From positions 2,108,001 through 2,172,000 of the forward strand of contig JARFIW010000108.1 in the NCBI GenBank assembly GCA_036346225.1: 64,000 nucleotides of DNA, given 5' to 3'. The notes below the pieces were generated by a model. The model was not told the origin of the DNA, did no database searches, and saw only the letters and a list, made by a program, of their open reading frames with translations. The position numbers were made by a program, and so were the translations under genes. Positions 1-64,000 of this stretch are shown piece by piece (within the stretch, counting starts at the first letter, position 1; every line of letters starts with the position of its first letter). The stretch is from Platerodrilus igneus (lineage: Eukaryota > Arthropoda > Insecta > Coleoptera > Lycidae).

Positions 1-379
1 CGTGCGTTTTACGGAACATTTGACTGAGTGATACGCGTTGCTTTACTAATTGTGTTTTTAGTTGAGTTTCTTTTGAAATAAAAGTTGTAGAACTTGCTTG
101 CTAAACTTGACCGATTCTTCTTAGGATTAATGTGTGTGCGATCTAGTGTAGTGGTCCCCTTTGTTTATCAGGGTAAGTGCAATAAACTTGTACAGAATTT
201 TTAAAGAAGCCACTTTAGTCAGGTTTTAAACTTCCTTTTTTTAACTCATTTCGTATTAATGATACGTTAAATCTACCTTGCATTTAATAATAAGTCAATA
301 AAATATGAACGTACCTTCTTTTTTAAAAACGAGATTGTGAGAGTGATCGTGTTCTTAAATGTTTCACCGTATTCAAACA
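1..379. other. No gene recognised upstream of the commissureless-like sequence
   Basis: AT-rich sequence without a recognisable coding or repeat signature. It could be 5' UTR, intron or promoter of the following commissureless-like sequence, but no TATA box or splice site stands out enough to call. Confidence 0.4.
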
Positions 380-801
380 ATGCCTTTACCAACTGAAATT
401 AGCTTCAGAAGTTGACGAAGTTCTTTCTGCGGAAGCAGATCCGCAATACGAAAACTTCTTGGCGGATGTTTGGATCGGAATTATACTATTAATTGTTCTT
501 AGTTGCGTGTGTTGCATGTGTTCTTGTCTGTTGTACCACAAATTCCAACCCCGCGAATAGACTGTGAATCTTTGCCAAGCTACACCAGTGCATCCGGCTT
601 ACCAAGCTATCAGGAGGCTTTCGATCGGATACAGAAGTAAAAGAACAATCTGCAGTTGATAGTAGTGTCAAGTTTCAAGTTGATAATGGGATGGAACCAT
701 GGACATCCCACACTCCACCAACTCCAACTGCAAGGCTATCAGTAGCCGAATTAGTCCAATTCTATAGAAACTCTTCCGGTGCTCCTGGTTGTGTAAGTTG
801 A
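380..801 (+). pseudogene. Commissureless-like membrane protein, coding sequence in three frames
   Basis: Commissureless proteins of insects are single-pass membrane proteins that sort the Robo receptor to endosomes in axons crossing the midline. An ATG at 380 gives MPLPTE. One base later the next frame reads on from 399 with an acidic stretch ([18 protein letters not shown]), then a hydrophobic, Cys-rich membrane segment (about 450-530, [20 protein letters not shown]), then LLYHKFQ. A second frame (551-630) contains two LPSY motifs, SLPSYTSASGLPSYQEAF, the sorting signal known from Commissureless. A third frame (631-801) ends RLSVAELVQFYRNSSGAPGCVS and a stop at 799-801. The order membrane segment, LPSY, short C-terminus fits the family. 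The frame changes lie at about 398, at the C-run near 549-552 and near 630. This is either a decayed copy or an intact gene with assembly indels. The family name rests on motif recall, not a search. Confidence 0.58.
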
Positions 802-1408
802 ACTATTTCCTACTTGTTATTACTTTAAATATCTATCCGTTGTTTTGCCATATCTTCGTCGTTCTGATACCTTTTACAATAGACGTGCCTGCTATTAAAA
901 AAAAAAGAAAGAAAAAAAAATCAATACTACTGAATTACTCATATCTATTGTGTCTTACCTATTTATCTTTTGTTAACATTTTGTCTGATTTATGTTTAAT
1001 TGGTGTGTGAGGAAACGTTTCTGCTACTCCCCAATATTACCTCACTTTGTACTAAAAATTTTTGTATTGCTTTTACCATTGTTATATTATATAGATTATC
1101 CAAACAGTTTTTTTACATTCTACAAAGTACTGAACAATCTATGCTCGATCAGCATGCTATGCTTTTTCTTTATTTCAGGTTTGCAGAACTATTTTTTTTT
1201 ATTGCAGGTTTGCTATTCTAATTTTTTTTATTGCAGGTTTGCTATTCTAATTTTTTTATTGCAGGTATTGTTACTAATTCCTTACAGCCGCGTACATTAT
1301 ATGTTGATCTGCTTTCTACAACCCCCCCCCCTAATCTCCGATTGAGCCCGGTCCTTTCTTTGATGTTCTTTGTGCTACGCACGGCTACGAGCCAAAGTAG
1401 CATAACTT
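802..1408 (+). other. Gene-free stretch upstream of a primer binding site; possible LTR remnant
   Basis: No coding sequence is convincing here. Because a perfect tRNA-Lys primer binding site follows at 1409, the right part of this stretch is probably the end of a 5' LTR. Its left edge cannot be placed, and no second copy of this LTR exists in the window. A small tandem repeat lies within it (separate entry). Confidence 0.4.
1168..1265 (+). repeat. Tandem repeat of pyrimidine tracts each ending in CAGG
   Basis: A unit of about 29 bases (ATTGCAGGTTTGCTATTCTA plus a T-run) is repeated at 1201, 1230 and, partly, 1258, preceded by a related TTTCAGG at 1173. Each unit has the layout of a 3' splice site: a long T-rich tract followed by CAG/G. 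Whether any of them is used for splicing is unknown. Confidence 0.6.
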
Positions 1409-1426
1409 TGGCGCCCGAACAGGGAC
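1409..1426 (+). promoter_or_regulatory. Retroelement primer binding site, tRNA-Lys3 type
   Basis: The 18 bases TGGCGCCCGAACAGGGAC are an exact complement of the 3' end of tRNA-Lys3, the primer used by several retroviruses and LTR retrotransposons. It implies that a 5' LTR ended shortly before 1409. The element has lost nearly everything downstream: LINE copy A begins only 135 bases later. Confidence 0.8.
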
Positions 1427-1485
1427 TGCCACGAATTACGTAACAAGGTATTGTGAAATTCTAGTACACTAAGGACAATTTTGTT

Positions 1486-1596
1486 ATGTACAATTTGGCC
1501 CCAGAAGATCTAGCCGGTAATCCACAAAACAACTCGGCTAAGTACCCCGCTAAAAATTCTGTGAAAACATCGACTGTTACAAAAATGGTTGACTAA
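1486..1596 (+). CDS. Short open frame after the primer binding site, possible Gag N-terminus
   Basis: A 36-codon frame starts 60 bases after the primer binding site (MYNLAPEDLAGNPQNNSA...). Its distance from the site fits the start of a gag gene. About the last dozen codons already lie in LINE copy A sequence, so the natural reading frame is cut off at about 1560. No known Gag was recognised, and the call rests on position only. Confidence 0.3.
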   Translation: MYNLAPEDLAGNPQNNSAKYPAKNSVKTSTVTKMVD

Positions 1597-2360
1597 CTCA
1601 GTGGGACGGGTGGTGTCAGTGTATGTATGTATACGAAACGAAACTTCAAACATTCAAACGAGAATCATGAGACAAATTTGTAGTGAATTACCTGAGGCGT
1701 GACGCACGGGGAGTTCCATAACGGATAGTTAAAGAGAAGATCACTCCACCCTACAGATGGATGACGGAAACACGTCTAACTGGAACAATTCGGCAAAGGC
1801 ACTAATAAAAGAGTTGATACCTGATGACAATACCAAGGAAGACTCGGACAGTCAAGCGGATCTACGGAGCAGCATAATTCGCCAAAACGGCAATGGTAAC
1901 AGGCCTTGCAATCGAGAGGCGGCGAACCTTCCACCCTTCACGGAGGGTAAGGTGCTTCTGGCGATCGCAAGGTGCGGAAACAAGAAAGCACTTGACCCTA
2001 ACAACATCCAAGTCATGAAGACGTTGGCAGACCAAATATCCGATGTGTTAACTGCATTCTGCAATGAATGTTTGATGCAAACAAAATTTCCTACCATTTG
2101 GAAAAGGGTAAACCTGATAATTATCCAGAAGGGGCATGCTAGATATATGTCATCCCCAGGATCATATCGGCCGCTATGCCTCCTCAACGTCCTTGGGAAA
2201 TATGTGAAAGATTACTAGCCAACAAGATGGTGGACCATAGAAATGTTCACGGTATGAACAACTGCCAATAGGGTTTAAGAGAAGGGAAGTCGACTAAAGA
2301 CGGTATCAACCACGTTTTTGAATCTTCGAAAAGACCCGACAGTAAATACGTCCTAGCGGT
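1561..2360 (+). pseudogene. R1-clade LINE copy A, 5' part (linker and start of reverse transcriptase)
   Basis: The sequence starts in the linker between endonuclease and reverse transcriptase (frame with REKITPPYRW-like residues near 1700-1750). After a frameshift it enters an open frame at 1757-2218 containing PPFTEGKVLLAIARCGNKKA, a variant of the PF..EV..AI...KAPGPD block, and SSPGSYRPLCLLNVLGKY, the R1/Jockey RT block 2a (SYRPICLLDVLGK). The reading continues out of frame to SKYVLAV at 2356, where the LTR element is inserted; the rest of the RT resumes at 8419. ORF1 and the endonuclease domain are absent. Copy B begins at the same point, so the loss predates both copies. Confidence 0.85.
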
Positions 2361-3154
2361 TGTTACGTGCCAAAGTTGCCCTTAAACATGTTATTAGGTT
2401 AAGTTTGATGTGCGGAGGTTTCGCGCCATAATTTCAAAAGACGCGATGCGCGGAATTTTTAAAAGACTAGGCGCGTACTTCCGTTACGTCATGGTGCGTT
2501 TGCGCAGATCGCGCGACGCAAGAAGGTTGGACGAATAACTTCGCGCCGACGTGTAAAAGACAAAAAGAGTGGGGACAACTTTCCGTGACGCTCTTAAACG
2601 TGGCTTTTTAGCCCGTACCTTTGAGTGGAGTGGACGCTTTGAGGTATCGTATCGTGCTTATCTTATCTATGTAGATTTCCTTTGCCTAATTGTTTTTGTT
2701 TGCTGCCTTATACCTTGTTTCCTAATCCGATCCCTAGATAGGTAGATGAAATCTGCAGCCACCTAGGGCAAACCGTACTGCACGACCCGAGAATGAGCCG
2801 GAAGCCCATGTTCCGCCAACACCTCCGGAGGAATCACCATCTTTAATCCCTCCGGGATGGAGCCCTGATGGACTTGGGAGAAGTCAACTATAACCCAATT
2901 CCGTCGAATGCCGGATTTCTGAGTGAGTACTTTTTTGTTAAATTGTTCGCTATTATCCTTTATTGTTTTATATTTGTATCAACCTCCGATTACTGCGCAA
3001 TATAAATTATGCATTGGTGACGTCATTGGCAGTTGACGCGCCCAAAATCTGTATAAGATTAGCGCTACCAACTACCGGTGGTGTCTAGTAAACCCCGCTT
3101 CCGGTGTTGTATTTATCTAACTTTAAAATGTAATTACCGTTTATAAATGTAAGA
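2361..3154 (+). repeat. 5' LTR of retrotransposon 1
   Basis: Starts TGTTACGTGCC and ends AATGTAAGA (TG at the left, but GA rather than CA at the right). It contains a TATAAAT at 3001-3007 and a perfect CRE-type site TGACGTCA at 3018-3025, both kept in the other full LTR. The end is set by comparison with the 3' LTR: identity stops exactly at 3154. Confidence 0.92.
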
Positions 3155-3157
3155 ATT

Positions 3158-3171
3158 TGCCGGCCAACGTG
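3158..3171 (+). promoter_or_regulatory. Candidate primer binding site of retrotransposon 1
   Basis: TGCCGGCCAACGTG, three bases after the LTR, matches the tRNA-Lys1,2 type site (TGGCGCCCAACGTG) at 12 of 14 positions. The position is right and the match imperfect. Confidence 0.5.
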
Positions 3172-4688
3172 TTTTTTTAGGTGGCATTGTATTAATTAAT
3201 GTTTTAAATAGCTTTTTCATCTAAAATTAATTTAATAAACGTTATTATCTATGTTGCATAAGATATCTGTGGATTTTAAATTTCAGGTTGGTAGCTTGTA
3301 AATTTCCCCAGAGATTTTCCTGAATTGACTTGTCAGCTGTTGTAATGAAAACCGTCATTTTGTAGTTATTGTGATATATACCTTTTGTCTTATAAATGCT
3401 ACATTAACCTAATTAATTTACTGTAACTCTAAATGAAGTGTATAACTGAAATTATCTAAAATATGTGTTTAGTGGTTCTAAACTTTAACTTCCCGTTTTT
3501 AGAAGGATTTATACGTTAACCTTACTTTTGTATTATACGGGTAAGAGAATTATCTAAACAAAATATCAAATCTATCAATAAGTAATGCATGCCTTTATTA
3601 TGAAAAATATCTACCTTATATCAGATTAAAACAACCCTTCCTGTTTTTTTTTAAAAAAAAACATACATAAATTACCTTGCGTGTTTACACTTAAAAAAAA
3701 GCCATTTACCTGTTTGATTTAGATATCCGAGTTATTTTTACAAGACACCTTATGTTTAAAAAACGTTATTGAAGTGAATTGCACCTTTAGAATATCTTTT
3801 GAAAATGCTATATTAATAGTTCTCGTTTTATTTGTTAATACCACATTACCTGCATGTTTTTATAAATTGGAGTGTCTTTTTGTAGTTTATCAATGATATA
3901 TCCCTTTATTAAATATTAACCTTGCCTCATATAGTTTTAAAAGCTGTTCCCTTGAATGTTTTAAACAGTATAACCTATAAATGCGTTTTATAAAGGTTCT
4001 TGCTTTATATATAGTAACGAAATTACCTAACCATATTTTTACCTTTCAAAATGTTGTAATAAACTGCATCTCTTTATATCTGCTCCTTTGAATACTAAAA
4101 TAAAGAAATTTCTGTTAACGTTTATTATTTAAACTCATTTACGATACTTGTTGATAACTTCTGCAATATTGAAAGAACATTCCAATAATTTGGAATACCT
4201 TTTGTATAGGTATCGTGGAATTTTTCTTTTATGTAGCGAGTATGATTTTGTCTTGATTGCATATTTTTTTTAGTTATTGATATTTCAACGTACCTTAACA
4301 TCCGTTAAGCGAAATTTACTGTCGAATTTGGTCGTCCAGCTGTATATAAGTCTAGACGAGACCCAAGGATCGGTCGCTCAGCGTTACGTAACTGTAGACG
4401 AGAATTTGGTTGGTAAGTTTGTCGTTTAGAATTTGTGAATCATTTTTTTAATAATGATGTTGAAATTTTTCCTTATTGGTTTGGGTAGAACTCAAATGAG
4501 AGCTTCCCATCCCAGTATATATATGCTTTATAAAATATCTTTTTGTTTTTCAACAATTTTATTCGTGAATCGAGTTTTAATTACTCTTATCTCTTCACAT
4601 ATCGATTTAAACCTTATTAAATGCCTTGAAATTGTCTTTAAAATCGTTTAACCTTACGTATATCTAAGAGCTTTTCACGTTTACTTCT
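3172..4688 (+). other. AT-rich non-coding interior of retrotransposon 1
   Basis: No coding sequence recognised. The motif TACCTT recurs throughout. At 4338-4425 a TATATAAG box is followed by a GC-richer stretch (CGGTCGCTCAGCG) and a consensus splice donor GGTAAGT, which looks like a promoter with a leader exon or the core of an old nested LTR. There is no further support. Confidence 0.4.
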
Positions 4689-4928
4689 TTGACAATGTAC
4701 CTAATGTTCTTAGCTTTCACTTGGCTTAATAACTTAAAACAACCCGCAGCTTGTTTGGCAAGATGGAACTTGCGTATATCTCAATTCACTTTTGATGTTA
4801 GGCATAGGGCTGGCAAATTAATTATCGTACCTGATGCCTTATTTCGTGATGTTGTTTCTCTTAACCTTCTAAATTTAATCCCTAATACCTGGTACCTAAA
4901 TATGATTAAACCCTCACTATTTACCTAA
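4689..4928 (+). pseudogene. RNase H fragment of a Ty3/Gypsy pol
   Basis: The 79-residue open frame reads FTWLNNLKQPAACLARWNLR, then ISQFTFDVRHRAGKLIIVPDA, LFRD. This follows the Gypsy RNase H block (L.WL..LK.P.GRLARW...L..Y.F...HR.G..N..ADALSR) in order and spacing. No reverse transcriptase or integrase precedes or follows it, so it is an isolated remnant. It places the parental element in the Gypsy superfamily. Confidence 0.65.
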
Positions 4929-6540
4929 TATTTTTTTGTTCTCACCACAAATTGGTTAACTTTAATTACTTATTCCCTCTCTTATACAGTATATAATCTC
5001 TTACACGTTTAACTTTACTTCCCTTAAATTAACTACCTTTTTCTTTTGGTTGACTTTTCCTTGACCATACCGTTACTTATATATCACTTTATTCTCTACA
5101 CATTCAATATAATTCTGTCGTTTCATTTAATCAACCCTGGAACTTTTCCTACAGCATATTATTTGGTTTTTAGTATTTTTCTTATGTCATTTAATTTTGT
5201 GTGGTAATTGTCGTAACTTTGGTTGCAATAACTTATTGAATTTTTATTATTTGTTTTTAGCTGATGTTAGAGTGAATGCTTTCTTCCTTGGACTCACATA
5301 GGAGACGCGGCCTATGCCATTGTAAGAAATAGTTCATATTCGCAGTTGCAAAAAACTACGATTATCTATTCCATGTGTTTTTCCTCTGAATTATTGCAGT
5401 CGCCCACATTATACTACATCATTATTTCTTTCTTTTTCTATTAAATCAACATAACTTCTAAACTTTTTTTTCATTGTTTTTATTGAACTTTGTGGTGAGG
5501 TGCTATTGTTTCTTATTGTTATCTTATTAAACTCTCGGTTGTTTTAGCATATTGGGACAGTGTATCTGTATTTAACTGCTTATAAGTAGGCATTTTTGTG
5601 TGTTTAGGGTGCTATCGTTTTGAAAAACTACCTTAAAACAGTTTGTTTTTGTGTGTTTGTATCTGTAATGATACTTTTAAGTTGTTGTGTCAACTTTTGT
5701 CTGATTTTCTTATCGTAGTGGATGCACTCGTTAGGAAAATGATCGTACTAGTTCTCTTAAGGGTCTAGTTTTTTTTAATTTATGTGTATATCTTATCTTG
5801 TCGGATTAATATCGCAGGTGGTCCTTCAGACTGCGCTGTGTTTAACAGGGACAACTCTCTACCTTCTCTCGGACGCTTGTCCAAAAACTATACTTTTTCT
5901 TATCCCGCTGTCTCCGCTATGCCTTATTCTTCTTTCGGTGGACCTGTTCTTGCCCCGGAACACCCGTCTGCCACATAAGAGTGATGTTCCCTCACTCCGA
6001 GCTACTAGTCACATTGGCTGGATGAGTAGCGCTTTGCCGTCCACCTTTTTCTCTGTCTCTTTTGCTCAATGCGAGCCCTTCCTCTACTTTCTTCTACCTG
6101 GAAGTGCCTCTAATGCATTCCAAATAACCTACCTTCTTCTTTTTACCGTTCCTGTTTCTCTGCCTTTTCATTTCCGTTAGTCACCGTGTGGTTGCGCGGG
6201 AGGTTTTCACAGACACCTGGACCTCGTCTCTGCGAATCTTTCGTGGAGTCATGCGGTACCACTGTCAGCGCATGGGCTCTGGCAGTGAAGGTATGTGTGA
6301 GTGTGTGAATGTGTGAGTAGATGTGTATATCTTATATACCGTGTGGGTATCGGGTGATTATATCACCGATACCGATTAACGCCGGGTGCAGGAATGCACC
6401 CAAATGTCTTTGCCGGTCCCTCGTGTCGTTTATTGCAAACGGACCTGCTTCACAGGTTTCTCTTTTTAGAGGGCACGAGTCAATCCCCATTTAAACGGCT
6501 CTACCGGAGCCACTCTATCTTTACCTTATTCATTCGTCTT
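4929..6540 (+). other. Coding-poor interior of retrotransposon 1
   Basis: No protein family recognised. From 5815 to 6180 the base composition becomes more even, and two overlapping open frames exist (5782-6180 and 5784-5978) directly after a splice-acceptor-like ATCGCAG at 5811-5817. Neither resembles anything I know. Near 6345-6410 two short hairpins occur (CGGGTGATTATATCACCG and GGGTGCAGGAATGCACCC). Confidence 0.4.
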
Positions 6541-6559
6541 GGGTAATAACTAGGCCAAT

Positions 6560-6965
6560 ACCTTTGTCTTTTTTATTATCTTTGATAATACCCTTAGTTT
6601 TAATATCGTTATCTTACCGATTACCTTTAATAATAACTTTAGTTAAATATCGTTATCTTACCGACTACCGTTAGTAATAATTTTGGTTTAATTTCTCGTT
6701 ATCTTACCGACTACCGTTAGTATTAACTTTGAGTTAATTTCGCGTTATCTTACCTGTTATCTTTAGTGATAACTTTTGTTTAATATCGCGTTACCTTACC
6801 TACTATCTTTAATAATCACTTTAGCTTAATATCGCGTTATCTTATCTAGTATCTCAAATAATAACCAAAGCTTAATACCGTTATCTTGTCTATTACCTTT
6901 GAGGATAACAATTTAAGCTCATTATCGTTATCTTATCTCTTATCTTTAACAACAATTTGAGATCT
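6560..6965 (+). repeat. Minisatellite, period about 46 bp, eight copies
   Basis: The core ATCG(CG)TTATCTTACC recurs with its CGTT at 6607, 6651, 6697, 6743, 6789, 6835, 6879 and 6926, giving spacings of 44-47 bp. The copies are degenerate. The array lies in the 3' part of the interior of retrotransposon 1. Confidence 0.85.
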
Positions 6966-7620
6966 TGCCTTATCTTTTTATCTTCCTAACGTGTGGTATC
7001 TATGACCAGACGTGGGAATTATTTTTCTTGAAATTTAAGTGAAAAAGCTAACCCGATGTAGAAATGTAATTTGTTAGGTTAGCAACATAAGGATTTAGTA
7101 GGGTGGTACTTTTGGTAAATTTGTTGATTCACAACTATGTCATGGACAAGTTTTAAATGTGCATTGTTAGAAAACCAAAGTACCAGTAACAAAATTTGCT
7201 AGAGTGTATAGTGACTCACTCGGTGAACATTTTTAAATTTGGGCACTTCTTGCCAACAAGGAACAGTTTTGATGCAACGCTCATGTGTGTTTGCACGTAA
7301 AAACTTTAATGTTAGCTTTAGTTTAGATAGGTTTAGGCGACTTGTTGCACCCGTTTTAGTTTAAGTAGTGTTTCATGCTCCCCGACAAATTTGTGCTGTC
7401 AATTATTAGTGTAGTCAAAAACAATGGGGTTACCTATTCCGTTTCCTGGTAATTGGGTAGACGTGTTATCGGTCGAAAAAACCAGGTGGCGCCTTATACA
7501 AATATTTTGTAGGTTTTAAGTTAGGTTTTATATAGGATAGTTAGGTCTTAGATTTTAAGCTGTTACTGTGCTAACAGACTTTTTCTTTTTTTAAGTTTTT
7601 TTTTGTGGCTTTGTCGCGAT
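6966..7620 (+). other. Non-coding 3' interior of retrotransposon 1
   Basis: No coding sequence or recognised motif. There is no obvious polypurine tract immediately before the 3' LTR; the preceding bases are T-rich (TTTTTTTTTGTGGCTTTGTC). Confidence 0.4.
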
Positions 7621-8414
7621 TGTTACGTGCCAAAGTGGCCCTTAAACATGTTATTAGGTTAAGTTTGATGTGCGGAGGTTTCGCGCCATAATTTCAATAG
7701 ACGCGGTGCGCGGAATTTTTAAAAGACTAGGCGCGTACTTTCGTTACGTCATAGTGCGTTTGCGCAGATCGCACGACGCGAGAGGGTTGGACGAATAACT
7801 TCGCGCCGACGTGTAAAAGACAAAAAGAGTGGGGACAACTTTCCGTGACGCTCTTAAACGTGGCTTTTTAGCCCGTACCTTTGAGTGGAGTGGACGCTTT
7901 GAGGTATCGTATCGTGCTTATCTTATCTATGTAGATTTCTTTTGCCTAATTGTCTTTGTTTGTCGCCTTATACCTTATTTCCTAATCCGATCCCTACATA
8001 GGTAGATGAAATCTGCAGCCACCTAGGGCAAACCGTACTGCACGACCCGAGAATGAGCCGGAAGCCCATGTTCCGCCAGCAGCTCCGGAGGAATCACCAT
8101 CTTTAATCCCTCCGGGATGGAGCCCTGATGGACTTGGGAGAAGCCAACTATAACCCAATTCCGTCGAATGCCGGATTTCTGAGTGAGTACTCTTTTGTTA
8201 AATTGTTCGCTATTATCCTTTATTGTTTTATATTTATATCAATCTCCGATTATTGCGCAATATAAATTATGCATTGGTGACGTCATTGACAGTTGGCGCG
8301 CCCAAAATCTGTATAAGATTAGCGCTACCAACTACCGGTGGTGTCTAGTAAACCCCGCTTCCGGTGTTGTATTTATCTAACTTTAAAATGTAATTACCGT
8401 TTATAAATGTAAGA
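7621..8414 (+). repeat. 3' LTR of retrotransposon 1
   Basis: Same length as the 5' LTR (794 bp) and about 97 percent identical by eye. It carries the same TGACGTCA at 8278-8285. It is followed by the CGGT duplication and then by LINE copy A sequence. Confidence 0.92.
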
Positions 8415-9299
8415 CGGTAATGACAGACATCGAAGGCGTATTTAACAACCTTTGGTGGCCGGCCCTGTTTCACAGACTGGAATCAATCAAGTGCCCCAAA
8501 CACCTGTATCATACATTTCGAAATTACTGCCAGAACAGATAAGTTACACTACAAAGACCACAGTCGATATCTAAAATTGCTACCAAAGGTTGCCTGCAGG
8601 GATTCGTCTACGGGCCTCTATTTTGGGACATTTTGCTGGGTGGACTGTTAGACGACCTTCAGGTCATGAGAAAGGTTTTAACTGTCGTTGCCTATGCGGA
8701 CGACTTACTCGTCATGGTGGAGGGAATACAAGTGTCGCAATCGAGCAAACAGCTACACCCACAGTAGAACAAATAAACAACTGGTGTTGAAGCAATAAAA
8801 TGATCATTTCTGCGTCCAACACCACATACATGATGATGAAGGGGAATTTCTCGAGGAACCCCCAAATCATCTTACGACACGAGAGGGTTAAAAGATCGCC
8901 CCAAATTAAGTACTTTGGGGTTATCCTGGACGAGAAACAAATCTTTGAAAATTACTTACAAAAGACGTGCGCAAAGGCAAAAAGCTTAATGCAAGGCATC
9001 ACCAGTCTAGCCCAACGCGAGTACAAAATCCCGCTCAACTGTGTCAAACTCTACATAAACAGAGTGATAGCATCCGTAATAACTGACGGGGCAAGCCCCC
9101 ACAACGCTTGAAGTCGACGTAAAGGGGACTCATACTGCGGTTGACAGGGGTCTATCGCACCACCTCGCAAGAGGCACTGGGAATAATGCCACTAGGTCTA
9201 ATAGTAAAACAATGGGCTGCTACATACTTCCTACGGAAAGAGCACTACACCAAAATGGAGGCAATTACAGAAGCGCATCACGCACACGACGTAAAATAC
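8415..9299 (+). pseudogene. R1-clade LINE copy A, RT core and thumb
   Basis: This is the continuation of 1561-2356 after the LTR insertion. It reads VMTDIEGVFNNLWWPALFHR (RT block A, normally D..GAFDN.WW), then GCLQGFVYGPLFWDILLGG (G.PQGS..GP..W block), then AYADDLLVMVEG, with the YADD catalytic motif intact near 8690-8705. After one stop codon the thumb continues with KMIISASNTTYMMMKG and IKYFGVILDEKQIFENYLQK. The C-terminal part breaks up after about 9110. Relative to copy B, about 770 bp (B: 12795-13560) are deleted at about 9297. Confidence 0.85.
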
Positions 9300-9841
9300 A
9301 GAAATAAGTATTTAATTTAGTTGTAATAACAAGAGGGCAAACACAGATGTATTAATAACTCGAAACCTGACTAACCCACATACAACTAATCTTAATGTAG
9401 CCTTTTGGGCAAAACACCCTGGCAATATCACTGACGACACCACCACACCTGGGACTGTACGTGGTTCCCCTGGTTTCCTGCTGCCGATGACCCGGACGCA
9501 TACAGGAGTCCGGAATTCTCGGTTTCTGATTACCGGCTGCCAAAAATCGGGAACTGGATGGAGAAGCATTCCCATAACACTATTCTATGTCACCATTACA
9601 TGCAGACAATCACACATACAGTTTCGCACTCGCACACAAATATCACCACCACAAATACAAATGCACTAACACGCAAACACAGTGGGACTGTACATAGCCG
9701 CCCTGGTTCTGCCTGCCGATGGCCAGGACACGTGCAGAAATGCGCCCTTTTTGGTCTTTGATGACTGCCGACGGTCGGAAACTGGAGGGGAGGAGCAGTC
9801 CCATGACACCCCTACATACAGACAAACACTTACACACAATT
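9300..9841 (+). repeat. 3' region of LINE copy A with two divergent internal repeats
   Basis: It matches 13568-14150 behind copy B nearly base for base at the start (TATTTAATTTAGTTG), so it belongs to the LINE. It contains two related units of about 200 bp (from about 9449 and from about 9685), each running GGGACTGTAC ... TGCCGATG ... GGAAACTGGA ... CCCATAACAC, separated by CA-rich sequence. No coding role is apparent. Confidence 0.75.
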
Positions 9842-9913
9842 CCGTGCTAACACACGCACACACACACCACACACACACACACACACATACACACACATAC
9901 ACACACACATACA
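9842..9913. repeat. (CA)n microsatellite
   Basis: Imperfect CA/ACAY run directly before the 5' end of LINE copy B. Open frames across it are low-complexity artefacts. Confidence 0.9.
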
Positions 9914-10590
9914 GTGAAAACATCGACTGTAGTAACAAGAATGGTTATCGACTAACTCAGTGGGACGGGTGGTGTAAGTGTATGAGTGTAAGTGTATAAG
10001 AAACGAAGCTACAAACATTCAAGCGAGAATCATGGGACAAACTTGTAGAGAATCACCTGAGGCGTGACGCACGGGGAGTTCCATATCGGATACTTAAAGA
10101 GAAGATCACTCCACCCTACAGATGGATGACGGAAACACGTCTAACTAAAACGATTCGGCAAAGGCGCTAATAAAAAAGCTGATATCTGATGACAACACCG
10201 AGGAGGACTCGGACAGTCAAGCGGATCTACGGAACAGCATGATTTGCTGAAACGGCAATAGTAACAGGTCTTGGAATCAACAGGAGGAGAACCTTCCACC
10301 CTTCACAGAGGGTGAGTTGCTTTTGGCGATTGCAAAGTGCGGAAATAAAAGGGAACTAAGCCCTGACAACACCCAGGCTGAAGTCATAATAACGTTGGCA
10401 GACCAAATATCCGATATGTTAACTGCATTCTACAATGAATGTTTCATACAAACAAAATTTCCTACCATTTGGAAAAGGTCTAACCTGGCAATTATCCCGA
10501 AGGGGCTTGACAGAGATGTCCTCTCCAGGATCATATCGGCCGATATGCTTTCTGAACGTCCTAGGGAAACATATGAAGGATTACTAGCCA
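9914..10590 (+). pseudogene. R1-clade LINE copy B, 5' part
   Basis: It starts with the same bases as copy A (GTGAAAACATCGACTGT) directly after the CA repeat. The linker frame reads ESWDKLVENHLRRDARGVPY, then RILKEKITPPYRW, typical of the R1 region between endonuclease and RT. After a frameshift the frame at 10317-10601 gives LLLAIAKCGNKRELSPDN and TKFPTIWKRSNLAIIPKG (RT blocks 1-2). It is interrupted at 10590 by the foldback insertion. Confidence 0.83.
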
Positions 10591-11242
10591 TTATAATTTA
10601 AATAAGAGACGCTATACTTGCGTCCCCAATCTAACAACCTGAAACAAAAACTAAAAATAGAGTTTGAATAAAGGTATCCCCAGCGTTGATTTTGGGGTGT
10701 GTCCGATCAACAAGACACACGCGAAAGTAAAAGAGGAGGGATCCGTAATACCGGGTAGCAATCTTACGGATTCCTCCTGTTTTACTTTCGCGTGTGTCTT
10801 GTTGATCAAACACACTCCAAAATCAACGCTAGGCATGCCTTTATTGATTTGATTTGAGTGTGTTCGATCGACAAGACACACGCGAAAGTAAAAGAGAGAT
10901 CCGTAAAACTGCTACCCGGTATTACGGATCCCTCCTCTTTTACTTTCGCTTGTGTCTTGTTGATCGAACACACTCCAAAATCAACGCTAGGGATACCTTT
11001 ATTGATTTGATTTTGGAGTGTGTCCGATCGACAAAACACACGCGAAAGTAAAAGAGGGATCCGTAAAACTGCTACCCGGTATTACAAATCCCTCCTCTTT
11101 TACTTTCGCGTGTGTCTTGTTGATCGAACACACTCCAAAATCAACGCTAGGGATACCTTTATTCAAACTCTATTTTTAGTTTTTGTTTCAGGTTGTTAGA
11201 TTCTTATTTTGAATGGATTAATTTTGAAGTTATGTTTAATTA
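10591..11242. mobile_element. Foldback element: three palindromes inside 50-bp perfect inverted ends
   Basis: The 652-bp insertion is flanked by an 11-bp direct repeat ATTACTAGCCA (10580-10590 and 11243-11253) that is single-copy in LINE copy A. Inside, 10630-10680 and 11150-11200 are perfect inverted repeats starting TCTAACAACCTG. Between them lie three near-perfect hairpins of about 170 bp (about 10680-10840, 10855-11005 and 11015-11165), each with arms carrying ACACGCGAAAGTAAAAGAG and a short centre containing TACCCGG. The centre of the first is inverted relative to the other two. There is no coding capacity. A direct repeat of 9-11 bp with long inverted ends suggests a Mutator-like or foldback transposon; the superfamily is inferred. 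Confidence 0.85.
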
Positions 11243-11253
11243 ATTACTAGCCA

Positions 11254-12388
11254 ACAGGATTTTACTTGAGAATACTCTCTTTTGGATTTTATTGAAAATT
11301 TCGTGTAGACAGTCAAGAATTAACTCTTTATATTATATGACAGTATGGTCAAAAATGGCTGAAAAATTTAAAATATTTTCCAACAAACTTATAACAATTA
11401 AGATAGAAAAAACAAAAGAGATTATTTTACACAAGAATACTTTCTTTTGGATTTTATTACAAATTTTGTGTACAGTCAAGAATTAACTCTTCATAAACAG
11501 TATGGTGAACCGTAGAAATATACTCAGTATAAGCAACTGCCAATACGGTTTTAAAAAAGGAAAGTCGATTGAAGACGCTATCAACCACGTTTTTGAATCT
11601 TTGAAAAAGTCCGACAATAAATACATCCTAGCAGTAATGATAGACACCGAAGGGGCATTTAACAACCTTTGGTAGCCAGCCCTGTTTCACAGGCTGGAAT
11701 TAATCGACTTCCCCAAATAACTGTACCATACGTTTCGAAATTACTGCCAGGACAGATACGTTTCACTACAAGGACCACAGTCGATATCTAAAATCGTTTC
11801 CAAAGGTTGCCCGCAGGGATCCATATGCGGGCCTCTATTCTGGGACATTTTGCTGGATGGGCTGTTGGACGACCTTTGGGTCATAAGAAAGGTTTTAACT
11901 GTCGTTGCCTATGCGGAGGACATACTCGTCTTGGTGGAGGGGAATACAAGGGTCGCAATCGAGCAAAAAGCTACAACCACAGTAGAACGAATAAACAACT
12001 GGTGTAGAAGCAACAAAATGCTCATCTCTGCGTCCAACACCACATACAGGATGATGAAGGGGAATCTCACGAGGAACCCTCAAATCATTTTACGACACGT
12101 CAGGGTTAAAAGATCGCTCCAAACTAAGTATCTTGGGGTTATCCTGGACGAGAAACAAAGCTTTGAAGGTTATTTACAAAAGATGTGCGCAAAGGCAAAA
12201 GTTTAATGTAAGACATGACCAGTCTAGCCCAACGCCAGTACAAAATCCTGCTCAACTGTATCAAACTCTACATGAACAGCGTGATGGCATCCGTAATAAC
12301 TCATGGGGCAAACGCGTGGCCTTCCAGGATGAATCTAGTAAAGCCCCCCATAACGCGTGAACTCGGCGCAAAGGGGACTCATGCTGCG
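11254..12388 (+). pseudogene. R1-clade LINE copy B, RT core and thumb
   Basis: 11261-11493 holds two related blocks (AATACTNTCTTTTGGATTTTA ... CAGTCAAGAATTAACTCTT) that copy A lacks, an extra local duplication. From 11515 the RT resumes: KSIEDAINHVFES, then MIDTEGAFNNLW followed by a stop, then GCPQGSICGPLFWDILLDGL, then AYAEDILVLVEG at about 11905-11940. In the catalytic motif the first aspartate has become glutamate (YAED for YADD), so this copy could not polymerise. The thumb continues with TKYLGVILDEKQSFEGYLQK to 12206, then a frameshift. Confidence 0.85.
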
Positions 12389-12401
12389 GTTTTCAGGGGT
12401 C

Positions 12402-12623
12402 AAGGTCCCGGGTTCAAATACCGACACGGTTCTCTTGAAAAATGTTAGGCGAGCATTTTTCACAGGAGGCCCCGTGTGTGTGTGTTGTCACGCACGTTAA
12501 AGATCCTTACCCTGCTTGCAATAGCAAGGGTTCGGCAAAATTCAAAATTTTTAAGTTAAGAAAAAACTCGCTTCCTGGCTTATGTAGTACCGTCGGGTGG
12601 AGCATTGGAAAATTACATGTAGT
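12402..12623 (+). mobile_element. tRNA-derived SINE, 5'-truncated copy 1
   Basis: Begins at the B-box part of a tRNA-like head (GGTCCCGGGTTCAAATACCG) and runs through the body shared with three other copies (ATGTTAGGCGAGCATTTTTC, CACGCACGTTAAAGATCC) to ACATGT. Direct repeats GTTTTCAGGGGTC and GTTGACAGGGGTC (12389-12401, 12624-12636) flank it. LINE copy A has a single GTTGACAGGGGTC at this place, so the insertion is confirmed by an empty site. Confidence 0.88.
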
Positions 12624-12636
12624 GTTGACAGGGGTC

Positions 12637-13225
12637 TAACACACCACCTCGCAAGAAGCATTGGCCGTACCATTGGGAATAATTCCACTAAATCTAATAG
12701 TAAAACAACGGGATGCTACATACTTCCTACGGAAGGAGCAGTACGCCAAGGTGGAGGCAATTACGGAAGCGCCAACACGCACACGACGTAACATGCTAAA
12801 CGCCATTATTGTCCGATGGCAACATAGATGGGATATTAACACGAACGGGCGACGTACTCACATACTAATTCCAGACATAGCCCGCAGACTGAAGGCACGG
12901 AACTTCCAACCCAGCCGGAGACTTATACATTTTATGACTGGGCATGGACCATATCCATCTACAAGCACAGATTTCAATTAACTGACCCAATCACGTGTAC
13001 ATACGAGGCGACGGGGACTCCAAAGCATATACCGCTAAATTACATGAAACTCTGGGACCCACACTACAACGCACACCACACAAGGAGGCTAATATACGAC
13101 GCACTTACCAACGGACAAACTATGACAGACATGCTGTGGGATGAAGACCTCTTACCGCATCTAAATGAACTCACACAATGCATGACAAAAACACTACACA
13201 AAAAACATGAAATACAAAGACCCTA
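12637..13225 (+). pseudogene. R1-clade LINE copy B, C-terminal domain
   Basis: The open frames 12661-12981 and 13044-13226 give VPLGIIPLNLIVKQRDATYF, then IVRWQHRWDINTNGRRTHIL, then IPDIARRL and LIHFMTGHGPYPSTSTDF. This is the R1-type C-terminal region (TH.LIPD ... LTGHG.F), followed by decayed zinc-finger sequence and KLWDPHYNAHHTRRLIYDAL. A frameshift near 12981 separates the two frames. Confidence 0.8.
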
Positions 13226-14149
13226 ACTAACTAACAAACAAACAATCAAATAAATTAACAACAAACACGAAAAGAAAACCAATACACACACACACAAATC
13301 TTTCTAGCGACCAAATGATTACACGTAACCTAACAAATACTACAACCAAAAAGACTACAATAACAACACAAAGACTCTCCTGGAACTACCAAAGATCCGC
13401 CCACTGACAACTTTGCAGGGGTAGGGCCGCTGAGACACCAGGAGCTAAACCATATAATAAAAACCAATTCAATTTAATTTAGGTGAATAGGTGCAGTGAC
13501 ACTGCGTGCATGTGCATAAACAACAAGTTTCCCCCGAGTTGATAAACTTCTACATAGAATAAGTTTAGTATTTAATTTAGTTGTAAGCTAATAGATTACG
13601 ACTTTTTGAAACTAACACAAATTTAGTACCTAAGCTAAATAACAAATAACAAGAGGGCAAACACAGATGTATTAATAACTCGAAACCTGACTAACCCACA
13701 TTGCAACGAATCTTAATGTAGCCTTTTGGGAAAACCACCTGGCAATATCACTGACGACACCACCAGACCTGGGACTGTACGTGGTTCCCCTGATTTCCTG
13801 CTGCCGATGACCAGAAAGCGTACAGGAATCCGGAATTCTCGGTTTCTGATTACCGGCTGCCGACAATCGGGAACTGGATGGAGAAGCATTCCCATAACAC
13901 CATTCTATAACACCACTATATGCAGACAAACACACACACATACAGTTTCGCACTCGCATACAAATATCACCATCACAAATACAAATACATTAACGCACAA
14001 ACACAGTGGGACTGCACGTGACCTCCCTGGTTCCGGTTGCCGATGGCCAGGACACGTGCAGGAATGCAGACTTTTTGGTTTTTGATTTACGACTGCCGAC
14101 GGTTGAAAACTGGAGGGGGGAGCAGTCCCATGACACCACTACATACAGC
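13226..14149 (+). repeat. 3' region of LINE copy B
   Basis: 13226-13567 is A/C-rich with no coding signal. 13568-14149 is the same two-unit repeat region seen behind copy A (9300-9841). Confidence 0.75.
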
Positions 14150-14272
14150 AAACACATACACACACACTTTTGTACTAGCACGCACGCACACGCACACACG
14201 CACAAACGCACACACGCACACACGCACACACACACAGACACACACACACAGACACACACACACACACACAAA
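14150..14272. repeat. (CA)n microsatellite
   Basis: CA/CACG repeats that close LINE copy B, matching the CA tract behind copy A. Confidence 0.9.
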
Positions 14273-16300
14273 TCAGGGTGTTTTCGAACACCTTAACAAC
14301 AATTTTTTAGGCAACAGACTAATACGAAATAAAGATTATTAAAAAAAAAGTGTACGAAGAGGATCCCGGGATGCTTTCGCGTGTGAAATGTCTTAATCGA
14401 AAATTATTTGGATGTGACCTAATTTTGGGGATTTCTAGGAAAATAGCCCTAGAAGGAGTATGAAAAGGATGCCAAAACCCGAGATCAGGTAAGTGCTTCT
14501 GGCCTAAAATTTACTAAAAAATATATAAGTGCACTAATGCTGAAATAAACAAAAACAAACGTTAACAGTCGAACATCAATATACCTATTTAAAACTGCTA
14601 GCTGAAAAGAAGGTTTCTAAAATCAAATGTTAAATTACCATAATTTAAATTATGTTTCTAGGTAATTACAGTATAATTTATTTCAGCAAAGCTGGAATCA
14701 CCTTTTCGTTAGTTGTGAAAAGCACCAATACAAAAAAGTATTTATTTCACTGTTATGTTTTCAACTCGATTACACAACTATGCTTTGATCACAAGTACAA
14801 GATAAACATTATTAAGCGAAAATTAAATGTTAAATATATCACAAATTACTAACCTAATGGATAACGTTTTTGACGAACAAAATTATTATTTAAATTCTTA
14901 ACCTAATAACAAGAACGTACTGTGAGTACGTTTATAAATTACATATGGTTACATAGGAAAAAATTTTAATTCATTTACATTTACTGAAGGTTATTGCTTC
15001 AGAAATTTAATCATAAGTAACTCACAATTTTATACTACAGACAACTCGAGCATCACCAAAAATTATTATCTCCTGGACTTAACTTGTTTTAGCCAGATCC
15101 TACTAGGACTTCAAAAACACCAACTGTTCCAAGTCAGCATTCCTTTGTCCAGCATGAAGTTGTCGATTTAATGGGAACAAGGTTTACCTAACTTTTAAAC
15201 GAACTTCATTGAACAATTGTAATCAGTTGGATGCCTTTTCTTCAAGGTTAACTATGTTACGGTATACCGTGCGGACAAGCAAAAATAATGTACGCAACAA
15301 AAGTAGTCCGCACCGGGTACCGCAACAAAAAATAGAAAGAATGCCGTGGTAGTTGGAAAGTCGTTGAGTAGAGTCGGTCGTCAAAAAGAAAAAAGAAAAC
15401 CTAAAGAAAGACGATTTATTTACAAAACTTTTAATAGAAAAGCATGTTACAAAATGTAAAACCAACCCGCGGAGAAAACAATATTTATCCAATATATCCC
15501 GGAGAATATATACACAAAAATCTTCGCAAAAATAATTTATACACTTCTTAGTTACCTCAAGCTTATTTTTAACCTCAATGCTGGTATTCACAAAAAATTA
15601 ATTAACGCTTTCTGGATTGTTCTCAGTCACTTGTTTAATGTAACTCCTTAATTACTTTATATTCGCATAAAAAAAATTTAAAAATTATATGTACTTGTGT
15701 ACAACCACTCCTTAAAATCAATTCTTAAGTCAAAATCAAGAAAAACAATATACAATCGTAGACAACCGCAGTAAAGAAAAACCATCTACCACACAAAATG
15801 CATTTCGCAGCAGCGGTAAAGAATTTAATAACAACATCACATGTAAACAATAGTGCAAATCTAAATTTTGATACACAAGATATTATGGACAGTCAACGCT
15901 AATCTTATTTTATAATTAATACCGAAACAATAAAAGCTGCCGCCATTAGCATATTCACAACATTAAACCAAAGACATTAAAATTTACCAGATGGATTCTA
16001 CACAAAGCTTGTTTATCTCAGTGTGACGTGAAAATAATCACGTAACCACATTCTATATACCACAAACTATGTAACTAATTGGAGCCTGAAGCCATAAACT
16101 TTAACATACAATGACCAAATGTAAGCGCCATACTTCTACCTAATTTTCTTTAAACACACTAGACTGATTGCATAGTTATAAATTACTTTTTATACCAAGA
16201 AAGTTAAATATTTTGTCCTATAAATTCTAAACGTGATATAAATAAAGCTAACTATGTGAGCTGACTTAAAAGAAACAAAATATTTATACACAAAAAGAAA
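14273..16300. other. AT-rich, no gene recognised
   Basis: No coding, repeat or RNA signature found. Open frames up to 122 codons (15223-15591 minus) are AT-rich without a recognisable domain. Confidence 0.45.
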
Positions 16301-16467
16301 TCTATGACATCAGCTACCATCCAGTTACAAACAATAGCCTCAGTGGAAACTCTCACGCCTTTCATGAGGTCATCGAGGATAGATCGCTTTCTCCTACCCC
16401 AAGAACCATGGTCTAGACCTTCATAAGTCAACTCAAACCCCGCGAAAGCCTAAGCGATAAAAAAGTT

Positions 16468-16662
16468 ATGCATCTAGACATATCTGTGTTAAAACAAATC
16501 AGTCAAGTAAAAAGTGAAGTTACCGAATATGGTTTCAAAGATTCTAACAAGATAAACAGATCCGGAGCAAACTATATTTTGCAGAAATTAGAAGCCATTG
16601 TACTCATCGCTAATGAAATGGTTCAACAATTCGCCAAACTCCAGGTTACCGAAAACACCTAG
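16468..16662 (+). pseudogene. Possible ORF1 helix of the second LINE family
   Basis: A 64-codon frame with an amphipathic helix (ISVLKQISQVKSEVTEYGF, INRSGANYILQKLEAIVLIA) and a stop at 16660. It lies upstream of an endonuclease remnant on the same strand, so an ORF1 role is likely. ORF1 identity is inferred from position and style only. The following 16663-17030 is a coding-like but frame-broken A/C-rich stretch. Confidence 0.45.
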
Positions 16663-17029
16663 CATCATCTCTAAACGCCACTGCCAAGGTAACAACACAC
16701 ACGATATTGCAACCGACACATAATCTTCCAAACCCATCTCACAACATACACCTCCAAACCGACCGCTTACCAAACTATAACATCAAAATCAACACGTATA
16801 AAACACCCACATGATTCATACACGTTATTAAAACAAACCTGCTTCCCTCACTTCCTAATCTTAATATCCGCATTATTTGCCTTACGAAATCAGAAGTCAC
16901 CATCCGCACCGATAAATCCTCAGATATCATCCTAACTTCTTCCCCCACAAACTTCCCTAATTAATTATATTCGATCTTGATTAACGTAATAAACTACTAA
17001 TTCCAGAAGACACATCTCGCTATTAAATC

Positions 17030-19600
17030 TATCGCCACCCATCGATACAAATCCGAACCTTCTACGTTTCCGCTTCGCCACACTGGAGTTCGTCAATATC
17101 TTACAATACCCCCGCATCCACATTGCTCTAATTCAAAAACCATACCCCACCCGTAAAACAATTCCCGACCTCATTCCAAACTTCCGATCCTATATACACC
17201 CCAACCCTTCAAAATCAAATTTTATTTCAGCCATTGTAATTACAGATGCCCTCATAGACGCATTCTATCACATTTTCCCTTTTACTCCCTCAAACAACAA
17301 ATATTGAACGCCCCTGGAAAGCAGAAACCACCGTCCTAATTTCCTCCTATTTCCAATACAACATCAAAATAAATCCCTACTTGCATAGACTAGACTATAA
17401 TAGCAATAGATACCAACGCCAAACTCGCACTCTAGTTCAACAGTTTACACGGACGAGAACAACACCACACTTGAAGACTTTTTCTCTAGCACAACCTACA
17501 TATACACAACTCTCCCTCAACCCCCACCACACAGCAATCGTGAAACAGCAAATCCAACATTGACATAATCTTCGCCACTTCCTCGGCCTCCTGGAAAATT
17601 TGCAATTTCCACCAGACAAGCAACCACAACCCCATTATCTTTAACATCCTCCCCAAATTTTCCACCCCGATTCCACCAAAAACTACCACTTTTTAATACA
17701 CGCAAGTAAACTGTGCACACTGCAACAACTTGACCAAATTATTTCCAGCATTTCCCACAATTACCCATCCCGACTCAAATTCACACGCACTTTCTTACAA
17801 TTTAAAAGTTCATAATTACATCGTGCAAGCACGGAATAAGCGACGCCACGGGCAGTTGGTAACGCTAACCTTTGTACAGATTTTGGCGCGCCCATCTGTC
17901 AATGACGTCACCAATATACAAATTAAATACGTCATTGACGGAAAATATACCAATTTTGAAACAATAGTTTATAACAGCGAAATACTCACATGAATATGTC
18001 CCTGAGTTAAAGTTGACTTTTGTTGACGTCCATCAGGGCTACTGATGGCCCCTTTAAGGCAATTAACGGAGGGTACGTCTTCCAAATGGCTAGAGCCCCC
18101 TTTTAGATATTTAAAGATGGTGACTGCTCCGGTTAGCTGTTAGCAAAGCATGGACATCCGGTTCGTTCTAAGGTCGTGGGACTGCTCCAGGGTCGTATCA
18201 GATTCCTATATGTAGCGGAACGATAAGGAATAGGTTAATTAGGGAAAGACAAACAAAGATAAGCAAGGGAAATCTACATAATAAAAATGAAGATACGATA
18301 CCAGACACGACCGCCCTTCTCGATGTTTAAAGGCAAACGGCCACGTTACAGAGTCTCGCGGAAACACTTTTACCACTTTTTCTCCGCCACCCGCGTCGCG
18401 CGATCTGGCGCAAACGCACTCTGACGTAACGGAAATATACGCCAAGTCTTTTGAATTTGTGGCGCGAAACTTCCGCACGTCAAATTAAACTAAAAAATGT
18501 TTAAGTGCCAATTTGACACGTAACAACTTGCAGACACCTTAGTACAGAACTTCCTTCCAACAGCCTCTAACACCATTGCCAGAAAGTGTTACGCCGTAAT
18601 CGAGCTAACAACCTTTAGACGTGCACTACACCAAACCAGTCATAAGCTACAGAGAGCCAGAAGGGCAAATACCAACCCGGCGTTGATAAACACAAGAACA
18701 TTAACTTATGCAGCAGGCAGGCGATGCTATAAAAGACTGATCATAAATACTAAGCGACAATACTACCGTCATCTCATTCATCATCAAAATACTGAGTCTT
18801 GGACCACATACCAAAAATTAGTAAACACCCTCAGTCCCATATCCTAACAACCGACAACTTTTGAAAACATAACGACCACCCAGAATGAATACGATAGTAC
18901 CTTCTGTTCCGTCAGACGTCTCCACACAATAACAATTCTTATTTTCCAACACTCTGATCCCTCATGATTACGCCCCACACACCAACCTTGATATCGCTTT
19001 CCCAAACTACTTTGTAGCCAAATTCAACCCACACAAAGCCTCAGGTTCTGACTTAGTCATCAACACCATCCTACAAAAATTTTGCCCTTGATCCGAGAAT
19101 CGACACATCTACTTTTCTAAACATGTCTATCCACCGGTATATTCTTCAATTCTTTCAAAACTGTCAAAATAACACTTAACATAAAACAAAATAAATCTGC
19201 GGTCACCCGAAACCTTACATACCCATGCCCCTTCTACCTACCTTAGAGAAACTCCTTGAACAAGTAATACTACTCCTTATCTTTCTAATAGATACCTACT
19301 TACACTACAACTTCCAAATTGGGAACTTTGAAAATCTCTCTGCATGGCAGAATCCTACCGTATTATGAATACCAAAACTTTCCAAAAACCGATGCAAATT
19401 CTCGCATGCACAATTCTCGTATATGATCCTGGCAAAAATTTTGGTCCTTAGTCTCCACCGGCGGATACACCTATGAAATCTTCCCCGATATCACAAATAC
19501 CCCACTATCCAACCCGTCCACAGTAAAGTTTCTGGCCGGACATGGCAACTTTCGTTACAAACTCCATCTACTTCACCTAACCCCCAACACCCTCATGATC
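17030..19600 (+). pseudogene. Second LINE family (R1/TRAS-like), endonuclease to C-terminus, split by a solo LTR
   Basis: Endonuclease remnants: RIHIALIQKPYPTRKTIPDL near 17110-17180, IVITDALIDAF, then TVLISSYFQYNIKINPYLHR near 17335-17395, the EN block VSAYFQY....YL..LE. The linker resumes after the solo LTR at 18526 in the same frame: SHAL before the LTR joins ADTLVQNFLPTASNTIARKC after it. RRALHQTSHKLQRARRAN and KRLIINTKRQYYRHLI follow. From 18845 it is heavily broken; a C-terminal TVKFLAGHGNFRYKLHLLH (19530-19575) matches the R1 LTGHG block. Minus-strand relatives lie at 54683-56020 and 58921-59830. Confidence 0.75.
17793..18525 (-). mobile_element. Solo LTR of the retrotransposon 1 family
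   Basis: Reverse complement of the 2361-3154 LTR (ends ...GACACGTAACA at right, begins TCTTACA at left), 733 bp, flanked by the exact 4-bp duplication ACTT (17789-17792 and 18526-18529). TGACGTCA is kept at 17903-17910. It was formed by recombination between two LTRs, which removed the interior. Confidence 0.92.
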
Positions 19601-19620
19601 CTATAACAACCAATCTTTAG

Positions 19621-20990
19621 ACAACCTTCCTTCACCTAAAAGTAAAATGGTAGAAAATAACAAGCGACAAAATTAAAGGTTTATGATTACTACAGGAAGT
19701 AACAGATTGATTGACAGTTACAAAGGTATACTTAAAAATCAATACAAAGCATACAAAGCGAAGACCATAGAAACATCTAGAAAGGTTCGCGTAGTTTTTG
19801 GACTTCATTTGGTAGCTTATATAAAATTGCGCGGATCGGTATAGTGGGCACTTTGAGTCAAAGTATGAATTTGCGAACATCATAATAAATTATTGGATAA
19901 GACGTATCAATGGTTATGTTTAATTTGTATATAAATAAGTAATTGGTCAGATAATTTACATGTAAAGCTTAATTAATCGTCCGGCGAAGGAAATAGATCT
20001 GTAGCGGCATTCCAGCATATTATGTACTCTGTATGTGTGGATAATTAGACTTGTATTATTAAAAAAAGGTTCGTTACAATATTTAATCTGAGTCCGCAAG
20101 TTTACTTGAATTACAAAATTGAACCAAGATTTAATTTTTTGTTTTGGACTGGTTCCCAAAATTGTGGTTAATTTTTGAAATTTGTTAAATTTTCAAAATT
20201 CTTTAATTCGTCTAAAGTATCGGCAACATTACTTTGAAGATTGCACGTTTTCTCAATTTTTTCTTTACCTTTCTGGTAATTGGTTCGTGATTTTGGGCCA
20301 AATTCAAATTAAAAACTTTTGATATATATTTTTAGTTTTTATAATTCTCAAAACCCGCTGTAACTAAAAAGTTGTAACTAAATTTGCACCTTGAAATGTT
20401 CTTCTAAAGTGAACGTGTTTAACAAATATATAAATTTTTGAAACATTTATATATCATTGTTAAAAAAATAATAGGACACCTTATTACTGACGCAACGAAT
20501 ATACATAGGTAGTGTATATTATGTGTTATATAACTTTCACAGTATGATTTTATAGACGATGGTTTAAGGTTTAATGCAAAATATTCAAGCAAGCCGTCAG
20601 GTTCTTGAAAACTACAAAGATTTATTTGTTATAAATAATATGATCCAAATCGCCCTCTGACAGTGGGCTTGTTTTTGGACAATTACGTAAGCAATATATC
20701 TTGGTTGTAACAATTTTTTTCGTGCGCAAGTCTGATAATGGTTGTAATCTCAAGGGTATGTGTTGTAATAATGTAGAGGTATTTTATTTATAACTTTAAA
20801 TGGTGACAATACTAGTAATTAGGCTGCTGTTAAAAGCTGTTGCTGCATTGAGAGTAGAGAACCCACAAAAGGAAAGGAGCAAAATCGATTCTCTAATATA
20901 ATTTTGGCATGTCTGTTTTATCATCAGCCAGTTTGTTGGATGGATGAAATTTTCTTATTATGCGACTGTTGCTTCGTGCCAACGCTCGCA
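19621..20990. other. AT-rich, no gene recognised
   Basis: No coding signal. 20600-20700 contains a block (ATCGCCCTCTGACAGTGGGC) that resembles part of the 650-bp satellite monomer, so it may be an old single monomer. Confidence 0.4.
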
Positions 20991-20994
20991 ATTT

Positions 20995-21768
20995 TTCTAA
21001 TTTGTTTCAGTGGTACTAGCCCTGAAAACGACCCGTTGCTTAGTTGGTTCGCGTGCCGTTACTAATCCCCAGTAATCAAAGAACTGGCTGCAGTCCTGTG
21101 ACATAATTTGAGTAGAAAAATATTGTTCTGAGGAATGCTTAGAAGTATTTTGGGTTTGGGTGGACTTTCACCACCTTGTTATAATTTCCAACTGACGTTA
21201 TGAAAGACGGCGTCCGATTGTTACTTGTCAATTAAATAGATAAAAGATACAATAGTATACCGCGTACCCGTTCGGAGAGCGTAATTGCACAAATTCTACG
21301 ATACAAAATGAATAATCTAACTCAACGAATAAATGAAGCGTGCGCAACTTCGTTTCTGTGTTTTTTTGATCACTCAAAAATGGAAAATTTCAAAAGAAAT
21401 ACAAAAAATGGTTTATTCAAAGTATCGCCCCGCGCTAGCTACACATTTTTGCCATCTCTCTGCCAATACATGATTACAGCGACGATAAAACGGTCTTTGG
21501 ACCGAAATCATTAATTCGACCAATTTTGTACTTTTTCGAAATTGACCATGTGTAGCCCAGCTAAACAATGCGCCATCGACAGGAACAAGTGATGATCGGA
21601 AGCGGCCAGGTCTCTCGAATCTGCAGGTGAGGTATCAGATTGTCTTGGACAATAGAGGTGCAATAGCACGGAGCGTAGTCCTGCTGCAACATCACTCATT
21701 CGTGTCTCGTGTTCCATTCTGGCTATTTTTCAAGGAGCGCATGGTCCAAATTGATTAGTTGTTGTCTT
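20995..21768 (-). pseudogene. mariner transposase remnant A
   Basis: Minus strand. The frame at 21717-21511 gives DLAASDHHLFLSMAHCLAG, then LHMVNFEKVQNWSN, the mariner block around the third catalytic Asp (DLAPSDYHLFRSM.H.L....F...E.V..W). Upstream in another frame a decayed HDNARPH-type block precedes it, and downstream a CIGREMAKMCS-type block echoes LPERWQKVV. Only the C-terminal third is present. It breaks off at about 21768, where LINE ORF1 sequence begins. The second copy at 26746-27530 has the same extent. Confidence 0.75.
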
Positions 21769-24609
21769 TAGCGTTGCCCACTTTTTTTCATTTGTACACC
21801 GTATTTGGTGGTTGTAATTGCCTGTGCCCAAGGTTTGGTGGGATCTATAGTTACTTTTCCGTGTGCCATTACGAATTGACTGTAAATTTCATCCAAATTT
21901 AGTATTTCATTCCGTCTATTAAAGACGGTATGAAGTAATTTTGTCAGTTTATTTGTGTCTGTTAGTGGGGCTTGTCTTTTTAAAGTTATTCTGTCCACAG
22001 CTTCGATAGTGGGGAAAGTAATTTTTCCTCCGTTTGTATGTCCTGCCCTGATTACGTCCCGTAAAGCCGTTGTCAGATTGGGGGGGGGGTCTTCAAGTGT
22101 TATTATTTGCATAACGTTTTCTATAAGTTTGTATATGTCTACCGGGTTATTAGCTCCTTGTTGTAATTGTTCAAGTTTCGTTGTTTGTTGAATGTTGTCG
22201 TGTACGATGTCTTGTTGTTCCTCGCATGTGTTTTTATTTGGTTTTTCTTTTGTCTTTCCTTTTAAAATGTTTATTATTTTCTTGATTTGTTTGCTTTTTT
22301 CTTTGACTTTTCATCCAGGGGAATTGGAGTTTGTATTTCGGTTGGTATCTCTCTGTCTTCGAGGGTGTTAAATGTTTGGTTTATTACAATTTAATTGGTG
22401 ATAGTTTTTACAATTAAAGAGTCGATAAAACAGTTTACGAGTACGTCGATAAATACAGTTACAAAGTCGGTAATACAGTTTAAGAGTTCATAAATACATC
22501 GCGCAAGCGCAATGAGAAAAGCGGGCTACGCCTCTGGCGGATGTAAGCGCGAACCTTATTACAGATTCCGCGCTGCCAACTACCATGACGTCACCACTGC
22601 ACAAATTACATTGCGTAATAATCGGAAATATAAAAATTTAAACAATGAAAGATAAAAGCGAATAATTTTAACAGAAAGAATACTCACATAAGATATCCGG
22701 CATTTGACGGAGTTGCGCTAAGGTAGGCCTCCATTTAAGTCCATCAGGCGTCTCAAGCCCTTTTCCGGTAACTAAAGATGGTGACTCCTGCCAACGCTTC
22801 TTCAAGCGCTCCGGCCAGCTACGGCAGTCCTGAGATCGCTCATCCCCGGGTCGTGCAGTACGGTACGCCTACGTGGCTCAAATTCATCTACCTATGTAGG
22901 GATCGGATTAAGAAAAAAACAGGTAAAGGGCGACAACAAAGATAATTAGGCAGGATATCTACATAGATAAAGATAAGCACGATACGATACCTCAAGCGTC
23001 CACTCCACTCGAAGAATAAAGGCAAACAGCCACGTTTAAGAGCGTCACGGAAACCTCTCACCACTTTGTTCCCACTCTTTTTCGTCTTTTACACCAGCGC
23101 GAACTTATTCGTCCAACCCTCTCGCGTCGCGCACTCTGCGCAAACTCACTGTGACGTATCGGAAGTACGCGCCTAGTCTTTTAAAATTCCACGCACCGCG
23201 TCTTTTGAAATTATGGCGCGAAACCTCCGTACATCAACTTAACCTAATACAATGTTTAAGTGCCGATTGGCACGTAACAGGTTAGCTCTGTATTTTTGTG
23301 TTCGTTAGAAATCTCGTTTTTGTTGTAACTTGTGGTGTCTCTTTTGTTTTGTTGTCCCTGTTATTTGTTCTGTTTAGGTTTGTTAAGTGTTGCGTTAATT
23401 CTAAAAGTGTTGTGTTTGTATTATCCATGGTCAGTGCGTTGTATTAGTCTGTCTATTAGTGCTTTGTATGTTGGACAACATTTCTGTTCACCTAAGCACT
23501 TTTTCCCACTTCTTTGGCATGGAATACATGGTATTACTTTCTTTTTGTTAGGACAGTTAGTCCTCTTATGATCACTGTCTCTTTCATTATTTTCTCCACA
23601 ACAGCCACATGTGCTTTTGGTTATGAAGCAGTGTTTTGATATGTCTCAAATCTTGACATCTGGCGTACCGCGGTACCACCAGATAGTCTTTTATTGTTAA
23701 TGCACTATATCCTATGTATATTTTGCTACTTGCCAATAATTTCTTTTCTCAGATCCGGTGCATCCTCAGCTACGTGGTGCTAAGTTTGTTTTCCCCTTGG
23801 TCCAGTTTTGAACCTTAAGGTGAATTTACTTTTAAATTCTCCGACCGACATGATTTCCTCTATATTTTGTCTGTATACGACTGTATATATTTCATCTTCT
23901 TTAAGTATGGTTGGAACGTCATAGACGACTACCAACGGATTGCGCGTTTTTGGAAGGTCATATATTAGTTTGTCGTGTATGTCTAGTTTACTAATTATTT
24001 TATGAATGTCTTTTTCTGATTCGGTTTCCATTATTAGAACCCTATTTGTTGTGCGCATAATTTTTGATTTTTACTTTTTGCTCTGCTAGTTTTATTTTAC
24101 TGGTAAAAATTTCGGCTACTTTCCTTGAATTTTCTCCAGTTTTTGAAGTTATGAATAGTGTGGTATTTATAGTTTGTCTTACTCGTTTTATCGCATCCTA
24201 TTTTGGTCCTAGTCTTTGTAACTGAGTCCCTTTTGCTATACTTGCATATGTTGAAAGTGGTATAGGCGCGGGTTGTGCTTGTAATTTTTAATTTCATCTT
24301 TGTGCTGTGCGTTTCCTTTTTATACTGCATCTCTTTCCCTTTTTACCTGTGCTATTAGAAATGCCATATCTGTGATTTTCTTCTTTAGTGTTTTCTCTCT
24401 CTTTTGGTACATTATTTGTCTAGGTAGTGTAAGACTTCTAAGTATTTGTCCTAAATTTCTTGTATTAGAGTTTTTTCGGGTAATTTTTCGTCTTGGCTGT
24501 CTTTTTTTCGTGTGCGTTTCTTCTGCCTTGTCGTTTCGTCACGTCCTGTACTGTTTGTCTGTATTTCGGGTTTGCTGATTTGATACTGCTCATCAGTATT
24601 TGTGTCCAT
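21768..24609 (-). pseudogene. R1-clade LINE ORF1 (nucleic-acid-binding protein), split by a solo LTR
   Basis: An ATG at 24609 opens MDTNTDEQYQISKPEIQTNS with a following KKRTRKK basic stretch. After frame breaks, 24058-23780 gives KTRNPLVVVYDVPTILKEDE, then FKSKFTLRFKTGPRGKQT, the R1 ORF1 RRM-like region. The next frame holds a Cys-rich segment (CGCCGENNERDSDHKRTNC) in the zinc-knuckle position. The solo LTR 22382-23279 interrupts it. After it, 22112-21768 gives a clean 114-codon frame (ITLEDPPPNLTTALRDVIRA ...) not recognised as any domain, possibly the ORF1 C-terminus. The 3' end abuts mariner remnant A. Confidence 0.72.
22382..23279 (-). mobile_element. Solo LTR of the retrotransposon 1 family
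   Basis: 898 bp, reverse orientation, right end GGCACGTAACA and left end TATTACAATTT. Exact duplication GGTT at 22378-22381 and 23280-23283. TGACGTCA kept at 22586-22593. The inner edge is longer than in other copies because of extra ACAGTTTA/CGATAAA repeats at 22410-22490. Confidence 0.92.
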
Positions 24610-24879
24610 ACTGTCTGAGTCGGTGAGTGCGATCGTTGTTCACGGGTGCTTACAACAGGTGACCTCGGGGGCCAGGCTGCTGCGTTGAGAAAAATCTGTT
24701 CTGTCCTTAGACATAGTTATTCAACTTTCACTATCACTTAAGTAATTATAAAATAAAAATAAAAAACAAAATTTTATTATACCCGCACTGCACTGAGACG
24801 AGTCTTTACTCGCACTAAACGCTACTCACGATTTTTACTAGTGACTTTATATGCACTTTCTCTACGTGGCACTAGGCGT
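24610..24879. other. No gene recognised; probable 5' region of the LINE ORF1
   Basis: Lies upstream (minus strand) of the ORF1 start at 24609. No clear element boundary was found. Confidence 0.35.
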
Positions 24880-25715
24880 TTCACCCGGTTTTAGCATCTC
24901 GTGGCATATATGCATGTATGTATAAAAATGAATTTATTTTGAGACAATAAACTGGCCTTTGGCCCATCCTACCGTGTTTCTAAGTTTTGAGAGGCTTTTT
25001 GACTTGCTTCTTTAGGATGCGCTGTGTATATATTGCTGATGATGCGGGTGTGTGGGTGGTTTCTTACTTTGATGCAGATCCTCACTGTTGGTAGCCGCAG
25101 GTTATAGAGTAGGAAGTGGAATAGATGGTTTGTGTTCTAGGATTTGCTGAAGGAATTGATTTAATGGTTGGGGAAAGTTTATAACGAAATATGTTAGATC
25201 GAAAGTAGAGGCTAGGGATTGAGGTCTGTTGCAATCTTAAAGTTGTTTTTGAGAGGGGTTAGGTGAGAGCAGTGGCAAATAAGGTAAACTGAAGTTTCAG
25301 GCATGTTTTGGGGTTTACAGGGACAGAATGGAAAGGAAATCAGCTTGAAGGAGTGTAGTTTATATCGTAATTTGCTGTGACCAGTAAGGAATTAAATAAT
25401 TGTTCTGGTGGAATTTTGTATGTGAGTGGGGAAATTAATAATGTCGGGGAAAATGTGATAGTCAACCGGTGTCAGAGTGGGACCAGTATACTTGCCATTC
25501 AAGAAGTGGGATGCGAGATTTTATTTTAGTAATAGGGATAGTGAGGTATGTGGTAGGAAAGATTCTTTCGTTGTGTAATTGGATAGATTGATAGAATTTT
25601 AGGTTACGGATCTGTAAGGCAGAACGCTCGGGAGACGTATAGGAGGTACGGGCAGATTATTGAATTAAGTATTTTTTAGAGTGAAGGGTTGCCGGAGAGT
25701 ACCAGCAATCCACTG
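24880..25715 (-). pseudogene. LINE 3' part, copy C
   Basis: Nearly the same sequence as 27540-28690 (copy D), minus strand. Broken frames read TGHGKFRYKLHSFKL, then a decayed CPC...H..C zinc-finger segment. This is the C-terminal and 3' UTR part of an R1-like LINE. It is cut at 25715 by a solo LTR; the sequence resumes at 26670. Confidence 0.7.
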
Positions 25716-26669
25716 TGTTGCCACGTTTATTTTCAGCATAAATTAAATACCCTTTTTTCCCTTGTTAATTCCTTACCCGTTCGAATAAATTCCGTTTCTG
25801 TTCTTAAATTTTTCAACAACATCCTATATATTGTACCTGTTCAGATAAGTCGCTTTACAATAATTTTAACTCAAATCTATTTGGTTTGAAACGAAAAGTT
25901 TATGCTATAATTAAATAGTCAATGCCTTGTTTTAGGTATCCGTTATCTTGTAACGACCGCGTATAATTAATTCTTATGTGATTTCGACCTAAACATTCGT
26001 CTAAATAGTGTATTGAACTATCCGATAAAACCGTGTTTTCAAGTTTTCCATCACGTTTGATAACATGAGTATTACTTTAAACTCTTCTGGTTATATCCAG
26101 GCAAATGAATATACATTTTCTTTTCTGAACACGATCAAAGTACTTGTCTTTATTTTTGTACTTTTTATTCCGGGTTTTTTATGGGATTTTGCGCACACAA
26201 TATTGTGTGGTAAGTAATTGCGGTTTTAAAAAAAATGTATTTTTCGACGTCAATAAATTAATTTTTAAATGTACTTATTATAGCTCCTTCCGGTGGATAG
26301 AACCGTTGGTTACTTGGCCCTGGTTGATGGGGCGCTTGCCCCTTGCTTTTATGGAGGGAATACACGGGGATACGTGAGCCCAATTCCATCGGCTCCGCCC
26401 TTCCCCTTAGGGAGGGTGTGATCCGTCCTATGCTGCGAATTCGAGGGTGAGTGTTTGCTCAATATTTTCTTATATGGATACCATGTAGTTGTTGAAACAA
26501 CATATATCCACGGGTCTACGGATGAATCACCTTTTTGATTGTAAAGTGACTCGTTTTTTTATGTGCGAGGATATGTGTGGTTAATATTAAAATATTTATT
26601 GATTTATTTATTATAATAATTTTATGTATTTAATTCTGTACTTACAGTGCTACGTTGAAGCACGTAGCA
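25716..26669 (+). mobile_element. Solo LTR of the pol-less retrotransposon 3 family
   Basis: Starts TGTTGCCACGTTTATTTTC and ends GAAGCACGTAGCA, the reverse complement of the 38667-40063 LTR with the same beginning (TTTATTTTCAGCATAAATTA) and end (ACGTAGCA). It is 954 bp against about 1.4 kb, with a diverged centre containing GGTGAGTGTTT, which the other LTRs share. Compared with LINE copy D (CCACTGCGTAACG) it interrupts CCACTG|GCATAACGG. I see no clean target duplication. Confidence 0.82.
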
Positions 26670-26745
26670 GCATAACGGATGATGATATTGTTGATGATGA
26701 GTCTTCTTATGGGTTGGATGAATTTAATTGATTTAAGTTTGATTA
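26670..26745 (-). pseudogene. LINE copy C, continuation after the solo LTR
   Basis: Matches 28668-28745 of copy D (ATATTGTTGATGA.GAGTCTTCTT), giving the uninterrupted form of the insertion site. Confidence 0.75.
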
Positions 26746-27530
26746 TCAGTGGTACTAGTCTTGAAAGCAGCCTGTTGCTTAGTTGGTTTTCGTGTCGTTA
26801 CTAAGCCCTAGTAATCAATGAACCGACCGCAGTCCTGTGAGAAAATTTGAGTAGAAAAATTTTGTTTTGAGGAATACTTAGAAGTATTTTGGGCTTGAGT
26901 GGACTTCGACCACCTGGTGCAATTTCCAGTTATGACGTTATTAAAGACGGAGCCGGATTGTTACCTATCAATTAGGCAGATAAAAAGTTCAATAGTTTAC
27001 CGCGTACCCGTTCAGAGGGCGTAATAATATTGTACAAATTTTACGACACAAAATGAATAATCTAACTCAATGAATAAATTAAGTTTACAAGATACGCAAC
27101 CACGTTTCCGTGTTTTTGGCCACTCAAAAATGGAAAATTTCAAAAGAAACGCAAAAAATGGTTTATTCAAGGTATCGTCTCTCGCTGGCCACACATTTTT
27201 GCCATCTTTTTGGCAATACATGAATACAGCGATAATAAATTCAACCAATTTTGTACTTCTTCGAAGTTGACTATGTGCACCCGGACAAACAATGCCCCAT
27301 CGACCGGAAAAAATGATAATCGGAAGCGGCCAGGTTTGGCAAATACGGCAGATGCGGTAGCAGATTGTATATAGGGTTTTTATGATGTCCTGGACAATAG
27401 AACTGCGATGGCACGAAGCGTTGTCGTGCTTCAACATCACTCGTTTGTGTTTCGTGTTCGATTCTGACTATCTTTCCAGCAGTGCATGGTCCAAATAGAT
27501 CAGTTGTTGTCTTTAGCGTTGTCCATTGAT
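26746..27530 (-). pseudogene. mariner transposase remnant B
   Basis: Copy of 20995-21768. The 27440-27012 frame shows MMLKHDNASCHRSSIVQDII, matching the mariner second-Asp block (HDNARPH....), then in another frame SDYHFFRSMGHCLSG, then CQKDGKNVWPARDD, corresponding to LPERWQKVV. It contains in-frame stops and frameshifts and only the C-terminal third. Its N-terminal break is at the same base as in remnant A. Confidence 0.78.
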
Positions 27531-27539
27531 AGCTTAGCC

Positions 27540-29180
27540 CAGTTTCAACATCTCATGGTATGTATGTACGTATGTTTGTGGGTAAATAAATTTATTTTGA
27601 GGTTATTCACTTGCCTTTGACCCATCCTAGTCTGTTTATATTCTAAGATAATGTGAGAAATATAAAATAAAATAAGGGTAATTCTAAATCTTGAAAGGTC
27701 ATCTTGACTTGCTCATGATGCGGGTGTGTGGATGGTTTCTTGTGTCGATGCAGATTCTTGCTGTTGGTAGCCGCAGGTTAGGGGGTAGAAGATGGAACGG
27801 ATGGTTTATGTTTTAGGATTTGCTGAAAAAATTGATTTAATGATAGAGCAAAATTTGTAATGAGATATGTTAAATCGGAAGTGGAGAGTAGAGATCAAGG
27901 TCTGCTGCAATATAAAAGTTGTTTCGGAAAGGGGTTAGGTTATGACAGTGACGAAAAAGGTGAACTGGAGTTTCAGGTATGTTTTGGAGTTTACAGGGAC
28001 AAATGTTAAGCGAGTATTTTTCACAAAAATGGAGGTCTCGTGTGTGAGTGTTGTCACGCACGTTAAAAACCCCTTCCTTGTTTGGAACAGCAAGGGTTCA
28101 GCAAAATTCAAAATTTTTCAGGTAAAGAAAGCTTGCTTCCTGGCCAATGTAGTACCTTCGGGTGGAGCATTGGAAAATCACATGTAAAGTTTACAGAGAC
28201 AGAATAGAATGGAAAAAGAATAAGATTGAAGGACTGTAGTTTGTATCGAAATTTGCCGTGACCAGTGAGGAATTGAATAATAGTTCTGGTCAATTTTTGT
28301 ATGTGAGTTCAGAAACTAATGTCGCAAAAATGTGATAGTCAACCGGTGTTGGAGTGGGACCAGGCTTCTTGCCATTCAAGAAGTAGGGAGTTATGGACTC
28401 GGGATTTTATTTTAGTGATAGGGATAGTGCGATATGTGGCAGGAGAGAGGTTTTCGTTATGTAATTGGATAGATCGATAGAATTTTAGATTACGGATCTG
28501 TACGGGCGGAGTTTAGTTGCAATTGTAGGAGTGGGATGTTTAGTAGTGTATAAAGGGCAACAGTGGAGGTGGTATAGAACGCTCGCAAGACGTATAAGAG
28601 GTAAGAACGGATTACTGGATTAAGTATATTTCTAGAATAGGATATTGCCAGAGGGTACCAGCAATCCACTGCGTAACGAATGATAATATTGTTGATGAAG
28701 AGTCTTCTTGTGGGTTGGGTGAATTGAATTGATTAAGGTAGAAAGTGTTGGATATTAAAAAGAATCAGCATGGTTTAGAACAAATTTCCTGTAGGTGGGT
28801 GTGCATTTTTAGTCTTGTTTTCAAATGGATTCCTAGGTAAAAGACAGAGTTGTGAAGGCAAGGGACGTTCCTACGACGTGAATATTCGGACTGCGACGGG
28901 GGTGTAAGCAGTCCTTTAGGAGTAACATTTTTGTTTTGGAAGGAGAGATGGGTTGTTTATTTAAGAGCGACCAGGATTCTATTTATTTAATTATGGTATT
29001 GGCAGTGGATTCTAGTTCAAGACAAGAGTTACCACAGATGAGGAGTGTGACGTCAGTGTCTGTATTTGGAATATTGAGTTCAATGAAAAAATTTATAGCT
29101 AAATTTCAGAGAGTTGGTAACAGGATAGAACCTTTAGGACAGCCTTGGCATAGGAATACTAAGAATATTAATTCATCGCG
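27540..29180 (-). pseudogene. R1-like LINE copy D: RT fragment to 3' end
   Basis: Minus strand. 29150-28800 reads GCPKGSILSPTLWNLAINFF (PQG block), then DTDVTLLICGNSCLELESTA, where the YADD motif is decayed to DTD, then SPSKTKMLLLKDCLHPR, the thumb. 28290-28108 gives IIQFLTGHGKFRYKLQSFNL, and 28040-27900 a zinc-finger-like NICPCKLQNIPETPVHLFRH. A SINE is inserted at 28002-28187. The 3' end abuts mariner remnant B at about 27535. Confidence 0.8.
28002..28187 (+). mobile_element. tRNA-derived SINE, 5'-truncated copy 2
   Basis: Carries the SINE body from ATGTTAAGCGAG to ATCACATGTAA. Flanked by AGTTTACAGGGACA (27988-28001) and AGTTTACAGAGACA (28188-28201), a 14-bp target duplication with one change. 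Copy C (25310-25325) shows the same LINE without the insertion. Confidence 0.9.
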
Positions 29181-29184
29181 TTAC

Positions 29185-29265
29185 CGTACAGAAAGCATAA
29201 TATAATTGCACAAATTTTACAATACAAAATAAACAAATAATTCAATGAATAAATCAAGCTTACCT
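29185..29265. repeat. Fragment of mariner 3' flank
   Basis: ATTGCACAAATTTTACAATAC and what follows match 21288-21340 and 27030-27085, the region just outside the mariner transposase. No transposase sequence is attached. Confidence 0.6.
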
Positions 29266-29289
29266 TTATTAATCTAAATATTTAAGTTA

Positions 29290-29800
29290 AGGTAGAGCCA
29301 ATTACGGAAGTTTTGCATTACAGAAATTGCAGTGCAGAAAATATTACTACGTATTCTTCCTCTAACTATGTATGCTTGGGTCGTATGGGTTTTTGCGGCC
29401 TTTCTACACCCAATTGCAACTGAGTTCCTCAATAACCTACAACATTAAAACAAGAAACAAACAGTTATTCTAGTCAAGGGACTGCAAGCATTACATAGAT
29501 AACTTCACAGCATTACAGCGCTCCACTTATCACCCGTCGTTTTGGTACGGTAGTACTACCATTATGTCGGCTAGCTTATTCATTCGTTTCAGCAATTACT
29601 CTTCCTTGTTAAGCATTCGGATTGGTTTAAGACAACGACGTACATTTTCAAACGTAGAAAACATATTACTTAACACTTTATTTCCACGAAATACATAAAA
29701 AATGTAATATAACTATATCTAAAAATTACGAGCAATGCAGGGAACTCAAAACCGCATTTATATAATGCGTCATTATTTCTATGAGAGACATTCTCTTAGA
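29290..29800. repeat. Dispersed repeat, copy 1 (other copy 56810-57245)
   Basis: Shared landmarks in the same order: TATTACTACGTATT, CTATGTATGC, TACAACATTAAA, CGGTACGGTAGT, ACGTACATTTTCAAA, GGAACTCAAAACCG. Non-coding in both copies, family unknown. Confidence 0.75.
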
Positions 29801-29859
29801 ATAATTAATGAAATAGAATTGTTGTGGAGTCAAATGAGGATGACTGTAACGAACTACCA

Positions 29860-31657
29860 GATAATTTAATCGCGAAATGTCGTATTCGAGCTTTAGGATA
29901 GTTTTTCCAATGTAATAATTTTTAGAACAGTTATTTAAAGAACTATATGACGCACATTGTACTTATTGAATATTGTGTACTAATTAACATTTTTAATGAT
30001 TTTTTTATACTAGATAATAATACATGTTTCCAGTAGGGCGTTAAAAACTTCCATGAATTCAAATTGGCAAAATCTGAATCTCGTCTAGACAGTGGGCATG
30101 TTTCTAGGCAAGTACAACATTAATTTGTTTAAGTAATAACGATTCCCTTTTGTTTAAGTGCAATAATTGTTAAAACTTCAAGGCTATGCATTATAATAAT
30201 AGAAAAATGTATTTATGTTAAATAAGGATACGCTTGAAATTAGCAGCGTGTTCTTTAAATCTTCGTCTTCGAAAGCATCGTGTTCTTGCACAACTTATTT
30301 CATAAATTCTCGACTTTTGCAACTTTTGCGTCTTAACGTTTTGGTTACCCAACAAATCAATCTTTTTGTTTATTCTACATTCGTATTTTTGTTAGTTTGT
30401 GATTATGTGTGATACATAAATAAGAATTTACTGCACAAATATTTTCTTTTTTTGCAAACTTTCAAAGGCAACAAAACCGGCTGTAACGAAATAGCTAATA
30501 ATCTGTTCGGTTTCAGTAAGGCGTTAAAACTTCCATGAATTCATAGATTTATCGGCTGTAAGTTAGTAAGAAATAACTCGCCTCTAGACAGTGGGAATGT
30601 TTCTAGACAATAACAAAGGTGATGTATTTAAGTAAAACAATTCTCTTTTGTTTAAGTAGGATTATTGTTAAAACACTGAAAAGCGTGCATTATAATACAG
30701 GAAGTTGTACGTATTATGTTAAATGACGACGCACTTGAAATAAGCAACGTGTTCTCTAAATCTTTATTTTGAAAATATCTTGGTGCCGAACAACTAATCT
30801 CATAAACTCTCAACTTTTGCAACTTGCCCATCTTGTCGTTTTGGTTTTGCAACAAATCTTCCTGTCTTTATTTATTTTACGTTCTTGTTTTGTTAGTTTG
30901 CGGTTTTGGGTAATATACAAAATTACAAATAAGAATTTATCAAGCAAGGGTTTTTTTATTTGCAAATCTTCAAAGGTAACGAGGCGGGTTGTAACGAAAA
31001 ACCTGATAATCAATCACGACTTGTCATATTCATGCCCTAAGAAAGTATTTCCAATGAAATAATTTTTTAAAACAGTTGTTCATTCAAATATATGACGCAC
31101 GTTGTACGTATTGAATATTGTGGGTTAGTTAACATTTTTATATAATTTTGTATACTAGATAATAATACACGATTTCAGTAAGGCGTTAAAAACTTCCAAG
31201 AATTCTAAAATTTATCGGCTATAATTTGGCAAGATCTAATTTGCCTTTAGACAGTGGACATGTATCTGAAGACGGCTCTGTGACGTAGTGGTATGTGTGT
31301 GACTACTACGCTTAAGGTCCCGGGTTTGAATCCCGACACGGTCCGCTTCAAAAATGTTAGGCGAGCATTTTTCACAAAAGTGCACTCTCGTTCGGATGAG
31401 AGGTAAAACGGAGGTCCGGTGTGTGACTGTTGGCACGCACGTTAAAGATCCCTACCTTGTTTGGAACAACAAGGGTTCGGCAAAATTCCAAATTTTCCGG
31501 GTAAAAAAACTCTCTTCCTAGCCAATGTAGTACCTTCGGGTGGGGCATTGGAAAGTCATATGTAAGGACATGTATATGAGTAGTAATAAATATTTTTTTG
31601 CATGAGTGTATATTGTAAAAATTCAAAGGCTTGCATTATAATAATAGAAAAATGTAC
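29860..31657. repeat. Satellite array, monomer about 650 bp, left part
   Basis: Monomers recur with landmarks GCGTTAAAA(A)CTTCCA(T/A)G, CTCTAGACAGTGGGCATGT, GCATTATAATAATAG, CTCGACTTTTGCAACTT and ATATATGACGCAC at 30045, 30515 and 31180. The first full interval is shortened by an internal deletion. A SINE (31272-31565) and then retrotransposon 2 (31662) interrupt the array. Non-coding. Confidence 0.85.
31272..31565 (+). mobile_element. tRNA-derived SINE, full-length copy 3
   Basis: 294 bp with a tRNA-like head: A-box region TGACGTAGTGGTATG and B-box GGGTTTGAATCCCG, as in RNA polymerase III promoters. The body contains ATGTTAGGCGAGCATTTTTC, CACGCACGTTAAAGATCC and CCTTCGGGTGGGGCATTGGA. Flanking duplication GGACATGTATCTGAAG (31256-31271) and GGACATGTATATGAG (31566-31580), derived from the satellite. 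There is no poly-A tail; it ends CATATGTAA, as in SINEs mobilised by LINEs that recognise a specific tail. Confidence 0.92.
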
Positions 31658-31661
31658 CTAT

Positions 31662-32182
31662 TGTAACGGGCTACTACTACCGCGTTTCTTTAATTTAAAA
31701 CAAGTAATAATAATGGTCTTTATTACTCACTGTTCACAAGTCTATTTAACAGTATATGCCTTATTTATAGATGTTTTCAGTCCACTTAACAATGAAGCAC
31801 TATTACACTAATGAATTTACAAGCACTAATATCTTCTTAAACTAACTTCTTTACCCTAGGTCCAATAACCACACTAACACACTATTTGTTTATACACTTC
31901 TATTTATTTATGTATACTGCAAGCTGCATGCACATTAGACACAGCATATCATTTATGTATATATTCTAAAAACTCAACTACGTTTACTTTACAACGATAT
32001 AATTTATATTAGACATTCAAGAATAGACTAACTCTTACATTCATAAGCGGCCTTATATATACCCTGCATTAAGATATGACTCATTATCTAGAACTTTGTA
32101 GAAGGATTCTCGAATGCTGAAGAATACGCTGTGCCCCGGGCGTTTGTATGTTTGACGGGTTGCATAATAGTGGATCGCAACA
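31662..32182 (-). repeat. 3' LTR of retrotransposon 2
   Basis: In element orientation it starts TGTTGCGATCC and ends CCCGTTACA (canonical TG...CA). Differs from the other LTR only at A/C in GGGTTGC(A/C)TAAT. The last 32 or so codons of the macrodomain ORF, including its stop, lie inside this LTR. Confidence 0.96.
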
Positions 32183-32747
32183 CTGCCCCCTCTTTAAAAC
32201 CGTTACGTCTCATAACTGTAAATCCATCTTGACGCCAATTCGATGACTGGTGACGGTATCGGCAGCTATCTCCTCTGGTGCATCCACCGCGTCGTTGGAA
32301 GTAACAGTCAACACTCTTTTCATGGTCTTGGTAGGCAACCGGTTGATAACAACAAACAAGAACCTGGACGTTGGTTCCCTGGAAAACTACTTCTAGCATA
32401 TTTCGGACTATCCTCCAATCCAAGCGATCCAGTCCACAGCCCAGCTTGGGCACCGCTAGTCTCGTTACTCCATTTTCCATCATCTGCGCCTTAAGATTTA
32501 GCAAAGCCTCCCATAGATGTTCATAACTAGGTCTCTGCCATGAAGAATTTTTGGTGACCAGATAGTAAACATAACGATTTTTATCTTGAAGAACCAAAGA
32601 TTTTCCTACAGTTGGCTGCTGTTGTACTAATTCATCCACACATCCAAACTTGAAAACAACAGCTATTCCCCTTGACATTGCCAAATCTTGAGCTACGCAA
32701 TGTGCAAGGGAATACATTTCTGGTGCTCTAAACAGATCTTGCTGTTT
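32088..32747 (-). CDS. TARG1/OARD1-like macrodomain (ADP-ribosyl hydrolase) with CCCH zinc finger
   Basis: TARG1-type macrodomains remove ADP-ribose from acidic residues and deacylate O-acyl-ADP-ribose. From the ATG at 32717 the 209-residue frame reads YSLAHCVAQDLAMSRGIAVV (residues 2-21), YYLVTKNSS (51-59) and PKLGCGLDRLDW (90-101). These align in order with human TARG1. Its catalytic Lys84 (T-K) and Asp125 (C-G-L-D) correspond to Lys56 and Asp97 here, both present. The first strand, QDLFRAPEM, is encoded upstream of the ATG in the same frame, open to 32747. Residues 138-156 form a CCCH finger (C-x7-C-x5-C-x3-H), which suggests RNA binding. The frame overlaps the end of pol (stop at 32693) in the -1 register and ends inside the LTR. 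It is fully open. Function in the element is inferred: reversal of host ADP-ribosylation on element RNA-protein complexes. Confidence 0.88.
   Translation of the reverse strand, partial: KQQDLFRAPEMYSLAHCVAQDLAMSRGIAVVFKFGCVDELVQQQPTVGKSLVLQDKNRYVYYLVTKNSSWQRPSYEHLWEALLNLKAQMMENGVTRLAVPKLGCGLDRLDWRIVRNMLEVVFQGTNVQVLVCCYQPVAYQDHEKSVDCYFQRRGGCTRGDSCRYRHQSSNWRQDGFTVMRRNGFKEGAVLRSTIMQPVKHTNARGTAYSSAFENPSTKF
32183..32196 (-). promoter_or_regulatory. Polypurine tract of retrotransposon 2
   Basis: On the minus strand AAAGAGGGGGCAG lies directly before the 3' LTR, the position and composition expected for the plus-strand primer. It overlaps the macrodomain ORF. Confidence 0.85.
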
Positions 32748-35700
32748 TCAACAACAACGCCAAATCTCGCTTTAGCGGAACCACCATACGCCGCCATAAA
32801 GCTCTCAAAATCTGCATTTGGCTCATGATTAATAACTTGCCGAACACCATTATCATTATTTGAGTCTTCCTGGTTGTTGCCAGTGTAGGGTGTTAAACGG
32901 TCAAAGTGTACCACTTTCGGTTTACCACGAGGGGATCTTCTGATCCGGTACACTACATCATTAATCCTTTTTAACACTTCGTACGGCCCTTCCCATTGTC
33001 TTTGTAGTTTTGGCGACAATCCACGTTTTCTTTGTGGATTGTTCAACCACACTAAATCTCCAGGTTGATAACCACCTTCTTGTGCTCTCGTGTCATATTG
33101 TGATTTCATTCGATCGCTTGCTGCCTGTATATTCTTTCGGACGTTTTTGTGAATACTATTTGATCTTTCACGAAGCTTACTAACGTAATCTTCACCAGCG
33201 ATCTCTTCTCCAGGTTTAAATCCAAACTGAAGATCACATGGTAGCCGCAATTCACGTCCTAGCATTACGCAAGCGGGCGAGTATCCTGTGCTGTCATGTA
33301 CCGAAGATCGGTACGCCAGTAGGAACAAATGTAGATATTGGTCCCAGTCCCGTTGATGTTCAGAGACAACTTTGGCCAGGTACTTTCCTAACGTTCTGTT
33401 CATTCTTTCAACCATTCCATCCGATTGAGGATGAAGTGGCGTGGTTCTAGTTTTCCTGATTCCAAGATGCTTGCAGACGTTTTGAAACAACGCTGATTCG
33501 AAGTTCCGACCTTGATCGGAGTGTAATTCCAACGGAACTCCAAAGCGACAAAACAACTCCTCACTAGTACATCTGCAACCGTCTCGGCTTCTTGGTTAGG
33601 TATAGCATATGCCTCCGGCCATTTGGTAAAATAATCCATTGCAACCAAGATGTATTTATTCCTTTCTCTGATTCAGGAAACGGACCAGCTATATCAATGG
33701 CTACCCTTTCAAAAGGATTCCCACGTTATACTGTCTCATTGGGGCTTTCCGTTTTGAGACCGGGCCATTTGCAGAGGCACACAATTCACATTTCCGGCAC
33801 CACTCCTTCACATCTTCTTTGCAGTTCACCCAATAGAATCTTTCTCTCACTCTTTCGAGAGTTCTTTTCACGCCAAAGTGCCCTCCGGAAATACCATCGT
33901 GCAAGTGCTGCAACACTTCCGGCACTCTGCTTCTCGGCACTATCACTTGAAGTCTCTCAGTGCCATCTTCAAATTCCAGGCGTCGTTTCAAGATTCTATT
34001 TTCCATCATCAAGGAGTCCCACTGTGCCCAGTATGCCTTCAGGCTCCTACTTGAAATACTAATTTCTTCCCAAGCTGGTCGTTGTCCTCTATTTTTCCAC
34101 TCAATAATACGTCCCAATTCGGCGTCATTCTCCTGGTCTTCTCGTATTCTTTCGAGTTGCCAAGTATCATCGGTTACCGTCATTCTATGGATGACACTTA
34201 TTTTCTCTTCCATCTTGGAGCAATGATTGCAGTCCATCGGACAAGGTCTCCTTGATAGAGCGTCTGCATTCCGATGGCTAGTTCCTACACGATGTTCCGT
34301 ATCAAAGTCATATTCCTGCAGCCGCTCTATCCACCTTGCCACTTGCCCTTCAGGATTTCGAAACTGCAGTAACCATTTCAGTGCAGCATGGTCTGTTCTC
34401 AACAGGAATTTACGGCCGTATAAGTACTTATAAAAGTGCTCTACGGATTTGACGACGGCCAACAGCTCCCTTCTTGTCACACAATAGTTCCTTTCTGGCC
34501 GCGATAAGACCTTGCTGAAATACCCAATAACTTTTTCTTGTCCGTCCTGCACTTGAGAAAGAACGCCTCCTATAGCTGTGTTACTGGCATCGGTATCCAA
34601 CACAAATTTTCCCTCCATCCGCGGATAACTCAAAATTGGTGCTGTAACTAGTAGCCGTTTCAGTTGTTCAAATGCTCTGTGGCAGTCGTCATTCCAATCA
34701 TATTCTTGTCCATCTTCGGTTAATTTTGTTAACGGTTTGGCAATGTTCGCAAACCCAAGTATAAAACGTCGGTAATATGTGCACAATCCTAGAAAACTGC
34801 GTAGTTGGTGTATATCTGCTGGTGTAGGCCACTCTTGTACCGTTTTTATTTTGTCAGGGTCAGCTCTTATCCCGGTCTCTGAGACGACATGTCCTAGGTA
34901 TTTCACCTCTTTTCCAAATAGATGGCACTTCTTGGGGCTTAATGTAAGGTTTGCCCCGCGTAATCTTTGGAATATCTCCTCTAGGTTCTTAAGATGTTCT
35001 TCAAAAGACCGGCCTAACACTATCACGTCGTCCAGGTACACCAGACATGTCTTCCAGGACAGTCCACGCAGTACCGACTCCATCAATCGTTCAAAAGTAG
35101 CAGGAGCATTGCATAATCCAAATGGCATGACCTTGAACTGCCATAATCCCGTTCCAATTGTAAAGGCAGTCTTTTCTTTATCGTTTGGCTACAAGCCTAC
35201 CTGCCAGTATCCGCTTTTCAAGTCCAAGGTCGAAAACCATTTAGATCCGGATAGAGTATCTAAGGTGTCATCAATTCTGGGCAAAGGATAGCTGTCTTTC
35301 TTTGTCACATTGTTAAGCCGCCGGTAGTCTACACAAAACCTTGTCGACCCGTCCTTTTTCTTGACAAGCACTACCGGGGATGCCCATGGACTATTCGAGG
35401 TTCAATCACTCCCTGTTCTTCCATATCGGTGATAATTTGCTCAGCTTCCTTGCGTTTTGCCAAAGGAAGCCGCCTGGGTGTTGTCTTATCGGTTGCGCAT
35501 CTCCAGTATTGATCTTGTGTTGCACAACATTCGTCCTTCCTTTCTCACTATCATCCAGTGCAAACACACCTCGATATCGTCCGACCAGTTCTTTTACCTT
35601 GCCCAGTTGGTCGCCACTTAATCCTTGACACGAGGGTATCAACATATCCAGCAATTTCTGTGAACAACCGTTGATTGGTTTATTTTTCGTGTCGTCCACA

Positions 35701-36344
35701 CAACGTTTAATATGACATACTGGAATGCAACTTCCCACAATCATGCCTTTCTTCAGGGTCACTGTATGGGGATTAATGTTCAGCACCCTTACTGGTACCA
35801 TATTTCGAGACTTTACTAGCGTTCTTCCAATCAGAAGTCCCTCCTGACCCATTCCCGATTCAGTTGCTTCCATCATGCATACTTGTCCTTCCCGGAGCGT
35901 ACCATCCGGGCGTCCCATTACTATCATTTCCGCCTTCTCGGGTATTTTCATATCGCAAATCATTCGAACTTGCATCGTCTGGTTACTCCTACCTTGAAAT
36001 GGAATCTCATCATCATCTATCCGAAGCACATTTTCTTTCATGTTCACATGAAACCCATATTCTCTCATGAGATCCATTCCCAAGATCACTTCTTCTGTAA
36101 TTTCAGCTACCAACACTCGATGATTAATTAATTTGTCCCCAATTGTCAACATAACGGCAGTCTCTCCGTGAGTACAAATTTTCTCACCACTTGCCGTTCG
36201 AAGACACACCGATACAGGTAGCACTTTTCCACGACCAACCAAATCTGGTCTCACAATAGATTTTGTCGCTCCTGTATCCACGAGTAATCGGACACCCCTA
36301 CCATTAATTCTACCATCGATATAAATGCTGTCCAGACTTTCCAC
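32693..36344 (-). pseudogene. Gypsy pol: protease, reverse transcriptase, RNase H, integrase (frameshifted)
   Basis: Piece 36344-35406 holds the aspartic protease (LLVDTGATKSIV, Asp at residue 23) and reads into the RT N-terminus. 35371-35189 gives [20 protein letters not shown] and [14 protein letters not shown]. 35128-33701 starts MPFGLCNAPATF, has the catalytic YLDD at residues 31-34, the RNase H region (DTDASNTAIGGVLSQ, LRTDHAALKWLLQF, HRNADALSRR) and the integrase zinc-binding H-H-C-C block. 33648-33400 carries the first integrase Asp (MDYFTKWPEAY). 33556-32693 carries the second Asp (SDQGRNFES), the Glu (GMVERMNRT) and the GPY module with VHFDRLTPY. At least four frame breaks (about 35390, 35160, 33680, 33500) stop a single polyprotein from being read, though every domain and catalytic residue I looked for is there. 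Confidence 0.95.
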
Positions 36345-36421
36345 CGACGATGCAGCACGGATGATAATCTCCGGGGCACTACGTTGTGCTGTCGACGTTC
36401 GCCCCCCTATGTCGACTTGCT

Positions 36422-37733
36422 TTAGTTTTCCTGCTGCTCAACCGGTTGTTTTTTTGGTTGAGTGCAGAGTCTCTGTATATGACCAACTTCGCCGCAGTTC
36501 CAGCATCGCAGACCCCATCTCCGCGGTCGTTGTCTTTCAAGCTTTTCCACACGGTTGATTATTTCATGTATGCTGTTCTGCGCTTGATCAGGTTCCTCTA
36601 AGGCAGACCGAACTTTGTGACCCATTCTGTGTGATGTCTGCTTAGCTGCTTCAAATTCAAGCGCATGAGCCAGTGCGTCATCCAACATCTTTGGCCGTGC
36701 TAGTCTTAGCGCTTGCTGTATTTCGCCATCCTTAACGCCATCCACAAATGTTTGGACAGCAAGTTGTTCGAGGAAGCTGTCTGGTGCCGTTGGGTATGCC
36801 AATCTAACTAACCTGGCAATGTCAGCTTCGAATTCTTGCAGGCTTTCACTTGTCTTTTGCGAGCGGTTTTAACTTGTGCGTGGTAAACCTGTTGAAGGTG
36901 AGCATCTCCATATCTCATCTCAAGCTTCGATGTTAAGAGACCGTAATCATTCTGCTGGTGATCGGGAATCGTTTGTAAGATGTTAAGAGCTTCCCCGTAA
37001 GGCCACTATTAAGGAGATAGCCTTCTCTTTGTTGCACCAACCGTTGGCTATTGCAGCAGCTTCAAATTGTTTCAAATATGTGGGCCAAGGTGTTTTACCA
37101 TCGAACGTGGGTGGTTTCACTTTAAATTTAGACGATATTGACTCGCTTCTTTCCATGGTTCTTATTTCTGGAATGTTCTGATTTACAACTTGGTTTGCTA
37201 TTTCAAGTGGCTGTGTTGTTAGTGAAATCACTTGTTCTTGCAGCCTCATCATATCTTCTTCCATTTTACCAATTTACTGTCCAACTTTTGCTCAACTGTT
37301 TTACTTGTTCAGTAAAATCTTCTTTCAATGCAATGGAACTTTCCATTAATCTTTGTTCTAACGTGGCTGTACTTTCATTCAACATTTCTTCCACTTTGGC
37401 AGCATTTTCACTTAACCTTTCCATTTTCTCAGCGTTTTCAGTAAACCTTTCATCTATTTTTGCAGCATTTTCAGTAAACTTTTCATCTATTTTTGCGGCA
37501 TTTTCAGTAAACTTTTCATTTAGTGTCACTTCCAGTTTAGCCGACCTCTCCTCCATTTTCTCAGCATTTTCACTAAGTGTCAATTCTAGTTTAGCCGACC
37601 TCTCCTCCATTTTCTCAGCATTTTCACTAAGTGTCACTTGCATTTCGGATTTAAAATCCTTAAGGAAGTTCATTAAAGTTTCTGCTTCCATTTTACTCTG
37701 ACTTCTTGTCACTGGCATATACAAACTACTCAA
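36422..37733 (-). pseudogene. Gypsy gag with coiled-coil repeats and zinc knuckle (frameshifted)
   Basis: 37733-37266 (155 codons) begins MSSLYMPVTRSQSKMEAETL and is a highly charged helix of repeated SENAEKMEERSAKLE and FTENAAKIDE units. 37264-36983 contains KVKPPTFDGKTPWPTYLKQF, the usual Gypsy capsid entry motif. 36802-36422 ends with CWNCGEVGHIQRLC (C-x2-C-x4-H-x4-C), the nucleocapsid knuckle. Frame breaks lie near 37265 and between 36983 and 36802. The repeated coiled coil at the N-terminus is unusual for Gypsy Gag and probably varies in copy number between copies of the element. Confidence 0.93.
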
Positions 37734-37754
37734 ATGTCTTTAGACTTAATTAAT

Positions 37755-37777
37755 CACCCAACACAGCCTGACACCAG
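37755..37777 (-). promoter_or_regulatory. Primer binding site of retrotransposon 2
   Basis: One base inside the 5' LTR the minus strand reads TGGTGTCAGGCTGTG. It starts TGG as required for pairing with CCA of a tRNA, and its first ten bases fit the 3' end of some tRNA-Leu species (from memory). Confidence 0.65.
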
Positions 37778-38298
37778 TGTAACGGGCTACTACTACCGCG
37801 TTTCTTTAATTTAAAACAAGTAATAATAATGGTCTTTATTACTCACTGTTCACAAGTCTATTTAACAGTATATGCCTTATTTATAGATGTTTTCAGTCCA
37901 CTTAACAATGAAGCACTATTACACTAATGAATTTACAAGCACTAATATCTTCTTAAACTAACTTCTTTACCCTAGGTCCAATAACCACACTAACACACTA
38001 TTTGTTTATACACTTCTATTTATTTATGTATACTGCAAGCTGCATGCACATTAGACACAGCATATCATTTATGTATATATTCTAAAAACTCAACTACGTT
38101 TACTTTACAACGATATAATTTATATTAGACATTCAAGAATAGACTAACTCTTACATTCATAAGCGGCCTTATATATACCCTGCATTAAGATATGACTCAT
38201 TATCTAGAACTTTGTAGAAGGATTCTCGAATGCTGAAGAATACGCTGTGCCCCGGGCGTTTGTATGTTTGACGGGTTGCCTAATAGTGGATCGCAACA
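37778..38298 (-). repeat. 5' LTR of retrotransposon 2
   Basis: 521 bp, one difference from the 3' LTR. Followed on the plus strand by the CTAT duplication and the rest of the satellite monomer. Confidence 0.96.
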
Positions 38299-38302
38299 CT
38301 AT

Positions 38303-38666
38303 TATGTTAAATAACGGCACACTTGAAATAAGCAATGTTTTTTAAATCTTTGTCTTCGAAAGCATCTTGTTCGCGCACAACTTATCTCATAAATTCTCGA
38401 CGTTTGCAACTTGTACTTATATTAAACGACGACAAACTTGAAATAAGTAGGTATTCTTCAAAGTATCGTCGTTGAAAGCACATTGTTCTTGAAAAACTGT
38501 TCTCATAAGTTCCCGACTTTTGCAACTTGTCTGTTATATCTTTTTGGATACCCAAAAAATCTTTTTCTTTTTATTTAGTCTACATTCGTGTTTTTGTTAG
38601 TTTGCGGTTATGAGTCATACACAAATAGGCATTTGATACACAAATATTTTCTTTATTTGCAAACTT
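38303..38666. repeat. Satellite array, middle part
   Basis: Continues the monomer broken at 31657 (TATGTTAAATAACGGCAC, CTCGACGTTTGCAACTT, then a second overlapping start at 38420). It ends at TTTGCAAACTT, where retrotransposon 3 begins. Confidence 0.85.
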
Positions 38667-40063
38667 TGCTACGTGTATCGACGTAGCCTAACAAAAAACC
38701 AACGAAAGAAAATGGCCGGGCTCAATCGGTGACTGGGCGGGGTATTATACATACTAAAATTAAATAGGAAAGCCTGAAATAAAATACACGCGCTCTTTCA
38801 CACTCATGACAAAACATACAGAAAAAAAACTTATAATTAAACATAATATATACAAAACACAGTATTCCCAAAACCAGAAAAAAATTCAATAACTCCAATA
38901 TACATATATTATGAGAAACCCGCAAAAAAATTACTTTTTAAAATGGCGAATTGTAGTTTTTAGGTCCCTCACCATATGACTTACCCAGAGAAAAATTAAC
39001 AAGGTACAACTCTAAAAACCACAGCTCTAAATCATCAATGTAAATACCTAATTCATTACATAAACTTGCCCCAATAAATACAATATTATTAACAAAGAAA
39101 GATCTCGCATAAAAGTAAGCATTTCAAACCAGCGAACCGCTAAGCATTTTAACCCAGTTACACAGTAATACGTAGTATATCATTTTGTTTTGTAGTTGGT
39201 TAAAACAGATGGTACTACATTCATAACATGGCAAAGAATTTCAAAATCGTTTCAAAATTTTCGTATAGGCGAAGTAATTTTGTGCATACATGGGTTTATA
39301 CAGGGAAGTCCAAATATATAGGAGCTCAACGTAAGAAGGGACGAAACACTCACCAGCGTGTTTAAGGTGTTGGGTCTATCGTTCGCTCCTAGGACCAGAG
39401 AGGGCCAGATGGACCTAAGACCGCGCAACTGGTGCAACCTTCTATATCCCAAGGAGCGGCAATTCAAGGACTATCGTGTCCCCCGCCGGGAGCTGGAATA
39501 ATTACGAAAAATATTAATTTATCTACGTCGACAAGTACAGGTTGCTCAAACCAACAATACTCACCTCGCGGTAAGGCGTGCGCGAAATTTTCATAAAGAA
39601 AAACAGAACGCAGAATATAGCAATTACGACAAGTGCGTTTGAACATCTTTTAAGAGAAAGTGAACATAAATTCGTTTAATTAAACAACCAGAGCTCCAAG
39701 TCGTATTGCGTTTATCAAGACGTGATTAGGAAAACACGCTTTATCGGATAGTGCGCGACTTTAGTTCGATGAGTCTGTAGATTAGAACAATAGAGAAAAC
39801 AATTATACATTATCGAAATGTTTACTAAATTAAAGAATACCTAAAATAAGGTATTGACTATTTAAATTTTATCATAAACTTGTCGTTTCAAAGCAACTAG
39901 ATTTAAGTTGAGAAATTATTAAAAAGCGTATTTATTATAAATAGGTAAAATGTACAGGATGTTGTTGACGTGCGAAATGAGTAGAAACGGAATTTATTCT
40001 AAGGGGTAATGAATTAACATGGGAAAAAGGGGTATTTAATTTATGCTGAAAATAAACGTAACA
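38667..40063 (-). repeat. LTR 1 of retrotransposon 3 (3' LTR of copy 1)
   Basis: Boundaries set by comparison with 44195-45546 and by TG...CA ends. A purine-rich tract (GAGGGAGATT on the minus strand) directly precedes it, as expected for a polypurine tract. The 39252-39467 minus frame and others inside it are not conserved as proteins. Confidence 0.88.
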
Positions 40064-41473
40064 AATCTCCCTCGGCAAAACTAACAGGCCGGGGTAGGAA
40101 AGTCAAAGTACGGAAGTGGGCAGTACCAAAAAAAAAACAAAGAAAAAACCCCAAACAAAAAACTTCGCTTAAAAATTAAAAAAAAAGTCTTTACGAAAAC
40201 AAGACAAAAAAACAGAAACAGAAAAAAAGAAACACTCAAAGATAAAATAAAAGGACTCTAGTCCGGCTCGAAAGGCCAATAAAGGTAACAATCGGACTAC
40301 CCGAAAAAGCGACTCAAAACACTCACTGGAGTGACCCGAGTACTAAGACAACAGAAAACAGAAGAAAAAGGAAGGGAAGACGGGTAATAAGCAAGCAACG
40401 AGGACTAAAATAGAACGGCATCGTCACTGTAGAGTCGTCAACGAACGGATGCTTCTCAGAAGAAACAGTAAGGTTATCAAATTCTAGAACCGGATTGGTT
40501 TCCCGCAAAGAAACAAAAGAAAAGCGAGAATAAAACCGAGCAGTAATAAGCAAAACAGGACCCAAGGGTCAAGCCTCAAGTATGCAAGGGAACAACAAGG
40601 GAAACGAGAGGAAGAGAGGGAGAGCGCTGATAAAAGAAAACGATGTACTACTAACTGTAGTAACCAAAAGTTAACCGAAAAACCAAGAAAAGAAGTGCTA
40701 ACTAGTCCTAAAGTTGAATAATATGTGGTTTCCGAAGAAAATAAAAACGGACTAGAAAGCACCTACCACAGGACCGGATGGACAAAACACAATCGGACTA
40801 AAGACCGACTGCAAACAAGACCAGCAACAGAAAAAATGAGAGGAATGTGGAACGAAAAGAACAAGAAAAAATAAAGGAAACCAAAAAAGGATAACACCAA
40901 CAAGTACAAGTACCAGAACCAACAAAAAATTAAGAATCGTACAAAAGAAAATAAAACAGCATCCCAGTGTAGTTATGTATGAGTATGTGTGTGCGCGTGC
41001 GTGCGTGTATGTGTGTGTAAGGGTGTTTAAGAAGTGTGTGTGTGTGTATGTGTTGTGCGTGTATAAAATGTGCGTGTGTGTATGTGTTGGACCGTTGTAG
41101 TTGCCTCTTACGAGAGGCAGCTCGTACCATGGGGCTATTCTATTCCCGAACCCACACGGGTGGAATAGAAGGAGGGACCAAAGAAAAGAGAACCAAGCAG
41201 AAATGTGTGGGTGTTTATAAAGTGTGTGTGTGTGTATGTGTGTGTGTGTGTGTGTGTATGTGTGTGTGTTGGACCGCTATAGTCGCCTTTTACAACAAGC
41301 AGGTCGTACCATGAGGCTATTCTATACCCGGACCCACACTGGTGAAACAAAAAAGCAAGAAAGAGAAAGAAAGAAAACGCAGCAAACCTTGAAATAAATA
41401 AACAGAAAACTTAAAGTCCAGAAATCAAAACCTAAGGAGAGCAAAATCGTCATAAGAATCTGGGGCACGAGAA
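40064..41473 (-). other. Retrotransposon 3 copy 1, 3' untranslated interior with TG repeats
   Basis: A-rich sequence with low-complexity Leu/Ser frames on the minus strand, not recognised. 40985-41085 and 41205-41270 are TG microsatellites. Each is followed by a conserved block, TGTTGGACCG(T/C)TGTAG... GGCAG(C/G)TCGTACCATG... CTATTC, found twice here and twice in copy 2 (46570-46640 and 46730-46800). The block probably comes from an older repeat. Confidence 0.6.
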
Positions 41474-42833
41474 CTAGATCTTAGGCTTAAGGCGTTTACG
41501 GCGCCAGAAAAAAAACGAAATGAGATCAGGAACATTACGGGTTCTCCGACGTACATCTTCCGGTTCGGAAGGAGTATAGAATAATGTCTGCCTTTTGTGG
41601 GCAGCTTTCTGCCAAACAGAAACAGTAGGGGATGTAGTAGTTGTAGCACGCGGTTTAGGAGGTGGTAAGGGTAGTTTAGAAAACTCAAAACGCGTCATCG
41701 AGGGACGTTGTTTGTTGTTAGGATTAGTGGTAAGAAAGTCAACGGCAGAAGAGGAAACCTTATGGGTTGTCAGTATATCAACGGTAGAAAAAGAAAAAGT
41801 ATTGGCTGTCCGAAAATCAACGTTACGAAAAGAAACACAAGCAGAGCACACTCCAGTTACATTAGCTAGAGGGACAGAAGTAGATAAAATTTTAACGACG
41901 TTAGATGGAAGACTAGAAGTATCACAGTTAGGAAAGAAAACAGCATTGGCTGTAGGAATATCAACCCCAGGAAAAGGAGCAGAATCGGATAACACTTCAA
42001 CCATATTACATAAAGGAAGAGAATCTGGTAGAAGTTTATCAACGTTACAAGAACAAACAGCAACAGGAAGAACTTCATCCACAATAGATGAGGAAGCAAC
42101 CTTCATCAACATTAGATAACAGGACATTAGCTAGGATGTCACCAACCTTAGCTAAAAGAACAGAAGCAAGTAGCATTTTGTCAGCATGAGAAAAATGAGT
42201 AAGAGTAGGTAATGTTTCATCAACGTCCGGTAAAGAAATAGAATCAATTAAGACTTCATCCCAGTTAGCCAACAGAGTAGGAACAGACAAAACTTCAGCC
42301 ACGATTGGTACTGATTCCTTAACAATAGTAGATAACGAAACAGGATCAGATAAAATTTTGACAGAAACAGAAAGAGGCATTAAAGATACAGGTTCATGGA
42401 CTTCAACAGGACATTCGCTGACTGAATTAGAAGTTATCGTCACTTTAGTGACATTTGTGTTTGCAGACACGACAAAAATTTCTTGGGTAAAATCGTTCAA
42501 GAAAGCGGGAACAAACTCTTGAGAAGCTAGCTGCAAGTCACTAATTCGACGCATTGGTTGTAAGGGTGGTAGATGCACAGTTTGGTGTGGAAATAAAAAC
42601 GTAGGATCCATTTGATCATCTTTTGATTCGCAAAAAACAGAAGAAATTTGGTTCTTGTTAGTAGAAGTTCGGTAAGTAGAGGCGTGATAGTCGTAAAAAT
42701 CAACATTACAGTTCAGCGGCTTATATGGCTGAGAAGGGTACGAGGTGATGGCAGTAGGGCGCGCAGAAGGAGGTGTAGAAAAAAACGTAGAACTAGAGAC
42801 AGAAGAAATTTTGTTCGAAGCTGTATTTGCCAA
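41474..42833 (-). pseudogene. Retrotransposon 3 copy 1: 13-residue repeat protein (frameshifted)
   Basis: Two minus-strand frames (42833-42075 and 42127-41474) overlap and together encode one protein. It starts MANTASNKISSVSSSTFFST, has a Pro/Tyr-rich N-terminus, then a run of 13-residue repeats such as VDEVLPVAVCSCN, VDKLLPDSLPLCN, MVEVLSDSAPFPG, VVKILSTSVPLAN and VTGVCSACVSFRN (consensus VD-x-L-x-x-S-V-x-L-x-N), about 18 units. The C-terminal tail (FEFSKLPLPPPKPRATTT, then EPEDVRRRTRNVPDL) ends with a basic RRKRLKPKI. It lies directly after gag, where protease would be expected. I recognise no family; the regular repeat suggests a beta-solenoid or surface protein. Copy 2 keeps it in one frame. 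Confidence 0.7.
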
Positions 42834-42913
42834 AGAAGGGTATGTTGTGATAGTAGTAGCAGGATGACCTGGATAAGGTACATAAGAGAACGTAGAATGA
42901 GAAGCAGAAGAAA

Positions 42914-43447
42914 TTAAGCATCTGGAGGTGAGAACAGAATTGGAAGTATGATTCGAAGACCTATTAGAGTAGGATGACAGTTGGGACAGTTGTGGCGAGT
43001 AACTCCTTTATGCCCGCAACCATAGCAATGGAGTACTTGAGGACGAGTACAACGCGTGGAAACATGACCAGGTTTATCGCAATTAAAGCATACGACCTGA
43101 CGAGTAGAAACCTTAACAACTCGGTCATGTGAAGTAAAAGTATTTTTCTCAATAGTAGCACACTTATACGCAAAATCCGGCGCTTCAAAATGATAAATCA
43201 GTAAATTAGACAACGATTTCCGGTCACAAAATCTATGCCGATTACCACGATAGCAAAGTAACTCTTTAGACTCGAACAAGTCTACTGCAGACTCAAATAA
43301 CTGCAATTCTGACACATGTTGAGTTGGTCGTCCTACAAAATCATGTACGGTAAGAGTGTTTGGGTCACCAGAAAATTTCAAATTCCATTCGCACACAGGA
43401 AGACCTTGGTGGAAAGCCGAGAAAACAGTCATTTTGAATACGAACAA
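42914..43447 (-). CDS. Retrotransposon 3 Gag-like protein with two zinc knuckles
   Basis: A 177-codon frame. N-terminal LPVCEWNLKFSGDPNTLTVH, then DFVGRP and ELQLFESAVDLFESKELLCY follow the layout of arthropod Gypsy Gag (W.LKFSG....L.V..F......E......F.SA..L..G.A...Y), although the capsid core is shortened. The C-terminus holds CFNCDKPGHVSTRC (C-x2-C-x4-H-x4-C) and a second knuckle-like CYGCGHKGVTRHNC. The frame then ends near 42914. It can probably package RNA but needs another element for RT and integrase. Confidence 0.82.
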   Translation of the reverse strand: MFVFKMTVFSAFHQGLPVCEWNLKFSGDPNTLTVHDFVGRPTQHVSELQLFESAVDLFESKELLCYRGNRHRFCDRKSLSNLLIYHFEAPDFAYKCATIEKNTFTSHDRVVKVSTRQVVCFNCDKPGHVSTRCTRPQVLHCYGCGHKGVTRHNCPNCHPTLIGLRIILPILFSPPDA

Positions 43448-44194
43448 GAAAGAAATTGGAAAAAAGTAATTAAATAAAGGCTAACCGTAACTCGATAGAA
43501 GCCAAAAGAAAATTATTGCAAATACAGGGCAGTCTAAAACATATCCGACGGATAAATTTCAGGAACACTAATGGAAGCGAAACAACAAAATAGAAATTAG
43601 AATAGGACGATAAAATAAAAGAAAAATCGGAAGAAAAAAACCAACTCTAGACTTGACGGGAATAACAAAATATACCGAGAGGGAAGGAAGAAAAAGAAAA
43701 ATCTTGGGCGGCTGCGTTTTTAATGGACTAGGAATATTTGGCGAAAACACAAGTCCAGTAATCTAAATTAGTCAACCAATAATATTGAGCGATTAAGAAA
43801 GAAAACAAAATCAAAGTTCAAGATGATCTAACCCACACAGTAAATAAAGAAAAAAAATAAACAATTTCGAATGTAAGGGGGAACGCGTAAGCAGTATCGG
43901 GCCAAGAAAAAAGATAATATAGTAACTTGGGTCGCAAACAAAAAAAATCAGGTCAGAAGAAAAAAAAAATTGGGCCAGAAATTAAACGGAACCAAATCAA
44001 AACACAAATTAACGAAAACCCAAAATCTAAACAAAAAAATTAACTACAACAAACTCGGAGCCAAAAATTAACTAAAACAAACTCGAAGCAGTAATTAAGC
44101 GAAACCAAATCAAAGTAACTGTTAACTAAAACAAAATCGGAGCTAAAGTTACACGAAACAAAATTGGAGCCCCACGCTAGGGCGTCAAAATTTA
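43448..44194 (-). other. Retrotransposon 3 leader with degenerate repeats and primer binding site
   Basis: No coding sequence. 43975-44175 contains several units of about 35 bp built on AACTAAAACAAA.TCGGAGC. Just inside the LTR the minus strand reads TGACGCCCTAGCGTGGGGCT, close to the tRNA-Lys1,2 site TGGCGCCCAACGTGGGGC with one extra base, so it is a probable primer binding site (about 44163-44188). Confidence 0.6.
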
Positions 44195-45546
44195 TGCTAC
44201 ATGCATCGACGTAGCCTAACAAAAAAACCAACGAAAGAAAATGTCCAGGCTCAATCGGTTAGTTGGCGGGGTATTATACATACTAAAATTAAATAGGAAA
44301 GCTGAAATAAAATACACGCGCTTGTTCACACTCATAACAAAACATACAGAAAAAAGAAACCTATAATTAAACAAAATATGTACAAAACACAGTATTCCCA
44401 AACTCAAAAGAAATTCAATAACCCCAATATACATATATCAGGAGAAACCCCCCAAAAAAAATTACCCTTTAAAATAGCGAGTTTTTAGTTCTCTCCCCAT
44501 ATGACTTACCCAGAGAAAAATTACCAAAATACAACTTTAAAACCACAGCTCTAAATCATCAATGTAAATACCTAATTCATTACATAAACTTTCCGCATAC
44601 AATATTAATAACAAAAAAACATCATCTCCCATCAAATTAAGCATTTTAACCCAGTTACACAGTAATAAGTAGTATATCATTTTGTTTTGTAGTTAGTTAA
44701 AACGGATAGTTTTACATTCATAACATGGCAAAGAGTTCCAAAATTGTTTCAAAATTTTCGTAGAGGCGAAGTAAGTTTGTGCATGCATGAGTTTAAACAG
44801 GGAAGTCCAAATACATAGGGGCTCAACGTAAGCAGGGACGAAACACTCACCAGCGTGTTTAATGTGTTTCGTCTGTCGTTCACTCCTAGGATCGAAACGA
44901 TGAACCTGAAACCACGCCACTGGTGCAACCTTCTATACCCCAAGGACCGGCAATTCAAGGACTTTCGTGTCCCCCACAGGAAGCTAGAATAATTACGAGA
45001 AATATTAACTTATTTACGTCGACAAGTACAGGTTTATAAAAACGTCAATCTCTACCACGCTGTAAGGCGTGCGCAAAATTTCCATAAAGAAAAACAGAAC
45101 GCAGAATCTAGCAATTCCGAAAAGTACTTTTTAACATCTTTTAAAAGAAAGTGAACATAAATTTATTTAATTAAACAACCAGAGCTTCAAGTCGTATTGC
45201 GATTATCAAGACGTGATTAGGAGAACACGCTTTATCGGAAAGTGCGCGACCTTAGTTCGATAAGTCTGTAGATTAGAACAATAGAAAAACAATTATACGT
45301 CATCGGAATGTTTAACAAATTAAAGGATACCTAAAACAAGGTATTGACTATTTAAATTTTATCATAAACTTGTCGTTTTAAAGCAACTAGATTTAAATTG
45401 AGTAATTATTAGAAAGCGTATTTATTATAAATAGGTAAGATGTACAGGATGTTGTTGATGAAATGAGTAGAAACGGAATTTATTCTAAGGGGAATTAAAT
45501 TAAGAAGGAAAAAAGAAGTATTTAATTAATGCTGAAAAAAAGAACA
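44195..45546 (-). repeat. LTR 2 of retrotransposon 3, shared by copies 1 and 2
   Basis: Acts as 5' LTR of copy 1 and 3' LTR of copy 2. By eye it is clearly similar to LTR 1 with many small substitutions and indels. A GGGGGAATT tract precedes it on the minus strand. Confidence 0.88.
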
Positions 45547-46956
45547 AATTCCCCCAGCAAAATTAACAGGCCGGGGTAGGAAAGCCAAAGTACGGAAGTG
45601 GGCAATACCAAAAAAAAACAAAGAAAAAACCCCAAACAAAAAAATTCGCTTAAAAACTAAAAGAAAAGTTTTTACGAAAACAACAAGACAAAAAAAACAG
45701 AAAAAAAAGAATCACTCAAAGATAGAAAAAGAACTCTCGTCAGGCTCGAAAGGCCAATAGATGTAACAATCGGACTTCCCGAAAAAACGACTCAAGACAC
45801 TCATCGGAGTGAACCGAGTACTAGGACAACAAAAAATAGAAGAAAAAGGAAGGGAGGACGGGTAATAAGCAAGCAACGAGGACTAAAATAAAACGGCATC
45901 GACACTGCAGAGTCGTCAACGAACAGATGCTTCTCAGAAGAAACAGTAAAGTTATCAATCTCTAGAACCGGATTAGTTTCCCGCGAAGAAACAAAAGGAA
46001 AGCGAAAAAGAAAGCGAGAATAAAACCGAGCAGTAATAAGCAAAACAGGACCCAAGGGTCAAGCCTCAAGTATGCAAGGGAACAACAAGGGAAACGAGAG
46101 GAAAAGAGGGAGAGCGCTGGTAAAAGAAAACGATGTACTACTAACTGTAGTAACTAAAAGTTAACCGAAAAATTAAGAAAAGAAATGCTAACTAGTCCTA
46201 AAGTCGAATAAGATGTGGTTTTTCTAGAAAACAAAAACGGACTAGAAAGCACCTACCACAGGAGTGGATGGACAAAACACAATCAAACTAGAGACCGAGA
46301 GCAAAAAAAACCAGCAACAGGAAAAATGAAACGAATGTGGAACGAAAGGAACAAGAAAAAAAACCAAAAAGGATAACACCAACAAGTACAAGTACCAGAA
46401 CAAAAAAAAATTAAGAATCGTACAAAAGAAAATAAAACATCATCCCAGTGTAGTTATGTATGAGAATGAGTGTGTGCGTGCGTGCGTGTTGTGTGTATGT
46501 GTGTGTAAGAACTGTGTGTGTGTGTATGTGTTGTGCGTGTATAAAGTGTGCGTGTGTGTATGTATTTGACCGCTCTAGTTGCCTCTTACGACAGGCAGGT
46601 CGTACCATGGAGATATTCTATTCCCGGATCCATACGTGTGGAATACAAGGAGGGAGCAAAAGAAAAGAGAACCAAGCAGAAATGCGTGGGTGTATAAAGT
46701 GTGCGTGTTTATGAAGTGTGCGTGTGTGTGTTGGACCGCTGTAGTCGCCTTTTACGACAGGCAGGTCATACCATGGGGCTATTGTATTCCTGGACCCACA
46801 CGAGTGAAAGAAAAAAGCAAAAAAGAGAAAGAAAAAAACCCAGCAAACCGTGAAATAAATAAACAGAAAACTTAAAGTCCAGAAATCAAAACCTAAGGAG
46901 AGCAAAATCGTCATAAGAATCTGGGGCACGAGGACTAAATCTTAGGCTTAAGGCGT
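45547..46956 (-). other. Retrotransposon 3 copy 2, 3' untranslated interior
   Basis: Counterpart of 40064-41473, including the TG microsatellites (46465-46560, 46690-46735) and the GGACCGCT(C/G)TAG blocks. Confidence 0.65.
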
Positions 46957-48330
46957 TTACGCCGCCAGAAAAAAAAAGGAAACGAGATCAGGATCATTAA
47001 GGCTTCTCCGACATACATCTTCCGGTTCAGAAGAAGCATAGAATAATGTCTGCCTTTTGTGGGCAGCTTTTTGCCAAACAGGAACAGTAGGGGATGTAGC
47101 AGTTGTAGCACGCGGTTCAGGAGGTGGTAAGGGTAGTTTAGAAAACTCAAAACGCGTCATAGAAGGACGTTGTTTGTTGTTAGGATTGGCGGTAAGAAAG
47201 TCAACGACAGAAGAAGAAACCTTATGGGTTGTCAGCATATCAACGGTAGAAAAAGCAAAAATATTGACTGTCCGAAAATCAACCTTACGAAAAGAAACAC
47301 AAGCAGAGCACACTCCAGTTACATTAGCTAGAGGGACAGAAGTAGATAAAATTTTAACGACGTTAGGTGGAGGACTAGAAGTATCACAGTTAGGAAAGAA
47401 AACAGCATTGGTTGTAGGAATATCAACCCTAGGAAAAGGAGCAGAATCCGATAACACTTCAACCATATTACACATAGGAATAGAATCTGGTAGAAGTTCA
47501 TCAACGGTACAAGAACAAACAGCAACAGGAAGATCTTCATCCACAATAGATGAGGAAGTAGCCTTTATCAACATTAGGTAACAGGACATCACTACGATGT
47601 CACCAACCTTAGCTAAAAAAACAGAAGCAAGTAGCATTTTGTCAGTATGAAAAAAATGAGTAAGAGTAGGTAATGTTTCATCAACGTCCGGTAAAGGAGT
47701 AGAATCAAGTAAGACTTCATCACAGTTAGCCAACAGAGTAGGAACAGACAAAACTTCAGCCACAGTTGGTTTCTTAACAATAGTAGATAACGAAACAGAA
47801 TCAGGTAAAATTTTGACAGAAACAGCAAGAGGTATTAAAGATACAGGTTCGTGGACTTCAACAGGACCTTCGCTGACTAAATTAGAAGCTATCGTCACTT
47901 CAGCGACATTTGTATTTGCAGACACGACAGAAATTTCTTGGGTAGAATCGTTCAAGAAAGCGAGGACAAACTCTTAAGAAGCTAGCTGCAAGTCACTAAT
48001 TCGACGCATGGGTTGTAAGGGTGGTGGATGCACACTTTGCTGTGGAAGTGTAAACGTAGGATCCATTTGATCATTTTTTGATTTGCGAAGGATAGAAGAA
48101 ATTTGGTTCTTGTTAGTAGAAGTTTGGTAAGTAGAGACGTGGTAGCCGTAAAAATCAATATTACAGTTACGCGGTTTATATGGCTGAGAAGGGTACGAGG
48201 TGATGGTAGTAGGGCGAGCAGGAGGAGGTGTATTAAAGTACGTAGAACTAGAGACAGAAGAAATTTTGTTCGAAGCTGTATTTGCCGAAGAAAGGTATGT
48301 TATAATAGTAGTAGCAAGATGACCTAGATG
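46957..48330 (-). pseudogene. Retrotransposon 3 copy 2: 13-residue repeat protein, mostly one frame
   Basis: The frame 47955-46957 (332 codons) runs without a break through the repeats that are frameshifted in copy 1 (STIVDEDLPVAVCSCTVDEL, VVKILSTSVPLANVTGVCSA). It ends with the same tail (FEFSKLPLPPPEPRATTATS, SEPEDVCRR), then diverges at the last residues. Upstream, a single stop (about 47975) separates it from the N-terminal part. Protein similarity to copy 1 is about 90 percent by eye, which suggests coding constraint before the copies decayed. Confidence 0.7.
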
Positions 48331-48471
48331 AGCTACAGAAGAGAACGTAGAGTGAGAAGTAGAAGAAATTAAGCACCTGGAAGTGAGAACAGAATTGGAA
48401 GTATGATTCGTAGACCTATTAGAGTAGGATGACAGTTGGGACAGTTGTAGCGAATAACTCCTTTATGCCCG
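48331..48471 (-). pseudogene. Retrotransposon 3 copy 2: truncated gag end
   Basis: Matches 42895-43015 (the second zinc knuckle and C-terminus of Gag) and stops at CTCCTTTATGCCCG, where it is joined to the middle of an LTR. Confidence 0.75.
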
Positions 48472-48738
48472 AAACAATTATACGTCATCGGAATGTTTAA
48501 CAAATTAAAGGATACTTAAAACAAGGTATTGACTATTTAAATTTTATCATAAATTTGTCGTTTTAAGGCAACTAGATGTAAGTTGAGGAATTATTAGAAA
48601 GCGTATTTATTATAAATAGATAAAATATATAGGATATTGTTGACGTATGAAATGAGTAGAAACGGAATTTATTTGAACGGGTAATGAATTAACAAGGGAT
48701 AAAGGAGTATTTAATTTATGCTGAAAATAAACGTATCA
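48472..48738 (-). repeat. LTR 3 of retrotransposon 3, truncated
   Basis: Corresponds to 39795-40063 of LTR 1, ending AAACGTATCA. The missing part and the missing gag mark one recombination or deletion event. Confidence 0.85.
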
Positions 48739-49790
48739 ATGGTAAGCTGGCCGATTATAACGAAATAACTGATAATTTAAACACAAATTGTCGTTTTCAA
48801 TGAAATAATATTTTAAAACAATTGTTTAATGAAATATATGACGCACATTATAAATATTGAATATCGTGTATTACATAACATTTTTTAATGATTTTTTATA
48901 CTAGGCAATCTGGTTTATGTACATGGTTCATTAAAGTGTTAAAACTTCCATGATTTCAAAGATTTATCGGCTGTAAGTTGGTAAGATATAATTCGCCTCT
49001 AGACAGTGGGCATGTTTCTATGCGATAACAAAAGTAATGTATTTAAATAAGAATAATTCATTTTTTTGTGGAAGTGTGATTAGTGTTAAAAATTCAGGAG
49101 TATACCTTATAATAAATAGAAAATGTACTTATGTTAGATGACGACACTTGAAATACACAACGTATTCTTTAAATATTCGTCTTTGAAAGTATCTTCTTTC
49201 CTAACAACTAATCTCATAAATTCTCGACTTTTGCAACTTGTCCATCTTGTCGCTTTAGTTACCCAACAAATCTAGTTCTCTTTATTTATTTTACATTCGT
49301 GTTTTTCTTAGTTCGCGGTTGTGGGTGATACACAAATGCAAATTTGCAACAGAACTTTATTTGCAAAATTTCAAGAACAACGAAGACGGCTGTAATAAAC
49401 TAACTTTTAACTTAGATACGCGAATTGTCGTTTCCAATGAAATAATTTTTTAAAACTGTTATTTAATAAAATATATGACGCACAATACTTATTCAATATT
49501 GTGTACTACTTAACATTTTTAACGATTTTTTATACTAGATAATCTGTTTTATGTACGTGGTTCCAGTGAGACGTTAAAAACGTCCAAGAATTCAACGATT
49601 TATTGTTCATAAGTTGGTAAGATCTAAATCGCCTCTAGACAATGGGCATGTCTCTAGACGATTACAAAAGTAATATATTTAAGTAATAACAATTCTTTTT
49701 TTTTGTATAAATATGATTATTGTTAAAAATTCAAGGATATGCATTATAATAATACGAAAATGTACTTATTATGTTAAATGACGACACAAG
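48739..49790. repeat. Satellite array, right part
   Basis: Resumes the monomer cut at 38666 (GGCCGATTATAACGAAATAA ...). A full monomer of about 645 bp lies between 48770 and 49415, and a partial one runs to 49790. Confidence 0.85.
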
Positions 49791-49969
49791 CTACTGCAAA
49801 AAACTTAATGTTATGTGTTGCTAGGTTGGAGTGTGAAACGCGAACCAGTAGAGGATGGCAACAACGTTAAATTTGTACATAATTATATGATTCTGGCAAT
49901 TTATACTTATATAAATTAATGAATCACTAAACCTTTAAGAATTTCTTGTAACTGCATCGGTTATTACCG

Positions 49970-51115
49970 TCATAAGAACAAATATTTTGATTGACGCCCA
50001 AGATATTGCACACAATAGCCTCAATACAAGATCAAATCAACTCAAAACCGTAACTAGTAGGCTGAAGTCTAAACGTGTCTCAATTTGAAGAAAAAGCCTA
50101 TTTTTTGACAGAATCGTAAATATTTTTTAAGGTTAGGTTGTGAGTTACCTAGCAGCTCTGTTAAATTATTAGACTAATTTATTTGCCTGCATATAAACGT
50201 AAATTTGTTGTACGTGTACGTGTACATGACAAACATCCATGTAGCGGTTGCAGTTACCACAAATTGGACGCCTTGTTCCAAGTAAAAGAACAAATAATGA
50301 AAAACGTGTATGTCCTATTCTTGATCTAGCTGTAACTACTTTATCTCGTCTACTTAATCAAGGGTACTTAGTCTATGGTTTTATGTTTTTTTTATTCTCG
50401 TTAAATTTCCACTATATAAAGTTCAATCAGCGTATCAATTGCTACAAACGCTAGTCGAAATATGGGTTTCGATGTTAACCAATCAAACTGGAGTATTGTC
50501 ATCCATATTTCATTTTGCCCCGTTCCTTGCTGCTGTATCGTCCGTTTTATTTCCCTGTATTCCGGTATGTCTAGGTATTCAAACAAAAGTAATTCGCAAT
50601 TCATAATAGGAAGAAATATTTTGATTAACGGCCAAGATATTGCACATGATAGCCTCAATACAAGATCAAATCAACTCAAAACCTTAACTAGTAAGCTGAA
50701 AGCTAAATTCGAAGAAAATGCCTATTGGTGACAGAATCGTAAATATTTTTTAAGGTTAGGTTGTGAGTTACCTAGAATCTCTGTTAATTTATCAGACTGA
50801 TTTATTTGCTTGCGTATAAACGTAAATTTGTTTCAAGTAGAAGGTTGGATAATGAAAAACGTGTATGTCCTATTCTTGATCTAGTTGTAACTACTTCATC
50901 TCCTCTACTTAATCAAGGGTGCATAGTCTATGGTTTTATAGGGTTTTTTATTCTCGTTAAATTTCCACTATATAAAGTTCAATCAGCGTACCAATTGCTA
51001 CAAACTGGAATATTGTCATCCATATTTCTTTTTGCGCCGTTTCTTACTGCTGTATCGTCTGTTTTATTTCCCTTATTCCGGTATGTCTATGTATTCAAAC
51101 AAAAGTAATTCGTTT
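49970..51115. repeat. Tandem duplication, two units of about 600 bp
   Basis: 49975-50560 and 50605-51115 share GATATTGCACA.GATAGCCTCA, AGAATCGTAAATATTTTTTA, AAACGTGTATGTCCTATTCT and CAATCAGCGTA(T/C)CAATTGCTA in order. On the plus strand two short open blocks are kept in both: QDIAH(D/N)SLNTRSNQLKT (exon-like, after a TAG) and NEKRVCPILDL, each continuing to LLNQG before a possible donor. No protein family recognised. The conserved blocks could be exons of a duplicated host gene. Confidence 0.65.
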
Positions 51116-51119
51116 TTTG

Positions 51120-52135
51120 ATATGTTTATGTGATTTGTAACTCGAATGCGCTACCTCAAGCTAACACTAGACAATAGAGAAGAATATACTAAGTTTAGTT
51201 AATTAAACGAACTCTTAGCACGAAATCAGTCCGCAATATTTATAGATGCTTTGGTAGTGTACACTAATGATGTAGCTGTTTCAATGTAATTTTAGATTAG
51301 GATCTAGAAATATACATAAAAGCACCCAATATATCAAATACAAACGTTAACAACGTTCGGGACTATTCAATTTAAAAATACAGATAGGTGTGGGTAAATC
51401 CCCAGACATAGAAAATTTTATTTGTACACATTCACACAAATTCAAAAATACCACTGAATTACCGAATTGGACCGAGACGCCCTACAACTACAATACACAT
51501 TGAACCAGCCATAAAAAATGCATACCATGTGAACAGTGGGGGGAATTAAGAGCTCAGACGGATTCAAAGAAACAGCCACCATGATAAATGACCCTCAATA
51601 TTCTTACACTCATACATTTACAGTCATAAAAATGTATTGCAAACGCAAACAAACGACGCTGCTTTCAAACGCGTGGGAATGTATGACCGGGTACACAAAG
51701 ATAACGACATTGAGTTTGACCTTAGGACAACCGTTAGACGCACTACTCTGTAAGAACGGAAAATGTCATACAAGGACCCTGGACGAAAACTTATAAATCC
51801 GTCTGGATATTAAAAGAAAGGAATCAACCTTGATCAAACTATTGAACATCAGATAGCAACCTCTCAAAACTCGAGTTACAAGTACGGTCGCCATAAATTG
51901 AGACTATTTGGAATTAGACAGGCTCGTGGACACGACAAAACGCGTACATTGCATACCGTTATGGTAAGAAAATAACTAGTGTTTTGAAAGCCTTTGATCA
52001 TCATAGCAAGTTGGAATTATACCTCCAAGGAGTCCTGATCGTTGACGTGAATGTACCTTTGAAAAATTTAACAAAACAAAACCTGCGAGTGAATTGAATT
52101 AAAACCGTCATATGCTGTTTATTGCGAAGAGCATA
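51120..52135. repeat. Segmental repeat, copy I (copy II: 57600-58650)
   Basis: The whole kilobase aligns with 57600-58650 with scattered changes. The 86-codon frame at 51536-51796 is broken by a stop in copy II, so it is not supported as a gene. Confidence 0.8.
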
Positions 52136-53676
52136 TTTTTAACAATAGCCGTTAAAATTGTTGCACGTTTCTGTAAATTTAAAGCGTGTTGCAAATTTTC
52201 ACACATAAAAGCTCATTGTAGTAGGGGGAAAACAGTACGTAGAAATTTATGTTGTTCTTTCTTTTTAGCTTCACGCATATTTGTCCAAAGTGAAAGTTAA
52301 TCTTAAAATTATTCACTGTGATAATCATGTTTGATAATATAGGTTAGGTGTACAAGGAGCGGAGCTTTTATTTGTGTTTATAGTAGACTAGTATAAGGAT
52401 GTAAGGAAGATGTAAATCGAGGCTCTATCAACCTCGAACATTAGTGAAAGCCGTTAATCGTTTCTTGGAACTCAGCTTCCCGGGAGGCTGGTTGATTCAT
52501 TAGGAGGGTTGGCGCCCAAAGGTTTTATTAGACAAAGAGTTCAAAGACCTTTCCAGGTAAGAGTATTTAGTAATAGAGCTTGAATTTGTATATACGAAAA
52601 AGTTATTTACTTTTATAAAACCCACAACGCACCACTAAAAACTAGCCGGTGCACTAATTAACTGTTACATTACTTCGTCCCCAGTAGAGTAAAATTAATT
52701 CAGGCCCTTAACGCCAATTTAACAGATAATAGATTGTACAGAAAAATAATTTGTTGTGGCAACGGGTTTATCGTAAAAGAGTAGAGAGGCGGTAAAGAAT
52801 ACAAATCTTTGCGAGTCTGATTACGAGTAATACAATAGTGACTGCCGTATGTTTTATAGTTCAGCTGTCTCACTCTCGGTTTAGGCGAGCCTGGGTCTCT
52901 CAAGTCCAACTTCTTTATACATGTGATTCTCCAATGCTCCACCCAAAGGTACTACATTGGCCAGGAAGCGAGTTTTTTTTTTACCTGGAAAATTTTGAAT
53001 TTTGCCGAATCCTTGCTGTTCCAAGCAAGGTAGGGATCTTTAACGTGCGTTACAACACTCACACACGGAACTTCCATTTTACCTCTCATCCGAACGAGGG
53101 TGTATTTTTGCGAAAAATGCTCGCCTAACATTTTTCAAGCGGACCGTGTCGGGATTCGAACCCGGGACCTAGGGCGTAGTAGTCACACACATACCACTAC
53201 GCCACGGATCCGCCTAACTTCCTTATACAGCATTAATCATCAATTGGCTGTCTCGTTGCTATCTGTTTTTTCAGATTTTGCCAAGTTTTGCCGGGTAGTT
53301 GATGCGGTGAGTAGCTTCCCGGATCTTTCTTTTGATAGTTCTCCAACTATATGATATCCAAATCCTAGGTCCACCGGCCTGTAGTTTTCGACCGACAAAA
53401 TGGCTATTCGCCACAGGCTGTTCCATCGTCAGGTAGCTCGTCGAACAGGACTGACGGATGTGCATCCCCAACAATTTCTCTTGTGTCCCTATTTATTGGC
53501 CCCCGCATAGGTGGAAAACGTCCTCGAGTTGTCACCGTTCCGCTTCTCACCTTGTTTCGCCCGGAGGCGAAGGTAGGTAGATCTTGATTCCTAGAGGCCT
53601 ACTGTTGGAATCAGTTCAGCAGTATATGTACTGCTAGCAATATCGAGACTCTAAGTATCTACTACTCTTTTAACAA
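52136..53676. mobile_element. Unidentified 1.53-kb insertion between two halves of the segmental repeat
   Basis: In copy II, GAAGAGCA is followed directly by ACAACAAATACACTTC. In copy I these are separated by 1.5 kb flanked by TTTTAACAA (52137-52145 and 53668-53676). The insertion contains a SINE but no recognised transposase or RT. The stretch 53229-53600 is GC-richer and unidentified. A 9-bp duplication would fit several DNA transposon groups. Confidence 0.6.
52922..53212 (-). mobile_element. tRNA-derived SINE, full-length copy 4
   Basis: Minus strand, 291 bp. Head with GTGGCGTAGTGGTATG (A-box side) and GGGTTCGAATCCCG (B box), then the shared body and the end ...CACAT. Flanked by CCAACTTCTTTATAC (52907-52921) and CCTAACTTCCTTATAC (53213-53228). 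The head keeps the two box motifs but does not fold as a normal anticodon arm (GCGTAGT and ACTACGC pair instead). Confidence 0.92.
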
Positions 53677-53942
53677 CAAGTACACTTCAAGCTTTTAGTT
53701 ATGTTTTTGATTAATCTCTTTAGATGTAAACCGTTTTGTTAAAGCAACACATTGCTGGTAAACGCTGTTTGCATTTCTCTTTAGAGTAGTTAGGCAGATA
53801 AGTCGGAGCGTCTATTTTCTAGTCTCTCCACATGGGTATTTCGAGTGTGTTTGTTGAGATAGTATTCGCTGATGTAGTATTGTATTTTCTTAAGACGTAT
53901 ATATGATAGGATGCTTGGACTTGATGATGACTAGATGAATTG
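53677..53942. repeat. Segmental repeat, copy I continued (copy II: 58650-58920)
   Basis: Aligned with 58650-58920 (AAACCGTTTTGTTAAAGCAA, CTCTCCACATGGGTATTTC). Stops at the solo LTR. Confidence 0.8.
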
Positions 53943-54678
53943 TCTTACATTTAGATGTTTTTCTACATAACCGTCAACGCGGTATAAGTGACGCAACGGC
54001 TGTTGCTAGCTCTAATCTTTATACAGATTTTAGCGCGCCCATCTGTCAATGACGTCACACAATATGCAAATTAAAACGCGCAATTGACGGAATATATAAA
54101 TGTTAGAAATGAAGTATAAACAATAAGGTACTCACATAAATAGGTACAGCTTCCTACAGAATAAGTTAAATGGCGTCTGCAACGTCCATCAAGGCTGCTG
54201 GGGCCTCATACAAGATAATCTACGGATGGTGCGCCTAGCGTCTTCGGGATGGCTCCGACTAGCTACTTCGGTCGTGGGCTGCTCCCAGGACTCGTTCTTT
54301 CTAGGGTCGTGGACTGCTCCCAGGTTGCTATCAAATTATCTTCTTTCTATCTATATGTAGGGAACGGCAGGAACAGGTTTATAGGGTCGACAAGCAAAGA
54401 TAAACAAAGGAAATCTACATAATAAGAAGATAAAGATACGGTACGATACGATATCAGGCACGACCACTACACTCGAAGTTCAAAAGCAAAAAGCCACGTT
54501 TCAGCGTCTCTCGGAAACTTCCCACTTTTTGTTCTTCCGCCACTCGCGTCAGCGCGATCTGGCGCAAACGCACTTTGACGTGACGGAAATATGCGCCAAG
54601 CCTTTCAAATTTATGGCGCAAACTCCCGCACATCAAAACTAAACTAAAAATGTTTAGTGCCAAATTTGGCACGTAACA
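53943..54678 (-). mobile_element. Solo LTR of the retrotransposon 1 family, empty site present
   Basis: 736 bp, TCTTACATTT at left and GGCACGTAACA at right, duplication ATTG at 53939-53942 and 54679-54682. The paralogous copy II (58911-58925) reads GATGAATTGTTGG without the LTR, which proves the boundaries. TGACGTCA at 54050-54057. Confidence 0.96.
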
Positions 54679-54682
54679 ATTG

Positions 54683-56020
54683 TTGGTTCTGCACTGTGTT
54701 TAGGACGGAAACCATGTTGGTTGATAGATATCAGGAAGCTTGTTTCAATGTGTTATTGGATTTTTTTATAGGATTAGTTTTTTCAAAAGTTTACCAATGG
54801 TAGAGAGTGGAGAAATTGGTCTATAGGAAGTGGGGTCTTCAGAAGATTTAGATGGTTTCAAAATTAAGATTACATTTGCTCGTTTTAGGAAGTTAGGAAA
54901 AGAGTGTTTCGCTGAATAGGTACGGAATAAAATGTAAACAAGTTGTCGGATTACGGGCCAGACTTTTGGATGATTGTATTGGAGATGTGGTCTAAACAAG
55001 AGGTTTTGCGTTGATTTAATTTGGAAACGGATGAATCTAGGTCTATTTCAAAGGAGTTGTGATGGGGTGTGTTGGGAGGGGTTGCACTATTGTCAATTAC
55101 TTGTTGTTGGAGGTAGGTCTGAACATGTAAGGGAGTGGAAGAGATAACTGTATTTAGGAGTAGGAATATGGTGTCTTGTATCGTAGGGGTCTGTAGTGAG
55201 GTAGAGGCTGTTAAGATGTAATTTGGAAGAAATTTTACTAACCTGCAATAAGTTGTCCACCGATCTGCGCTGGGATGGTCGTTGATCTTCGGGAAGTGGT
55301 TCTTTTTAACTTCGTAAATTTCCTTTTTGCACTGCGATCTTTGATGCCTGCAGTCTAAAACCATAGTTCTTCTGACACGTTGCATTCTATGACGCAAGTT
55401 TTTTAGCCGTTTTCTACATTCTGTTGGTAAAGCATTATACCAGGGAGTAGTCCAAGTAACGTATTGTTTTGTTGGGATTGTGTTGGATGTCTCTTTATAA
55501 ATGGAGTTTGTTAAAGGGTTAGGATCTGAATTATTTGCTGGGATAGTCGAAGTTTGGATACATGTTCTTGCAGGAATTTTAGGAATAGTGGCCGGTATGC
55601 CTTAGTAGTATTGTAAGTTGGGGTTTTATGGATTTGCTTGGGTGGTAAATTTGATACAATTTTAAAGATAATGTGGCTGTGGCCGTTGGATGGGATAAAT
55701 TAAGTGGCATTCCAGGTTTTGGCTGTGGCGATGGCGAGGGTTACGTTAATGTTAGGGGTTTTTGAGCGGATTCCCAGGTTGGATTGTGGATCAGTATCTT
55801 TAGGATGTGGAGATGGTGTTGTTGGATAAAGTCCTCTAAATACATGCCTCGTTAATCAGTTGCGTCGTTAAACCATAAGGTTGATTTGGCATTCACACCT
55901 GAGCAAATAACAGTTGGTGTATGCCCTATTGCTTGCAACGTATCCTCAAGTCGTTGTAAGTAGTTCTGTATGTCCTTGTTATATTGGAAGTATGGATACA
56001 ATGTATAGTGTCCTTGATGA
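54683..56020 (-). pseudogene. Second LINE family, copy F: endonuclease end, linker, RT start
   Basis: Minus strand. 56000-55852: LYPYFQYNKDIQNYLQRLED, then VICSGVNAKSTLWFND, the endonuclease block with N-A-K-S-.-L-W. 55397-54951: linker RRTMVLDCRHQRSQCKKEIY ... CLDHISNTIIQK. 54999-54766: WPVIRQLVYILFRTYSAKHS, FPNFLKRANVILILKPSKSS, SYRPISPLSTIGKLLKKLIL (RT blocks 1-2), followed out of frame by NQHGFRPKHSAEP (GFR block). The copy lacks the RT core. It has several frameshifts and, relative to copy G, a 36-bp deletion in the linker. The 5' end joins a mariner fragment. Confidence 0.85.
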
Positions 56021-56680
56021 CTAGTAATGTTCAATTGTATATGGTACACGATTCCTTTATGGTCCCACCAAACACAGAGCATTGTCTTCTTTTCAAAGCA
56101 ACTTGACCGTATCGTCAATGTTGATACTTCGCCAGGTAAAAGTCGAGATTTTTGCATTTGGGATTCTCAAAATATATTCAACTCTCATCGCCAGTAACAA
56201 TTCGATGAAATGAACTCTCTGTTTCATGCCGCAAAAGCATAGTTTTGGAAAAGGTTTTGATGTTCCATCTGACGCTCAGTTAACTCATCCGGCATCTATC
56301 CGCCTTCGTTTTGAATTTTCGCATGGCATGTAAACCTTTGGAAATACCAAAACGTGTCCCGTGTCATGTTTAGTGCCTCCACAAGTTAATCTTGCGTCTG
56401 CGTATCATCTTCATCCAATAACGCTTGCAGATCGGTGTCCTCAAATGTTTTTGGTCTTCCGAAGCGTTCCTTGTTTCAGTGTCGAAATTGCCACGTCTGA
56501 AGCGATTAAACCAACCTTTGCAGGTAGTTATTGATAGCGTAGCCTCCTCAAGAAAACGACATGCTTCATCTGCATTTTTTGCAGCAGAAAAGCAAAACTT
56601 CCCGTAAATGCTGTTTAATTGGCACAAAACTCGACAACTTCGTTGTTAGAAAAATACATTTTCGTTGCGATACGTGTTCG
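56010..56680 (-). pseudogene. mariner transposase, N-terminal half
   Basis: Minus strand. 56627-56370: GKFCFSAAKNADEACRFLEE, TTCKGWFNRFRRGNFDTETR, the mariner helix-turn-helix region (C..WF..F..GDF...D). After frame breaks: IPDELTERQMEHQ (LTE.Q), then 56157-56010: KKTMLCVWWDHKGIVYHIQL, matching the mariner block K.MLC.WWD..G..Y. The first catalytic Asp region is decayed, and the sequence stops where LINE copy F begins. It is a different subfamily from remnants A and B as far as the missing overlap allows. Confidence 0.85.
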
Positions 56681-56809
56681 TATTACGACCGACTATTGTT
56701 AACAAATCTCTAAACTATTAAAAAAACACAACTGTATGGGTCGCTAGCGCCATCCATGTGTGAAATCTGGAAGCCTAATTACGCACGTCTAATCTTTATT
56801 CATTTATAT

Positions 56810-57245
56810 AATTAAGGTAGTGCCCATTATTGAATTTTTGTATTACAGCAATTGCCGCACGGGTAATATTACTACGTATTGTTCCCTTAACTATGTATGC
56901 CTAGATCGTATATGTTTTTGCGTCTCTTCATCAGATTGAAGTGGAGTTTGTTGATAACTTACAACATTAAAGCAGGGACGGCGAGGATTACACAGGAAAC
57001 TTCACTGCATTAAAACGCACTATTTGTCACTCGTAATTTCGGTACGGTAGTCCAATGTATTCTGTCATCATGACGGTTGGCTTGTTCACTTATCTCAGTC
57101 GCAACCCTTCCTTGTTATGCATTCTGATTGGTCGAAGACAATAACGTACATTTTCAAAACGTGAAAACATGTTATTTAACATTCTATTTCTAGGCAGTGA
57201 TGGGAACTCAAAACCGTATTTAAATAATGCATCATAACCTACTTA
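56810..57245. repeat. Dispersed repeat, copy 2 (other copy 29290-29800)
   Basis: See the copy at 29290 for the shared landmarks. Here it follows about 130 bases after the mariner fragment. In the other place it also follows a piece of mariner flank, so the two may have been moved together. Confidence 0.7.
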
Positions 57246-57599
57246 TTTTTACAACAAAGAGTCCCCTAAGATGTATAATAAAATAGAAGAGATTTGGAGC
57301 TTTTTAAAGACATATCTTTGGTATCCATTAATACGATATTGTTGCCTAAAAGGACATCTACATTTTAAAAGAAAACCAAAAATCCATATTTTAAGCACCT
57401 TACTAGCCTTCTGAACTTCAACTCCTTACCTCCGCCTCAACTTAGAAACCTGTTTAAAAATTATAACCCACTTAGCCAAAATCGGCTTCAAAACCACTAC
57501 AATTATGAATAGTATACATCAATTGCTACCTAAATTGGTATAACTTACAAACACTACATGCCGACTCATCCTAAACCAAATTATTATTTCCATTGTCCG
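57246..57599. other. No gene recognised
   Basis: A/C-rich plus-strand sequence with a broken coding look (IITHLAKIGFKTTTIMNSIH), in style like a LINE ORF1 remnant, but not identified. Confidence 0.35.
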
Positions 57600-58920
57600 C
57601 TATTCTGGTATGTTTATGTGATTTGTAACGCGAGTGAGTTACCTTAAGGTAACAATAGACAGTAGAGAAGAATATATTAAGGTTAGTTAGTTAAACGAGC
57701 CCGAAAAACGAGCACGAAATCAATCCGAAATATTTATAGATGCTTTGGTAGTGTACTATAATGAAGTAGCTGTTTCAATATAATTCTAGATAGGATCCAG
57801 AAATATACATAAAAGCACGCAATATATAAAATACAAAAGTTAGCAATGTTCAGGAATATTCGATTTAAAAAAATACAGATAGGTGTCGGTAAATCACCGC
57901 ACATAGAAAAATTTATTTATACACATTCACACTAGTTCAAAAATATTATTGAATCACTGAATTAGATCCAGTCACCCTACAACCACAATACTCATAGAAC
58001 CAGCCATAAAAATAATTGCATTACATGTGAACAGTGGGAGGAATTAAAAGCTCACACGGATTTAAAAAAACAGCCATCCTGATAAATGACCCTCAATATT
58101 CATATACTCATACATTTACAGCCACAGAAATGTATTGCGAACGTAAACAAACGACGCCGTTTTCAAACGCGTGAAAATGAATGACCGGATACACGAAGAT
58201 AACGACATTGACTTTGACTTTAAGACAACCGTTAGACGCACTACTCTGTGAGAACGGAAAATATCGTACAATGACCCTGGCACGAAAACATATAAAACCG
58301 TTTGGATATTAGAAGAAAGGAATCAATCTTGATCAAACTATTGGGCACCAGACAGCAACCTCGCAAAACTCGAACACGCTGCAAGATGATTGTTGAAAGA
58401 CATGCACATTAAATACGGTACGGTCTCATAAATTAAAGCTATTCGGAATTAGACAGGCCTTTGGACACGATAAAACGAGTATATTGCATACCGCTATGGT
58501 GAGAAAATAACTAGTGTTTTGGAAGCCTTTGATTTTAGATTCAAGGAGTCCTGATCGTTGACGTGAATGGGGCTTTGAAAAACTCAACAAAACAAAAACC
58601 TGTGAGTGAATTGAAAAAAACCCGTCATATGCTGTATATTGTGAAGAGCAACAACAAATACACTTCAAGCTTTTAGCTATGTTGTCGATCCATCTGTTTA
58701 GATGTAAACCGTTTTGTTAAAGCAACACGTTGCTGATAATGGCTGTTGGCATTTTTCTTTAGAGTAGTTATGCAAATAAGTCGGTGCCTCTATTCTCTAA
58801 GCTCTCCACATGGGTATTTCAAGTGTGTTTGTTGAGATAGTATTCGCTGATGTAATATTGTATTTTCTTAAGACGTATATATGATAGGATGCTTGGACTT
58901 GGTGATGAGTAGATGAATTG
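57600..58920. repeat. Segmental repeat, copy II, uninterrupted
   Basis: Contains in one piece what copy I has at 51120-52135 and 53677-53942. It therefore serves as the empty site for both the 1.53-kb insertion and the solo LTR. Confidence 0.82.
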
Positions 58921-59830
58921 TTGGTTCTGCACTGTGTTTAGGACGGAGGCCATGTTGGTTGATAGATATCAGGAAGCTTGTTTCAATGTGTTATTGGATT
59001 TTTGTAGGAGTAGTTTTTTCAGGAATTTACCTATGGTAGGCAGTAGAGCAATTGGTCTATAGGAAGTGGAATCTTCAGAAGATTTAGATGGTTTCAAAAT
59101 TAAGGCTATATTTGCCCGTTTTAAGATGTTAAGAAATAAGCCTATCTGCTAAACAGGTACGGAACAAGATGTAAACAGGTTATCGGATTACGGGCCATAC
59201 TTTTTGGATGATTGTATCGGAGATATGGTCTAAACAAGAGGATTTGTGTTGATCTAATTTGGAAACAGTTGAATCTAGGTCTATTTCAAGGGAGTTGTGA
59301 TGGGGTGTGTTGGGAGGGATTGCACTATTGTCAACTACTTGTTGTTGGAAGTAGGTCTGAACATCTATGGAAATGGAGGGGATAACTGTATTTAGGAGAA
59401 GGGATATGGTGTCTTGTATCGCAAGAGTCTGTAATGAGGTAAAGACTGTTAAGATGTAATTTGGAGAGGATTTTACTAACCTGCGGTAAGTTGTCCACCG
59501 ATCTGCACTGAGGTGGTCGTTGATCTTCGGGAAGTGGTTCTTTTTAGCTTCGTAAATTTCCTTTTTGCACTGCGATCTTTGATGCCTGTAATCTAAAACC
59601 ATAGCGTTTAAGAAATGTTCATTAGCCCTTATTGCTCTTCTGACACGTTGCATTCTATGACGCAAGTTTTTTAGACGTTTTCTACATTCCGTTGGTAAAG
59701 CATTATACCAGGGAGTAGTCCAAGTAACGTATTGTTTAGTCGAAATGGTGTTAGATGTCACTTTTGAATGGAGTTTGCTAAGGGGTTAGGATCTGAATTG
59801 TCTGCTTGGGATAGTTGAAGTTTGTATACA
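58921..59830 (-). pseudogene. Second LINE family, copy G
   Basis: Minus strand. The frame 59761-59180 (193 codons) covers the linker: VTWTTPWYNALPTECRKRLK, RRAIRANEHFLNAMVLDYRH, TFFQQQ-type segment, CLDHISDTIIQKVWPVIR. RT block 1-2 sequence follows with frameshifts to 58921 (GFR block). It is the better-preserved copy of the linker. The two copies F and G both end at the same place in the segmental repeat, so they are parts of the same duplicated segment. Confidence 0.82.
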
Positions 59831-62460
59831 TGCTTTCTTTTCAGGGCCTGCATTGTTGTCAGCAAATTGTGGTCAGATTTTGCATCTGCTCCCGGATATA
59901 CCTAACGGTTGAGAACCTCTTTCTGACCGTTATGTAATCTTTCTGGTAGCTACCAGTGTGTCCTGGCTGTACCTATTTATATAACTTTGTACTGTATCCG
60001 ACCTGAAGGCTGACCCAAACGCCCTCTATAAACGGCACATCGGGCTCCATAATCTAACATCTAGTGACAGTGGCTCGACGGCTCCTACTTTGTATAGTTA
60101 TAAAGTAACCAATTTTCACACTGGGAAGATGGCGTTTAGGCGAGAAGGTTTGAAATAAAACTACAGCATTTACCTAACTTTACTTTAATCAAAAAAATAA
60201 CCAAGAAATAGGTCATTCGCACGAAAGCATAGAAAATTGACATTCAAGGCAAACAATGCCGTACTCAAACTGTGAGATTGGGGAAAGAGCACGGCAGAGA
60301 AAACCCCAAACTGCCCTCACACTTCCAACTGCATTTAGCACATCTCGACAAGGACGGGTAACGTACAAGTACCCAGATCACCGACACTGAAATTGACGAG
60401 GTGTCAACTGTTGCCCAGGCATACCGCACATGACAACTGAAGAAACGTTAGTATAGACCAGCTAATCTTTTCTGGTAGGTACTGAGGTCGGCTAGGCCAA
60501 TATTACTCAGCTAAAGTTGAAAAGGGGGACACCAGGAAGATGACCTGCACCTTGACCACTAATGTTCCTCCCCGCACGGACATAAAATGTTAGTAATATT
60601 CAACAAGGCTCAATCACACGCGCCCACATACATACATTAACAGTTTCCAGCCCGTTTTACAACATATTTCACTACCTATTATTTGCCAAAGGGGGCACTA
60701 CAAGTACATTGACAAGACAACATGAATCGCTGAAATGAACTTATGGTATGATTGCGCATAGTTAAAAAGGCGCTGGTTATTAGTCATTAATAGTCATAAC
60801 TGCAAACGCGAAGGTACGAGATGGTCGATCATACCTGAGGTTCAATTTAATTACATCACAACAATTACCACAAACGTTAAGTACTAGTTAATTATATAAG
60901 AACATCGGCTAGATAATAGGATATACAAAAACAACAGACATTAATTTAGTTTAAACCAAGATGTGAGCAGCGTAGTTGAATATGTGGTTAATATGCTGAA
61001 ACAAAACAATTACACATAATAAAATGTCAAATGCATCACAAATATCAAACATTATAAAACATGTAGGCGGCAAATACATACCAAAATTTTACATCATAAA
61101 TACAAGCCCAGATTCAAGCGCTAAATCTTTATATAAATGCATGTTAGTTAAATATATTAAATCTAGTAAGTAAATGTTAAAAATCATTCATTATGATTGC
61201 ATCGGTTAAAACGTATCTTTTAAAAATTAAACACATCGTGGCATTACAAATTTCAAACAAAAAATATACACAACAGCGTTGTGGTTAATTCAATTACTAT
61301 CTTAAAACCTAAACAGATATATCATAGAAATATAATATTGTTCATATCCATGCTTGCCCAATAATTTGATTTAATATGATGTCGTAAAATTACAGTAATG
61401 GTACCTGTGCTATTGATTCTGCAATAAGTGCAACGCAATTGTAGTTCCAACTCTGCATTAAATACAAAATCAACATTATTTCAAATAAATAAATATTAGT
61501 TTTACTCTGATTTAGATATTAAATAAACAATTTCAATAAATAAATATTAGTTTTCGGTTGTTAAAGCAAGCAGCACACCTTTAGACGTAAAAAAGTACGT
61601 AAAAAAAGGAAAACTCATTGAACGTTCAAGAGTCCTTCCAATAGTACACAGTATCATTTTTGCTGGCTTTAAATTGACTAAAGGGAGTTATAATTCTAGG
61701 GATTAACATATTGATATTATTATTACTTTGATTCAGGGGTTTATTTTGTCGAATAGTTAAACATATTATCAAGCTGTGAAGTGTATATCATTTTTTTATT
61801 GATTGTCATTATACCAATCTTGATCAATTTCGTTTTTCTCATTCAAGTAGGAAAGTGTTAGATAAGGGGGGGGGGGGGTTCTTTGTTATCGTAACATTAT
61901 ACACTCTGTGTGAGTTACACTGAGCTAGTAATAAATATTAGTTTTACTCTGATTTAGATATCAAATAAACAATTTAAATAAATAAATATTAGTTTTCGGT
62001 AGTTTAACCAAACAACAAACTTTTAGACATGAAACATATTCAATAAAAGAGTAAATTCACCTGGAATTACATATATTAAACAATTTACATCAAATTTTAA
62101 GTCAAAAGCAACAGGTAACCCATAAATATATCTTTCAATGATTAAATAACTAACAAAGCTGGAATTACAAGATGTAATTAGATACCTTAAATAGCAACTA
62201 ATTATCAACATAAAACATTACCTTTAATAAAAAAAAACCGCCAAGTGAAATCTTTCAACGTGCCATCTTGAAATCTAAAAACAAAGTCGTTCAACCCTGT
62301 CGACTAGATCGATCATTTCTACACATACGCCCCTAATCTAAATTCTGACGTCACGAAATGGTTCTGGAACCTGCAAGTAGTTCTTGAGCTTTTTTAACAA
62401 ATAATTTCAAATATCGAAATGTACACTATAATATTTGCAATAATTACCAACCAATGAGAA
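59831..62460. other. AT-rich, no gene recognised
   Basis: 59840-60560 is of mixed composition without a recognised domain; the rest is AT-rich. 61485-61590 and 61929-62030 are two copies of a 100-bp block (AAATATTAGTTTTACTCTGA ... ATTAGTTTTCGG). A G-run lies at 61867-61878. Confidence 0.45.
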
Positions 62461-62469
62461 ATTGACTTA

Positions 62470-62960
62470 GAAACATTACGGATCTCTACAAGTTTTATCG
62501 TGCTTTTAAACCAGTTGTTGGTTAAGGGCAAAATTCTATCAGCCGGCTTCCCGTTCGTTTCTTGTACCCAGGCAATGTTCTTCTGCTATTTTACTTTTTC
62601 TTTCTATTCCTACGCTTACATTTCAGTTTCCCATTATAATCAAATTCTTAACTCCCTTAATGTACTGCATGATATTTTCTATCCTTTTTTGTACCAGTTA
62701 AATCTTTTTATCGTTTTAGTTGCTGGTAGGTAAATAGACATGTACTTACTATTGTGGTGGGTTGAAGCTTTGTTTCTATTTTTGCTGCTAAAATTCTTTC
62801 GTTGTGTCGTTCGTAATAGCTTACCATTTGGCCTGTTTTTTTGTACATTAGTAAACCTATTCCTGAAAGTCAACTGTTGAATTTCGTGTCAATGATTCTG
62901 TCATCTTTTGACCAGATGTCTTCTCCTCCTTCCATCGTACTTCACTAATCTAACTTCAGC
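62470..62960 (-). pseudogene. RTE-like LINE endonuclease fragment
   Basis: Minus strand, three frames. ISEVRWKEGEDIWSKDDRII, then SGIGLLMYKKTGQMVSYYER, RILAAKIETKLQPTTI, VHVYLPATKT, GVKNLIIMGNWNVSVG, then EEHCLGTRNERESRLIEFCP. The order matches the AP-endonuclease of RTE-type elements (also annotated in animals as craniofacial development protein 2-like): SE.RW, G.G, ER...A.., V..Y.PT, IIMGD.NA.VG, LG.RNERG.RL..FC. D of the MGD motif is replaced by N. Stops and frameshifts are present. Confidence 0.75.
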
Positions 62961-62999
62961 CTATCCATTTCCCTTTACAAGTTTTCTTTTTTTTGATAG

Positions 63000-63573
63000 T
63001 TATCCGAACCAGGTAAAGTGAAAAGCTTTTATAGCCAAAGTATGGGACTCTCCTGGCGGCATACCCACTAAAGTCACTCCTCCTGGCGGATGCGTCTGCC
63101 AAACGGTTCCGCCGCACTGCAGCCTTGATGAAAGGGTATCAACTTCCTTCGGGTCTAACTTTGATCGCCCGAATAGGCGCTGTCTCGTTCTACCCAACGC
63201 CTCTAGATGGTGTCGGTGTGGAAGCCTCTGATCGAGGTCTTTTACTGCCCCCGCTTTCCTTCTGCATCAACACTTTCTCTGTGGACGAGTGTGACTCCGT
63301 CCAAGTCCCAGCTTCGACTTTCTTTGCTTGCCTCAGCTTCCCGCGCTGAGCACCCGAAAGCCTCTTTGCATGCAGCCTAGTGCCTGCAAGTTTCTTTATT
63401 GTTTTCTCCGTGTCTGGTGTATCAGACGCCGGTATTGTAAGCAGGCTTGCATCCCGGGTCTGCTCCACTTCCATGGATATGTTTTGGTTTCCTGAGGGGT
63501 CCCTCATTGCTAGTTCTACCTCTTCAGGTTCTGTTTTATTTATGGTACCAATATTATTCATAATTGTTCCCAT
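63000..63573 (-). pseudogene. ORF1-like basic protein of a non-LTR element (uncertain)
   Basis: Minus-strand frame 63573-63190 (127 codons) begins MGTIMNNIGTINKTEPEEVE and contains the basic block AKRLSGAQRGKLRQAKKVEA and SGGSKRPRSEASTPTPSRGV. This style is known from N-termini of LINE proteins that start SGA.RRK. It continues in another frame (63197-63000) with GRTRQRLFGRSKLDPKEVDT. It lies directly upstream of the RTE endonuclease fragment on the same strand and may be part of the same element. Identity rests on style, not on a defined domain. Confidence 0.4.
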
Positions 63574-64000
63574 AAGTAAGGGAGGTGTAAGTGGTCATTA
63601 TGCCAGGTGACCCCTGTTGGCATGGAAGGCGTGAATAAAACGGGGTGCCGCTCTGATCCCCGAGTTTTGGACTAATTAAGACTGGTCAACAATCCAGCCA
63701 CGCATCCCTTGGGCTCAGTCCTTCGCCATAGGATTTAGGATTTCTAGCGAGGTTGTCTTCTTTTGGTCCGGGCGGTTAAGTCGAGACCCCCACACCCTCT
63801 TTCTCGTGAGACATGACCACGACAGCAGGGAAGGCGCGGTGTGTCGGTGTGTCGGTGTTGCAGAATTGCCTCACCGTCTTCGTTTACCTCAGTGCAGGCC
63901 CATTGGTCACGAATCTACAACTTGGGCTAAGGAGTTTGGTCCGCAGGATCGTTTTCACTTGGCTAGGGGGCGGATTTTATTCCATTCTAGCACAGTCGCT
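63574..64000 (-). other. GC-richer sequence upstream of the ORF1-like frame, probable element 5' region
   Basis: More even composition than the rest of the window, no long open frame, a small GTGTCGGT tandem repeat at 63840-63860. In element orientation it would be the 5' UTR of the minus-strand LINE. The end of the window cuts it. Confidence 0.35.

What the first reader, a model, noticed from the sequence alone, without database searches (positions are those of the whole stretch)
32088..32747. Gypsy retrotransposon carrying a TARG1-type ADP-ribosyl hydrolase macrodomain
The third coding module of a young Ty3/Gypsy element is a macrodomain of the TARG1/OARD1 type. Seen in the sequence: SLAHC, GIAVVFK, YYLVTK and GCGLDRLDW in the TARG1 order, with the Lys and Asp that correspond to catalytic Lys84 and Asp125 of human TARG1. 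Established: TARG1 removes ADP-ribose from proteins, and some RNA viruses use macrodomains to undo host PARP signalling. Inferred: the element uses the enzyme against ADP-ribosylation-based silencing or to process its own particles. I know of no described element with this layout.
Basis: partly seen in the sequence, partly recalled or inferred. Interest (0 to 1): 0.92.

Follow-up and report, generated by a model that had tools for sequence, protein, structure and literature searches.

The report
Gypsy element carrying TARG1-type ADP-ribose eraser
A family of Ty3/Gypsy jumping genes, with many copies in this genome and relatives in twelve named beetle species, encodes right behind its integrase a conserved TARG1-type macrodomain, usually followed by a zinc finger; the module likely removes ADP-ribose tags and would help the element withstand its host.

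The parts
31658..31661 (.). target-site duplication CTAT (3' side of the element)
31662..32182 (-). 3' LTR, 521 bp, TG..CA; holds the last 95 bases of the macrodomain ORF, stop included
   Evidence: 520/521 identical to the 5' LTR
32088..32747 (-). stop-to-stop frame holding macrodomain, CCCH finger and LTR-encoded tail (219 aa; ATG at 32717)
32349..32738 (-). TARG1/OARD1-class macrodomain
32550..32552 (-). codon of Lys corresponding to human TARG1 Lys84
   Evidence: alignment, counted
32427..32429 (-). codon of Asp corresponding to human TARG1 Asp125
   Evidence: alignment, counted
32250..32306 (-). CCCH zinc finger C-x7-C-x5-C-x3-H
   Evidence: all four Cys/His kept in P0001-P0004
32183..32195 (-). 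polypurine-tract-like run AAAGAGGGGGCAG abutting the 3' LTR, inside the ORF
32693..33556 (-). integrase: rve core (part), Tf2-1-like SH3, Integrase_p58_C
33701..35128 (-). reverse transcriptase (part), RNase H, integrase H2C2 zinc-binding domain
35406..36344 (-). aspartic protease (gag-asp_proteas)
36422..36802 (-). Gag part with CCHC zinc knuckle
37266..37733 (-). N-terminal Gag-like ORF with internal repeats
   Evidence: Gag by position only
37760..37777 (-). putative tRNA primer-binding site (CTGGTGTCAGG..) next to the 5' LTR
   Evidence: tRNA match not tested
37778..38298 (-). 5' LTR, 521 bp
38299..38302 (.). target-site duplication CTAT (5' side of the element)

Best explanation
Directly behind its integrase this Ty3/Gypsy element encodes a TARG1-class macrodomain with a CCCH zinc finger, which likely acts as an ADP-ribose eraser on the element's own proteins, RNA or cDNA and so would shield it from host PARP-type enzymes. 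Shown: sequence class, the Lys/Asp pair, the finger pattern, one shared Pol frame in some other copies and in other species, presence in 20 of 20 copies sampled by integrase, and purifying selection on the macrodomain. Predicted: the fold. Inferred: translation as the C-terminal end of Gag-Pol with packaging in the particle; nucleic-acid binding by the finger; TARG1-like hydrolysis; the substrate; the benefit against the host.
For: Identity and fold. One Pol frame: 5 of the 150 copies have open frames of 1418-1462 aa with no stop noted (hand count), about the length from protease to the ORF end in the window; IN Pfam domains, macrodomain and finger stand in one protein in Harmonia P0030 and Diabrotica P0047. 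Not a hitch-hiker: 20 of 20 copies taken at every 7th row plus the second row of the 136-row IN search carry the module; macrodomain variants 24 nonsynonymous to 31 synonymous, ratio 0.30, p 7.5e-6; variants in 2 or more copies 0.23, p 1.6e-4; LTR-encoded tail 0.97 as internal control. In 60 loci picked by macrodomain similarity, variants in 3 or more copies: macrodomain 0.21, IN 0.42, LTR tail 1.02; singletons there: macrodomain 0.67, IN 1.12. Catalytic pair kept in 48 of 51 proteins with both columns filled, of 54 IN-linked or CCCH-bearing proteins. Relevance: TARG1 acts on Asp/Glu esters, RNA ends and thymidine-linked ADP-ribose of DNA (PMC7050489 and PMC6582358 passages; PMC8501950 abstract). 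In parp-1 null Drosophila 5 of 8 significantly changed mobile elements rose and 3 fell; ten more rose with weaker support, nine of them gypsy-superfamily (PMC7712786 passages).
Against: No activity, expression or transposition data. 19 of 20 sampled copies have small deletions in the module and 2 of 20 a stop. Five relatives have changed catalytic positions: P0047 (R,E), P0048 (R,G), P0058 (R,G), P0076 (Asn for Asp), and P0138, whose loop around the Asp is shortened. Only 25 of 37 IN-linked proteins have a recognisable finger (some are fragments), and selection on the finger within this genome is not shown (ratio 0.66, p 0.28). In PMC7712786 only 3 of the 8 significant elements are gypsy-superfamily, 3 of 8 fell, and the authors say de-repression may be indirect. 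Insect-restricted alphaviruses lost macrodomain catalytic residues (PMC7729036 passage), so PARP antagonism may be dispensable in insects. The selection measure counts variants, not events on a tree.
Confidence: 0.47

Rival explanations
1. One reading: fused behind integrase, the macrodomain would bind ADP-ribose marks on chromatin or at DNA breaks and steer or tether integration, as the chromodomain at the integrase C-terminus of chromoviruses is thought to do (role recalled).
For: Position behind IN in one Pol frame; chromoviruses carry a chromodomain there (PMC3605345, abstract in the listing); ALC1-like macrodomains include readers (PMC7050489 passage); five relatives have changed catalytic positions.
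Against: A pure reader need not keep both catalytic residues, yet 48 of 51 do. Flanks could be cut at 48 of 60 loci (47 different copies): 47 of 48 begin with a TA-centred 4-mer, and the only matching pairs are one locus fetched twice and one pair at 78 percent over 579 bases. Chromatin-level preference was not tested.
Confidence: 0.26
2. Eraser acting on host regulation at large: the module would lower ADP-ribosylation of host chromatin or silencing proteins, so that the element is transcribed, rather than acting on element molecules.
For: More mobile elements rise than fall in parp-1 null Drosophila (PMC7712786 passages); TARG1 can release whole polymers from proteins (PMC7050489 passage).
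Against: A Pol-linked enzyme is made only after transcription, and the CCCH finger points to nucleic acid (both inference). The fly effect may be indirect, by the authors' own words.
Confidence: 0.17
3. Passive hitch-hiker: a captured host fragment without function.
For: 19 of 20 sampled copies have deletions in the module against the chosen reference, 2 of 20 a stop.
Against: Ratio 0.30 (p 7.5e-6) in copies chosen by IN, 0.97 in the LTR-encoded tail; presence in twelve named beetle species. 40 of 43 one-base deletions lie in homopolymer runs of 3 or more and there are no insertions, which looks like run-length error or recurrent slippage rather than free decay.
Confidence: 0.04
4. The macrodomain is a host OARD1 gene or processed copy lying beside or inside the element, not part of it.
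For: 46 percent identity to human TARG1 in the structural alignment.
Against: 30 of 30 top loci have an IN match and an LTR match; 60 of 60 loci give the macrodomain match; IN domain and macrodomain share one protein in eight named beetle species; element macrodomains form one side of a branch (94/81).
Confidence: 0.01

Closest known systems
TARG1/OARD1 (ALC1-like class macrodomain hydrolase)
   Different: Encoded by a retrotransposon behind integrase and followed by a CCCH finger; the review describes ALC1-like macrodomains as minimal, without extensions (PMC7050489 passage).
Ty3/Gypsy (Metaviridae) elements, 412-named relatives
   Same: LTRs, PBS/PPT layout, Gag knuckle, PR-RT-RH-IN order; spider relatives at 53-57 percent IN identity are named transposon 412.
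   Different: Relatives such as P0146, P0214 and the beetle protein P0221 end soon after p58_C with no macrodomain in the deposited protein; their DNA was not seen.
Chromodomain at the integrase C-terminus of chromoviruses
   Same: A captured chromatin-type domain fused behind integrase.
   Different: Different fold (recalled); here a putative enzyme, not a methyl-lysine reader.
Macrodomains of RNA viruses (alphaviruses, coronaviruses)
   Same: Fold; proposed reversal of host ADP-ribosylation.
   Different: Those named in PMC7729036 are MacroD-type (passage); here TARG1/ALC1-like. Foldseek's best viral match is Kadipiro virus VP8, 45 percent identity, whose class was not tested.
DarG antitoxin
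   Different: Bacterial toxin-antitoxin partner (PMC7050489 passage), 25 percent identity.

Membership tests
Metaviridae (Ty3/Gypsy) | LTRs with PBS and PPT | tested here: met
   also a CTAT duplication; layout as in PMC7879559 (read whole); tRNA identity of the PBS not tested
Metaviridae (Ty3/Gypsy) | pol order PR-RT-RH-IN | tested here: met
   order that sets it apart from copia elements recalled
Metaviridae (Ty3/Gypsy) | gag with capsid and nucleocapsid | tested here: inconclusive
   zf-CCHC in 36422-36802 met; Ty3_capsid only weak (E 0.011)
412/mdg1 lineage | RT/IN phylogenetic placement | tested here: inconclusive
   IN relatives bear the name transposon 412; no RT or IN tree built
TARG1/ALC1-like macrodomain class | macrodomain sequence and fold closest to TARG1 | tested here: met
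TARG1/ALC1-like macrodomain class | catalytic Lys84 and Asp125 | tested here: met
TARG1/ALC1-like macrodomain class | hydrolysis of ester-linked ADP-ribose | not testable with these tools
   no assay
CCCH zinc finger | C-x7..8-C-x5-C-x3-H above Pfam cutoff | tested here: inconclusive
   pattern present; window zf-CCCH 20.1 against cutoff 20.5; relative P0138 29.4
chromovirus-type integrase | chromodomain at the IN C-terminus | tested here: not met
   none in the Pfam scan of the six element ORFs
MacroD-type viral macrodomains | MacroD-class sequence | tested here: inconclusive
   TARG1 ranks far ahead by sequence and fold; no tree of macrodomain classes built

The most novel reading that the evidence does not exclude
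A long-lived clade of insect LTR retrotransposons has captured a TARG1-type eraser, coupled it to a nucleic-acid-binding finger inside Pol, and uses it to counter ADP-ribosylation of its particles, RNA or cDNA: a retrotransposon counter-defence that would reveal a PARP-based arm of transposon control in insects.
Probability: 0.36. Interest if true: 0.88.

Novelty: new variant of a known kind. Interest (0 to 1): 0.74.

Why it matters
If the module is an active eraser, ADP-ribosylation becomes a testable layer of transposon control in insects, read from what the transposon carries against it, and TARG1-class enzymes join the known counter-defence macrodomains. It also warns annotators: at least one beetle protein named OARD1-like is retrotransposon Pol (P0065 carries Integrase_p58_C).

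Tried and rejected
Hitch-hiker and neighbouring host gene: rejected (see rivals). Separate third gene: the macrodomain ATG at 32717 is not conserved; of the other copies printed only L006 shares it, most read EYSLAHC there, so an own start codon is unlikely. Programmed frameshift between IN and macrodomain: not adopted; in some copies the two share one frame, while many top IN matches share the window's shifted tail, and one-base deletions pile up in homopolymer runs. I cannot separate assembly error from real shared deletions. Targeting to one repeat family: flanks show none. Viral-contig scan for element-type macrodomains: 4 loci; the one read (L001) lies among phage-type genes by eye, L002-L004 were not read. 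A single-sequence fold was poor (pLDDT 47.8) and was replaced by a fold on a 52-row alignment (80.7). Host's own OARD1 gene: never found out, because the genome search did not complete, so the donor of the macrodomain is unknown. Pfam gives the macrodomain barely above cutoff (23.0 against 22), so class rests on PDB search and predicted fold.

Rows dropped or chosen before counts: one search left out 27 of 127 rows (19 near-identical birds, 8 fragments, chimeras or long rows; none fell to the length limit); one search used 54 rows chosen by hand; one search set aside 3 of 54 proteins with a gap at either column; the fold alignment A4 holds 51 hand-picked proteins beside the window's. Of the 270 hits and 2235 only the best 120 each were listed. 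In some searches one copy is counted twice (L034 and L056 are the same place), so 60 loci are 59 copies. In one search the last residues of the IN query overlap the DNA of the module's start, so that sampling is nearly, not wholly, blind to the module.

Full report
What is there. The window holds a minus-strand Ty3/Gypsy element from 31662 to 38298 with two 521-bp LTRs that differ at one position, TG..CA ends, and CTAT on both sides. Its internal coding region is split into several ORFs. Pfam finds, in Ty3/Gypsy order, a Gag knuckle, protease, RT, RNase H, H2C2, integrase core, SH3 and Integrase_p58_C. Between integrase and the 3' LTR lies the frame 32088-32747. It starts with a macrodomain whose best PDB match is human TARG1 (E 1.3e-32), then a CCCH finger (32250-32306), then crosses a polypurine run, and its last 95 bases lie in the LTR.

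Copies in the same genome. The genome is 2.71 Gb. With the macrodomain as query, 150 copies were scored out of 16792 first-look candidates, at 91-100 percent identity; 118 of 150 have no stop inside the match (hand count). In 5 of these 150 the open frame is 1418-1462 aa with no stop noted, about the length from protease to the ORF end in the window (1419 codons), so the module belongs to the Pol frame there. In the 30 top loci, 30 of 30 have IN and LTR matches, and 60 of 60 loci (59 copies) give the macrodomain match. In the window copy the IN frame and the macrodomain frame differ. A second search with P0004 scored 150 of 10676 candidates; by eye its loci show subfamilies that differ mainly in the LTR-encoded tail.

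Selection. To avoid choosing copies by the module itself, I took every 7th row plus the second row of the 136-row IN search: 20 of 20 carry the module. Counting variants against the commonest codon, the macrodomain has 24 nonsynonymous and 31 synonymous variants, 0.30 of neutral expectation (one-sided binomial p 7.5e-6); variants in two or more copies give 0.23 (p 1.6e-4), singletons 0.37 (p 0.009); the LTR-encoded tail gives 0.97. The CCCH part gives 0.66 with few sites (p 0.28), so selection on the finger within this genome is not shown. In the 60-locus set chosen by macrodomain similarity, variants in three or more copies give macrodomain 0.21, IN 0.42, CCCH part 0.31 (6 variants) and LTR tail 1.02; singletons give macrodomain 0.67 and IN 1.12. 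This counts variants, not events on a tree.

Frame breaks. 19 of 20 sampled copies have deletions in the module against the reference copy and 2 of 20 have a stop. 40 of 43 one-base deletions fall in homopolymer runs of three or more, which hold 93 of 550 bases, with no insertions; 6 sites hold 44 of 48 deletion events. This looks like run-length error in the assembly or recurrent slippage. I therefore do not read the split ORFs of the window copy as proof of decay, nor as proof of programmed frameshifting.

Spread. A profile search gave 270 proteins, best 120 listed. Named species with the module are Molorchus minor, Gonioctena quinquepunctata, Brassicogethes aeneus, Aromia moschata, Exocentrus adspersus, Leptinotarsa decemlineata, Harmonia axyridis, Callosobruchus maculatus, Diabrotica virgifera, Pyrocoelia pectoralis, Aquatica leii and Holotrichia oblita; 12 of 12 are Coleoptera, in six families. 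In eight of them an integrase domain is annotated in the same protein. For Aquatica (P0057) only the macrodomain is seen, without IN or finger. A recognisable CCCH pattern is present in 25 of 37 IN-linked proteins, some of them fragments. A planthopper protein (P0069) groups with IN-linked sequences that lack a recognisable finger. In a careful tree of 54 hand-picked rows the 26 element rows are one side of a branch against 28 OARD1-like and other rows, support 94/81, not starred and with a bootstrap that had not settled; joining the long rows P0079 and P0095 to them is not rejected (p-AU 0.474). The window's nearest row is Harmonia P0030 (96/85). The host is thus probably a beetle, by inference only.

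Acquisition. Of 2235 IN relatives the best 120 were listed. 9 of these 120 match the macrodomain profile; of the 82 with a locatable p58_C end, 10 have a tail of 80 aa or more and 9 of those 10 are macrodomains. Relatives at 51-59 percent identity, such as the moth protein P0146, the butterfly protein P0214, the beetle protein P0221, and P0165 and P0186, end without one. Contig ends, the search's length limits and gene prediction limit this count, and their DNA was not seen. The module thus looks like an addition to an integrase of the kind named transposon 412.

Catalytic residues. 48 of 51 scorable IN-linked or CCCH proteins keep Lys and Asp; P0047, P0048 and P0058 do not; of the other 72 proteins 70 keep both. 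P0076, among those 72, has Asn for Asp, and P0138, found later, a shortened loop.

Mechanism. From papers: TARG1 uses Lys84 with the acidic residue at 125 (PMC7050489 writes Glu125, PMC5087735 writes Asp125; passages) and acts on Asp/Glu esters and nucleic-acid ends (PMC7050489, PMC6582358 passages) and on thymidine-linked ADP-ribose (PMC8501950, abstract). In parp-1 null Drosophila 8 mobile elements were significantly changed, 5 up and 3 down, 3 of the 8 being gypsy-superfamily; ten more were up with weaker support, nine of them gypsy-superfamily; the authors allow an indirect cause (PMC7712786 passages). The review PMC7050489 itself suggests that RNA ADP-ribosylation may serve recognition of transposon-derived RNA (passage). 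I commit to an eraser delivered with Pol that clears the element's own nucleoprotein. Packaging, RNA binding, substrate and benefit are inferred. Insect-restricted alphaviruses lost macrodomain catalytic residues (PMC7729036 passage), which weakens a simple antiviral analogy.

Novelty. Searches of the held open-access library for macrodomain or macro domain with LTR retrotransposon, Gypsy, integrase, Ty3, A1pp, Metaviridae or retroelement, and for ADP-ribosylation with LTR retrotransposon showed no described element of this layout. Searches gave no paper; some searches were judged from the listings (30 of 31, 25 of 755 and 9 of 9 papers shown). Subscription papers and repeat databases were not searched.

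Noticed in passing
L001:9953-12508: A phage-type contig (by eye) carries a TARG1-like ORF, one ORF further on followed by a WGR-PARP catalytic protein (PF00644 E 8.8e-23, PF05406), a possible ADP-ribose writer-eraser pair.
   Followed up: partly
P0065: A Leptinotarsa protein named OARD1-like carries an integrase domain, so it is a retrotransposon Pol end; host OARD1 annotation in beetles may be contaminated.
   Followed up: partly
P0155: A Ty3/Gypsy-type integrase filed under Salmonella enterica on a 1.6-kb contig, probably contamination.
   Followed up: no
A0A8E0KJF2: Kadipiro virus VP8 gives the best viral fold match (45 percent identity), hinting at TARG1-class macrodomains in other viruses.
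   Followed up: no
L020: The LTR end is followed by primer-binding-site-like sequence instead of a flank, as in a tandem LTR-internal-LTR array.
   Followed up: no
41474-43447 and 46957-47955: Two similar minus-strand ORFs (by eye) without a Pfam match where tested, the first beside a CCHC-knuckle ORF at 42914-43447; perhaps copies of a non-LTR element ORF1.
   Followed up: partly
37266-37733: N-terminal Gag-like ORF has internal repeats (ENAEKMEERSAKLE units) and a long ORF overlaps it on the other strand (37138-37701).
   Followed up: no
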